Origin: Acanthococcus lagerstroemiae
Taxonomy: Eukaryota; Arthropoda; Insecta; Hemiptera; Eriococcidae
DNA: 64,000 nucleotides
Assembly (NCBI GenBank): GCA_031841125.1
Contig: CM063112.1
Coordinates: forward strand, 19,432,603 to 19,496,602
Direction of reading: 5' to 3'
A program made the translations under genes and the position numbers. This document shows, in pieces, positions 1 to 64,000 of this stretch. Every line of letters begins with the position of its first letter. Positions within the stretch are counted from its first letter, which is position 1. The notes under the pieces are model-generated. The model saw only the letters and a list, made by a program, of their open reading frames with translations. It ran no database searches and was not told the DNA's origin.

Positions 1-714
1 GAAGCGAGGCGAGAAATTTTCGAGCGTCTTGCAATTACTGTCTGTTCAATTGCAAAAAATGTTAACGAGATACACGAAAGTTGATATATCAGTGTGGAAC
101 AGTCCACGAAGCTGTACTCTCGTTTTGCTCAATCTTCCTTGTGTGGTATGATTTCCACGATGTAGAAAACTGTAGGCGAAGATTGAAATTTTATCCTCTT
201 GATTAGGTCTTTTTCGTTTCCACGTATTGTTTTACAACGAACGACTAACAAAATTTGGTGGTTCGATTATCCAGTGTAATTGCTCACTAGAGCGAGTAGG
301 TAAATATTTTGCAAAAATCCGGAAATCGAAGTTGACGATGGCTCGGATTCTTATATTTTGTATAGTCGTTCCTTTTGTTCTTCGGCTTATTGTAACTGGT
401 CAGTATCAATTCAATATTGATTTTTTTTTTCTTTTTCATTCCGGTCGTTGTGACTACATTGAAATATAGTAGTTTAGAGACACTGCTGCACATTAAAGTA
501 TAGCCCTTCTTTTGACGAAGTCCGAATTCTTTTCGGCGGCACCCTCCAGGATTGTGCTATACCAGGAAAAAGAAATGTGTGAAGTTTCAAGATTAAATTT
601 TAATCCGACCCTCAAAAAAGGGTCAAGTTTGACATGCCATTTACATAAGGGTTTTGGATCATCTCCCCACCTCCTCATGCGTGGAAAAAAACAGCAATAA
701 CTCCAGGGCAGACC
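1..714. other. AT-rich intergenic DNA, no gene seen
   Basis: Short open frames occur here on both strands, but none shows a recognisable domain, splice context or promoter. A T-rich run lies near 420-435. I see no transposon ends. Confidence 0.5.
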
Positions 715-1210
715 GGCTACCTTCTCGCTTCTTACTGATGAGACATAAAGACTGTATATTGCTGATAAGACATAATGCCATCGACATAGAGACATGTATA
801 AAACAGACATGAGACTTAAAGTGTACCTAATTGATATAAATAATTTTGATGGCTACTTTCTTTCCTAATGATAAGACATATCCTCTGATCCCTGACGCGA
901 TACTCTAAAGGGTGAATTTTAGGGCCTGAAGTGCGACGTCGCAAGGATCAATTTGGCATGCGTGCATCGCCATACATCCTAACAAGAGGCTGATACGACA
1001 TAAAGACGTACAGACAGACATAAGATAGATATGAGACGTATAGGACGAACCCGACATAAATATTACTAATAGCTACTGTCTCCTCCCCTACTGATAAGAC
1101 ATAAAGAGAGACATGCAACATTAATCTCTACATAGAGACAGACATAAAGATAGACGAGTGACTTGATATGCACCTGACAGGTTACCTACCCATAAATACA
1201 GCAGGGGCCC
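715..1210. repeat. Diverged repeats built on GATAAGACATAAAG
   Basis: The words GATAAGACATA, AGACATAAAGA and AGACATGAGAC recur many times (around 735, 763, 870, 1000, 1095, 1140). The blocks 715-890 and 1000-1210 share the same order of words: a C/T-rich lead, 'actgataagacataaag', 'agacatg', then 'tgcacct' or 'gtacct'. This looks like an old duplication of a simple-sequence-rich unit. No coding potential was seen. Confidence 0.45.
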
Positions 1211-2136
1211 AGTTACCTTCGAATCTAATAGTAAGACTGTAGTTCTTCGTCTTTCTACAGAGCATTCCAGGTTGACGTCACAAAACTACCTTAACCCGCT
1301 CCTTTACCTCTTAGCTTGGAATCCGAAACCGTTTTAAGCCCGTTTTTTCTGGAAGTAAAATCCCAGCTACGTGTTGGCATCATCTCACTAGGTTACTTAC
1401 TGTGCCATCATCATCAGTTTTTTAATAGTAATTTTGCCGAGCAATGATGTTATTTTACGAGTTGTAAATTTAGTGGTTCAGTGGCACAAGCAGCTGTCGG
1501 CCCATGCAAGGTTTATGCTGACTCCCAGCATTATTTTCCCATCAGAATCTACAATCTAGAACCTAAAGCTACGTGATAATGAGGTCCATTTTTCAAGTCA
1601 CTGAACGTAACATTTGATAACGATGATAATGCAACACTGAAAAGGCTACTAATGATTGATGTACTCATGTACATACTTATATAAAAAACAATAATAATCG
1701 ACAGAAGCAAGATGTTCAATTAAACTATGGCATGCATTTACAGGTACGCAAAAAAAAAAGAAGAAGAAAAGTGCATGCAATATTGACAGTCACAATGAAA
1801 AAGACAAATGAACGCAATCGAAAAATAGGCCTAACAAAACGAAAATTCATTGAACGCAAAATAAATATTAATTTACGCTAGTGAAAGTGGAAATTTTACT
1901 AAGTTAAGAAAGCCTTCTTCGCTTTCGCTGGCCGTCCTCTTGACTTTCTGACCCAGAGGAACATTTTTTGCAGTGACTGGTACGTCGACTACTTTGAATC
2001 TAATAAGCACGTCTCAACTGTGCTTACAAACGTGTTTCTTCAGAAAACCGGGGCACGAACAATTCGAATCGGTAAGCTGCTGCTCTGGGTTCAGCGTTAG
2101 AGACCAAATGCTGCATAGGTCTTCTTTCAAACTATC
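1211..2136. other. Intergenic DNA, no gene seen
   Basis: The sequence is mostly unique, with an A-rich stretch at about 1750-1770. I see no ORF with recognisable content and no terminal repeats. Confidence 0.45.
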
Positions 2137-2790
2137 AAACGCCCTATTGACCAAATCTACTGAAATTTCGCTTACTCAGTTGCGGAAATTTCAAATTTCC
2201 GCAAAAAATTCGAGGCAGATGCCGAATTCGGGAGCAGAACGTAGCGATTTTTCTGATTTTTCCGCTGCAGTATGTGCAGCGTCTCCAGAATTCCTGTCCG
2301 TTACGTTGCGTTACGCTGCGATTATCTAACCCGCGGCGGGCGCGGAATTTACTATTACGCTGCATTCAGCAGCTTAAAATAAAGCCGCAACTGATGCGTA
2401 ATTTAAATATTGAGGCGTTCAGCTGCGAATAATGAACGTGCCTCAGTAGCGGGCATTGTGGAATTTCTGTTCTGCCGCGACTTTATCTGTTCCGCATCAA
2501 TAGTGGCGGACGCAGAATAAAATGTTCTGCGGCGACTTTATTTGTTCCGCATCAGAAGTGACTGACGCAGAATAAAAGTTGAGGCGTTCTACCGCGACTA
2601 TTCCACATTCCGCGGCAGTAACGATTAGTGCGAAACATGAAAGTCGACACGTTCTACTGCGATCCTAATAACTGCTGCTGATCCAGAATTTTTTGGCCAG
2701 TAGCGTTTAGAAGCTGCAAATACAAAGCAGTGGCTGATGCGGACTTCAATATTGGAAGTGCTCCATTGTGACTGTGTATTCAATCTGCTG
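2137..2790. repeat. Left arm of a possible foldback-like element
   Basis: The arm opens with AAACGCCCTATTGACCA (2137-2153), whose exact reverse complement lies at 9700-9716. It then holds many short imperfect repeats of TTCCGC, TGCGGAA and GACGCAGAATAAA. A unit of roughly 55 bp (TTCTGC, GCGACTTTAT, TGTTCCGCATCA, GACGCAGAATAAA) is repeated around 2470-2590. Arms full of short repeats behind an inverted end resemble foldback elements. No transposase was recognised, so the class is inference. Confidence 0.4.
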
Positions 2791-2830
2791 CACAGAATTT
2801 TTCTTAATATAGGCTAAAGGTACCGCAAAA

Positions 2831-5668
2831 TTCAATAATAAACAATAAAGGATCTGTAGTAATAATCCTCCCTTTAAACCTCCCTAAACCTCCCTTCCAT
2901 CCTCATTGTCACCAAGAAAACATATCTGTAGAACAAATTTTTTTCTTGTGTATCAAAAAATTCAAATCGTTTTGAATTTTTATTGACGCTCGGATCATTT
3001 TTATGGTCTCTGATCATTATAATGACGTTGTTCTGTGTACACGTTCTTTATTATTGACGCAGCGCTCGAAATGATTGACCATGTATAATTCGCGTAAGTT
3101 GCCTCCAGGAAAAACGGTACATCTCTGCATTTTCGGAGCCTTTCCAATAATACGACGAATATCCCGATGAACAGTTTCATTGTGGTTGCCTTGAAGTTGC
3201 GAAAGAGGAGATATTATATTAAACTACCCGAAACCACAAAAATAACGGAAAATCGATTTTTTGACAGACCACGTTTCACCAGTTTCACCTTTCATGTACG
3301 AATGTAAATGTAGCGCAGTGCGCGATGATTTGGTTTCCCTATGTAGTCCCCGTATGAATAATGCAGTTATAGGGGGGAGAATTCCGCAGCCCCATAAGTT
3401 GATGACAGACAGAAAAAATAGTAGGTAACAGTATAGCAAAAATTTTCCTAGCATTTCATTAATTTTCCATCTGTGTCCTCTTCCACCTAGTCCGTCCCTA
3501 AAAGTAGATATATTTGTCCGAGGCACCCTGTTGTCAAGAGCGGACATTAAAAATTTGAAAACCTGAGTATAAATACCTATTTTCACTAACTCGAGCACCC
3601 GTAACCCATTTGATAATTTGAATGTGTATAAATTGGAACGAAATAACTGTCAAACGACCGTTCGCAATTCACTTTATTTTTCTTATGGCAGTGAGGTGTC
3701 GTCAAATTATCAAATATTTGATAACTGAACGGAAAAAGTCATCCAAGACCGATACAATAAGACATTATGAAAATCGAAAATGTTGACAAAAATTAATGTC
3801 GGAATTGAAAGTGTATGTCAAACCCGGTGTGACCAGATCGAACAGAAATTTTTTGAACTTAGAGAAAGGCCCTTAACATGGGGACGTTATATGCCTTTCT
3901 TTCTTTACTATTTTCCAATACTGCAGGCTGCGTAGCTGCCGGTCACTTAGCGTCGCCGAGTCGTCGTGTGATGTGTCGGCGAAGTCATATGATACACCAT
4001 GTCGTTCGATTCATTTTAAATAATGTAAATTCGATATGTTACGTAATTTTCCGATACAGCTGGCAGCGTTCGACTGCCGTGAAATCATGTAAACGTTGGA
4101 GCCCTAACAAGTTTTGCGTTTATTCACTAACGTCGAGTTTTATGAAAACGTGAAAAGAAAATTTATTTACTGTTATTTTCTATAGTAGATCGTTTCAAAA
4201 TTTTACCTAAAATTGAATTTACGATTCGATGGAAATTCCCAAGTGAACAAATTTGTTTCATTTTTCAATTGATAGTTTTGTATCGAACTAATCATAACCG
4301 CAGCAAAGGGTTAGTGCAGTGGCATGACGCGAACGCGGAAAGGCTAGTCGTCTAACTTAGTGTATCTACATGACTTTGTGTCGGCGTGTCGGCCGCTGTC
4401 CCGCTGGCCGTTATTCGAATTTCGAAATAATGATAAACGAAAGTTTCGTGCAATTTCCAATCTTGTTCTATCGAAGTGAATATGGTTGCAAAACTTATGA
4501 AATTGAACCGTTAAAATTGTTGCAATTACTATGTAGTTCATGTGGAAGTATTTACATTTTTGGTGCTGGGAGTACTATTGACATCGGGGTTTTTATTGCA
4601 CTGACATTTTTGGGGTTTGCATGAAAAAAAGATTTTTGACGAATGTTAAAAACCCCCCCGTGCCCTTTTTCCAAAATTTAGCGATCCAAAATCGTCAGTT
4701 ATGTAATAAAATATTATGTTTTTAATTGCACGTTCAAAAAGGGCCAGCTTGGGGCAGGAACTTTTGCTTGACGACTATTTTTGGGAAAATTGCATCTTAT
4801 GCGAGCGTGCACTAACGAAAAGTCACGCAAAAATTTCTTTAACGTATCCCCATTTAATCAAAATTTCATACTGTTGAAAATTTTTTTAAATTTTGAAGTA
4901 TGAACGTTTCAACTGTTTTTCAAAATGGGGAAAAACGCTACTGCAAGATGCAGCGTACCGTTTTGTCAAATTTTAAATTTTGATTTTTTATTTCGGGATT
5001 TGTTTTGATTAAAAAAAAATGAAGCCCGTCTCCAAATTTGAAAATGTGGTTTCATGGTACCAAAGACTATTCATGGGCATTGGTATCAGTTATCCCGGGG
5101 GAGCGTTTTGAAGAAAATTTTTTGAAATAGTGTGTCTAAGATTGTTTAAAATCAGAAATTAATCGCGAAACAAAAAATGTGAAAAAGATACAAATGAAGT
5201 TTGGGGCTGAAATTGAACAAACCTCTAGTATTTATCATTGGGAAAAGAATAGTTTGTTGTTTATAGGGTTTCGTTGAATATTTCGGTTTTTTGAAGTCAG
5301 TGGGGGGGTGTTTTTCCCTTTTTTTTGGGAAAACTCCCCTTTCAGTACGTTTGAAAGGGTGAATTCCAAAAATTGACATTGTAAAATCAATTGTTTTTTA
5401 AAAAACCCGGGGTTTTTTGGGATTTTTTTTGGTGCTGTACATTTTTTAAGAGGGGGAAACAATTTGGGTTTTTTTGGTCTTTTAGGGCGTAAGAAAATTA
5501 AACTTGATGATTTTTTTTTTTAAGTTCTGTAAAAAAGTCTTTTTCGTTTCTGTAGTTTGTTTGTAATGTTTTTTAAATTCTCAAAAAAATTTTTCTGCAC
5601 TTTCCCGTTGAAAAATTTTCCCCCCAAAGTTTTTTTTCACGGAAAAACTCCAATAAAAAAAAAAATTT
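2831..5668. repeat. Large tandem duplication, copy 1
   Basis: This copy begins at 'ttcaataataaac' and matches copy 2 (from 5669). The first ~1.1 kb is almost identical. Copy 2 has one extra 10-bp CCTCCCTAAA unit and a few substitutions. From about 3965 onward the copies differ by very many 1-2 base indels. In 4560-5668 many mixed bases of copy 2 are replaced here by homopolymer runs, such as runs of A, C, T or G where copy 2 has alternating bases. That pattern is not normal sequence decay. The open frame 3224-3598 (minus) is shared with copy 2 but not recognisable. Confidence 0.85.
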
Positions 5669-8600
5669 TTCAATAATAAACAATAAAGGATCTGTAGTAA
5701 TAATCCTCCCTTTAAACCTCCCTAAACCTCCCTAAACCTCCCTTCCATCCTCATTGTCACCAAGAAAACATATCTGTAGAACAAATTTTTTTCTTGTGTA
5801 TCAAAAAATTCAAATCGTTTTGAATTTTTATTGACGCTCGGATCATTTTTATGGTCTCTGATCATTATAATGACGTTGTTCTGTGTACACGTTCTTTATT
5901 ATTGACGCAGCGCTCGAAATGATTGACCATGTATAATTCGCGTAAGTTGCCTCCAGGAAAAACGGTACATCCCTGCATTTTCGGAGCCTTTCCAATAATA
6001 CGACGAATATCCCGATGAACAGTTTCATTGTGGTTGCCTTGAAGTTGCGAAAGAGGAGATATTATATTAAACTACCCGAAACCACAAAAATAACGGAAAA
6101 TCGATTTTTTGACAGACCACGTTTCACCAGTTTCACCTTTCATGTACGAATGTAAATGTAGCGCAGTGCGCGATGATTTGGTTTCCCTATGTAGTCCCCG
6201 TATGAATAATGCAGTTATAGGGGGGAGAATTCCGCAGCCCCATAAGTTGATGACAGACAGAAAAAATAGTAGGTAACAGTATAGCAAAAATTTTCCTAGC
6301 ATTTCATTAATTTTCCATCTGTGTCCTCTTCCACCTAGTCCGTCCCTAAAAGTAGATATATTTGTCCGAGGCACCCTGTTGTCAAGAGCGGACATTAAAA
6401 ATTTGAAAACCTGAGTATAAATACCTATTTTCACTAACTCGAACACCCGTAACCCATTTGATAATTTGAATGCGTATAAATTGGAACGAAATAACTGTCA
6501 AACGACCATTCGCAATTCACTTTATTTTTCTTATGGCAGTGAGGTGTCGTCAAATTATCAAATATTTGATAACTGAACGGAAAAAGTCATCCAAGACCGA
6601 TACAATAAGACATTATGAAAATCGAAAATGTTGACAAAAATTAATGTCGGAATTGAAAGTGTATGTCAAACCCGGTGTGACCAGATCGAACAGAAATTTT
6701 TTGAACTTAGAGAAAGGCCCTTAACATGGGGACGTTATATGCCTTTCTTTCTTTACTATTTTCCAATACTGCAGGCTGCGTAGCTGCCGGTCACTTAGCG
6801 TCGCCGAGTCGTCGTGTGATGTGTCGGCGCAAAGTCATATAGATACACCAAGTCGTTCGACTCTCCATTTAACCAATGTTAAACTTCGTATGTTACGATA
6901 ATTTATCCCGATAGCAGCGCTGGCAGCGTTCGACTGCCGTGAAATCAATGTAAACGTTGGGAGCCCTAACAAGGTTTTGCGTTTATCTCACTAACGGTCG
7001 AGTTTTATGAAAACGTGAAAAGAACAAAATTTATTCTACCTGTTATTTTTCTATCAGGTAAGATCAGTTTCAAAATTTTACCCATAAAAATTTCGAATTT
7101 ACTCGCATTCGATGGGAAATTCCAAGGTGAACAAATTTAGTTCTTTCCAATTTTTCATCAAAATTGATAGTTTTTGAGCTAATCCGCAAAAACGTAAAAA
7201 TGTCCATATACGCGCAATGCAACCAAAGGAGTTCAGCGATAGCAGCGCGCTGGCATGACGGCAGAACGCGGAAACGCGCTAGTCGTCTAACTTAGTGTAT
7301 CTACATGACTTTGTGTCGGCGTGTCGGCCGCTGTCCCGCTGGCCGTTATTCGAATTTCGAAATAATGATAAACGAAAGTTTCGTGCAATTTCCAATCTTG
7401 TTCTATCGAAGTGAATATGGTGCAAACTTATGAAATTGAACCGTTAAAATTGTTGCAATTACTATGTAGTTCATGGGAAGATTTTTTCACAAGGTTGTTT
7501 CCTAATATCGGTTATTCGCTAATGAAGAGAGGAACAAGTGATCAATTTATTTGATGAACTTGGTAAGTATTTACATTACTGGTAGCTGGTAGTACTATCT
7601 GACATCGGTTTCATATTGCACTGACATTTGTGTATTTGCATGAACACAGATTTATGACGAATGTAATCGCAGTTCCAACGTGCCCATTGTCCACTATTCA
7701 GCGATCCAAGTCGTCAGTTCACTCGTAAGTACAGTATTCATGTTTCAATATGCACGTTCAAAGGCTCGAGCATGGTGCAGGAACTTTCTGCTTGACGACT
7801 ATTTTGGCAAAATTGCACTCGTATGACGAGCGTGCACTAACGAATGTCACGCAACAAATTTCTTTAACGTATCCGCATTTAATCAATGTACAGTACTGTT
7901 GAATATGTTCATTCTGAACGTATGAACGTATTCAACTGTATTCAGAAATGAGATGTCGCTACTGCAAGATGCAGCGTACCGTTTTGTCAAATTCAAATTA
8001 GATTTTCATTTCGGCATTTGTTTTGATTAACAAAAAAACTGAAGCCAGTCTCAAGTTCTGAAATGTGGTACATGGTACAATTGACTAGTTCATGGACGAT
8101 TGCTATCAGTTATCCAGGTGAGCGTTGTGAAGAAATTTTGTGAAATAGCTGTGTCTCAAGATTGTTTAATATCAGAACTCTAACGTCGCGAATCAAATAA
8201 TGTGAAACTGATACAAATGAAGTTGGTGGCTGAATGAACAAACCTCTAGTATTTATCATTGGTAGCACGAATAGTTTGTTGTTGATAGGATTTCGTTGAA
8301 CTCATTGCGGTTTCTGAAGTCAGTGGGCGGGTGTTTTTCCCTTCATGTGAAATCTCCCATACAGTAGCGTTAGAAAGGGTGAATTCCAAATTCGACATTG
8401 TGAAAATCAATCTGATCTTAAAGTTCCTGGTTCAGAGTATTTCTTTGGCTGCGTGTACATTTTCATAGAGGGAATCGATATGGTGATTATTAGGTCTGTT
8501 CAGGCAGCGTACAGAAATTAATCTTGATGATTTTTTCTGTAAGTTCTGTACAAACGTCTCTGTTCGTTTCTGTAGTGCTGTTGTGTAATCGTTTTAGCAT

Positions 8601-8685
8601 ATGCTCAAACACTTTTTCTGCACTTTCTGTTGAAATTTCCGATCAACGTTTATTTTCACGGATAAATCTCCACATAAAATAAAAT
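5669..8685. repeat. Large tandem duplication, copy 2
   Basis: This is the second copy of the unit starting at 2831, directly adjacent. It is about 180 bp longer because of small insertions and a ~75-bp segment near 7475-7560 that copy 1 lacks. Homology to copy 1 fades out around 8685, inside a terminal-inverted-repeat element (8493-8939) that is complete only here. No protein-coding gene was recognised. The shared open frame 6072-6446 (minus) has no known motif. Confidence 0.85.
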
Positions 8686-8939
8686 TGAACAACTGCAAAT
8701 CACCTTCAACGTTCTCTTATGAAATTATTCAATTGTTAGCAAATTTTTTATAAGGAATAACCAAAGTTTTTTTCCGTTCCAACTGTTCACAAAAAAGTTA
8801 CAGAAACTTACAGAAACTCCAGAAAGTTGGTGCTTGAACATTCTCTCTGCAGTTACAGAAAGTGCAGAAAAGTTGCCCAAACGCACTTTCTGTCCATTTT
8901 GTCAATTTTGGTAGTTTCTGTATGCTGCCCAAACAGACC
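8493..8939. mobile_element. Non-autonomous DNA transposon (MITE) with ~28-bp TIRs
   Basis: The left end reads GGTCTGTTCAGGCAGC, then GTACAGAAATTA. The reverse complement of the right end reads GGTCTGTTTGGGCAGC, then ATACAGAAACTA. The element is 447 bp and flanked by TA on both sides (8491-8492 and 8940-8941), which fits but does not prove a TA target duplication. CAGAAA and TTTCTG words recur inside. There is no coding capacity. Confidence 0.65.
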
Positions 8940-9219
8940 TATTTTGTTTCAACAGACGCTAATATTTTTTCCTGACGTCTTGGCCATATTATATGGGGTT
9001 AGCAGGGCGTCCATTTAGTCACTTTTTTCTACAAAGGTCACTTCTTGCCACTCATTCTGTATACATTTCACTTTTCAATAATCTGCTCTCATGCTGAAAA
9101 TTTAATTTTCAGATTCCAGAAATGCAGCCACCCAGCACGCGAATGCGACGCGAAATTTATCTGAAAAACTTGCATAAATTGTTCGTTTATTTTCAAATAA
9201 AAATTGTTTTCTTTCATAC

Positions 9220-9716
9220 TAGCATCAGAAATTAATGAAAGTCGGCGTAGTATGCATTGAAGAATATTCTGCTTTGTACAGCAGTGAAATAATAGTCGCT
9301 CCTGAACGCTGCTGAATAAAATTTTCTGCGCAGTTCTGCTTCCAATATAGTCCGCTCCGAGACGCTCCAGAGAAATAATTATGTGGCAGAATATAATTGA
9401 TGAAACGTAGTGGAACGCTGCGGAAAATAGATTTTGTTCGAAGCAGAACTATGCGGAAATAGATTTTTTTCGAAGCGGAATAATGCGGAAATATGATTTT
9501 TTCTGCGTCAGTAGAGGAATAGAATTCCGCAGCTGAACGTTGCGTGGTAGGAATACCGTACAGGATTGCGGAAACGGATTCAGTTTCTTCGCGACTGAAG
9601 TTGCGGAAATTATTTTCCGTTTCAGTAGCGAGAAAAAAGTGTCTCATTTTGCAGAAATTTTGAGACGCTGCGGAATCTTGCGGAATTTAAATGTGAAAAT
9701 GGTCAATAGGGCGTTT
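9220..9716. repeat. Right arm of the possible foldback-like element
   Basis: The arm is dense in GCGGAAATA, TTCTGCG and AATTCCGC words, in the opposite sense to the arm at 2137-2790. It ends with TGGTCAATAGGGCGTTT (9700-9716), the exact reverse complement of 2137-2153. The open frame at 9225-9647 (minus) is probably a chance frame through these repeats. Confidence 0.4.
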
Positions 9717-10889
9717 TCCATTTACCCTCCATTTTTTTATGCTTGGCCAGTAGTGTCGGTGCCAGTGGCTTCTTGCAAGTCGCTGACCGAACAAAGTACT
9801 GCGTAAATCCATACGCGGCCTGGGACTGTTGAAGTACCAGTATATTGGCTAAAGCCCAATGATAAGCCGACGTCCACATCTTATAGATCAAGTCTCATCC
9901 CAAACCTTGTATCTACATGTTAGGTACATATGATTAATCAGTCAGTTCTCTGTATAGCTAGCTGGTCACCGAGTTCTCACAAACATAAGCATGTTTACAC
10001 TTACACCTTCGAACCAGAATATCTACCTACATATCTGTGGTTTTTTCACCTTTTTACATTGCGTGCGCTTTCCTTTCCACTTTCGTTAATATATCGTTGT
10101 TCCACTTTTCCTTTCGCGCGCAGTTTTTGTGGAATTGAAAATTGAGGTACTAATATGAACCTAGGTATAAATATGAACCACCTTAAAAAATTCAAAAAAA
10201 TCACTAAAAATACGTTTTATAAAAAAAGAATACAAAATTATAATTAGGCCAGTATTCCCAAACGTAGGTATGTTACTTTCAGCTCCTGTACATGACACCT
10301 TCCAGATTGAATTTAATCGTCTCTGTATTTGCTATCTTCACACAATTCCCAACAGATGAAGCATTCGCAGTCTTTATCGATATTTGGTTTTTTCACACTC
10401 CGTTATCATCCATCATGGAGTGAGTCTATTAATGGGAGCATCTCATCAACATTTTTGGCGGCCATTTGTTTTTCACAAGAATCTTCTCATTTGGCATCCT
10501 GAAACAGAAAACCATGAATGAGCTTCAGAGGTCCATATTTACACCAACCTTAAAAAATACTTGTCTTTATAAAAAATGAAAATTTCGATCCAAAACATAA
10601 ATATTTTTGAAATATCACAAAGTGCTACTTACTTTCATTCTTTTCAGTTTTCTTACGTTTAATATCTTCCAAATACATTAATTTCGAAACTTAGCAAATT
10701 TTAACAATGTGACGTGATGAACGAACAACTCTACACGGCATCTCGAAAATCGAACTGGAGCACCGAAAACTTGATAAAACCATGTTATTTTGCGAATAAT
10801 GTGCGGGAAACTTGAAGCAATGAGCGACCAGCTACAGAACATGTTCGATCAAAACTAGCAGATCCTCCCTATGTTCCTTAAGCTCGTCA
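9717..10889. other. Intergenic DNA, no gene seen
   Basis: AT-rich sequence with only short open frames. The last ~100 bp may include the 5' region or the end of ORF1 of the Jockey LINE that follows, but no gag-like motif could be read. Confidence 0.4.
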
Positions 10890-10902
10890 ATAAGCTGTTC
10901 TA

Positions 10903-11610
10903 ATGGCTGCTCCGAGGCTAAACGCAAAACCCAGTCAAAAAACAGGCAACACTGTGTGGAGTGTCAATGGTATCCTAGCACGAAAAGCTGAAATGACCTC
11001 CCTGTTCAGGACTGAAGACATTGACACAGCGCTCATATCCGAAACACATCTCATCTCGCGGGCCAATGCTGAAATTCGGGGATACAACCTATACACCTGT
11101 CACCATCCTAGTAGCGCGTCACATGGTGGTTCGGCGATCTACGTCAAGAGAAACCTACAACACAATGAAACCCAGGCTTTCTGTACTCTGGCAATACAAG
11201 CGACAATTATCTCCGCTCGCCTCCACTCCGGTGCAGAAGTCAACATCGCTTCTGTCTACTATCCGCCACGTCATTAAATTATTCCCTCGGAGTATGACAA
11301 ATTCTTTTCGCACCTGGGAGGAAAATAGCTCGCAGGGGGAGACTACAACGCAAAACACCTATATTGTGGGGCTCGAGAATTATTACTCCAAAAGGAAAGA
11401 CGCTCTACGAGGTCATCAATAGCCGACACATACGCTGCTACTCCAATGGGCTTCCAACGTGCTGGCCCACGGACACAGCCAAGAAGCCAGACTGTATAGA
11501 CTTCTTCCTCGCCCAGGGAATCTCCGGAGGATTAGGTTGAATTTCAAAATCTAGACGACTTCACCTCTGATCACTCCCCACTCCTCCTTACACTTAGCAA
11601 TGTGATCCTC
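10903..11610 (+). pseudogene. Jockey LINE AP-endonuclease domain, broken
   Basis: This domain nicks target DNA to prime reverse transcription. An open stretch (10903-11274) reads through a VNGI-like start, the ALISETHL motif with the metal-binding glutamate, the IRGY motif, and the GGSAIYVKR and SVYYPP motifs. After a frameshift near 11275 the next piece shows GGDYNAKH (the GDFN motif) around 11335. Frameshifts then lead to DCIDFFLAQGI (11490-11525) and DDFTSDHSPLLLTLS (11550-11600), which carries the SDH catalytic motif. All the expected endonuclease motifs are present, but in at least three frames. Confidence 0.85.
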
Positions 11611-13060
11611 TGCAAAGCTCCGAGACACCAACCAACTTCAAAGAATACGGACTGGAACTACTTTCGCGAAACTGTCAGCTCAAAAATCGACCTCCGTAAG
11701 AAACTCAAATCTGCCAAAAACATCGACATAGCAGTACAGCACTTACAGTCGACCATCATTGTAGCCGCCAAGGCAGCAACACCAGCCCAGAAACCACTCC
11801 CTGCTACTACCTCCTACCCGCAAGAAGTAAAAAAGCTGATCAAAGAGCGTAGAGCAGCTAGACATCGCTGGCAGGTCACCCGTGACCCAGCAGATAAGAG
11901 TGCATTAATCTCCTTAGCAAGTGAACCAAGAAGCTAATTGCGAAAATTAACAACAAAATCTTTGAAGACTTCCTCCATTCACTTGGTCCAAGCAAGGAAT
12001 CAAACTGCACTCTCTGGAGGGTAGCAAAAGTAAAGAAAAAACCTCTAAGCTACACTCCCGCATTGAAGAAGACAGACAACAGGTTTGCACGTAGCGATGC
12101 TGAGAAGGCTGCGACTTTTGCCGACCATCTAGAGAAGGTCTTTCAGCCTACGATCCACCAACTGGTCGGACCTACGATGAAACCTGTCTCTCCCAAGGAA
12201 GTCCAAGCTATCTGCAGGAAGCTGAACAAGCACAAAACGTCGGGACTAAACCTTATTACGGCTCGCATCATGGCAGAATGTCCATGTAAAGCTGTGGTGT
12301 TGCAGACGCATATAACTAATGCTGCTATTCCGTTGAGCTATTCGCCTAAGTCTTGGAGAACAGCGAAGGTTATACTTCTCCACAAGCCCGGAAAGCCTAT
12401 AGAAGATCCAGCATCCTACAGACCGATCTCACTCTTGCCTGCGCTCTACAAGATCTACAAGAAGATCATCCATAGTCGCCTCATAAAAGTGGTAACAGAC
12501 CTGAACCTCATTTCTGAACACCAGTTTGGATGCCAAGCATTCAACCATCGAACAGACTTACAGAATCACCACGGTCATTCACAACGCACTCAAAGTTAAG
12601 GAACACTGTCCTGCCATATTCTTAGACGTCAAGTAGGCATTCAACCGCATCTGGGTTCAAAAGTTGATACACAAGATCAGCGAATGCCTTCCCAATCAGT
12701 ACACTCAGCTGCTCCAGTCATATGTGACGGACAGGAAATTTCAGGTTTAGTATGGTGAAGCTGTCTCTAACCTGAAACCTACCCTCGTGGGAGTCCCGCA
12801 GGGCAGCGTGCTAGCTCCTCTATTTTACGTGCCATACATTGCAGACATACCTCGCTCACGGTATACAACGCTAAGCTACGTTTGCAGACGATACCGCGGT
12901 CCTCGCTCCTCATACAAATTGCGACATTGCAGTCCACCGACTACAAGAAGCTGTCAATAAACTCCAACAATCTCCAACAATCTCCTCCAACATTCTCCAA
13001 CAATTTTCTCCTACTATCTTCTCCAACAATCTTAGACAATCTCCACGACGATTTTTGGAG
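11611..13060 (+). pseudogene. Jockey LINE linker and reverse transcriptase, broken
   Basis: The linker (11602-11935) ends at a stop. The RT part opens around 12063 and contains KTSGLNLI (normally SPG-D), then PASYRPISLLP, ending in a frameshift at about 12560. Downstream reads FLDVK-stop-AFNRIW (12620-12650), where a stop interrupts the D-x-AFD active-site motif. VGVPQGSVLAPLFY follows at about 12788-12830. The FADDTAVLA catalytic motif is present at about 12878-12905, but one frameshift separates it from the upstream 'LSY'. The RT is inactive. Confidence 0.85.
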
Positions 13061-13092
13061 GGGACTGTTGGAGATTGTTGGAGGAGATTGGA
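12962..13092. repeat. Palindromic insert within the Jockey RT
   Basis: CTCCAACAATCTCCAACA at 12962-12979 is exactly inverted at 13066-13083. The 86 bp between them hold more CTCCAACAATCTT-like words. The flanking LINE protein reads VHRLQEAVNKLQ before it and WMNRWKIQINT after it, which would be almost contiguous in an intact Jockey element. About 100-130 bp has therefore been gained here. It could be expansion of the local 'ctccaacaatc' sequence or a tiny foldback insertion. Confidence 0.7.
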
Positions 13093-13704
13093 TGAACCGT
13101 TGGAAAATACAGATCAATACCTCCAAGTCGGTGCATGTTATGTACACGCTACGGGCTCATCCTACAATCCCTGTCTTTGTAAACGAAGAACAAGTACCTA
13201 CATCGAGCCATGGCAAGTACCTATAATATAGGACTCACTATAGATGCCAGGCTCACATGGAACCAGCACATACTTAAGACACGTGAGGAAGTCAAAGCTC
13301 GACTTCTGTCCCTATTTTGGCTGTTCCGTGCTCGCAACAAACGGTCGCTCGAAAACAAAAGACTGCTCTATGTTATGGTGATGCGTCTAATATGGTCCTA
13401 TGGCACACCCATCAGGGGCTGCGCAACCGAGTCCAATCTGGGCATACTACAGAGATTGCAGAACCTCATCCTCAGGAAAATGACTGGAGCGCCCTGGTTC
13501 GTCCGCAATGACCGGCTTCACAAGAACCTAGACCTGCAGACCGTCAAGGAAGTACTCTGGCATCCAGCACAATCCTACGAGAAGAGGATGCACAGACACC
13601 CAAATACGCTTGCCCTACAGCTCATGGAACACCCCGCCCTGGCAAGATTCAGAGCAGGTGGCCCACGGACGTCGGCAGTTTACAATAATAAAATTATAAT
13701 ATAG
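13093..13704 (+). pseudogene. Jockey LINE RT C-terminal region
   Basis: The first piece (about 13088-13205) reads MNRWKIQINTSKSVHV. After a frameshift a 164-codon open stretch (13210-13701) reads LGLTID-like 'IGLTIDARLTWNQHI', 'IWSYGTPIRGCA' and 'LILRKMTGAPWFVRND'. These are typical of the thumb and C-terminal region of Jockey-clade ORF2. The frame ends at 13702-13704 close to the 3' region. It is part of the LINE described at 10890-13945. Confidence 0.85.
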
Positions 13705-13945
13705 CTTTCTATCCATATCAACCAATTTCCCAAATCACTAGTATACCGCGACTGCGTCAAATGTATTATTATCTAAGGCTACACTAATTTATCAATGTCC
13801 TTTAGACAGTGCAAATACAAACTTAAAGGGGGAGGGGATCCCGAATAGAAACGGAGTCGCTGCAGGCGATTGCCATTGAAAACAACATGATTCTGCTCAC
13901 TGATTGATGGATTTGGACGAAAACATGATGATGATGATGAAAAAA

Positions 13946-15825
13946 AGTTATTTAAAAAAATTCAAAATTATGCTAATCTGATATGAAATGAAAAGAGCTA
14001 CAACTTTTATTCTTTGCATTTTTTCATAAAAATCAATATGAAAGCCGTGTGCAACACTTTTATGTGCACGCGTTCTTATGAGTTATATACACGTATCATG
14101 TTTTCGTACTCGACACTTGGCGCTCCTACAGAGTCTTCTACGTGCGAATTTCAGAGTCTAATAACATGTTTCGGAATTAGTTCTCTAGGAGCGCTAGCAG
14201 TAGTTCCTGTAGAAGGTGGTCCATATTTGTACCCTGGTCCATAGTTGTACAAAGATTTAAATTTAGATTTAAAATTGATTACACATTTCTTTATTGAATG
14301 TATTGTACACACGCTACACCGGGTACATTTTGCGAATACAAAAAGCAATGAAAACCCGAATATATATAGCGGTGGTTGACTGCAGACTCGCAAGATAAGT
14401 TCGGACCCATTGGGTACCTAAATTGACGATCTAATCGAACGTGCTGATAGCTCGAACTCGACCATTAAATTTGGGGCAAACGATTTCATTATTTCGCCAG
14501 CGTATATAGGAAACGTATACACGTATCTTGCTCTCTAATCCGAAGCACATTTTGTCCGGCTTATGAGTTTCATCCACAATCCAGCTGGACTCGAAACGTC
14601 GCATAAAATTCGCGTACTGCTGACGGTATAACCGAAAATCATACGTAACATATAAGGACAAATTTATGTCGACGAATGCAGAACGACAGACCGAGAGAAT
14701 AAAGGAAGCCAGCACGAAGCAAAGCGCGCACATTACCATTTTAACTCGTTTTCTCCGTAATCTCTTCATCCTATCTCTTCGGGTATGAAAAAGTAATCTT
14801 CGCCGCCCATCCCACCGGCGTAATCGAACTAAGTCACCGCTTTATACTTTCAGACAATTTTATTTTGCGCTTTTATCTCGGCCGAGTCAAGGTACTCTGA
14901 TGTATGGCCGCATACGGCTATTCAGTCTTAACCCTTCCGATGGTCTCCGCAACCGGTTTCCAAATAAATGATCTCGTTTGAGAGGACGGGTCCATTCGGG
15001 CTGGGCATTTAGTTCGGCGAAACATTTGAAAAGATTAAAGTAAAATTCGTCTTCATTATCAACGCGAAAAATCTTATAAAGTTGCCGAAAAAGTAACGGC
15101 GCTGGCTTGTAAAAGCGAATACGTGTACATGGGTGGCTTTAATGAATTTTTTTTTTCGGCTTTACAGGCACAGCGGCGTGTCGTTCGTTCCCGTACCGAG
15201 TTTTAAATCCCGTTTTGGTCAGCCGGCTAATCAAGGAACGTGATTTCATATAAGGTGAGTATTGTACTTATAGCTACTTTTTGGTATTCCAAAACTGAAC
15301 TACGCGAAATGGAGTCGATACCGAAAGTTAAGTAAGAGTATTGTGTATTTCGTTTTCGCACCGTCGTTGTCGACTGATTTTTCTAAACAAGGAAACGAAA
15401 TTGAACATCGTGACGGGAATATACCTTTTTAACCGCCGATGTCTGGATCATGCATTGGCGATTTCGTGATGGAAATTCAAAATGCGGAGCGTCGATTGCA
15501 AAATGGTAACCCGTTATCGAGTTCGTGGTGAATTCATTTGCTGGATGTCATGGACATCGAAAATGAAGTCTAGTTGCATTGCCAGCCATACTAACTTTGC
15601 TCAATGCGTTTGTTATGACATCCAGGTGAACGATGGGGGCTACTTTCCAACAGCAGGGATTACTACGCCAAGTTCCGAGAGTGAGGACCTTTGCAACTGA
15701 CCTCAAAAAATGAGATATTTACAATAAGACATAATCAGTCAAAAACAAAAAAGGGGGCTAGGGGCTATAGCCCCCAAAATTCGAATTTCTTTCAAAATCA
15801 ATTCATGAAAACAGGCAGGTACCAA
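13946..15825. other. Mostly unique DNA, CpG-rich after ~14.4 kb
   Basis: Downstream of the LINE tail the sequence becomes non-repetitive and rich in CG dinucleotides (roughly 14400-15550), unlike the AT-rich transposon DNA. A 112-codon minus-strand frame (14431-14769) begins with basic residues followed by a hydrophobic stretch (VMCALCFVLASFIL), as in a signal peptide. It has no recognised domain. The block could hold regulatory DNA or a short exon. Nothing firmer is visible. Confidence 0.35.
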
Positions 15826-16284
15826 ATCGACGCTCCAAAGAAATGCTTTTTTCCATTGTGTGCCAAAGTAAAGACATGCAGATGTGTTTGCAACAATGGG
15901 AGAGCATTTCAATGTCTAGAATTCAACTTTGCAGCGCTTTGCGCAACTGCAGTCTGCTGCGCCTTGTAGTTAATACCATGGACATTTTAATTACTGAGGA
16001 TGGTTGGAAGAAGTATCATATATAGGCTCGCGTATGTGTATCCCAGCGCAGTCAGTCAGGTCATTCAATCAGTCAGCCAGAAACGAAACGCGCAAAATGT
16101 AACATTTTTTCCTTTTGGGTGTCGAAGTAAAACATGAAAATGTCAACAGAAAAAAGGTCAGTCAGTCAATCAGCCTAGCAAACCCGTAATGCTATTTTCA
16201 TCACGCTCCAAAGTAACGCTTTTGTCTATGTGTGCCGAAGTAAAAACATGAAAATGTAAAAAAAAAGTTCTGGTTGCGCCCCTG
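15826..16284. repeat. Three diverged copies of a ~58-bp repeat and a hAT-like end
   Basis: The segment CGCTCCAAAG followed by TGTGCCGAAGTAAAAACATG occurs at about 15831-15888, in part at 16100-16142, and at 16202-16258. TCAGTCAG-type words lie between copies (16051-16080 and 16157-16175). The block ends with an inverted CAGGGGCGCAACCAGAAC (16267-16284), whose direct copy starts at 23817. This ending resembles a hAT-type transposon terminus, so 15.8-16.28 kb may be the end of one dispersed element. Confidence 0.5.
16019..16057 (+). promoter_or_regulatory. Possible TATA-Inr core promoter
   Basis: TATATAG at 16019-16025 is followed ~33 bp later by TCAGTC at 16052-16057. This matches the spacing and consensus of an arthropod TATA box and initiator (TCAGT). 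No gene was recognised downstream, and the TCAGTC belongs to a local TCAGTCAG repeat. This is only a candidate. Confidence 0.25.
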
Positions 16285-18960
16285 ACTGATGACCTGCATT
16301 TCCAGAAAATGCGGACACCCTCTTTCCTGGAAAATCTTAGAGTGATAGCACGTATGACCTAGGGTATGATAAATTTCTATCGAATTACCACGACCGTACT
16401 GGAAGGGCTCATATTGTGAGAGGGCCAGGGTCGGGCAAATCATCGAGAAAATATGGATCGTTGATGAAAAAATGATTCAAATCACGGATGACAAAGCTTT
16501 CAGTGTGGTACTGTTCGAGATAGGTAGGAGAGATGAAACAAAATGACAGATAATAAAAAGTTGGTTGTGACAGGGGCATTTCCCAGTTCCCACCCCGATA
16601 GACTTGAAATATATGCCGTTTGTTTGTGCTACGTTCAAGCTGGTTTGCGCTGGAAACCCCGTCGTTTGGGCTACCCCTCTTTCTGAAATATTTGGGAAGC
16701 CTTTTGGGGGCTTCAGAAACAGGAGCAACCCCATATTTTGAAAATGGTGTCATTCGTTTGTGCTAAGTCTATGCTGCCCCCTTTCTGAGATACTTGAGAA
16801 AATTTGATTTCAGATCGCCACATAAATAAAAATTCTACAGCCATTTTAAAATAAGTGGTTCCACTTGCCCGAACGTCCCTTAGTCCATACAAATCAAGTT
16901 TTTATACAGAGATTTTCAATTCATTTAATCACCTCGGGGCTCAATTTTCCATTGCATTTACAACGATAAGCCATTTCAGACGCAGTAACAATAATCCAAA
17001 ATCTTATTAACGTAACTCGTATGATAATATTCATAAATACGTCGACTCATAAATGAATGAAAAAAACAAAAGTATCACGCCTGACCTTTCTAATTTTAAA
17101 TGCGTTTTTCTCAGCGACTATGATAGGCAGAGATATACCTATGCAGTTTGCACAGAAATGTGCACGAGGCTTTGAGATTGATAATAACGATGGCCCATAA
17201 AGAGGGTTCAAGTCGATAGGGCCGCCCGCACTTGGCTTTTTTCCGCATTCGGGCTATGAAATTCTGTGCGCCATTTCTCCGTAAATTTTTCTCTTTTTTC
17301 AAGTGGATGGTGCTTAGGTCTGAAATTATACAAAAATGTAGCGGGTGATTAACATGTTTTGGAAATAAAAAATCCTTAATTTGAGGTGTTTTTTTTTTAA
17401 TCAAACGTAAAACTCTTAAGTCTGCTTCATTTATCGTTTTACTCTTTTTTCGAGTGAACTATACGCTTAGAAAAATCGTATTTCGTTTGCCGCCCCGGGA
17501 AGTCTCTAAAAGTCTGCCGTCTTGGGCTGAAGCCTCTTCAGCCCAGGCCTAAATACGGGCCTGCAAGTCGAGTTAGGTCCTTTTTATTTACCCGTACTCA
17601 AGTTATGAGCAATAGTTGAAATACGGTTGTTCACGCATCACATTTGCAGCCGAACAGGATATTATAATTGAGATTTACAAGTCGGCAGTACAAGAATGTA
17701 ATTAATTCGGGCCAAACTTTTCCCAACTCATTTTCAAGCTGTACTACCACGTGTCATCCATTTTCCACAAACGAACCACCCCGATCCGGAATGTCGTTTT
17801 CATTTTCCGCAACTGTGGTGGAGCTAACAAGTGTACCAGCAAATGCGCCCGTTTAAGACGCTAACGTCGATATTCAAAAACATCTTAAAGCGGATTTATT
17901 AAATCATAAATTTCGCTTCCTCGTTTTAAACAGCCTCGATACCCGTTCATACTGTCATGTTTTATGACGCGCAGTAAATTTTATCGATACTTTCGTGTGC
18001 GAATGCCACTACACGCATTTGCACGGACCAAATTTTTCGTGAATTTTCGACGTTTAAGAAGAACATTTTCGTTCGGCTCGACTCGCCTCTCATGCTCTGT
18101 CACGGTCTGTAACAACGGCGTATGTTGATTTTCCGTATTTAGCCTATTTGGCGAAGTATAATCGCGCTCGATTAGGCGAATATTACTCGCGATAGCGATA
18201 TTCACGGTTGTAATCACACGCGAAAGGAGAGAATCGATACGTAGTACTCGGTTCTATTTTTACAGCGTCGTAAAATTTTACTATATATAGTCTGCCTTAG
18301 ATGCCGCGTTAAATTTAGATAATCAACCTATGCCGGCTTGGAATGGCTCGTTATTTCCATAGCAGCCCCGCAATGACGTCTAAACGAATCAACACTGTTT
18401 AACCACGTTTTACAATTCTGCTTGTCGATGGGCCCACCGAAGATGAATATCAAGTAGAAAAAATTAGGAGGGAGGGCACCGTTCTTAAGAGAGAGGGAGT
18501 TCTGTTATGGTTACGATTGCGAAGGCTCCATAAGATGAGAATTTGCCGCCCAGGAGCTGCGAAAGAAACCATTCGCCCAGAGCGCCTGGAGGGTCAAACT
18601 AATGAAAAATGGGACTACATAACCTGGAAATTTTAAATGGAATGTATTTCCGCGTAACATGGCCGTCCGTATCACAGTGGCGCTCACCGTGGGATATTTT
18701 CCGGCAGATGTCCAGAACTTATGGGGTGGTTAGGTTGATGGTGAGAGAGAGGTCCGCAATGACCGGGAATAATTACAAGGAAGCATGATAGCTAGAATAT
18801 CATATTTGCCCCCTTATAGGACTGTTAACGGGCTTCAATACTCTTACAAATTTTTCAAGTTTTGCACGTGAAATGTTTAGCCCAGGCTGGGGCGAGGGCA
18901 TTCGAAATTAAAGAAACAAGAGAGTATAGAAAAATGCGTGTGTTGATCAGTCGACAGTAA
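16285..18960. other. Unique DNA, partly CpG-rich, no gene recognised
   Basis: The open frames (16409-16753, 17111-17404, 17981-18217, all minus) show no domain. The block 17600-18420 is clearly richer in CG dinucleotides than its surroundings. Nothing here looks like a transposon end. Confidence 0.4.
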
Positions 18961-18964
18961 AAAC

Positions 18965-19205
18965 AGATCTGCGAGAGTGCTGAACATAAACTGAAACTAA
19001 ACTAAACGGATGTTCTGCCTGACCGATCGAAAGACGATGAGTAAGGAGAGGAAGAAGAGCCAGGTTTTAAAAGAACATGTGCAGGAAGTAGAGGTATGTA
19101 GGAGACAAAAGACCTTGCTGAGACACTCGCGTCGTGCTACACAGAAACCAGCCAGGCAGAACGATTTGTACAGGAATGTACATACGAAAAGAGAGGTTCG
19201 TCGTA
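18965..19205. repeat. Left copy of a ~230-bp repeat flanking the PLE nest
   Basis: It begins with ACATAAACTGAAACTAAAC and shares many ordered words with 22265-22490: GGATGT-CTACCTG-like, AAAGAGAG-type, GAGACAAAAGAC, GACACTCGC, CCAG-CAG-ACGATTT and ATACATTCGA-like. The two copies are diverged but in the same orientation and flank the LINE/PLE nest. Direct flanking repeats fit the pseudo-LTRs known in Penelope-like elements, although chance placement of a dispersed repeat is possible. Confidence 0.5.
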
Positions 19206-19219
19206 CTCCGCCACTAAAT

Positions 19220-19438
19220 CGACCTTAATTAGTTTAGTATTGCTGGCCAATCATTTATTAATGGACTGGGATATTCCGCCTCTAGCATCAGTTTAGCCAT
19301 CACAAAACTAAACATAGCTGTAGTACATTAAAAAAGTCTCAAACTAAGCCCAATCAAATGTACAAATTCCATGATTATCGCCAAACTAAAAGAAAAACAG
19401 TAATAGCATGCTACTGGTCACCTAATGAAGATATATAC
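19220..19438 (+). pseudogene. LINE endonuclease fragment, 5' part
   Basis: With one frameshift the reading is GLGYSASSISLAI, then MIIAKLKEKT, then VIACYWSPNEDIY. The ACYWSPN segment is typical of LINE AP-endonucleases. The protein stops at 19438, where a DNA transposon begins, and resumes at 21164 (KIKDQQDYL, ILLIGDFNIRS). The remnant is decayed. The clade cannot be fixed from this fragment. Confidence 0.6.
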
Positions 19439-21163
19439 GGGTAATTCTCCGGAAAATGGACAATTCATGTAAATGGGCTGTAACTCTGCCATTTATTATC
19501 AGAATGCTATGCGCAATATGTCAAAATTGAGGAAATGAACTCTTCTGATGGAGACAGTGGTAAAAGCTCTCCTTAGTTCAGCAGAATATCCTTAGAAAAT
19601 CGAGTCCATCAACGTGGGTGTCAACCTGGTCTAGTTCCGTTTTTTCTTTTTTTTTGCTCGCTGGAAGGGTTTGATACATAATTTTCAGGAACTACTGTTT
19701 CCCATTGTTGAAGAGGTAAGTTGAGGCAACACGGTATAGGTCTTACAATCTTTTTTTAACCAAGTTAAGTAACCTTTAGAATGTCTCAAAGTTGTGTCTA
19801 GGAAGAGATATGTCCTTCAACGTGGATAATTTTCAAACGTCTCTGTAGGGTTCCACTATAAGCATAAACTTCTCTCAAATGAAAATGAAAACTTTATTTG
19901 CGTCTTATTTTTCTTGCACTCACTGAGCTAAGCTCGTTTCGAGGCTGTATTATAATATTTTTTGAATTTTTGAGTAATTACGCAGATTAAAAAGATATAA
20001 AATGAGAAAAAACTACTAGAATAATTTGGAAAAGGGAAATCGGAAATCAGAAATACAAAAACAAAATAAAAAGGAATAAAAAAAATTAAAAGTAGAAAAA
20101 GAAACTAGGAAAAAAAAGGGGAAAAACAAAAAAAAACCAAGCCATGAAAAAACTACCGATCCCGCCCCCATCCGCCATTTACAAATTAATGAATTGGAAA
20201 CTAGGGAAACGAAAAGGAATTTTGTTATATTTATCCTGTACCAGAAAATTTACTGTTTATTTATTTAATTATTTAGTGCGTGTTTATGTAGTTGGCTATT
20301 TATAAGTTTTTTTATTTTATTAGTATTTTTTGCTAGGGTACACTATAGTTTTGTTGTCCCCTTGTTGTATTTTTTTTTGGCACCCTAATGTTACAAAGGT
20401 TATGTCTAGTTGTTATACTATGATTTTTCTGAATGCGTAATAAATTATTGGAAATGCTCATATAACTTCCTCATAACTTCCTCTAGAAGGCTGTGTAAGA
20501 ACGTCTGTGAAATAATGACAATTTGTATGCTAAAATACTCATTTATTGCTGAGATCCTGGTTTCTAAAAAAAAAGTGTCCTTCATCGTGGACATCAACAG
20601 CCATATTGAATTTACAGCTCAAAATTTGTAAAAACGTAATAATATATCTAATGTTGGCCACATTACATTCAGCAACATGTATCAAATATTCTCCGCATAT
20701 TTACCCAATGGGAAAAGAAAAAAGGCGAGTTTGTCCTTAAACGTGGACATAAAATATTATTAACGTGGATACTCACGTATTTCTTGTATCCACGTTGAAG
20801 GACGTGAATCTTTCGACACATAGAAGCATTCTGTAGAAACAGCCTTTAAATCTTACTTTCCTGGATGAATTTTTGCGGTACTTCATAAAACCGTGATCCG
20901 TGAGATTGTAACCCATGGTGTCGCTGTGCGATCGTACAGCCTCATCTTATCACACTATGTAAACGTGAAAATTTGTCTTTCAACGTGGACAACAATTTTT
21001 TTTACAACCCCTCAAAATCGAATTTAAGCCCGGCCAGTACCGGAATATGGTTTCTCAATACCCCTAGTATCGATTTCAACGGGGGGAAAAAAATTGAAAA
21101 GTGAACCTAATTTTTTTTTTGTTTTTATCCTCGTTGGATTGTCCATTTTTCGGAGAATCACCC
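19439..21163. mobile_element. 1.7-kb non-autonomous DNA transposon with repeated ACGTGGA boxes
   Basis: The left end GGGTAATTCTCCGG (continuing AAAATGGACAAT) is matched by the inverted right end GGGTGATTCTCCGA (continuing AAAATGGACAAT, 21138-21163). The ~26-bp TIR has only two or three mismatches. Removing the element restores a continuous LINE endonuclease reading, which confirms the boundaries. No clear target duplication is present; the flanks ATAC and AGAC match 3 of 4. There is no transposase ORF. Inside, the box (GTCCTTC)AACGTGGA recurs at 19611, 19819, 20585, 20742, 20762 and 20982, and inverted at 20789. The 20762 and 20789 copies form a short hairpin. Superfamily unresolved. Confidence 0.75.
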
Positions 21164-21310
21164 AGACGACAAGATCAAGGATCAGCAGGATTACCTGACT
21201 AACTCAACTAATAAAAAGGACAAAATACTACTCATAGGAGATTTTAACATAAGATCATTACTGTATGAAAATCTTAACAATGTCATGTACAACAAACAAA
21301 GAGCAGCAAA
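21164..21310 (+). pseudogene. LINE endonuclease fragment, continuation
   Basis: Reads KIKDQQDYLTN, then KDKILLIGDFNIRS, the conserved GDFN endonuclease motif, then LLYENLNNVMYNK. It continues the frame cut at 19438. At about 21310 it joins PLE sequence directly. Confidence 0.65.
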
Positions 21311-22085
21311 CAATACGATACAGTAAAACATTTACAGAAAACCTACCCACACGGATGCAATATAATATCCAATGACTCATTTCACTATCAAAAACACAAA
21401 ATGGCAGCGCTATACAACTACTGCCACAGAGCAATCAACATATTAACAACGACCACAGAAAAACAGAAATTAACAAAATCAAACAAATAGCCATTAATAC
21501 AACACAAACGTACAGATACTGACCCAACAACCAGAAAAACAGACAAATATGCAGGAGCAATATCATTGACAGGGACACACACATACAAAATACAGAAAAT
21601 CTTTAACCAATACAACATAAAACTCGGAATCAGAAACAGACCACCGGTAATCAAACGAATAAGCAACGACAAAACAGAAACACAGGACATGAACAATAGC
21701 AACGGAGTATACAGACTGGACTGCTCACACTGTGACATGACACCCATAGGAGAAACAGGCAGAAAATTCACAACTTGAATAAAAGAGCATGAAAAATTAC
21801 AGAAGCTAAAGGATGACAAATCACTTTTCGGAAAACACTGCAGCGACCAGGGACATAACAATGACAAATTGACAGAACAAAATCCTACACATAGAAAACA
21901 ACACAAGAGGAAAAACAAATTAAAAGAACAACTAGAGATAATAAAGGGAAAAACAAAACAAGACAACCTCATAAACAGAACAACTAACTTCCAAGGCGAG
22001 AACAAATTCAAATTAATAATATAACACTCCCTGATTGGACAGATTACACAACTACAGACAACCAATAAGAACACACACCAATAAG
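21311..22085 (+). pseudogene. Penelope-like element: RT C-terminus and GIY-YIG domain
   Basis: The reading starts with IYRKPTHTDAI, continues after a frameshift with HKMAALYNYCHRAINI (both typical of the PLE reverse transcriptase C-terminus), then LTGTHTYKIQKIFNQYNIKLGIR. The GIY-YIG endonuclease follows: NGVYRLDCSHCD, then a degenerate second motif PIGETGRKF where YIGETGR is expected, then a stop (21776-21778) and IKEHEKLQ with the family's R-x3-EH region. The tail 21830-22020 is lysine-rich. The tyrosine-to-proline change, the stop and the missing RT core make it a dead fragment. Confidence 0.8.
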
Positions 22086-22264
22086 ATTACCATACAGTAA
22101 TACACATTACTAAAAACACAGGGCCAACAAAAAAGAAATGGTAGGAAACTCCACTGAAAATGGCGTAACCACCGAAAGCGCTATGGACAACAGGAACAAT
22201 AAAGTGGATTGGCGCACCCTAAAAACAAATATTACTAAGTCATACTCCAACATGGACACTAAAA

Positions 22265-22490
22265 GCTAAATATAAACTGTAACTAAACAGCGGCTGTTAC
22301 TATAACGGATGTCCTACCTGGCAGATTGGGGAAAAAAGAGAGTGAGTCATGACATAAGAAGAACGTGCTTTTGAAAGAATCACGTACAGAAAATACATAC
22401 GAGACAAAAGACGTTTGTTAGACGCTCGCATTGTGCAATGCAATAAGTAGCCTGACAGGACGATTTACACAAAAATATACATTCGAGAGG
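22265..22490. repeat. Right copy of the ~230-bp repeat flanking the PLE nest
   Basis: Diverged direct repeat of 18965-19205 (ATATAAACTGTAACTAAAC, GGATGTCCTACCTG, GAGACAAAAGACG, ACGCTCGCAT, GACGATTTACAC). It lies ~180 bp after the end of PLE coding sequence. A 74-codon minus-strand frame (22418-22642) overlaps it and is not recognised. Confidence 0.5.
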
Positions 22491-22679
22491 AGATGGTTGC
22501 CGCATCTCTTAAAAAAATTTACAAGTATTGCTTTCACCACCGCTTCAGGTACCCAGTAAAGGTCATCTATTTCTACACCAAACTTTGAAAAGGCAACTTG
22601 TTTTCCATCGTCGGGTTTGAAAGTATATGCAAAATGTTTCACTACTGAACTTAATCAGTTTTGAGTTTTCTATAAATAT

Positions 22680-23816
22680 CTAACATCCAAATGTCATCCA
22701 CTGGTTGATTCCCCGAGTACAAAGGCAAAAGGCCTCTGCCGCGTAAATTTGGCTGTTCAAGATCGAGCACGAATGACGGCGATGCTCTTTAAATACGAGT
22801 CTATGGTTCATTCATCGTTTGAAAATTTCTACGTATACATTTCGGGATACCTGAACTCTGGAGCTTATGCGGCGATACGAGTTTCGGGTCAGAAATAATG
22901 AGAAGATTATTGGGTGGGCACATAAAAGCGAGAACGGATAAATATTTGCGAAGACGACCAAATTATGTACAGGAAACCGACGTGGCGACGAATCTCTCTC
23001 TTAGACCGTGGAAAAGAGCGAGAAAAACTCGATCCTAGAATAAACAGGGGTCGGTGCGGTTTTTAATTACGACGATGCGGCGCATGTAATACAAGAACTC
23101 TTACAGTTTGGAGTGAGCCGAAAAGTAAATATTACTCTAACGTGGTTACGATGATAAAACGTGCGTGCTATTTTTCGCGCTTGATTTTGTATTTAATGGG
23201 CCGAAAATGTGCGAGCATTCCAGAGTACGATATGTAGCTATTCGCATCTCGCAGAAGCCAGCAGACCGGCGAAGTTATAGGCAGGTATATAACCTAAAAC
23301 AGAAACAGCAACGAAACGAGGCTGAAGGGCTTGAACAGGTGGAAACGTGCGAATGTAATTTCGTAAAACGACTCTATCTTTCTCTGTCTCAGCGCCGACA
23401 GCATCTTTTTTCTGTAACCGAGCCTCTCCAGAAATGATAAAACAATCACCAAGTTTCATGGCTGGTGCCGCGCCACGCCGCCTATATAAGCCCCGTATCC
23501 CTCGATTCCGGAAAATAAGCGAAAAATTGACACCGAAACGAAAATTAAATTACGACGATAAACATCTTGAGCCTGATTATTGTTGCTCGCTGCGTTTAAT
23601 ATGAACCACGATCGATCGTATTAGAAAATTCGTTCTTCCGACACGTTTCCAGTACCACCGGAGCTCGCTATTTTTAGCTGATTTTTTCAAACCAGCTATT
23701 GGTTTTGTCCCAGCTCTACTGGAGTGATGGGCGAAGCGAATATTTTTCAACTTTTCGCAACAGAAAGCGTTGAATGGTCCTAACTTCCCTTCTTTCATCA
23801 TTTCCACTCGTATAAG
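22680..23816. other. CpG-rich unique block with a possible TATA promoter
   Basis: CG dinucleotides are frequent throughout this ~1.1 kb, in contrast to the flanking transposon DNA. TATATAA at 23483-23489, in a GC-rich setting, could be a core promoter on the plus strand. The short open frames around it (23165-23437, 23577-23807) are not recognisable. A regulatory region or a non-coding first exon is possible. This is inference. Confidence 0.3.
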
Positions 23817-24637
23817 CAGGGGCGCAACCAGAACTTTTTTTAAGTGGGGACTAGAATTCAGAAAAATCGTCTTCTTCCTTGAATTTTGATGCTCTTGCCT
23901 TGTAAACGTGTTGAATACTCTTTACTACATATTAACTACATATTACTGGGTGGTGAGTGGGGGAGGAGTTGGAGGGGTGGAAGGAAAAAACAAAAATCTA
24001 ACAAAAAATATTTTCAGTTTCTAGAGAATGACCCATAGTTCGAAGTAATAGCATAAAAACCATAGCAGGCGGAGGAAGGAGGAAGGAAGGGAGAAGGACG
24101 AATTAATCAATCTACTCCTTGTCAAAATGTGGAAAGAAAATTTTTTATTTCTAGGCCCTGTTATATTAGGAAAAATTACGACACTTCGCTGAAAAAGTCA
24201 TAAGAATTTCCCCAGTTATCATTTCTGATACGTTAATTATTTTAAAAAACAGTCTCCGCGAGTCGAATATTTTGAACTTTGTTATTTTCTTACAAGGACA
24301 GGATTCTGCGCACGTAACATAACATAAAAATCTGAAATTTCAAAAGTAAATAAAACTTGCGGTAAGGTCCATTAGGAGGAGAATGAAAACGGAAGGAAAC
24401 TACTCCCATCTACACTGAAAATTTTCGTTCATCCCAGATAAAAATTGTTGAAATAATTTTTAAATAGTTCAAAATCGAATCCGTAAACAGAGACTTGATC
24501 AAATGAGAGCGACAACCACCCACAACCATATAATTTGCCGGGGGGGGGGGCACTGAAATAATACAAAGATAAATTGAAAGAAAGTTGACTAAAATAATAG
24601 AAAACAACTAACATCTTACGAAAAGAAAAACCGTCAA
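23817..24637. other. Dispersed-element end followed by unremarkable DNA
   Basis: CAGGGGCGCAACCAGAAC at 23817-23834, followed by a T run, matches the inverted sequence at 16267-16284. It is probably the terminus of a dispersed DNA element extending to the right. The opposite end was not found. The rest is G- or A-rich low-complexity DNA with no gene. Confidence 0.4.
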
Positions 24638-24985
24638 TTATTATTATTATTATTATTACAGCCTTTTTCTTTATAAACTAGTATGTCTACTAACATATTA
24701 CTATTTGTAAACGGGGGAGAAAGTCCCCCTTTTCCTTTGTTTGGATCCCTCTTCGGGCAAAGGCCTCTCCGTACAGGCCCAGTTGTTGCGATTGGCGGTT
24801 GCTCTTCGTCATGGAAGGCCAATACATTTCTCAATCTCATCCCTCCATCTTGTCAACGGCCTTCCCCTCGATCTTTTTGCCCTGTATGGTGTCCAGACTT
24901 CCACCTTGTTGCCCCACCTATCCAAATTTTGTCTTGCGATTTGGCCAGCATAGCTCCATTTCAATTTTATTGAGAAAGGGTTTAT
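24638..24985 (-). mobile_element. 3' end of an RTE-like LINE with TAA tail
   Basis: On the minus strand, in more than one frame, the sequence reads WSYAGQIARQNLDRW, VEVWTPYRAKRSRGRPL and TRWRDEIEK. This is the conserved C-terminal end of RTE-like LINE ORF2 proteins (GH-x-R, RGRP-x-RW-D). It ends at a run of TAA units (24638-24659), the typical 3' tail. It is 5'-truncated at about 24985. Confidence 0.75.
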
Positions 24986-24989
24986 GTAA

Positions 24990-25625
24990 ATTCTGAAAAA
25001 TCGTATCTACAAGATTTTAGATGACCAACACAGCCAGTGGAACAGGCAGGATTCCGAAAAAACTTTAACACAACAAACCATCTCTTTCGAGAACAGTCTA
25101 GTAAAGGAAATATGTAAAAGAAGAGCTAATGCGTGGAAAAACTACTGGTCCCTCAAAGAGATCTACAAAAGTAAAATGTCAATTAAACAAAAAATAAAAA
25201 TACTGGAAGGCTGTATTATCCCCGTCCTTGCATACGGAGCCCAAACGTGAGCAGCCACAGAGGGGCAGATGGACATGATCGCAAAGACACAAATAGCAAT
25301 GGAACGGTCAATAATTGGTGTAAAAAGGAAGGACAGAGTAAGAAACTAAAATGTAAGAAAGAAAACGAAAGCAAGAGACTGCAGATACGTGGCTAAAAAA
25401 CTAAAGATGGATTACGCAGGGCACGTGGTAAGAGGAGAAAATAGATGGAAAAAATAATAATGGAATGGACACTCCTACAGAGGAAAAAAAGGGCGGGTAG
25501 ACAAAAGACTAGATGGGAAGACGAACTCACAAAATTTGCAGGAACATCATGGGGAAGGGATGCAAGAGTTCGTGATCGCTGGAGGAAAGTAGGGGAGGCC
25601 TATGCCCAAAGGTGAACGCATTAGT
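24990..25625 (+). mobile_element. Internally deleted RTE-like LINE
   Basis: Starts with the RT reading NRIYKILDDQ and PVEQAGFRKNFNTTNHLF (24998-25090). It then jumps straight to the C-terminal reading RRANAWKNYWSLKEIYKSK, IIPVLAYGAQT, AMERSIIGVKRKDRVRN, DYAGHVVRGENRW, AGRQKTRWEDELTKFAG and DRWRKVGEAYAQR. The RT core with the FADD motif (several hundred bp) is missing. Several in-frame stops are present. It lies head-to-head with the fragment 24638-24985 but belongs to a different subfamily. Confidence 0.8.
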
Positions 25626-25629
25626 CGGG

Positions 25630-26520
25630 AACTACCCTTTCAAGTATCGCGTCAGTGACTGGAGGGATTAATCTATATATAGAGGGGGCCATAAAAGAAA
25701 TAAAAGAAAAATTTGAAGCAGGTGTCACTATACATGGAGAGCGAGTAAAGATGCTCAGGTTTGCAGATGATATTGTCTTATTAGATGAAGGGAGTATTGA
25801 TTTAGAAAACATTTTCAATGGAATGGAGGAGATTTTGAGTATCGTATGAGATTACATAAAAGTGAAACCGAAGTAATGGTATGTAATCGATTTGAACATG
25901 GTAGCTTAAATGTAAATTATTGGGCAGGAAAACATTGAGGAAGTAGGCGAAGTCTGCTGTTTAGGGAGTATAATAACAAAATATGGAAGGAGTAAAAGGG
26001 ATATTAGTAGCAGAATAGCACAAACCAAATTAGCATTTTATCGAAAAAGTAATCCTTTCAAATCAAAAATAAATATGGAAATCAAAACATTTTTCTTGAA
26101 AATTTATGTTTGAACTGTAGCCTCGTATGAATGTGAAATTTGGACCCTGGGAAAACTAGAGAAGAGAATTATTGAAGCTTTTGAGATGTGGTGCTATAGG
26201 CGGATACTTAGTATCAAATGGACGGATAAGGTAAAAAATGAGGAAGTACTTATCAGAGTAGGAGGTAAAATGGATATTTGGAATTGTCTGAACAGAAGGA
26301 GAGATAAACTAATAGGGCATAGTTTGAGGCACCCAGGAATAATATCACTGCTGCTAGAAGGAAGAGTGGAAGGAAAGAGTTGGGTAGGTTGTCAAAGATT
26401 CCAGTATCTTCAACAGATAATCAAGGATGTCAAATGTAAGTGTTGAACGAAATGAAAGGACTCACACAGGATAGGGCGAAATGGAGAGCTGCATTAAGCC
26501 AGTCATAAGACCGGTAACCT
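25630..26520 (+). mobile_element. RTE-like LINE fragment (RT core and C-terminus)
   Basis: The open frame 25655-25846 reads LYIEGAIKEIKEKFEAG, then MLRFADDIVLLDEG with an intact FADD catalytic motif. After frameshifts come LGSIITKYGRSKRDI, FEMWCYRRILSIKWTDKVKN (26180-26240), NRRRDKLIGHSLRHPGI and the final region with WRAALSQS near 26490. The fragment is truncated upstream of the FADD motif, where it joins the previous LINE at ~25630. It is inactive. Confidence 0.8.
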
Positions 26521-26524
26521 ATCA

Positions 26525-27582
26525 TTTAATTATTGCAAATGCAGATTAATCAAAAATCGGATAGTTAAAAATAATTTACTAATTCAAAAAATTGAATTAT
26601 ATTTAAAAATCCACTATTTTAATGCGCGTTAGCTGCGGTAGAGGTTTTTCTCTCCGTAATTTGTACCGAGCTTACTTCTAAGCACCGTGTAAACAGGTGG
26701 TTTCTCGAGCATTAGTAAGGAATTTAATTTCCGGTTTAAAAAAGTGGAAATGTCGCTTATGAAATAGTGTAATTTAAGTATGGAACTAAGTTCGCGTATT
26801 CTATATAGTCGCCCGTCTTGCCGCGACAAGTTCGTCGCATTTTATCGTCAATAAAATGATGCTCGCTGAAGCTAATATAATAACACGAAACTTTTTTCAT
26901 AAATTCACCTCACCTGTACGTACATTCGAGTGGTATACGATACGCCATTGCAGGGACCTGAGAGACTTCGAGAGCGTAATACTTTAGGTATACCAACTCG
27001 GGGCGGAAAAATCATTTTCAAAGTTCAACCGACTTCGATACGCAGGCATATATTTTGATTATCGTTTACTTCTTCGTACACAGTTGTATTTCGAGTTATA
27101 AGGCAATTTCGTTAAAACAACAGTTTTCTCACGCCCGATCCACCCGGTAATAGGAACATTTTTCAATTTGCTTTTAAAATGCAACGTAGCGCGGCGAGGG
27201 AGAAAAGTTTTCGCACGAAATTAGTTTTGCGGTGACATATTGCGTGTTGTTGTCGCGGGAAGACGAAAAAAGTGACGGATCAATTCTGAATGCCAAAAGA
27301 CGTTTTTACTTTTGACACGATACCGAATACAACCCGCTGGTTGTTCAATTTTCATATTATTTGCATTACTCAACTTGTAAGTCGGTTGTCGACATCAGTT
27401 AACGTTTCCGAGGGTGAACTACTCCCGCCCAAAATACAGTTGAAGAGTTCAAATTGAAGAACCACAAGCTAGGGTTACACATTTGACGGATTTATTTCAA
27501 ATCAAAGGATTTTTCAAGTAGACGAGAAATACGACATGAATAGATAATTTGTCGAAATGCCGAAATCATATACTTTGGAAGT
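26525..27582. other. Unique DNA, partly CpG-rich, no gene seen
   Basis: Non-repetitive sequence with frequent CG between about 26610 and 27460. The open frame 26629-26829 (minus) has no recognisable motif. Confidence 0.4.
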
Positions 27583-27590
27583 ACTATTTT

Positions 27591-27871
27591 CAGAGGCGCG
27601 AAACATGACTTTCAGTTGGAGGGGGGGGGGTGGAAAAAGAAAATTTGCCGGCAAATATTTTCTTTTAACTAAAAATTTGCCGACAAAATTTTCTGAAAAT
27701 TTGAAAATTTGCCGATTTGTTAATCAAAATATTTTGTAATTGAAAAAATAAAGAAATAAAAATAAACAAACAAACGTTCTTAGAAAATGAAAAATTCAAG
27801 AAAACAGTTTCAAAATTTGCTAACTGCCCAATTATTGGGGTGTTTCACCCCCGTCCATAGTTTCGTCCCTG
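27591..27871 (+). repeat. Internal copy 1 of the hAT-like end repeat
   Basis: Shares ordered blocks with 29936-30227: GACTTTCAGTT, AATTTGCCGACAAAAT, AATAAACAAAC, AAAATTTGCYRACTG-CAAATTAT, then CCATAGTTTCGTCCCTG. By itself it looks like a ~280-bp MITE, but its right flank does not match its left flank. Confidence 0.6.
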
Positions 27872-28553
27872 CAAATGCAGATTGGAACCTTATCTCCCAA
27901 GCACTCACATTTGCGCACGTGAGCATACCCTATTCTGGGAGGTTAAGGTGGAAGGATGTTGGGAATACTTGAGAGGAACACACAACTTCCTTTACACATT
28001 GAGGTGGTCGTTGTGTACTCATGGTGATCTTTTTTCTGAATTTTCTCTGCTTCTTCTCATAAATTGATTCCAATAAAATCAAATCCAATAAAAAAAAATT
28101 ACAAAGTTTCCTGTCAATTGGATTAGGGGAATCCGTGCCAGAAGTTCCCTTTCGTTCTTATGGGAAAATACATGGAGTTTTGACTTTTGTTCCTGACTAA
28201 ATTTCCCTCCTATCGGGCCGTACAGCGCTAGTATCGACTACTCTTATCAGCGACCAAAAGGTGAAGTTTTTGACACATGTAGCAAAATTTTGGAATCTAG
28301 GTATAAAAATAGTCTTAATCGAAGGAAAATTCGTTGTTTGAAAAATATACATTAATGGGGAAAACGTATAGATTTACCTTTTGCTACTTATCTCTTTGAC
28401 TCGATAGCGACGCGTTCTAACGGATGTATACGGCCCAAATATTCACTAAGACCAAAGACCGTAAATTAAACAATAGAACATTTGCTATCGGATTCAGCTT
28501 GTGACATTAGAAGATAAGTCTTTTGCTTTCAAATTTTAGATTTTAATAAAATT

Positions 28554-28645
28554 TTCAACTTTCTCAAATTTCAGGCTCTAGGTCAAACAGAGAATTTAAT
28601 AACAACAGATTTCGGGCTGCTCAAAGTGGTGGCGTGCTGCAGTCA
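28554..28645 (+). repeat. ~92-bp direct repeat, copy 1
   Basis: Begins TTCAACTTTCTCAAATTTC and matches 29413-29504 with a handful of mismatches, most of them transitions. The two copies bracket the TGAG/TGAA array. Confidence 0.85.
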
Positions 28646-29190
28646 TTTATGAATGAAAGAGTGAATCACTGACTTGTTGAGTGAGTGACGAAGTGAAGAA
28701 ATGAAGAAGTGAAGCAAGTGAATGAATAACTGAATTAGAGAATGAATGAGTGACTGAGTAACTGAGTGAATCACTAAATCACTGAGTGAATGACTGAGTA
28801 ACTAAGTGAATAACTCAATGAGTAAGCGAGTGACTGAGTGAATCACTAAATAATTAATCGAATGACTGAGTGAATCACTGACTTATTGAGTGAGTGATGG
28901 GGTGAGGAAGTGAATGAATAACTACATTATAGAATGAGTGAATAACTAAGTAAGTGAGTGAATCACTGAGTCACCGAGTACGTGATTGAGTACTTGTGTG
29001 AATAACTGAATAACTAAGCATGTAACTGAGTGAATCACTGAGTCATTGAGTGATTGAGTGAGTGAATCTCTGACTCATTGAGTGAGTGACGGAGTAACTG
29101 AGTGAATAACTCAGTAAATAAGTGAGTGACCGAGTGAATCACTAAATAAGTAAGCAAGTGACTGAGTGAATGAGTGAATCACTGACTTAG
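28646..29190. repeat. TGAG/TGAA tetranucleotide-based array
   Basis: About 540 bp built almost wholly from GTGA, ATGA, CTGA and GTAA words, such as GAGTGAATCACTGAGT. Loose higher-order units of ~20-30 bp (ctgagtgaatcactaaat and similar) recur. The period is essentially 4 bp with slippage. There is no coding meaning. Confidence 0.85.
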
Positions 29191-29412
29191 AAGTCGTTAT
29201 ATAATATGCAATTTTTGTAGTTTCACCTAACGGATTCACAAGAGGAGAGAATGGACGCGTCATAGGTCAATTGAGTCGTATCATATCTTTGTACTGAGTA
29301 TTGGAGATGTGATGTGAACAATGGTCATGAAGTTATGGACAGGGTGAAACCATTTTACAAAAAAACGCCGCATTAGCTAAGAAAGGTGAAGGGAAATGTG
29401 AAAGCGGTCGAG

Positions 29413-29504
29413 TTCAACTTTCTCAAATTTCAGGCTCTAGGTCGAACAGAGAATCTAATAACAACAGATTTCGGGCTGCTCAAAGCGGTGGCGCGCTGTA
29501 ATCG
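29413..29504 (+). repeat. ~92-bp direct repeat, copy 2
   Basis: Second copy of 28554-28645, offset by 859 bp, on the far side of the tetranucleotide array. Confidence 0.85.
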
Positions 29505-29935
29505 TTTACCTTGTAACCCTAGTCGAGGGGAATACTTCATATACAGGCATACGAAGAAATCTCAAAATATTATGAAAACGAAAGAGTTTTTCGAAAAAAA
29601 GGATTAGGACAAAATTTATAGTACATAAAATTTTCCATCCACTGAGACCATTTTCATTTCAATCTGATGAATTTTTCTAAAATATGTAGGGTTTCAATAG
29701 TTTTTTTCATTTTTTGTTACGTGCCTAAAATTATAGAGGGTGACTCTTTCGCGCTGGCAGTCCGAATAGTCATTGAAATTTGAAATTCAACTTTTGCTAC
29801 CGACTTTCAGATTTTCGAAATGTTTTCCACATTTCAGCTTTGTTTCAACCTTTCAAATATCGTTCGATACTCAGCTTGATACCCTCTACTTTTGACTGAC
29901 TAGTCTCTAACAGGAATCCAGGGTACTCCATTTTC

Positions 29936-30227
29936 AGAAACGAAATTTGACTTTCAGTTTGGAAAGGCAAAGAAGAAGAATTTGCCGACAAAATGTTTAA
30001 AAAATTAAAAAGTTACCAATTTTGTAATCGAAATTATTTTAAATTGAAAAAGAAAATAAATAAACAAACTAACATGCATTAAAAAAATGAAAATTCAACT
30101 GAATAGTTCCAAAATTTGCCGACTGTCAAATTATGGGAGGGGGGTCAAATGAACAGGCATGAAATTTGCCGACTGCCAAATTATTGGGGGGGGACAGCCC
30201 CCACATCCCCCTATAGTTTCGCCACTG
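29936..30227 (+). repeat. Internal copy 2 of the hAT-like end repeat
   Basis: Diverged copy of 27591-27871. It has an additional local duplication of AATTTGCCGACTG-CAAATTAT-GGG (about 30112-30146 and 30167-30195). It ends CTATAGTTTCGCCACTG at the ACTATTTT flank. Confidence 0.6.
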
Positions 30228-30235
30228 ACTATTTT

Positions 30236-31077
30236 ATACCAAGATTTCAACAACAAATTTGCGAGGAAAATTATCCAAAAATCTTTTGTACTTATTTTCA
30301 AAATTAATATAACTTCCTATAGTTTCCTACATAATATGAATGTTAGGTACCGCTTCACTGCAACTGTAAGGAGTAGATGAGTGCTTGTTTCAATAATTTA
30401 TGGAACTTCTATTTTTGCAACTTCTGTCCGGCTAGATTGATATATTCAATCCCATTGTGCAACGAACAGTTCTGTAAGCACCTATAACGCTATAATATTT
30501 CATACACATATTGGCGTTACAGTTATACGTTTCTTTTCTGCACACGTACTTGTGAAAGTGCAACGAATATCAATTTCTTCCGACTCAGCGATTGCACTTG
30601 GCTACGCGATTCATACAGGGTGTTTCGCAAAACGTGTGTAAATAAAGGGTTATAGCGACGTGCAAGTGAAAAAGTGTAATGCAGATTGCATAGGCGTATC
30701 GTGTACGGGGTTTGAGATAAGTGTAATAAAGGTTATGTGATGGCTTAGAAACCAAATTATCCTGAGTCCTAAAATAGATAAGTACAAAAAATTCTTGTAC
30801 CGTTTTAACAAGCAAAGCGTAGAGTGCCATACGTGGAAATTTCAATATGTTCTTAGTGCAGTAGAAATTGAAATTTGAAATGCAAGCGAATAAAATTCAA
30901 AAAATTATTCACTTTCTAGTTTTTTTTTGTTTTTTTTTGTTTTTTTTTGTGTTTTTTTTTAAAGAAATGTTTCTGTAGTAACATACCTAGGATTACTTCG
31001 CATGAATAATGAAAAGAAAAATGTGCTTTTCCAATGATACTAACTAAACCTCTGTACCTTCATCAAGGACTGGAATA
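30236..31077. other. Unique DNA and T-rich simple repeat
   Basis: No gene was recognised. A run of T8-9/G units lies at about 30920-30962. The word ACAGGGTGTTTC at 30615 also occurs at 33088 and may mark a dispersed element end, but no partner end was found. Confidence 0.4.
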
Positions 31078-31470
31078 CAGTATCCAACACCCGATTACCC
31101 GACATTCGGATTAACCGACCTCAACATATCGGATAATCCGAATTGCGTTCGAACCTACTGCATATATCCTGCTAATCAAAGCTTGTCAATATGCTTGAAC
31201 ATCTCACATAAATGGTTTCATTTTGCCGTGGAAAAATGAGTGAATAACAAAAAAGTTAAACCAGCATTCTTGAATTTTTCAAGAAGACCCAATTTTTTCT
31301 TAACGTAAATATTGCATTTTTCTCATTTATATTTTCTTAAATCTGTGATGACTTTTTGAATAAAAAAATATATTATATATTATGCAACCGTCCTGCACTT
31401 ATTTTGAATGCTGCGCTTCTACAGAATTTGAGACATTTTCGGATTAGGTCAGATAATTAGGAATCCACTG
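31078..31470. mobile_element. pogo/Tigger-like MITE
   Basis: The left end CAGTATCCAACACCCGATTA and the inverted right end CAGTGGATTCCTAATTATCT are imperfect TIRs. Both continue into ATTA-C-GAC and TCGGAT/AATCCGA words, resembling the ends of pogo/Tigger elements. TA is present immediately outside both ends (31076-31077 and 31471-31472). The element is 393 bp with an AT-rich centre and no ORF. Confidence 0.6.
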
Positions 31471-31472
31471 TA

Positions 31473-32034
31473 TTAAAATTTTTCTGAAACAAAAAGATAG
31501 AAAACCGATCTAAAGAAAATTGTGATTTCAGTTATTTCGTTTAGAACTCTCGCTTTCTATCTGTCACGAAAGTAAATACTTAATATTCGGCATTTGAAAC
31601 CACTAGTAAAATACTCAGGTTAAATTTACTGAGCTTTTTTTCAAAAATTCCCAATCTATCTATCTTTCTCATTCTTTCCGATAAATATAGGCGTGATAAC
31701 AGCATTCCAAATCAGTGTATCTATCTCCACGAGAAAACATAGGGTTGAGCTTTGCACGTGACATTACTGATGCAAGAGACGACAAAAGGGCATTAGATCA
31801 TGTACAATTGTGAAAAAAAAAGTACCAGTCCAAGGACAAGGATTACCGACAAATCTTTTTGCCCCAAAAGAATTGGTGATGTGATTCCAACTAAATGTTT
31901 TAGTGTGTCACCATGCAAAAGTAAGTTCAACCCTTTTACTCCCAAGAATAGGAACATTTTTTTTGTAACCAAATCTGCTGTGAAACTTGTTTAGTAGGCC
32001 CTCAAGAACACGAAACTCCTTAGAATTATTATTA

Positions 32035-32066
<32 letters not shown>

Positions 32067-34690
32067 TTTTTTTTCTAATCAAAATGTTCAAATATTTGGA
32101 AAATACCGAATAATGCCGATAATAATGTTTGAAAATGCCGACTTTCAATTTTTTTATGCCGAAAAATCCTAACTCTGGTTATGAGGAATACCTAAAAATT
32201 TAAGGAAACATTTCAGAGAAACTGAAGTAACAATACGTACTGGAGAATTTGATTGTTTCATCAATGCTTGTGAAGGATTGTGACCCGATTCCGAATCCGA
32301 ATAAAATTTTTTGTTTTAAAACAAAAATTTTAAAACCAGACTACAAAATGCACCAACATAAAAGAACTAGGATCCTTTTCACTGGTACCGACTATCGACT
32401 CAAATTGATCTTGGACGGAAAAAGTAGGATCAGGAAAAAATAATTAGGAAAAAAGTCAAGTTATTTGAAGATATACATGTTAGTCGACACCAATTTGAAC
32501 TGGGGTAAGTATTTCAAAGTCAGCGTAGAAACTTCTTACCAAGAAAAGTCAGATGAAAACAGAGCATATTTCTAAGCCCCCTGCTCTTTTGGCCATATAG
32601 GGGGAACTGGAGCAGGCAAAATATTTAATAAATTATTATAATAATATAATACCAATAAGAGGAACAAGTAGAAGAAGAAGAAGAAGAATCCGATTTATTT
32701 AAAAACAGAAGTTTTTATACTATCAATTTGCATCGCACCTCTCGAATTTGAAATAACAACAATGTTTTGATTCAGCCCCGATATGGCCCTTTTCAAACCC
32801 AAGAGTTCTTAAAATTAATTTCACTAAAAAAATTGAGTAAATTATGGATTTCCCTTTTTTTGTGAGAGGGAGGGAGGTTTCTAATTTCAAATATTGTATC
32901 AGATTTTTTATCTGGGCCCCGATTTGGATCACAAATTTAACATTATCCCTAACGTTGCAAATGCGGGGCCCTAAAATCTAAATTTCATATTGTAGGAGGG
33001 GGTTCAATTTTACTAGGCAAATGCAACTACTAAGTTAGGAAACCCTCAAATAAGGCGTCGCCTGTCAACTCCGCTTATACAGACGTACAGGGTGTTTCAC
33101 GAATTTGCCCCTTTTCCCACTTTTTTAACGCAAAATTAGATCTTCTCAGAATAAAAATGGGTTCTGAAGAAAAACAACGAAAAACACACAAACAACAAAA
33201 TCGAAAACTTAAGACGGTAGGTAAGGGAAGAGTGGGTTGAAATGTGGGAGGGTTGAGGTAAGCCAATTTTCTAAAGAATGAAAACGCGCATTTGGCAACA
33301 CTGACATGGTATTTTATACTCACACCATACTATAATTATCTTTACAGCACAAAGCGCTTCCATTCTGTCGATTCATATCTGTAGAATTGATAATGTGCTT
33401 TTTAAGTGGTCGGTTAGTTAAATTTTGCGGTTTAAAATTTTTTATTACGGCTGTGAGCGTTACAATAAAAACAAGTAAATTTTGATTTTCTCCAATCTAT
33501 CGAGAAAGTATGTCTCAAGTTTCAAAGCTCTAGAGCCATTCTTCAAGATTTTGTCCACATTAAAAAAAAAAAAAAGGCCAGTTAGGAGGCTTGAGACAAA
33601 ACATTATTGAAAACCTTTGCTATTACTTGAATCGACTTAGTTAAAGTATGACGCAAATTTGAACATTGAATTGATTAAAGTACTTATTTGCGTAGATGTA
33701 CCTAGTATTGCTTTAAAAATTTGGATAAAGAATCGTTTACGATTCCCTCTATGACGTTCCAAACGTGTCGCAATCCTCCCCGTTTTTATATTTAAAAAAA
33801 AAAAGAAAAAAAGTTTGTTGAAGAACGCGGAAATAAGGTTTACATAAAATGTCTGCCTCAGGAATTCAATTACCAAAACTTTTTTCATCCGAAAATAGCA
33901 GATAAATGTGAAATTGAATAGAATCGTCTTAAGAAACCCGTGCAAGTAGAATTAAGTGGCAAGACCAAGAAATGTTCTTAAATTTCCTTCTTTGGGTGAT
34001 GTATTAAATTCAGCTACATGTTGAAAGTACAACCTTAATTTTCTTCAATAAAAGTGATTTTGAAACCTTTTTGAACCCTTCACATGACGTGTCTCGTGCC
34101 TCCTCACACTTTTTAGTTGCAGTGGCATGAAACAAGATTCTTTCATAGCCTACAACTTTTTCGCTAATTAGTTGAAAATGTCCGTTTCTATGTCGAAAGT
34201 AGTACCAACTGATACCTATCGAATGACTTCAATTAGATGTTCCTACCTAATAAATTAGGTGATCATGTAAAAGACATGAAAGGAAAACGTATCAATCATC
34301 CTAACTTTCCTCTACCATGGAAAAGAAAATCACAAACATTGCAAAAAATAACCTAAGTTACTCACGGATACAAAACTACACAAATCAAAACAAAAGAAAT
34401 TAAATTAAAATCAGTAAGATGAAATAATCATGACCTTAGCGCCCGCAGTTATCAACTTATTACGCTACTGATTCTTGACCTGAATGACGTATTTACGGGG
34501 AATTGAGTATGCAATTCCGTATGCATACAAATGGTGGTGCTATCAAGACTGGATTTCCAGGCAGTAAAAGACGGCTAAACGCGCAATAAAAACGCTCAAA
34601 AATACAGGTAATGTTTTAGGAAACTTGGAGTGTGCAGTAAAAACACCAAAAGGGGCACTAAAAAAATATGAAAAATTTCAAATTTCAAAA
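31473..34690. other. AT-rich DNA with microsatellites, no gene seen
   Basis: Contains an ATT microsatellite (about 32022-32066), an AAG run (about 32662-32688) and poly-A stretches at ~33560 and ~33795. ACAGGGTGTTTC at 33088 repeats the word at 30615. Open frames (32723-32932, 33075-33323, 33637-33945, all minus) are not recognisable. Confidence 0.4.
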
Positions 34691-35345
34691 CAAAAAGCGT
34701 GAAAACAGGGCTGAGAGTTGATGCATCCAAAACGAAGATACCATCAAACTCGGAATAAGAGGTGGTAACAACTGCTGGAGAAAATATCGAATGGTCCGAT
34801 GACGAACTATCTTCTTTGAAAATGAAAGAGAAAAGAAATTACAAAATGAGTATAAGAAGTGGATTGTACAACTTTTGGAAGTTGAAAGACATTCTTAAAA
34901 GAAGGCTACCAGCCGAAGTGAAGGCTGCGGTCTGGCAAAGCTGTACTCAATCAGCAATGACACACGGATCCCAAACAAAGGCCCTAAAAAAAGCGAATAA
35001 TAACAGACTAAGAACTACACGAAAATCCACGGAGAGGAAAATGCTGGATATCAGTTTAAAAGATAAAATCAAAAACGTAAATATAAGTGTAACAAAATCC
35101 GGCTACAGGATATTGCGAAAAATGTCAAAGCGAGTAAACGAACATATGTGGGACACACATCACGAGACAAATTAGAGAGAGGTGGAAAAAAGGATAGAAA
35201 ACTGGACCCCCTATGAAGCAAAAAGGAGCAGAAGTCGTCCAATCATTCGCTAAAGACACTAGCTAGTGAAAGATAAAAGGTATTACATGGGGAAGACTAA
35301 TCAAAGAAAAAACAAAATGACAAAAATACGGGGAAGTAACATTAA
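34691..35345 (+). mobile_element. RTE-like LINE 3' fragment
   Basis: Reads TGLRVDASKTK (about 34710), then in an open stretch 34762-35172 IRSGLYNFWKLKDILKRRLP, AEVKAAVWQSC, and a poorly conserved AMTHGSQTK (normally AYGSQTW). RKMLDISLKDKIKN follows, and after frameshifts ERWKKRIENWTPYEAKRSRSRPIIR (35175-35245). This order matches the region after the RT catalytic core. It is heavily decayed and lacks the RT core. Confidence 0.7.
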
Positions 35346-35464
35346 ATTCGTAATCATATCGCAGAAACACGGTGGAGAAAAACACACACAAAAGCTCGTA
35401 ACTAGCTTGTAGAAACTTCACTCACCTGGCGCATGTTTATAGCAATCTAAATCTAAATACCTTC

Positions 35465-37372
35465 GTTGGGATTATTATTTGTTACAATACATTTATTTTA
35501 TTTATCAATTATGTGTCGTCCCCAAAGTAGGGCCCATTAGTTCCCAGGCCCGTATCGGGCAAAGGTTTCACGTAAGCGCTCCCACTCTTTCCTATGTTTT
35601 ACAATTGTTTGAAAGTTTTTATTTTTTTTAAATTTATTCATGTCGTCCTTCCATCTTGTAATTTGTTTGCCCCCCCCTTCTTTATCCGTCCTACGGCTCC
35701 CAAAAAGTAGCTCTATAGGTCCATCGGTTGTCCACGAGGCGGGAGATATGACCTGCCCAGTTCCATTTGTTATTTCTGATATATCTGATTGTATCGATGT
35801 TATTTTTCAGTTTTGTTTTTATCGTTGCTGTATTTATATGGTCTCTCCTCTCAACACTGACCTTTCCATCGCATTCTGCGTGACTCTAATTTTATTTAGG
35901 ACTTTTTCTTTTAGAGGCCATGTTTGACATCCAGGTTAGGGCGGGTACGACGCACATATTGAATACTTGACTTTTTTGCTTCGTACTAAAGTTGTCTTTG
36001 AAAATATCTTTTAGGGACCAGTATTTCGACCATGCTTTTGTTATTCGTATATTTACTTCATTTTCGATTTGGTTTTGAAAAGCTATTTTTTGGCCTAGAT
36101 AAGTTCCCTCCTTCACTATTTCGATGTCTTTTCAGTCTATTAGAATTCTCTTTTGTCCCAGTGTTTTGGAAAGGATTTCGGTTTTTTGGGTATTTATTAT
36201 TAGTCCTGCTTTTTTGCTTTGCCTGTTTAGGTCTTTTAACATTTCCTTTAGTTCGTCTAGTGTTTCTGCAAAAAGAACTATATCGTGTGCGAATCTTAGA
36301 TTCGTTAGGCGACTACCGTTTATATTAATCCCCCTCCCCTTCCAGTTCAGATTTCTAAATATTTCTTCCAACGCGCAGTTGAATAGAATCGGCGATAAGG
36401 GCCTTGTCTCACTCCTTTTTTGATGTCAAAGTATTCGCCCGTCGTGTCCGTCCTAATCCTAGCTTTCATATTTCTATATTTTTCGTATATTAGTTTAATA
36501 AATTTTAGGGGAGTTCCTTGATTTTTGAGCGAGCTTAGCAGAAATTCGTGGCTTGTAGAATCAAAGGCCTTGTTGTAGTCTATTAGTCCTATATGTATGT
36601 CATTTCCGTACTCGTTACATTTTTCTATTATCTGATTGACCGTGTGTACAATGTACATCTGTACATGGTCCACTGTTGAGAAGGATCTTCGGAAACCCGC
36701 CTGCTCTATTGGTTGCTGCGAGATTAGTATTTTTCTAACTCTGTTTTCTAGCGCTTTTGAAAATATTTTGGAAATTATTGGAGTAAGGGTGATCGGTCTG
36801 TAATAATTTTCTAATTTGTGTTTTTTTTTACTAGTTCCCTTCCTCCCATTTTTATGTGTTCGTTGGTTATGTTGTCGTGACTGGGACTTTTTTTGATTGA
36901 TTTACTATTGCTTTGGTTTCTCTTCCCGAGAGAGAAGGTTCGTTTTCCACATTTTTGTTCAATAGATTTTCAATATCATCTTTATTGTTGTCATTATACA
37001 ATTCTGTGTAGTATTTTGTTATTATTTGGTTTATAACATTTCGGTCGCAGACCTTTCCACCTTCACTGTTTACGAAGTATGTGGTCCATTGTGTACCTGG
37101 ATTTAGTTTCCTTCTCATTTTCCTAAAGTTCTTATTGCCTTTCAAAGTTTTTTTTATTATTTCGTTTTTAGTTCTACAGTTTTTTTGTCTAATTTTGTTC
37201 CGAATTAGTCTCGAGACCACGTTTAATTTTATTTTTTCTATTTTTGTTTTTCCTTTGATTCTTATTAATCCACTTCTTTTAGCTTGCGTGCTTTTTATTT
37301 CTTCTTTTTGTTCGTTTATGTTTGTATTGTTATTACTGGTATTTGATTTTGATTCTGCTGACTCTGATATGG
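35465..37372 (-). mobile_element. 5'-truncated RTE-like LINE
   Basis: On the minus strand the order is linker (37220-36867), RT (36840-36132) and C-terminal region (36116-35520). Readings include YYRPITLTPIISKIFSKALE, QPIEQAGFRRSFSTVDHVQ, GLIDYNKAFDSTSHEFLL and KKGVRQG. LTNLRFAHDIVLFAETLDEL follows, where the FADD motif has become FAHD. Then come YLGQKIAFQNQIENEVNIR, ITKAWSKYWSLKDIFK and VFNMCVVPALTW. A frameshift follows KKGVRQG. The endonuclease is absent. An AATAAATG-rich tail is near 35470-35500. Confidence 0.85.
36132..36673 (-). pseudogene. LINE reverse transcriptase core with FAHD active site
   Basis: Two overlapping frames cover RT motifs. The first (36673-36347) carries DYNKAFDS, which holds one catalytic aspartate, and GVRQG. 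The second (36371-36132) carries FAHD in place of the canonical FADD, so one of the paired catalytic aspartates is a histidine. With the frameshift between them, the enzyme is dead. It belongs to the LINE at 35465-37372. Confidence 0.85.
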
Positions 37373-37375
37373 GGT

Positions 37376-37865
37376 ACGTTACCCTGGCCCCCCCAAATTT
37401 GATTTTAGACCCGATTTTGGGTTAGGGGAAATGTACCCGAAATGTACCCAAATGTACCGCTATTATTACAAAATGTACCTCCTCCCCTTGCGAAGGGGGA
37501 ACTAAAGTCCTTTGGTGGGGCCAGGGTAACGGGAGCCCCCCCAATTTGTCTGATTTCGTCAAATTTGGTTCGAATGAAATGTACCCGAAATGTACCGAAA
37601 TGTACCACCAATTATCTGAAATGTACCCCGTTTATAGCCGCGGGGGGGAGGATTCAAGTTGGTGGGGCTGTGGTAACGTTAGCCCCCCCATTTGTTCCAA
37701 TTTCTCCGAATTTGGGCAGAATGAAATGTACCCGAAATGTACCGAAATGTACCATCAATTATATAAAATGTACCCCCTCCCTTCCCATGTAATGACCAAA
37801 AGTATGAGGGGGCCGAAATGAATTAGAGCTTCCAACTTTACCTATTTCGTCACATTTGGTTCGGA
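37376..37865. repeat. ~150-bp satellite, about 3.3 units
   Basis: Units start at about 37376, 37527 and 37675, with a decayed partial from ~37820. Each has GTAAC(C/G), GCCCCCCCA, a TTTGGTTCG-like segment, then AAATGTACC repeated three or four times, and a G-rich close (GGTGGGGCYNNGG). Every unit carries several copies of the 9-mer AAATGTACC. It abuts the truncated 5' end of the LINE at 37372. Not coding. Confidence 0.8.
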
Positions 37866-38688
37866 ATATAATTATTTGGGTACTTCATTAGTGTTAAGGA
37901 ATATTCACACTTAACGAAAATATTAATAAACTAGGGGGCTCCGCCCCATGCCCGCTTTGCGGGCCCACCCCCGGAGTTAATGAAATATAGGTTAATTTGC
38001 ACTATAGAAACACAGAATTTATTTTATGTATATAGGAAAAAAAGTTAACCTCTATGAGGATGCACCTATTATCATTACACAGAGATACACCTTATGTAAA
38101 TATCAAACTACAGTATATGCATATACTGTAACTATTTCAAATTTAGAAGTGTCCACTGCAGGTAAAGTCGTTGATACATAGAGATAGATGTTCTCATACT
38201 GTCCGAGAGAAAAAAGCAGTTTTAATCAAAACATGTATTTTTTCGACTTCACATCAAGTTTACTGTTTCAAGGGAGACACATTGGAAATGTTAAACAAAG
38301 GCTAAAGAAATCAAGTAAAACTTCATTTTTCTACATGCACAGTTCTAATTATGGATTTTAAATATGACAGGTTATGTCATAACAAATGTATTAATATTAT
38401 TCAGAAGTGAGTTTATCTACTTTACATATGAAAAACAATATAGCCTATTACATGCAAAAAATTGAATTTTGTTTAGGCTTTACTCCATTTTAATTCATTA
38501 TCGATCGAGTAACCATTTTTTATGATTTTTCGGACTTCTGAGTATACATTCCCTTCTGAAATTTCTAGTTATAGTCCCTAGAGAGAAATTCAAGAACATA
38601 AAAATACTACATAAATTAATGATTTGTGAGTTAAATACTATTACGGCTACAAATTTCACTGTTCTGATATACCTTATGACTCTTTGAA
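37866..38688. other. Intergenic DNA with a GC-rich hairpin and a palindrome
   Basis: A GC-rich patch at 37933-37975 contains GGCTCCGCCCC and the hairpin GCCCGC-TTT-GCGGGC (37949-37963). It stands out in AT-rich DNA and resembles a transposon-end or UTR stem-loop. A perfect 22-bp palindrome centred on TATGCATA lies at 38109-38130. No gene is visible. Confidence 0.5.
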
Positions 38689-38689
38689 A

Positions 38690-40455
38690 GACTTCGAACA
38701 AAAAAATAAACAGGGGCTCACGGAAAATTATTTCTTAAGCCGACCAAATGGAGAATTCAATTTCCGAAGTTGGGGTCGGGGTCAACCCAACGGATCCACA
38801 ATAGATCTGAATCGAAAAAAGTTAACCATGAATAATCTTGAGAGGCTGAACGATCGAGAATTAGATTTGCGGAATTGGGGTGGAGACAATCCATCGGGTC
38901 CACAATATTATATTATTATTTTTATTTACTGAGAGTGTTATTGCCTTTTGCTGCTATAATCTAACTATTATTAAAACAAACGTAAATTATTAGAAGAGGG
39001 TTAACGTATTATTTGAATTGAAAAAGTAAGACGTTCACCAAGAATAACATTGAGAAGCTGGAAAATCGAGTTTTAGATTTTCGTCGTAGGTGGGAGAGTT
39101 ATTCCTTGATCCACAAAAGATCTCGATTAAAAATAAGGGGCTTGTGGAAAATTGTTTTTCAACATCTATAATCGAGAATTTGATTTCCGGAGGTAGGGTG
39201 TGGTCTACCCCACGGATCCACGAATTATTTCAATAAATAAATAAATAAAAAGTTCACCTACGAAAACTCGAAAATAATATACTCTTTTGGTGTTGGGGGC
39301 GCGACTCTACTTTTCCCGTGTAGAAAATGTATCAGTTGAAAAAAGGGGAGGCTTACGTAAAATAATTCAGAAATTTGAAGAATCGAAAATTAGATTTTCA
39401 GAGTTCAGAACGGGCTTCACCCCTCAAGTCCACAATAGATTTTATTCAAAAAAATTAAAGGTTCACGAAAAATGAATATTGAAGTCCGAAGATTCGAGAA
39501 TTTGATTTTCGGAGTTGGGGTTGAGGGTCCACATGTGGAATCCACAAAATACTTCGATCAACAAAATAAGGGGTTCGCGGAAAATTATTGTTCAAGCCTG
39601 AAAAATCGATAATTAGACTTCCGGAGTTGAGGTGATGGCCCACCCCTCGGAACCACAACAGACTTAAACAATCGAATATCATTTTTCACGTCAGAAATAT
39701 CGAGAGTTTGATTTGCAGAGTTGAGGGCGGGGTCAGCTCATCGGGACTCAACCATTAGACCCCACAAATGATTACAACTGAAAAACGGAAAAGGTCACGA
39801 AAAAGATTTCTAAAGGCCAAAAAATTGAGGATTCGATTTTCGGGGTTGGGGGTGGGTTCCATTCCTTGGATCCACAAAATAATTTAGAAGTTTGAAGAAT
39901 CGAATGTTATACTTTTGGAGTTAGGGTGGGGGTCTACCCCAGGTTCCACAAATTACTTCGATCAACAAATTAAGAGGTGCACAAATTCGAGAATTAGACT
40001 TTTGGAATTGGACCCACGAAAGATTCCAATTGCAAAAATTAACAGAGGTCATCAAAATCGAGAATTAGATTTTCGGTGTTAGGGTGGGGAGCACCTTCCG
40101 TTTTTCAGTTACATGTTTAAAACTGCTGAAATGGGCTATTCCTTTGCAATGTATTATGGTTTCATACACAAACATTTGTTTTCTGAATGAGGCCTCGCTT
40201 TCATTACACGGGGCATCCACAAGATGGCTATTTACATCTGAAAGTTCTTTGGTACACTGTGGGCCCCCTAATTTCGTCTTAGTGCGCACAACTTTCTGTT
40301 GTACTGTATTACAAAGCACATACCTGTGTTTCTTTACGGTCTACTCAATGAAAGTGGACCTATCACCTTGAGCCTCTTCCCCTACGGCAAACATACCCGC
40401 TGGACCCACATAAGATTTCAATTAAAAAATAAACAGTCACCAAAAATGACAGCAT
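38690..40455. repeat. Diverged ~105-bp satellite, about 12-13 units
   Basis: The unit contains ATCGAGAATTAGATTTTCGG, AGTTGGGGTGGGG, a CCAC-CGGATCCACAA segment, then TTCAAT-AAAAAAATAA and GGTTCACGAAAA. Recognisable starts lie near 38750, 38858, 39067, 39173, 39387, 39493, 39606, 39701, 39823, 39898, 39988 and 40059. A last half-unit follows at 40398-40455 after an inserted segment. Units are heavily diverged and vary in length. Confidence 0.8.
40088..40397. other. ~310-bp insertion within the satellite
   Basis: A satellite unit is cut after GGTGTTAGGGTGGGG and resumes with GCTGGACCCACATAAG. The intervening DNA has no satellite words. A 95-codon plus-strand frame (40084-40371) and an 84-codon minus-strand frame cross it, but neither is recognised. 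No TIRs or target duplication were seen. It may be a SINE-sized insertion or retained unique DNA. Confidence 0.45.
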
Positions 40456-40466
40456 AGGTGTAGTCA

Positions 40467-40502
<36 letters not shown>

Positions 40503-40541
40503 TAACAATAATGACAATAATAATAATAATAATAATAATAA
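40467..40541. repeat. AAT/AAC microsatellite, 3' tail of the adjacent LINE
   Basis: Runs of AAT with a few AAC units. It lies exactly at the 3' end of the minus-strand LINE that follows, so on that strand it is an ATT-type tail like those known for RTE-like elements. Confidence 0.85.
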
Positions 40542-41800
40542 TGTAACCTTGGATAGGTGGGCCATGTCAGTTATCCTGCCCATTTGAGGGCATAGGTTTC
40601 CACCATCTCTCTCCATATGTCACGGTCTCTCGCCAATCTTATCCATCTTCTCCCCAGCTCCTTGAAGTCGTCTCTCCAGCGTAGCATCGGTCGTCCCCTT
40701 GCACGTTTATGGCCATATGGGATCCAGTCGGTTGCAGTCTTATGCCATTTGAAATTCTTTTCCCTCATCAGGTGCCTCGCATATTTCAATTTTAATTTTC
40801 TGATTATGTAGCCAATATCCTTTACATTAATTCTTTCTTTGATGTCCAGAAGCTTAATTTTGTCTTTTAATTTGATTTTTAGGATGTTCCTAAACATTGA
40901 ATTTTGCATAACTTTTAACTTCTTTAAATGTCTTCTAGCTATTGGCCACATCTGGGCCCCATGTGTTGCCACTGGGAGCACACAGGTACTTACGATTCTT
41001 GCTATTGTTTTAATTTTCATGTTGCTTTTAAAAATATGTTTTTGTGCCCAACATGCTTTCCATGAGTTATTTATACAAATTTTAATTTCCTTATTACTTA
41101 TGTTTTTGAAAGATACAGTTTGTCTTAAGTACTTGTATTCATCGAATATCTCTAGTTCTGCTGCGCTGGATCAAAGGTATTTGTCCTTTTTCCCATCTTT
41201 CGTCATAATTTTGGATTTCCCCAGGTTGATCGATAATCCTACATTAGCCCCTTGTTGTGCCAAATCTTCTATCATTATATTTATATCTTTACTGTTTTTA
41301 CCTATTAATACGATGTCATCGGCAAATCTGAGATTATTAATCTTCACGCCATCTATCTTCAGCCCGTAACTATCCCAGTCCAGTTTTCTGAAAAGATCCT
41401 CCACAGTACAGCATTAAAGATGTTTGGTGACACTGGATCTCCCTGTTTGACTCCCCTACCCACTTTAAATATATCCCCCTTTATGGCCAGTGAAATATAT
41501 GCAACCGAGTCTTGGTATAAATTTTCTAATAATATTTTCGGGAACTCCTTGCGATGCTAGAGCATTCCAGGCGCTACAGTGACTGATAAATGAAATCAAA
41601 GGCCTTATTAAAATCGATGAATGTGATTCCCCTACCCACCTTAAATATATCCCCCTTTTTTGTCCAGTGAAATATATGCTACCGAGTTTTGGTATAAATT
41701 TTCTAATAATATTTTCGGGAACTCCTTGCGATGCTAGAGCATTCCAGGCGCTATGGTGACTGATAAATGGAATCAAAGGCCTTATTAAAATTGATGAATG
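40542..41800 (-). mobile_element. 5'-truncated RTE-like LINE
   Basis: The minus-strand readings in order are FRKLDWDSYGLKIDGVKI, LRFADDIVLIGKN (an intact FADD, 41404-41171), then after a gap VSTCVLPVATHGAQMW, MQNSMFRNILKIKLKDK and GYIIRKLKLKYARHLMRE. IPYGHKRARGRPMLRWRDDF and RRWIRLARDRDIWREMVETY close the protein (41020-40571). The last part is a 149-codon open frame. The 5' end at 41800 carries a partial tandem duplication of RT sequence. The ATT tail at 40467-40541 marks the 3' end. Confidence 0.85.
41453..41800. repeat. ~176-bp tandem duplication within the LINE RT
   Basis: 41453-41623 and 41629-41800 are near-identical direct copies. On the minus strand both read through NALASQGVPENIIRKFIPKL-like RT sequence followed by KVGRG-type residues. 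The duplication sits at the truncated 5' end of the LINE. Confidence 0.88.
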
Positions 41801-42895
41801 CCAAAACGGTATAATGAAGCAGAATTCCGAATTTTAAACAACACATTTTTTGTGAGCGGTGAAGTACCTAGAAGGGACTGGTTCGGAGCGACATTTTTTT
41901 CATCTTTGTGTTATGTAGAACATCGAGATTCGAGAACGAATGCGACGTAAAACACGACTTCTTCCCTGGAGCTGGAGGAGTCGTTCATGCACATGCGCAT
42001 ATAGAGCGTCGAGGAAACTTACGATTTTATAATATAGTAGCATATAGTAAGATTTACCAAATACCAATTAGCATGCAAATAATGTTTCTATCGAGCATTA
42101 TCGATAGCCCAGTAGTTTAAACTCGATTACTGTCGTCGTTTTAATCGTACTTAATCAAGAATGCACTGTTGATTAATGATTACGTTAAAATGACTTTAAA
42201 TAAAGTAAAGGCCTGCATCGAGTGCTCAAAACACTGTTCGATGGGCAGTTGAAAGGCGCAGTATAAAAGAAAAATTCATAGTAACAAAAATGTTTATAGA
42301 AAATAATAAAATCTACATAATTAAAAGTTAGTATGTACAAAAACAACAAAAACAGGTAAATGATTACAAAAAAACAGCATAGAACGATTTATACTCAACT
42401 ACAAAACAAAGGACGAAATAAAGAACTAAATAACAAAAATCGAACTGAAACATAACACTAACATAACCTTTAACATATGAAGGATGAAATGAAACCGTAA
42501 TTATTTATACTTAACTACAAGAGGAAGGATAAAATGAGAAACAAAACAACTAAAATCAAATTGTAAAAACAGTAACATAATATATCACAGTCATGTCAAG
42601 TATGAAATGGAACTGCAGACAGTTTTAGGTTACAATTTTTTTATTTTTAGTTTCTAGGCAAGTGAATCATTTATATGAGCAGATGAACAGTCTCCCAGTC
42701 CTTCAGAACATAAACAATGATAAGACAAAGTTCATGGAAGAAAACTGATTATTGTATTTTTAAATGGCGTTCAAAGTTGAAGAATCTCCTTTACCTGGCC
42801 AAAAGTGGACGATTTACCCTACACATAAACCATGCCCATAACAAAATGTATATAAAGTAAGGACCGGATACAGATTTGTAGGGACCTACATATGT
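41801..42895. other. 3' flank of the transposase-peptidase gene
   Basis: 41801-42290 is unique DNA with no gene seen. 42290-42650 is A-rich and contains the 117-bp repeat below. On the minus strand an AATAAA occurs at about 42643-42650, some 245 bp past the stop codon at 42896. It is a candidate polyadenylation signal. No inverted transposon end could be matched to the DNA upstream of the gene. Confidence 0.4.
42365..42615. repeat. ~117-bp tandem repeat, about 2 units
   Basis: TTTATACTCAACTACAA (42388) recurs as TTTATACTTAACTACAA (42504), each followed by GGA-GA-AAAATGA-like and ACTAAAATC words. GGATGAAATGAAACC (42481) recurs as GTATGAAATGGAACTGC (about 42600). The units are diverged. Confidence 0.6.
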
Positions 42896-43829
42896 CTAAA
42901 TAGAATAGACTAGTAACTGGCAGCGTACAGTCATATTACTCTTTGGCAAAATAATTTTACTGGGTCGTAGATCGTCGAATGTCTGCCAGCGACTTTCCGC
43001 AGACCGCCAGCAGTGGCAGATGTAATGGCCCATTGCATTATGATCCGCTGTACTTGGTGCAATAAATTCAACAGCACCTCTCAGGATATATATTTTTTCT
43101 TGTATCGTCAACTCTTTCTTAATGCTCCCTAATGCGCACATCATATCATAATTGCCGTCGGCCCCTGGTGTCGCAGGTTCTACAATGATGTGTTCACCAA
43201 CAAACGTATGGCGTGTGGTCTCCACTGACTGGCAACTTGGCTTTGCACATTTTGGGGCTGCTGGAAATATCGACTTCTGGATACTGTCTAGTAAATGACT
43301 ACCAGTTTTAGATGGTAAGTTGACCACCAGATTGACTCTCCTTCTAGTTGACTCGTATTTACAAATGTTGCATCGTATTTTTTCGACAACTGAAGGAAAT
43401 TCTTTCAGAAGCTCCCCTGCTAGATACGAAACTGTAGTTCGGGTGTCAACTGAGAAGTGATTTTTCGTTTTTTCCGGCTTAGCGTAAAATATTCTGTTCA
43501 AGATTTGCCCACGTTTTCGGTAAGCCTGTACGGTGACGCCATCCCGAATCAGATGTGCAAATAACTCGAACAACAGTGATCGGTCTTTTGTCGCATCCAC
43601 GAATTTCATGTAATTTGAACTATCGGCATATGTTGTACAAAATATTTGACAGATAGAATCAAAAGCGCAAGTGTTAGTAAACGTGTAGTATCGACGATTA
43701 AGTTGGATACCACATAAGTCAGTATTTCCATTTTTTAAAATACCAATGACGGGTGATTTGGATTTCGACTTCAAATTTAGAGCCGAAAATGTAGCGTCTC
43801 TCTCCAGATAACTTCTTTTTTTTTTTTTG
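42896..43829 (-). CDS. USP-like cysteine peptidase, probably the C-terminal part of one protein with the upstream transposase
   Basis: The frame is open on the minus strand from the poly-A run at 43816-43828 to a stop at 42896. It has no ATG at its head; numbering residues from the TTG at 43774, it is 292 aa. FTNTCAFDSICQI places a nucleophile Cys at 36 after Asn-Thr, like the Cys box of peptidase family C19. AMGHYICHCW holds the His at 250, and RWQTFDDL holds Asp 267/268. CNIC (135-138) and CAKPSC (176-181) resemble the zinc ribbon of USPs. A deubiquitinase or related isopeptidase role is inferred from these motifs. It overlaps the upstream ORF in the -1 frame, so it is probably translated by frameshifting or in a form without the A-run indel. 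Confidence 0.7.
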
Positions 43830-46296
43830 GACTCGTACTGATCCCCAATCCTCGCCAGTTTTCTACTACTTCTGTAATATCAGTATATTCAATGACGTCA
43901 GCACTATTGTCAGTAGTAGGCATTTTTGAATTTGAGGGCAGCTTATTCTCGTCTGAAGGCTTTGTATCGCTAGTAATGACTGGTGATTTCGGGTTTGATT
44001 TAAGTTTCAAAGCAGGAGACATAGATGAGTCTTGCTCTAGGTAAATGTTTTTGTTTATTAGTGTTGTGCTGTTCTCCAAACGTGCGGGCCAGCTTTCTCC
44101 ACCTTCAGCAGAATCAACGTGTTCAGTAACGCTGCTGGCTCTGCTTTCAATAGGAGGAAGGTTCGTCTCAACATGAGGACGGGCTTCCTTTGCAGAGATT
44201 TTGTCACTGGAGTCGTATCTGTAGCCGTCAGAGGATTTCAGAAGACAGGAATCGCCCAACTGCGACTTCACGTGCTGAATAACAAATTTATCCAATCTTA
44301 TTGGAAGATTTTCGTGTTGAAAAATTCTATTTTTTATTTGATTCATGACGCTTTCTACGGATGCGCTGGACGCGATGGGTGTATCATATTTGAAGTGTGA
44401 TTGCATAATGCCCGACCAGCACGGAAGTAAATCACAGAACTTTAGTAATTTCGAAGCTAACTCAGGACAATAGTGTAAATTATCATGATCACTTTGATAT
44501 TGGTGAAGAGCAGCTTCAAGTTTGACTTCATCATGAATAATTTTTATATCTGCATAAAATGATGACGGTTCCATTACTTCCTTAGGCGCATCATCTCTAA
44601 TTTGAGGAAGATATTCTTCGTCATCAGGATCATCTGGGTCGCTATAGGTATCTTCGGGTGTCTCGTCAATTTCGGGTACAATGTGAGGACGACCAGATAT
44701 TCTTTCACATACATAATTTTTGGCTACTTCACACGGATTCAGTCGTTTGTTAGCAGTTTTCCCTTCAGTTGTGTAAAACGCAATTGCGAAGATGTGTCGA
44801 AGTAACAATTTCACATCACTGTAACTCGTGTTAGTGACCAGAAGCCCAATACTGCGCAAGTATAACTGTTTAAATCTAGGATGGGTCACTCTCTTGAAAC
44901 ACGGCCACGTACTTATGAGGTGCATGATGTGGCATACATCATTACGAATAGCACACGAGGGTATTTCAACATTTTCACCGGACACCGCTGCATGACACAC
45001 TGAAATATATTTACGTAATGTTGAATATTGAGTAAAGGTCTTCGTAGCAGCCATCATGAGTGCTAAAGATTGGTCCATGACGACTGTTTTCGGTGGTCTT
45101 ATGTTTTGCCGTAACCATTCTGACAAAAAGTAACTTATGGCATTATTATTGTGTTGTTCTGATAACATGTGCGCAACAGAAAATTGAGACTTATTCTGAC
45201 GGTCATAAACGACGATTTCATAGAGGAAAATATTGTTAGTTCGCCGCCCAGAAATTAAATTGAATTTCCGAACTAATCCTCCCGTCGCATCTATAGAAAT
45301 CTGCGGAAAATTGGTGTTTTTACAATAGGTTCGGTAATTGTTTGTTTCCAAAGTTGACCAGTAATGAATGTAAAACTTGTCTATACCAACATTACGTAGT
45401 ATCTGATTATAGGGCATTTGTTCTTTTAAGAGTACCAAAGATATCACTGGGTCATCATCTAAAAGCTTCTTCTTTTGGGCCCGACTTTTTGCTGCTCTCA
45501 GGACGTTACCGCTGGGAATAAGGCTGGGTTCGCACTCTTCATAAGACATAAGTTTCTGTGCTTCGCTGCTGCGTATATAAGATGCTGATTTCCTTTGTTT
45601 AATCATCTTTTCCACCATACTATTCTTACGTAAACCAATTAACTTCCTCTTTCTTTCACCTGCACATTCGATGAAAGCTCCTTCGTAAATGCAATCTACG
45701 ATTACAGGATTGTTGGTCTCATAATTCGGTTCAAATAAAATTGAACCTTCAAATTTCGATTGACACGATGAGCAAGTGCCAGTGATTTTCAAGTAGACAC
45801 TTCCGCCTGGTGAAATTTTGTTGCGTTTGTACGCAATGGCACAGGGAAGTCTTGTCGCGGCATAGAATTTTTCATGAACTTTGTCACTCCATACATATGG
45901 TGTTAGAATAGAATAAGATCGTTTTCCTTCTCCATCTCCCTCGTCACGTCGATATAAAACTTCTTTAACTAGTTCAGAGAATTCCTTTCGGGTGAACACC
46001 AAATTGAACTTCCGGGTATCCGTTTCTTTCATCGAAGTATTTGTACTAGAAGAAGATTTAGGGGACGAGATATGAACAGGAATGTCCAATTTCAGCTGGG
46101 ACTGTATATTATGTCTGTTTTCCTTGACGAGCAAATAAGCATATTTGGCGGTAATACGATAACCAAGGTCGACTACAATTTGTTTCCAAATTTGATCACG
46201 TAATCCGGAAGTAGTTAATGAGTTTCTTATTTCTGCTGTGTATCGGGAGAAGACGTGGACAATTTCATCCCAGTCTTTACGTTTCTTGTTCGGCAT
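43777..46296 (-). CDS. MULE-like DDE transposase, 839 codons intact
   Basis: A single ATG-started open frame. The N-terminus (about 8-70) looks like a Myb/MADF-type helical DNA-binding region. C175 and C178 (TCSSCQS) may bind zinc. The catalytic candidates are D336 in QISIDATGGLV, D408 in KTVVMDQSLALM and E648 in SSASVESVMN. VCHIMH (454-459) between the second D and the E resembles the CxxH feature of MULE transposases. An acidic stretch lies at 545-562. The tail after ~690 is low-complexity. The start is supported by a splice-acceptor-like TTTGATTTTAG four bases upstream of the ATG. I recognise the RNase H/DDE pattern but not the exact family; MULE (possibly NOF-like) is best, and KDZ-type is an alternative. 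No flanking TIRs were found, so either a young element or a host-adopted gene is possible. Confidence 0.75.
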   Translation of the reverse strand: MPNKKRKDWDEIVHVFSRYTAEIRNSLTTSGLRDQIWKQIVVDLGYRITAKYAYLLVKENRHNIQSQLKLDIPVHISSPKSSSSTNTSMKETDTRKFNLVFTRKEFSELVKEVLYRRDEGDGEGKRSYSILTPYVWSDKVHEKFYAATRLPCAIAYKRNKISPGGSVYLKITGTCSSCQSKFEGSILFEPNYETNNPVIVDCIYEGAFIECAGERKRKLIGLRKNSMVEKMIKQRKSASYIRSSEAQKLMSYEECEPSLIPSGNVLRAAKSRAQKKKLLDDDPVISLVLLKEQMPYNQILRNVGIDKFYIHYWSTLETNNYRTYCKNTNFPQISIDATGGLVRKFNLISGRRTNNIFLYEIVVYDRQNKSQFSVAHMLSEQHNNNAISYFLSEWLRQNIRPPKTVVMDQSLALMMAATKTFTQYSTLRKYISVCHAAVSGENVEIPSCAIRNDVCHIMHLISTWPCFKRVTHPRFKQLYLRSIGLLVTNTSYSDVKLLLRHIFAIAFYTTEGKTANKRLNPCEVAKNYVCERISGRPHIVPEIDETPEDTYSDPDDPDDEEYLPQIRDDAPKEVMEPSSFYADIKIIHDEVKLEAALHQYQSDHDNLHYCPELASKLLKFCDLLPCWSGIMQSHFKYDTPIASSASVESVMNQIKNRIFQHENLPIRLDKFVIQHVKSQLGDSCLLKSSDGYRYDSSDKISAKEARPHVETNLPPIESRASSVTEHVDSAEGGESWPARLENSTTLINKNIYLEQDSSMSPALKLKSNPKSPVITSDTKPSDENKLPSNSKMPTTDNSADVIEYTDITEVVENWRGLGISTSPKKKKEVIWRETLHFRL
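43816..43828 (-). promoter_or_regulatory. A13 run: candidate frameshift or slippage site
   Basis: Thirteen A residues (on the minus strand) encode lysines 824-827 of the transposase frame. One extra A, two missing A, or a -1 ribosomal slip here would join the transposase frame to the peptidase frame and skip the stop at 43777-43779. The run could also be a sequencing homopolymer error or a real one-base mutation. Confidence 0.6.
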
Positions 46297-46300
46297 TTTC

Positions 46301-47810
46301 CTAAAATCAAAGAATAATGAGATTTACAATTGACACCTCCTATAGCTTTAGCTCAAACTGTATTCCGAAACCAAAGGGAGTAATAGTACCCCTTTTGAAA
46401 AAAGTCTAGTGGTAAATGTATCCATCGTAAGCTAAATTTATTTGCATATTGTGAAACCTAGCTCGGTTTAAAATTGAAAATCTTTAGATATTAAAAAATG
46501 ATCACTACACCCTGTTCATTGAGGTGCCTACTCTCTCACAGCCAGCAATAAACACCGTCAGATTACTGACCACAATGTTTTTCTTGCCTCAAAGTCCGCT
46601 TCTTGCTTCTTGCTTCCTGCCCTTGCTCGGCTTCTACGAACTGCAACCTAGGTGGGCTATAGACTTCTGCGGTAACTTAAAATGTTATTCTTACATCAAC
46701 ATTTGGAACTTTAATCATTCTGTTTACGTAGGGTTGATAAAAATTTGCATTCATATTCACTGTTAACCACTAAAAATATGAGGAACGGTGGGAAATAAGA
46801 AGTTGAAACTCAGATATGTAGTTGCAAGCATATTGTATGCCTACTACATGTGTGTAGAGAAAAAACTTCCAAAAATTTAGGGCTCAAGGGGGTTGAAGGC
46901 TAGGCGCTTGCATAGACGTTCCATCAGACTAAGCCCTTGCAGCACAAGTCAATAATCTGACTGAAAACGGACTGTGATATAAGCTTGTAAAGAAAATCTC
47001 TCTGTCTATCTGTCTTCCTCTTTCTCTGTCTCTCTCTCTTCCCCTGTGATTCCCTACTTACTATATGTTCTTCCAATATCTGAATGGACTAAAGCTCTCC
47101 AAAATCTCATTCTTCAAAAATTTTCAGCACAACAATATCGTCATCTTACTTCTCTTCTCTCCACTACTACTTATATTCTCCCCTCACTTTTCACCTATCT
47201 TTATTTTCCATTTCCTTTGCTTCCTTCCTTACCTTTCACTCCCTATCCTTCCATCCAAAAACTATACATAAATCTCTCAAAAATCTCAGTGTATTATTTC
47301 TCTCTCTCTCTCTCTCTGGCCTCGCCTCGCCCCACACCTTTCCTTTTATCCACCTTCTCACTCATCTCACGCGTCTATCTCTATCTCCCGTCCCACTTTA
47401 CTCCTTTCATAATGATCCACATGTCTTGGTCTAACCATCAGTAACATAGTCAGATAACTACGTATCGCTTCAATAAGCTGAATCCTCTTTTTCTTGCTTC
47501 CTCTCGCCCTTTCTTACCTCCTCCCCATCTCTCACTGTCTCACTTTCTCCGTCTCCCTCTTCCTCTCACTGTTACTCTCCCTCCATATCACACGTTTATC
47601 TCCATCTCCTGCTATTCATCCTTACTTTTCTCCTTCAATCATCCTAGTCTCTCACTAATCATTGTGTCTCAGTTCAGCCATTGGTCAGTAGATCAGACAG
47701 CTTCATTCCAATATCCCGAATCAATCCATAATCTCGGTACTGTTATGAAATTGATGTTAGCGATTTCGAATGACCAAAGAATGAAAATTCGACAGCTAAG
47801 AATTTTATAC
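46301..47810. other. 5' flank of the transposase gene and CT-rich low-complexity DNA
   Basis: 46300-46970 is unique. On the minus strand it may hold an upstream non-coding exon, since the acceptor-like site lies just before the ATG. 46980-47680 is strongly CT-rich on the plus strand (runs of TCTC and CTCTGTCTC). It includes a loose repeat of CTCTCACTC, CGTTTATCTCCATCTCC-like text at about 47350-47450 and 47580-47700. The plus-strand open frame 47046-47444 is a product of this composition. Confidence 0.4.
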
Positions 47811-47814
47811 TTAC

Positions 47815-48075
47815 TGAAATCTAACGAATTGTGAACCAACTGCGTAGGTCAGATGTTTAACGAACTCGGTGAGTCTGGGTTCTTCTACGGCCCTGGTAAC
47901 GTTGAAACGGCGGTATACGCTCTCAACATATACAAGTCGATCTATAAAGCCGAGAACATTTATTAACCCTTTCAGTAGCGAGAATGTTCCATCCATAGGG
48001 GAATGTTTATTTTCATTGATTATGATAGCGACTACTAATCCAACAGACATGATGCATAAATTGCCTTACTAACCC
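47815..48075 (-). CDS. Possible 5' coding exon of an unidentified host gene
   Basis: On the minus strand a pyrimidine-rich stretch ending ATTCAG precedes the exon. The ATG is at 48050, and 78 codons stay open to a strong splice donor: the exon ends TTTCA and is followed by GTAAGTATA. The apparent stop of this frame falls inside the donor. The peptide is well balanced, starting with hydrophobic SVGLVVAIII and containing LLKGLINVLGFIDRLVYVE and TEFVKHLTYAVGSQFVRF. A membrane or secreted protein is possible. No family is recognised, and the next exon was not found in the window on this strand. Confidence 0.45.
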
Positions 48076-48441
48076 CTGAATTTCAGTAGGAAATGGGAAA
48101 AGAAAATTTCAAATTTCCTACTTTAATTTTGAGTGGAATCGATTGGGACATGCACTGATTATTGTAGAACAGAAGAGCCTCAAGAAAATATAAAAATTTT
48201 TTCTTAATCGCCGCTTTTACGATTCTCTAAATATTATAGTAGGAAAACTGTGTTTTGTATGACGATGACAGAATAACCCAATGCCGACGAATGATTTTCA
48301 AAACTATGAATTATTCCTCCTTACGATTTTGGAATTTTTGGAAAATTTTTTCAATGACATAATTGTCAGGTGCTTTTTATTGAAACATTTAGAAAAGTAT
48401 TCTGTTAAAGCGAATTTTGTAGTAGGAAACTCAGAACTTGG

Positions 48442-48573
48442 CACGAAGGAGCGTGCAGCATGTGAGGATGCATGAAGGAGCGTGCAAGATGTGAGAATGC
48501 ACGAAGGAGCGTGCAAGATGTGAGAATGCACGAAGGAGCGTGCAAGATATGAGAATGCACGAAGGAGCGTGCA
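48442..48573. repeat. 29-bp tandem repeat, 4.5 units
   Basis: CACGAAGGAGCGTGCAAGAT followed by GTGAGAATG repeats at 48442, 48471, 48500, 48529 and 48558, the last partial. Units are almost identical. GCACG and CGTGC ends give each unit short inverted sequences. Confidence 0.92.
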
Positions 48574-48579
48574 TATCAG

Positions 48580-49428
48580 CATATTCTGTATTTGCACGAT
48601 GGTAGCGTGCATACAGTAGCTGGTGCTAACAGTGATTATAATCACCAGTTGTGGAGGAATAGGTATTACTGCACATGTGCAATTTTTTAGGGTTGTTGGG
48701 TACGGGTACAAGTACTTTGTACTTTTTCATATTTTATAGTAGTCACCTGCTACCAATTTCTTGATTAATGAAAATGATGGTCCTCGTCCTCTCGGAAATG
48801 GAAAGTTGGAATGTACTGATTCGGCGCCCGGCGGTGTTCTGTTCTTCCAACTGCAGCAGCGACCAGCTTCCTTAATATATCGTCGCAATTAGTGAACTTG
48901 ATATGAGGAAGTCTTCGACATTCACTCGTATTTATATAAAATTATCTTCAAAACTATGCAACTGCCTATTTATCGCTCAGATAACCATATAAAAACATGA
49001 ATACGACAATGGAACATTTCGGTGATATTGTTGCGCAAACAACTGTATTAAACAAACATCAACGCTCAATCAAGTATAGTATGCGACAGATATTAAGAGT
49101 TATTTTAAAAAACTGATGTAGCGAAACCCGAGGTTTCTATTGGCTGGCTGAAGTAAATCTGACAAAATGTACCGTCCATGATGCATTGCGGGATTGTTGG
49201 AATCATTGTGGAAAATGAAATTAACGATACAAATATCAAAAACTGTTTAACTAATGAGAATCTTTCACTTTATTTTTAACATTGAATAATGTTTAAGCCA
49301 TCATGACGTCATCAGCCGAAATCAAAGTACGAATGGTTTTTTTACGGTGTGTTGATTAAAACATTATTCAATGCGTTTTAATTTTATCCAAGGATCAAAA
49401 TAGATCTACAACGAGGAGCGAAGCGACG
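48580..49428. other. Intergenic DNA, no gene seen
   Basis: Contains a 13-bp inverted repeat, CATTGAATAATGT at about 49281 and ACATTATTCAATG at about 49361, flanking an ATGACGTCAT palindrome (about 49302-49311). The arrangement is small and may be chance. GAGGAGCGAAGCGACGAG at 49414-49431 borders the LINE tail. Confidence 0.4.
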
Positions 49429-49590
49429 AGTTTTATTTTATTATTATTATTTTATTATTAGAAATGTATTTATTGAGCCCCTTTTACGACAGCCCATGGG
49501 CCAGTAACAGTGACGGGGCTTATAAAAAAAACTATTTACAATCTTACAATAATCTAAGAGAAAGAAAAATAAACTTAATAAAAAGAAGAA

Positions 49591-49610
49591 AAAAAAAAAA
49601 AAAAAAAAAA
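49591..49610. repeat. Poly-A run
   Basis: About 20 consecutive A residues within the LINE 3' region (T-run on the LINE strand). The length is likely to be imprecise in any assembly. Confidence 0.8.
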
Positions 49611-49824
49611 CATAGTAATAATAAGATTAAGACAAACAATAAGAACCTGAGTCAGCGGTGCGAGGAGGAAGGGAGCGGGGCGGAGCAGGAGGGTTGCGCA
49701 TCCATTCATTTCCTCTTGATTTATTTTGTTTTATTCTTGTTTTATTCCTGTGCGAGGATTTGAAGTATTGTGTTCTAAAGTATTCTTTTTTTGTTGCGAG
49801 TGTGTCGATTTCCGGGTTTACTAT

Positions 49825-49876
49825 TTCAAGCTTATTGTATTCAAGCTTATTGTGTTCAAGCTTATTGTATTCAAGC
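49825..49876. repeat. 15-bp repeat within the LINE C-terminus
   Basis: TTCAAGCTTATTGTA repeats in phase at 49825, 49840, 49855 and 49870 (partial). On the LINE strand it encodes YNKLE repeats. The period is a multiple of three. Confidence 0.9.
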
Positions 49877-51472
49877 ATGACTCTATTCAGCGGAGCATTC
49901 CAGAACTGAAACGTTCGGCCGCTATGGGAGTAAACAACTGTTTTTTTTTTGCACTTTTTTCCAGGGACATAGATATTAACTCGTTGCAATAGAAAGAAGA
50001 GTCAACTTTTCCATGAACCAAATCATGTAACCAGAGTAAGGCGGTATATTTTCTCCTGTCCTCTAAAGTTGTGAGTTCGTAACCCCGGATTAGCTCATTA
50101 TAATTCACTGTGGGATCATAGTATTCAAAATCTTTATAGTACAAAAATCTTAGAAATCGCTTTTGTATTTCTCAATCTGTTTTATTTGAGTTATAGTAGT
50201 TGGATTCCATACGTTTGCTACAAAGTCTAAGTGAGATCTTACTAAGGAGTAATATAAAATTTTTAGAGTATCCGTATTGCTGAGGTGTTGGAGTTTTTCA
50301 TTATAAATCCATATTACGTTTAGCTTTTCTTATTACTGACATGATGTGATTTCGATACGTTAATTCCTTATCTAAGATAACCCAAGATCTCGAATTTGGT
50401 CAAATTTGCTCAGAGGAATTGATTTTATGGTATAATGATGCATCCTTGGGTCCTTTTTGTGAGTAATGTAATCTGCGCACATTTTCTACGTTAAGTGGTA
50501 GTTTATTCTCTTCACTCCAGGCTACTTATGCATTCAGATCCTCTGTAGATAGTACGGGTCATTATCATTCAGAATTTTACGATAGAGTTTGATATCATCA
50601 GCAATATATTGGAATGTTCAATTGTTTTTGCAATGTCGTTGATATATAAAAGGAAGAGGTAGGGTCCAAGTTTGACCTTGAGGAACTCCAGAGGGACAGT
50701 GGTAAGGCTGAGAGCATGTTCCTCTGTAGACCACGAATTGTTTCCTCCCTCCCAGATATGACGAGAACAATATCTTTAGTGATTCTGAGAATCCGACAGT
50801 TTCTAGTTTATTTAGCAAGATTTGATGATTTACCTTATCAAACGCTTTCTGGAAATCCGTGTATATTACATCAACCTGTTCTCGCTTATCAAATGCTTCA
50901 TATATATTCTCTACCAGTTCTAACTGATTCGTTTGTACATGCGTCCTGTCATGAAGCATGTTGCCATGCGATATTATACCACGGGTTTGGCGGCTGAGTT
51001 TTGTGAATGATACGGACTCAAAGATTTTAGCTGGAGTTGTAAGAGAGCTTTGGTCTATAGTTAGCTACGTCTGAAGTTCCTGTTCCTTTCGGGATAGGAA
51101 TCACTTTTGATGTTTTCCAGAGGATAGGAAAAGTTGTGGTGCTAATTACTAAATTGAATATGTACTTAATGGTTCTATTAAAAAGCTTCGACAGGCTTTA
51201 TATACATAAGGCGGAACATGATCTGGTCCTAAGCATTTCTTTGGTCGCATCGTCTGTATTGCTTCTTCAACCTCTTTCATGGAAATACTTTTGATATTTA
51301 CATTGTCGTAGCATGGGGCAAGAATTGACAATTTTGGCGAGCTACTGTCAATACCAAGAAAAGTGTTCAGCAAATGCTTTAGTAATTGGGCTGAGGTTAC
51401 TAAATTTTCGTTTCCATACCGCATCAGAGACTGATGGGTATTCTCAATTGTCTTCCCTTGATGAAGGCCCAA
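49840..51472 (-). pseudogene. LINE linker, reverse transcriptase and C-terminus, broken
   Basis: 51472-51149 reads MRPKKCLGPDHVPPYVYKAC (the K-x-GPD-x-P RT entry motif). 50959-50618 reads VDVIYTDFQKAFDKVNHQILL and YHCPSGVPQG, after which a frameshift disrupts the frame. FQYIADDIKLYRKI (about 50550-50600) keeps the catalytic ADD. The C-terminal open frame 50144-49887 reads YYKDFEYYDPTVNYNELIRG and RKYTALLWLHDLVHG. The three pieces lie in different frames. Confidence 0.85.
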
Positions 51473-51909
51473 AATGTTTGAGGCTTCATCTGCAGATCGG
51501 TTTCAGCGTTTTTAATGTAACTTTCATACGCTTTCTTTATTAATTTTTTGCTGCGTGCGCGAAAGAGACTTATATTGGTCATTAAAAAAAGTAAATCCTG
51601 TTTTCTTAAATTATGCTCTGAACTTCTTTTTATTCTTAATCGTTTGAATAATTTCCTGCGTGAACCATGGAGGATACTTACTTTTAGCGTTAGTACGAGT
51701 TTTTAACGGGGGACTGTTTTTTGAATAATATTTTGTATTTTATTTTGGAAAAATTCTGTTGCTGCATGCACATCCTATATTCGATACAGCGAAGTCCATT
51801 TTAAGTTTTTAATCCATCATACATGGCTAGAAAGTTGCTCTGGAATAGTCTAAGATACCTGAGACAGGTGCCTCTCTTGTCCATTTTTTATACGTTTAAG
51901 GGATTCATA

Positions 51910-52625
51910 TCAGAAATTCTGAACGACACTGCCAGGTGGATGGTATGGGTCCACGGGATTTACTAAGGCTTCATCTCGAATGACTATTGCTTCAGGAAGA
52001 TTACTGAAAACTAAATCTAGTAATTTATTCTGATGATTGAAAATTTTGTTAACAGAATTCAGTCCAGCTATGTCAGTCAGGTCGTATAGTTCAACACTTC
52101 TAGCATCTTGTACTATTCCATCATTTTTATACTCAGCATAAGCAAATGAGCGAATATTGAAGTCTCCAAGAATCAGGAGTGTACCCAGCAACTGCTAAAT
52201 CGATAATTTGCACCTATTTTTCTGTACTCATATTCAGAGGTATAGGAGGAAAGTAAAACAATCCCACATAGATTGTTTCACAGTTGATGACGCATCGTAT
52301 CCACATTGCTCACAGTTCATACTGGAAGCTCCAAGGTGGTCATCCTCTCCGTTGAATATAATTTTTTATGCCAATAGAAGTCCTCCCCCCCTCCCCCTGG
52401 AACACCCAGACACTTTCTTTTTCCTGTCCTCTCGGAAACCATATTTCGTGAATCAAATCGCTCATTCGTATTTTATTTCTGTGTTTAACCAGGATTCTGT
52501 GATTGCTATAACATATAATCGTTTGCTAACGCACGCATAAGTAGAATCGTTTATTTTGGTTCTCAATCCCCGCGCATTTTGATAAAACAAAGTTTTAGCT
52601 ATTAGGCAGTAACATAATACTAGAA
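51910..52625 (-). pseudogene. LINE AP-endonuclease remnant
   Basis: The first piece (52610-52465) reads FYQNARGLRTKINDS and LYVIAITESWLN, with the ET-W catalytic motif. The second (52191-51910) reads LLILGDFNIRSFAY and LLDLVFSNL, with the GDFN motif and the following conserved region. Frameshifts separate them. This is the endonuclease of the LINE at 49429-52665. Confidence 0.85.
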
Positions 52626-52665
52626 CAGCCGCCCGCCCCTCCCCCTGCCCACGCCACACACCACT

Positions 52666-54126
52666 GACTCTTATTCAGTTATTAGTACTGTGTACATAAA
52701 AATATACCGTACGTTTGAAAATCCACGAAAAAATGAAATACCCTACCTGCATTCATCAACACCATCCAGGTAGGGGAAAAAACAACGGTCGAAAAGAGTT
52801 CGACCCTTCTTTTTATTCACCCTACTGCTTTCCATTTTCGAATTCCTGTAGTCGTGTGTTGTTCATCATATGGTGCAGTCAGTTTTCGTTAAGTTTCGTT
52901 GCGAGTAAATGTAATGCAACTGAGATCTTCTTATAATTTAATGGGGCCTATAATTTTTCAGTCAAAGCTGAAACTAATGTAGCAATTCTTACTTTCATAA
53001 AATTGGGAGTAATTATATTTTCATAGGCCTATATATTTATATCGTCATTAATTTTAAATTTTTCCCCCCTACCCAATTCAATCTGCTTCAGCAAACGTAA
53101 TATAAGAAATTGTATACATTTATAAATTGAAATGAAGAAAGAAACGCACTTGGTTCACCTCCATGTAATATTTAAGTAAGTAAATGTAGATAATTTATTT
53201 GCACTAAATTTAAGTTATCTTTTTAAAAACATCGTAAGTCAGAAACAGACTTTTGTGTCAATAGCATCACGTAAGCATCCACTGTACTAGAAAAAGAACG
53301 AATATTTCAGATTGATGGTATGCATTAACGCGATCTGTGTATGGAATCGGGAACAAATCACGTTCTATACTTATAACTTCTAGGAAGCCAAGATGGAAAA
53401 CAACACCCGCGTATGGTAATATAAGTGTGCGTTCATTATTGTGCCTGTGGGCCCTACTACTACTCGCAGATATAGTATGGTTACAGTTTTGGGTTTCATA
53501 AGCTAGTGAATAATTTATCCCATACAACAGTATGCGCATCCGCATTCTCTCGCAGAAGCAACCAGTCAACTACACGGATGAGTTAGTAGGACCACCAGCT
53601 TCCAGTGATGTGCGGGAAACCTCTGCTGATTAATGCCGTTGCCAGCGCAGCTCGGGATTGACAATCTGCCGGATTTACAACGAACATTATTTGATAAAAG
53701 GTTCTTTTCAGAGCGGCAAAATTTCTTTTCAACCTTCTGTAGTCTTTACGCTATCTGTGTTTTCTGTCTGCATGATGTTCTTTGTCAATAGTAGCTAGAA
53801 ATACTTTGTGTAGGGTTTTTGCTTGGCAGTATGGGGTGGGATTGTGTGTAATATAGTGTTATATATTGCGTATCTTGTAAAGCTGTGAGTTAGCCGAATA
53901 GTTTGTCGCGGTTTCCCGGCGATTTCGCAGGGACCGAAATGCCGGCTATAGACGTATCGCATTTGCGAAAAATGAAACAAAATGCGAAATCACTCTGTAT
54001 ACATTCATCGCGTTTCATCCGATTTTCGCGTTCTTCAGTTTCACAAATTGAGTGGAAAAAAACACAAGACCATACAGAAAGATAGGAACAGTCGTGTACT
54101 TGTTGATTGACATGTCGGTCCATTTC
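52666..54126. other. Unique DNA, no gene seen
   Basis: Only short open frames without recognisable content (53267-53569 and 53795-53980, minus). No transposon ends were found. Confidence 0.4.
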
Positions 54127-54385
54127 GCTGTACCCCCCTCCGCCTCCCATTTGAGATACGGGGCTGAAACTTTTGTATATGGTTGTTAATCGTTTGTATA
54201 GTTCAAATTTTGTTTGTATATATCCCCTTCCCCAGCTATATTGAAAAACGCTAGGGTACAGGGATAGGTATACCCCCCCCCATATGATTTACGGGAGCAA
54301 TTTTGTATTTGGTTGTAATTCTTTTGTTGCGTTTGTATAATCCAAATTTTCGTTTGTATACATCCGTTCCTCGCTATCCACTCCA
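54127..54385. repeat. ~139-bp tandem repeat, two diverged units
   Basis: Units start at about 54130 and 54269. Shared words in order: ACCCCCC, ATTTGAGATACGGG/ATTTACGGG, TTTTGTAT(A/T)TGGTTGT, GTTTGTATA, CAAATTTT, GTTTGTATA-ATCC, and C-C-GCTAT. Confidence 0.7.
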
Positions 54386-54389
54386 TGAA

Positions 54390-54915
54390 GTACGGACCAG
54401 TGTTGCCAGATGTACGGAAAAGTCCGTTATTTTTACGAATTTTTAACCCCTACGGACTTTTATACGGAAAAATTTTCGAAATTACACGGATAATGTACGG
54501 AATGACATAAATTGCTACCTCTTCTATTTTTTTCAAGAAAATACTCATTAAGCTGAACCAAAAATGGGCGAAAAAACTGAAAGGAAACAGGTTCTTGCTC
54601 TCGCAGTCCCCCCCTTTTGAAATAATTTTTTCCGAATTCCGAAAAAAATGAAATGAATAAATGTCTAAATGATAGAAGAAACGTGGCGCGAAAGATGAGA
54701 AGACAGATAGAAGACACGTGAGAACTGTGAGTCTGTGAATGATAAGACTGTGAGAGTATGTGTGAGGACGTGAGGTTTTGGATTCTTTGGAAAAAACTTC
54801 ATTAGCGCTCCAATAGGATAAATGCAACGGATTTTTGACTACGGATTTTTACGGATTTAAAAAAAAATTGAAAAAAGGATTTATTCGCTCAGCATCTGGC
54901 AACACTGGTACGGAC
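54390..54915. mobile_element. hAT MITE with perfect 8-bp target duplication
   Basis: The element is 54398-54907 (510 bp). Both ends begin CAGTGTTGCCAGATG (15-bp perfect TIR). The flanks are identical GTACGGAC at 54390-54397 and 54908-54915, the 8-bp duplication expected of hAT. The interior carries many ACGGA/TACGGATTTT boxes near both ends, like hAT subterminal binding repeats. No transposase is encoded, so mobility would depend on a hAT enzyme elsewhere. Confidence 0.92.
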
Positions 54916-57110
54916 TTGGAAAACAGGGTGGCAGTTTCTGAGGTGATAATGGCGAGGAAGGTCAGGTGTTTGGAAAACGGGGGGGAAAAGACGACAGGAG
55001 AGGGGATGGATTTTATGTACCATGTAATGTATCCCGCCTGGGGAACCGAGAAAGAAAAAAAATTTGGAAATCCCTCTGTCCCCCACCTTTTCCTCCTTCT
55101 CCCGTGGGAAAAACCCTGGCTGCCTACCATGCCGTTAATGGTTCGTTTCTCCAGGGTAGCCTACGCCGGGAGAAAGGAGAGGAAGGGTTTTTGGTAGGCA
55201 GCGGACCAAGGTGAGAGAAGGGGGCGCAAGGTGAGAGAAGGGGGCGCTGTGATGATGGCACAGGTCATGTTGAGGGAAATGATCTTGAGATGCTGTCTGT
55301 TGCAGGGAGGGTAGGTAGAACGGAGAGGTGTTGGTAGAAGAGGAGGGCTCTGTTGGGTAAGAAGTCTTGTTCCTGGAGGGGGATTATGAGAGCGAGTATA
55401 GGGGGGTGGGTTGCGGTTGGTCGGTCTGTGTTGGGGTAGCCTGGACTACGGGCTAATAGTGAATGAGGTGACTCCTGGTACGGGGGAAGGAAATTATGGA
55501 GATGTGTGAAGAGAGATTGAGGATAGCTGTGGATACTGTATCTCGTGAGGAAGGCCCAAAATAGGGAGTACTGGGGGAAGAGAGAGCTCCTGATTGGGGA
55601 AGTAGGGCAGTAGTCAGGGAAATAAATGATAGGGGAACCAATACTGGGACAATCATCTGTTGTGGAAAAGTCGCTGTGTTGTCAAGGAAGATGTGCGATG
55701 CAAGGATCAAGAGCGATGTGGTAGAGAAGGCTCGAGATAGCAAGGGCGGGTTTTGGTAGAGTAGTTTGCGTACGAGGTGGGAGCTAGAAAGAGGGATAGG
55801 TGGTTCGGGATGAATGAAGGGCTTGTGAGAGCATTGAGCTCAAATCCTATTTTGCCGCCTCCTCTTCCTTGTTTACTGCCACCGGGAAATAATTGAATAT
55901 TTCTGTTCGGCCGAACCACTAATATCGAATGATCCAGCTCTCCTTTCCGCCAATCCATGATTCTAATCGGATGCATCTAATGAAATACAATCACTCCCCG
56001 TCCTCAACTACAAACTCGTAGTTTATTCAACTGACCTCATCGCTTCCAACTTCATTCGTCGCTAATCCCCCAGGTTAAATGCATTCGACTTTTTCCAAGA
56101 TGTTTCCTCCCCACTCACCACCATTCTCTCTTTCTATTTCACCACTCCCGTACTTATGAATTTCACATTCTCTTTTTTCTAATCATGAAGTGTTCGAGAA
56201 AAGGGGGGGAGCTACAGTAGGTCAAGTGGATCACATTCTCCTCAGCAAGGCCACCTTTCACCGCCATAGCCCCTCTCCATTGAAAAGAAATGTTGGTTCT
56301 CTTATATTGTTCTTTTTGAATCAAGAATTTTAAATAATTTAATTTTTAGTGTGAAATTACATAATTACCAACATTTAAAATGATTTTTATTAGTGTTAAA
56401 TACCTCCACTCCCACCACAAACCGCCTTCACTGTCACTGCCCTTCTCCACCACTACGATCACCCTTCACCGCTACCATTCATTGTCATTCACTGCCACCG
56501 TCTTCAAAGACAGTAGAGGGAGATCAGACTGAAACGTGAAGAGGACAAGAGAACTTATAGGACGGGGGAAAACGAGAAAAGGTGGAGGAGGGTCTCTTTA
56601 AATTTATCGCTGTCTCCATATATTCTTTGCTGGAAAATTCCAAATGGGATTGCTGGTATAACGGAGACTCCCTCTTTACCTCAGTGTGGAGACAAATAGA
56701 TCAAAGTTTCAGTTACCTACCTCAAAAAGGAGGTACACGATTTCCCTGAACTAACCCCAGCTTTTTTACAAGCGAAAATGTGGCCTATACGAACGTATAC
56801 AAAAGATATGTATATAACCGAAAACTAAATAAACGTTGAAATGAAGATTTGAAAAAAGGATAAATAGATTTGCTCTACAGCAAATTGTGGCAATACTCTT
56901 TTGCACCTGGCGGTTCTTATTTTTTAACAGACTACTGAAGTTATAGGTACCCACATTTAAATTGTATGTATTAAGTGATTTTCATTCTGTGAGTAAATAT
57001 AACTTACAGAACTCAAGTAAACGAAACTGCCGCAACAAGTGAATAACCAGAACCAATATATCAAATTACGTTCTATTGTGAAAGAAATTTGTATGGGGCC
57101 CTGAAAAGGG
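54916..57110. other. Intergenic DNA with purine-rich stretches
   Basis: 54920-55850 is G/A-rich on the plus strand and includes a short tandem repeat AAGGTGAGAGAAGGGGGCGC (two copies, 55208-55249). 56000-56550 is C/T-rich. The open frames reported here are composition effects. No gene was recognised. Confidence 0.4.
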
Positions 57111-57113
57111 CCT

Positions 57114-57520
57114 TTTTATTCAGCTTCCGGTTTATTCAAATGCGTGAGATGGAAATACTTGGGATATACAACCTGAATGGTCTTTAAGAATCCCATTCAC
57201 TTTCAGCGGTCGTTCACACCAAAAACAAAGGTTATCGAACTGAATTCGATATTCTTCGAGTTCGTTTTGCTTTTCCGCTTCTTTCTTCAATAGTTGTCTT
57301 TCCTCAGCTGCGGCTTTCCGAAGATGTCTAATACGTAGAACATTTCCATGTTTCTCTCTCCGTTTTTGACCACCCCGTTTTTCTTTAGGGTTTGACGCTG
57401 ATGTATGAAACTGTTCTTTGTTGTCCACATCCATTATTGTTACGTCGATTGAAACATAAAGAAAAAAACTGGAGATTTGAAGAGAGATGATGAAAACTAT
57501 GAAAATTCGCCTATTTATAG
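57114..57520 (-). promoter_or_regulatory. TATA box, 5' UTR and overlapping polyadenylation signals of a compact gene
   Basis: On the minus strand TATAAATA lies at 57519-57512, about 80 bp before the ATG at 57434. That would place transcription start near 57488 and leave a ~55-nt leader. AATAAA occurs at 57136-57131, overlapping the stop codon (GAATAAA), and again at 57120-57115. The signals are unusually compact. Confidence 0.55.
57132..57434 (-). CDS. Compact 100-aa gene with C2HC-type motif
   Basis: Intronless frame MDVDNKEQ to HAFE. Residues 14-45 are strongly basic (KEKRGGQKRREKHG), suggesting nuclear or nucleic-acid binding. Residues 40-62 are a charged, leucine-containing helix likely to form a coiled coil. 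C70-x2-C73-x12-H86-x2-C89 (CFWC, HSGC) is a candidate zinc site, with H97 as an alternative ligand. The ATG sits between a TATA box and two AATAAA signals in the same orientation, and two CCAAT boxes lie further upstream. No family is recognised. It could be a young host gene, a domesticated transposon or virus-derived fragment, or a small accessory gene of an unrecognised element. Confidence 0.55.
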   Translation of the reverse strand: MDVDNKEQFHTSASNPKEKRGGQKRREKHGNVLRIRHLRKAAAEERQLLKKEAEKQNELEEYRIQFDNLCFWCERPLKVNGILKDHSGCISQVFPSHAFE

Positions 57521-57574
57521 TAAATCAAAGGAGAACAATGTGTGGGAGCTGACAAATCATGAATTAATAAAATC

Positions 57575-57780
57575 TTCTAACAGAAAAGAAAGAATGTAAT
57601 TGGTTGAAAAAGTGTAATACTTTTGCCTAGCATAATGAAAAGAGTACACACCTTTGAATGTCTAATAAACCATTCAACAGGAAACAAGAAAACATGATTG
57701 GTTGAAACTGTAATGGTGTTGAATACCTTTTCCTCGCACAAAACCCTTACGTAATTTTTTCGAGAAGCAGGTGTTTTATG
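57575..57780 (-). promoter_or_regulatory. Two ~100-bp repeats with CCAAT boxes upstream of the 100-aa gene
   Basis: The plus-strand blocks starting AACAGAAAAGAAAGAATGTA and AACAGGAAACAAGAAAACAT each contain ATTGGTTGAAA (about 57598 and 57697), which is CCAAT on the gene strand. Both then run into GTAAT-TTT-CCT words. The nearer CCAAT is ~110 bp upstream of the predicted start site, in the usual range. The repeats suggest a duplicated upstream element. Confidence 0.45.
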
Positions 57781-57784
57781 AAAC

Positions 57785-58869
57785 AATACCTAATAAAAAT
57801 TAACAGACCTACAATTTTGTGCTGGCTCCTGAATATTTTGTATTGCTGACTGTGACAGTGAAGATGAACATACCTATGTACAAAAATAATCTCCTAGAAT
57901 AACTAGAACTGATGATATTCGCGCAGCTGCACTGTGTTTAACCAATGAGGAGCCTCGAACAAGCTGCAGGTGGATTTCTGTTATGCGGCGTAAGAACCTG
58001 TCATGCATTAATGTGATTACAAAAATCACCCTTATTATGAATGCACTTTTGTACTTGCATAATAATAGATGTTCTGAGATTGAGATATTCGATCACGCAT
58101 AATAAGTTATATGTCAGTAGTGTATATAGTTCGAGTGCGATATTAGGCCACCGTACAATATCAATGAACAACTAATTCCAAGTGGACTAGTTTATGACCT
58201 AATTTATCAATACTCTCCGAATACATTCAACTTGCAGGTTGCAGCTGATACAATCCAAAATTCCTCGAGTAAGTTCTGAAGTTCCAGAACTTGATAGACT
58301 GTTGCTCATCCGTTCGTAACTTTGAAACCTGTCCTGCACTTCGAGATACGTGTGCTCATGAGGTACTGTACGCCTACACTAACTGGATATGTTTACATGG
58401 AAAGTTATCGGAAGAAATAATACAATTGCAGATCGAACGATTTAAATGTTTATCATTAACATTATTGTTGAATCTATCTTATAAATGGCTCGATGAAATG
58501 CCATCACGCTCGATAGGCTGAAACGATTCTTTTGAAAAATGTCTCAAATGAAAGCTCGGGTTCCCTAGGAGGTTTATATCAAAAAACATTGCAGAGAAGT
58601 GCATTCGGTAAGCTGTAATTAAGTTTTAAAGTCGTTTTGCATCTGTGTCTATGTGTGAGTGTTCCGCGCGCTTACCCCGTCATTGTAAACGTGTGTTAGA
58701 GTGATCAGTGTGACAACATAGTATAACACATCGTGAATATATGTAGAAACGATCAGGGTTTCTTTCATCTAAAAGCGTCTCAGTGTACATACTGCGGTTG
58801 ATCAGGCCATGTTGCGATTTTTTAAATATTGACCTTTTACTTCACAAATCCTTTTTTAGGGTCTTCATG
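57785..58869. other. Intergenic DNA, no gene recognised
   Basis: A 76-codon plus-strand frame (58291-58518) with clustered cysteines near its start has no recognised domain or clear splice context. The rest is AT-rich unique DNA. Confidence 0.35.
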
Positions 58870-60110
58870 TGTTCAAAACTTGGGCCATGTGTCGTTTTTT
58901 TACTATCGAATTTTCATTTTACAAATACCTCTTTGCTTCATTTTTCATTTATTAAAATGATTAATGTAATATACCTATAAAGACAAGTCTCGATTTTTCC
59001 TCACCAGTGTTCTCAGGTATTACTGAAGGAAAGTTTTTTTAAAAATGTCTCATCTAGAAGTAAGTATTCCCTAGCAGGCTTATGGCGTGAAAATTGTTTG
59101 ATAACTGTGACGTAAAACGTACCGACTTTCCGATGCGCGGAGTCCCGCCAGTTACCCAAGTAACTGAAAGGGAACCAAGGGTAACTGACAGGTTTCTGGG
59201 TAATCTGAGGGTAACTGGACGCTATTAAGCATAAGGGAATCAACCAGTAAAATCTGTTTTTTGAGAACACGCAATTCGAAGTTCACGAGCCATGTAGAAA
59301 CTATGTGACATAGCATTTACAGATAAGATTTCTTCAATAAGGGTGCACATTTTTGAATCGGGGGGCCAATTTTGAAAAATTCTACTTTTTATGCACTTAC
59401 CAATAACGACACTAATAAATCATTCTGCTTACAAATGTCAGCTGGTTCCCTTTTCCGCTCAACAGCGTCCAACTGACGGTTGCAAATGGGTGACTTTTCC
59501 GCGGGTAACTGTTAAAACTGATTGCGCATCTGGTTGGGAAACAGATATATACCAAGTTCAAAACTCAGTTCATATGTTGTGTCTTTTTACTATAGATCTT
59601 TCATTTTACAAACACTTTTTTGCTTTATTTTTCATTTATTGAGAAGATTAAAGAGATGTAAGTAGATGTTTCATGTTGCATTTTTTTACTATCGAACGTT
59701 CATATTTTGCAAATAATACTTTTTTTTAATTCATCTGACTGGGACTGGGCAAATTTTAGAAGCGCCATAGCGTCGAATCTTTTAGTGCGTTTTTTTTTAC
59801 TATCAAACTTTTATTTTGCAAAAATACTTTTTTGCTTCATTTTTCATTTATTGAAGAGATTAAAGAGATTTTAGATAATTAGTATACCGGCTAGGCATTT
59901 TCAAAGTGCGAAATTACAATTTTACTGCATACAATGATAAGAAGTAAGAACGTATAGCGCGACCTGTGACACAAATATACAAACTGTTACCTATCAAAGT
60001 TGTTATCTGTAATTAATGTTTTTGAAAGCCTCTGACTGGGACTGTGCAAATTATAGAAGCGCCAGCGTCAAATAGGTTATAATGTAAACCATCACCATTC
60101 GAACTTTTAT
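58870..60110. repeat. Cluster of short diverged direct repeats
   Basis: The unit TTTTTTTACTATCGAA, TTTCATTTTACAAA, TTTTTGCTTCATTTTTCATT, TATTGAA-AGATTAAAGAGAT occurs at about 58893, 59583, 59676 (partial) and 59790. A second unit, CTGACTGGGACTG-GCAAATT followed by AGAAGCGCCA, occurs at about 59737 and 60033. The order suggests several rounds of local duplication. No coding sequence is visible. Confidence 0.7.
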
Positions 60111-60519
60111 CCTCTAAGGTCTATTCTGAAATATTTTATTTAAAGTATTAATAGTAAGGTAAGCTACCTATTCTGAGCCTAGCATCAATTGTGAGTCCTT
60201 TTTTTTGAAAACGCGTTTTCTCGCTAGATCGAGGCATTGGACAACCGTGTGAAACCTCTTCCATTCGAAGGACCAACATGTTTTACACTATCCATGTTGG
60301 TTTCAAGTTCATAACTCAATGTGTTTGTTGTGATGGAATTTTTTTTCATAGTTGTTATCAAAACATGCCTTATTTTTCATGTGTGTGAAATTTCAATTCT
60401 GTGAAAAACGTTCGATAAGTACTTTAAATTAATATTTTCTCAGCGTATTTTATATGGTTGTGTAGAGGAGAGTCTAGGGAACATTTTTCTGCTTGAGTTT
60501 TCGATTTTGGTCCACACAT

Positions 60520-60571
<52 letters not shown>

Positions 60572-62217
60572 GAATAACCGTATAAAGGGAGGTCTTGAGT
60601 CCGCTGAACACCGGCGTTGTGGGGTCCATTTTCGTTGTGAGGTCTTCGGCTAGGACCCCACAACGTTTTAACCAGATTTTTCGATACTTTGGGCCAAAAT
60701 AATAGCCTAGAGCTTGATCCCGATTTGTTTTGGAAAAAGTCCCCCCTATGACTATTTTTCCGCTATACACTTTGTGTATCACCAGGTGTAAAGACTCTCA
60801 GAAGTATTCGCATTACTACAACGTTCTGAGGCCTCGGTGAAAACGCCGACGTAGTGGGGCCCCACGTTGCCAATTCTCACCATTCCTCTATACCTATGCA
60901 GGACGTTGCGAAGGTCGCAAATTGTGGAGTGAAGTTCGCGAGTAGTGGTTTACTCTGAAATCGAATTAAGAACGGGCTTGTGAAGCTAATTTGAAATTGT
61001 GTGTATTGGTGCCTTTATTTCGCGGCCGTTGGAGGTCACACACCTGAATAATTTTAGGTATCGCTGTGGGGCCACCATCTTGTATTCTACCAAGCACTCA
61101 CTCTTAATTCCAAAATGAGTAGAATCATGATACTACAAAGTCTGAGAATCCGCAGTTCATCGACTGAAGTATCAGCATGGTTATACATGGGTCATTCTCC
61201 CAATATTTCAATATTGTCAAAAACTAAGAATGTTAGAAAATAAATTTTTTTTGTGAGATAAGTGTAAATCTCTTCTATCATGTCAATCAACCAAAGAGTT
61301 CAAAATACATAACCTGACATATAGCTAACTAGCATCCCAAACTGTCAAATTACAGTCAAAATTCCATCATCGTCTATGTAACCACTCACGGATTTTTCTT
61401 AAAAACGCATCACACAGACAGACATTTCTAATAAAAAATTTATGTGGAATGTTTGTTGTGCAAGTCATTTGAGGACGCTGCCCAAAATTTTGACCCCTCA
61501 AGAGGGTCTACCAGCTACGTTGAAGTTGTGTAACCACTTTTATTCCTTCGTAGTTTGCACATTTTTATAGTGCTTATTGTGGGTGACATTCGTTTCACGA
61601 AAAAAGTAGAAACCCTGAATCCTTATAGTTAGAAGGAGGTTATGTCTCGTCCACAAAATAATTTCCAAAAATTCCGAAGTTAACATGGTTATACAAAAAT
61701 GTTTTTTTAAACTGAAAATCGACTTTCCGTACTCTAAATTTTCCTTTGTAGACTACAGTAATAAACTGTGAAGCAATTATCACAAGTATCGAATAACCGC
61801 ATACTTGTAGCAAGCCAACACTGTAGAATATACAAACGTGCTCAGTATTAAATTTTTTCAAAGTACTAGCTGCCTACAGTCAATTTATACACAAAATATT
61901 CCTTCGTCGTCTACAAGATTTTTTCTCTTCGTCATATCCGAGTAAGACCCCTCAAAAAATCTATCCAAAATATATTTAAATTGATAAGCTTGCCTCTAAT
62001 CGACTACCTATCGGTAAGGATCCTCGAGTTATCGATTTAATCGATTTTCCTGCATGCATAACACTGAAAATTGAAATAAAAGATCCGGAAAAATTGTCTT
62101 ACGCTTCCCGTATTAAAAAGCATATTCCACTGATTGCGTCACATATCCAATACTGCCGTGTTAAACAAAAGAACAATCTATGTGCACATTTAGGGAATTT
62201 GAGGGTGATTATGATCC
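60111..62217. other. Intergenic DNA with GT microsatellite and a stray satellite copy
   Basis: 60522-60568 is a TG dinucleotide run. 61020-61075 (CGGCCGTTGGAGGTCACACA, CCTGAATAATTTTAGGTATCGCTGTGGGG-like) is a diverged partial copy of the 254-bp satellite seen from 62218. GGGTCATTCTCC at 61189-61200 resembles the end of the element at 19439, but no partner was found. No gene was recognised. Confidence 0.5.
60522..60568. repeat. TG dinucleotide microsatellite
   Basis: Uninterrupted alternating TG for about 47 bp. Confidence 0.97.
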
Positions 62218-62450
62218 GAGTGTATCGGTCTCTGTATTTTGTGGCCGTTGGGAGGTCACACACCTGAATTTTTGCTATCGCTGTGGGGTCACTTACTTCT
62301 ATCACATGGAGGTGCTTTCACTTTTTCCACTGAGGACTCCGGGAAGACATTCATATGTTTGGAGAGTTAGAATGGTGTGTGGGTTTGTACTCAAGTTAAT
62401 ATCAGTACACTGGTTCGTCTCAATTCGCTGTAAGAAAGCACTTTACCTCG
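62218..62450. repeat. ~254-bp satellite, separated unit
   Basis: Contains GGTCTCTGTATTTTGTGGCC, GTTGGGAGGTCACACACCTG, GCTATCGCTGTGGGGTCACT and the GTTAGAATGGT, CAGTACACTGGTT, CTCAATTCGCTGTAAGAAAG close. It matches the units at 63270, 63525 and 63779 but is parted from them by ~800 bp of other DNA. Confidence 0.9.
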
Positions 62451-62454
62451 CGTG

Positions 62455-63250
62455 AAATAATGTGCACCACCACCGGGTGGTAACACAAGGCATGTAGTAG
62501 ACACCAAGAGAGGAAACGTAAATTCCTGTAGAATTCAATTTACCGAGTGCACCACCACCGGATAGTGACACAAGGCTTGTAGAACACACAAAACGAACGA
62601 CGACCATAGGAAAATGCGACTTCTCAAACAAAATGTAAATATAACAGGTAGTAAATAATAAAATCGTCTGGCTTGATCCGTAGCAGTATTCATTTCCATT
62701 TCGGAAAGAGAAACACAACTAAACGAGCACAGGTAATAGGTATGCAGTACTAATACACAGTAACGTCAAAAAACCGAGCACAATAACGTGCAGCATGGAG
62801 CACAATAACGTGCAGCATGGAGCACAATAACAGAATGCCAGGTCTCGGTGGCTCGCCACCGATCCAAATTCCAGAACTGGACTTCCCACATTGGCTTCCG
62901 TCCTGTATGTTCATGGTCACACGTGGACCAATGGAGATATATTTCATAGTAGTACGTGGACCAATGAGGGGACCGAAACCCACTACAGGGGGCGAGCCGC
63001 ACACTCAAATGCGTCCCAATTATCGTCACAGGCGGGGTCTATCCTAACAGGTAGGGGAAAGCCGAGTTTGAGCAGAGCGTCGAAAGGTTAATTAATCACA
63101 GTTGATTATTACAATTAATTAATACAGTTGAATCATATTAGAGTTGAATCATATTGGAGTTGTATTAAATTATTGTTATTACTATTATTATTATCATAAA
63201 TTTCCACTAAGTCGAGTCGAAAATGATGAATTTTCGACATCTTGTATTGA
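62455..63250. repeat. Segment between satellite units with its own short repeats
   Basis: GTGCACCACCACCGG followed by ACACAAGGC-TGTAG occurs at 62461 and 62549 (88-bp spacing). GAGCACAATAACGTGCAGCAT repeats at 62777, 62798 and 62819 (21-bp period, last partial). ACGTGGACCAATG-G recurs at about 62922 and 62953. 63085-63200 is rich in TTAATTAA, GTTGAATCATATT and ATT words. No gene is visible. It may be an insertion into the satellite or a different array. Confidence 0.65.
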
Positions 63251-63269
63251 GGGTTGTTAAGAAACTGAG

Positions 63270-64000
63270 TGTAATGGTCTCTGTATTTTGTGGCCGTTGG
63301 GAGGTCACACACCTGGATTTTTGCTATCGCTGTGGGGTCACTTACTTCAATCACATGGAGGTGCTTTCACTTTTTCCACTGAGGACTTGGGAGGACATTC
63401 AAATGTTAGGAGAGTTAGAATGGTCTGTGGGTTTGTACTCAGTAATTATCAGTACACTGGTTAGTCTCAATTCGCAGTAAGAAAACACTTTACCTTGTAT
63501 TGAGGGTGATAATGATCTGAGGGTATCGGTCTCCGTATTTTGTGACCGTTGGGAGGTCACACACCTGGATTTTTGCTATCGCTGTGGGGCCACTTGATTC
63601 TATCACATGGAAGGGCATTCACTTCTTACACTGAGGACTACTGGGAGGACATTGCAAGGATTGGAGAGGTAGAATGGTCTGTGAGTTTGTACTCAGTTAT
63701 TATCAGTACCCTGGTTAGTCTTGATTTGCAATAAGAAAACACTTTACCTTGTATTAAGGCTGGTTAAGAACTGAGTGTATTGGTCTCTGTATTTTGTGGC
63801 CGTTGGGAGGTCACACACCTGGATTTTTGCTATCGCTGTGGGGTCACCTACTTCTATCACATGGAGGTGCCTTTACTTCCTCCACTGAGAACTCTGGGAA
63901 GACATTCAAATGTTTGGAGAGTTAGAATGGTCTGTGGGATTGTAAACAGTTATTATCAGTAGACTGGTTAGTCTCAATTCGCTGTAAGAAAGCAATTTCC
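63270..64000. repeat. ~254-bp satellite array, about 3 units, open at window end
   Basis: Units start near 63270, 63525 and 63779 and match 62218-62450. Similar plus-strand frames (VFCGRWEVTHL-FCYRCGV) appear in several units, but their reading breaks after ~50 codons in different places. Sequence conservation of the repeat is a simpler explanation than coding. The array continues past 64000. Confidence 0.88.

Follow-up and report, generated by a model that had tools for sequence, protein, structure and literature searches.

The minus strand of the window (the whole 64,000-nucleotide stretch of Acanthococcus lagerstroemiae DNA analysed here, to which all coordinates refer) carries two long, overlapping reading frames between positions 42896 and 46323, with the following features.

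43777..46296, minus strand: ORF1, MULE-like DDE transposase of 839 codons, starting with the ATG at 46296 and stopping at 43777 (open frame 43777-46323)
42896..43879, minus strand: ORF2, 327 codons from stop to stop, comprising the linker and a C19/USP-like protease domain
43816..43828, minus strand: A13 run in the lysine-rich linker, the single such run inside the ORF1/ORF2 overlap, where the reading frame changes
42640..42645, minus strand: AATAAA, possible polyadenylation signal (motif match only), ~250 bases past the stop

In 200 mononucleotide shuffles of the same stretch, stop-to-stop frames reached at most 154 codons. The N-terminus of ORF1 aligns with the MP... start of its relatives (proteins designated by P and a number), and the frame ends 12 codons beyond the A13 run. 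The first methionine of ORF2 is residue 91, C-terminal to the catalytic Cys 71, and so no ATG of this frame keeps the active site. The two frames differ in phase. For three relatives (P0003, P0014 and P0024), the match to ORF1 reaches 43813-43819 and that to ORF2 starts at 43849-43828; in P0003, the two matches overlap by three residues at the A run. With most other fused relatives the ORF1 match stops sooner, ahead of the poorly conserved linker, which in many relatives follows the pattern E-N-W-x-G, lysines, Y-L-x-x-D-P. These data bear out an earlier, sequence-only reading of the locus, according to which two long minus-strand frames overlap at a 13-A run (found at 43828-43816), the second has no ATG at its head, and the two join at the run. 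As written, the window gene gives a transposase that ends just past the linker, with the protease left unread. Long A runs are mutation hot spots, and the plainest account of the frame change is therefore a change in homopolymer length, most likely either a recent one or an assembly error.

Key residues of ORF1 are given below with their conservation, for which 35 of 41 relatives were used and, at each column, only those covering it were counted.

45289..45291, minus strand: D336, first Asp of the DDE triad; 33 of 34 relatives
45073..45075, minus strand: D408, second Asp of the DDE triad; 33 of 35 relatives
44929..44931, minus strand: H456, in an R-x-D-x-x-H motif lying between D408 and E648; 35 of 35 relatives
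44353..44355, minus strand: E648 of the DDE triad; 32 of 32 relatives
45763..45774, minus strand: N-terminal CxxC (C175, C178), possibly zinc-binding; CxxC at the same place in relatives

The three acidic residues and a VCHIMH motif had been pointed out in the 839-codon frame beforehand; they are present as stated, and the residues are conserved in the relatives. The window agrees with the family at 47 of the 54 ORF1 columns conserved at ≥90%, and three of the seven mismatches (797, 798 and 824) fall in the linker and look like misalignment. The sole Pfam match of ORF1 at E up to 1 was MULE (PF10551; E = 0.0024), with 18.7 bits against a cut-off of 27.6; of the 39 rows in alignment A2, 8 matched this profile with an E of 0.1 or below. 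The KDZ transposase family was not among the ORF1 Pfam matches at E up to 1, a search that weak matches can escape. In the model of P0003, whose transposase part was not searched alone, the order of strands and helices fits an RNase-H-like fold. Residues and model together suggest that ORF1 holds a DDE triad in an RNase-H-like fold, a MULE feature. The proposed assignment to the MULE transposases has partial support, the profile score lying below the cut-off.

The residues relevant to the protease half lie in ORF2.

43667..43669, minus strand: catalytic Cys C71, in NTCAFDS; 30 of 30 relatives
43361..43372, minus strand: first pair of the zinc ribbon, C170 and C173; 25 of 25 relatives at each
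43232..43249, minus strand: second pair of the zinc ribbon, C211 and C216; 22 of 22 relatives at each
43025..43027, minus strand: catalytic His H285, in GHY; 14 of the 21 relatives reaching the column (1 Tyr, 6 gaps)
42971..42976, minus strand: Asp pair D302, D303; 14 of the 18 relatives reaching the columns (4 gaps)

All 30 relatives (30/30) also have an Asp three residues after the catalytic Cys. At the His column, the Tyr belongs to P0022 and the gaps to P0009, P0012, P0025, P0028, P0029 and P0030. The window agrees at 16 of the 17 protease columns conserved at ≥90%. Judged by sequence, the Cys box, His box and Asp appear in C19/USP order (C71, H285, D302/303), and the USP-like triad and zinc-ribbon cysteines that had been claimed were recovered, the cysteines being invariant where covered. 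A profile search for C19, proposed as a check, returned UCH and UCH_1 as the only Pfam matches of ORF2 at E up to 1. UCH (PF00443) matched with E = 1.6e-4 and 21.8 bits, just under the cut-off of 23.9, and P0041, which has both halves, lay above it with 35.3 bits. Because just 4 of the 39 rows of alignment A2 matched UCH at E 0.1 or better, the protease is considered a divergent USP; by these scores, the family appears to be far from both the MULE and the UCH profiles.

Structure comparison on a relative showed a USP fold. The best PDB match in Foldseek had a target TM-score of only 0.46 (rmsd 7.6), and in VIA-align USPs filled the 50 rows, without any transposase structure. The second best viral structure match was BFVD O92526, an uncharacterised bracovirus protein of 544 residues (656 alignment columns, rmsd 28.6). 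By sequence, ORF2 matched none of the solved structures at E up to 1; profile A2 had five weak matches among them, with RPB9 and an epimerase ranking ahead of USP9X (0.28), and NCBIfam gave no match. A single-sequence fold of ORF2 was set aside (mean pLDDT 33.6). Other deubiquitinase and ubiquitin-like protease classes were rejected: the Asp-x-His of the tegument-like VTD deubiquitinases is absent, H285 being followed by D302/303, and with E up to 1 ORF2 matched neither OTU nor Ulp1 in Pfam.

Searching with ORF1 retrieved 38 relatives at E up to 1, and 27 of them also carry an ORF2 match nearer the C-terminus of the same frame. Used as query against candidates of ~600-1907 residues, the protease half of P0003 found seven proteins including P0003 itself; three were new, and all seven had a transposase half. 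Stand-alone relatives of the protease were sought with ORF2 among 1163 candidates of ~180-572 residues, none of which matched at E up to 10. Overall, both domains share a single frame in 30 of the 41 relatives, a proportion biased upward since the last three relatives were found via the protease. The transposase-protease fusion proposed at the outset is therefore found in these relatives, and neither of the outcomes named as refuting it, domains that are always separate or a lack of any C19 or DDE match, occurred. Five relatives (P0001, P0003, P0004, P0007 and P0008; 1,031-1,090 residues) cover the full length, with the N-terminal Met and the whole protease; the others are cut at one or both ends. 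Among the 11 of 41 relatives without a protease match, eight (P0002, P0010, P0013, P0017, P0018, P0027, P0037 and P0038) stop ahead of the linker, P0011 and P0036 end, by eye, inside a zinc-finger-like stretch, and P0020 ends just past the lysine run. Contig ends or unspliced introns may lie behind many of these cases.

Of the 39 aligned rows, 7 match a SCAND3-like zinc finger (PF23663) with an E of 0.1 or below; P0009 and P0012 have it between transposase and protease. The ORF pairs P0002/P0010 and P0009/P0012 each share an end position, possibly intron donors in unspliced predictions; the common end of P0009/P0012, N-terminal to the His, could be such a donor. Those relatives that are named belong to two aphids, Macrosiphum euphorbiae and Aphis craccivora, and one aphid species has three distinct named relatives (P0003, P0017 and P0022). 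Four scans found none of the relatives' DNA in viral contigs.

The two halves show a common history, at least at recent depth. Among the window and those 15 of the 41 relatives whose protease part is long, pairwise identity in one half correlated with that in the other (means of 48% and 37%; Mantel r 0.85, 0 of 5000 permutations). The coefficient was 0.79 without P0041 (0/5000), 0.45 when P0021 and P0023 were also left out (34/5000), and 0.29 with the further omission of P0040 (481/5000). The correlation owes much to the outlier P0041 and to close pairs. Recent co-inheritance of the halves is clear; since the correlation drops without P0041 and the close pairs, the halves may have been exchanged between old lineages. 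Deep nodes in the trees are poorly resolved.

As marks of a MULE, terminal inverted repeats and an 8-11 bp target duplication were sought around the gene. Ungapped comparison of 37001-42895 with 46297-51000 gave a best inverted-repeat score of 15, within the background of 12-17 obtained from 20 shuffles; the 15 inverted-match rows shown consist of A/T-rich simple sequence. One inverted pair of 23 nt (78%) spans the gene; its outer flanks do not match. Some MULE groups are described as having no TIRs in the accessible text of PMC6446971.

The frame change could be read as programmed slippage, in which ribosome or RNA polymerase sometimes slips at the A run, giving the transposase alone and, less often, the fusion. 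In some lineages at least, slipping would then occur at the lysine-rich linker and set the ratio of bare to USP-bearing transposase, and the element would tune the share of the transposition complex protected from ubiquitin-dependent turnover. A-rich runs are known slip sites, the present one is 13 long, and ORF2 has no Met ahead of its Cys. In addition, the ORF of P0020, like ORF1, has its stop directly past the lysine run and, by eye, in the same alternative frame; the break therefore arose, or is used, at least twice. However, the 30 two-half relatives need no frame change, the RNA 3′ of the run is not unusually structured (z 0.59; 143 of 200 shuffled sequences form a fold of equal or greater stability), and long A runs are also places where mutations accumulate. 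We regard slippage, and with it a slip-site role of the linker, as unlikely.

A host gene domesticated from a transposon, now a deubiquitinase or a DNA-binding protein, would agree with the lack of convincing inverted repeats and with both catalytic sites being kept in sequence. The frame change at the A run argues against it, as do the diversity of the relatives and the presence of three distinct ones in a single aphid species, and such a domestication seems quite improbable. That the locus holds two separate genes, or unrelated frames overlapping by chance, has next to nothing to recommend it: the frames are indeed not continuous as written, but most relatives are unbroken with both domains in one frame, and ORF2 has no usable start.

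The window copy is, in our reading, an interrupted member of a DNA-transposon gene family, and we consider it probable that this is a family of MULE-like transposase-USP fusions in which the fusion is ancestral. The family product would be one protein, with an N-terminal CxxC region, a MULE-like DDE core, a lysine-rich linker and a C-terminal C19/USP domain. In relatives the two halves share a frame, and the catalytic residues of both are conserved over deep divergence, which argues that the protease has been maintained as a component of the transposase. As a tentative mechanism, the protease might reach the transposon ends as part of the transposase and remove ubiquitin there, with the transposase itself, repair factors or chromatin as candidate substrates; the complex would be shielded from proteasomal turnover, or repair and insertion eased. 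The element may in this way manipulate ubiquitin signalling.

Comparable pairings are known from other transposons. In the available portions of PMC2836005, Ginger1 is reported to carry Ulp1 and OTU, and Mutator elements Ulp1, and such domains are proposed to serve transposition, e.g. through repair. Ginger1, whose table includes pea aphid elements, resembles the window family in having a single protein with a DDE transposase and, C-terminal to it, a ubiquitin-type cysteine protease, but its transposase is Gypsy-integrase-like and its protease OTU or Ulp1 instead of C19. The same source mentions, as one protein in a discussion, Trichomonas vaginalis XP_001314237.1, which likewise joins a DNA transposase to Peptidase C19, in this case with a transposase_11 core and in a protist. 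Plant MULEs (Kaonashi/KIU) are Mutator-type elements with a ubiquitin-like protease domain as well; their protease is Ulp1, of unknown function according to PMC13317346, and in KIU it resides in a VANC-type gene, outside the transposase. The MULE MuDR-6_HM is Mutator-type and has an ovarian-tumour gene, encoding OTU rather than USP; it is the one such MULE listed in PMC6446971, whose main text does not contain the words ubiquitin, ulp1 or protease. Helentrons with VTD or OTU share with the window family a deubiquitinase domain inside the transposition ORF, but rely on a rolling-circle RepHel, and the VTD has Asp-x-His, in contrast to an Asp 17-18 residues after the His here (PMC9741609). For Helitron-encoded VTDs, this paper reports deubiquitinase activity and suggests a role in keeping proteins required for transposition from being degraded by the proteasome.

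Two Macrosiphum euphorbiae entries named 'USP domain-containing protein' (P0003 and P0022) have the same family and architecture as the window gene; unlike the window copy, they are in one unbroken frame, and their automatic name omits the transposase half. No report of C19 joined to a MULE-like transposase was found among the open-licence literature matches listed. The view that the arrangement is unusual holds for this particular combination and less so in general, given the Ulp1, OTU, VTD and Trichomonas C19 transposons already in print. With Ulp1, OTU and VTD reported alongside transposition genes of unrelated transposons, a MULE-like animal family with a fused USP would add a further protease class, both active sites being conserved over deep divergence. 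This fits the idea that ubiquitin removal is part of how transposons move or survive, an idea that a single protein would allow to be tested by one active-site change.

Beyond the gene, scanning the window with Rfam (gathering threshold) and for tRNAs found nothing. Tandem repeats flank the gene at 41448-41800 (177 x 2.0) and 48441-48573 (29 x 4.6); aphid Phantom elements have minisatellites after the transposase ORF, as noted in the accessible part of a MULE survey (PMC6446971). Reverse-transcriptase fragments (Pfam RVT_1) lie at 11925-12599 on the plus strand, just under the cut-off, and at 36347-36901 on the minus strand. At the window end, positions 63241-63998 comprise three copies of a 254-base tandem repeat.
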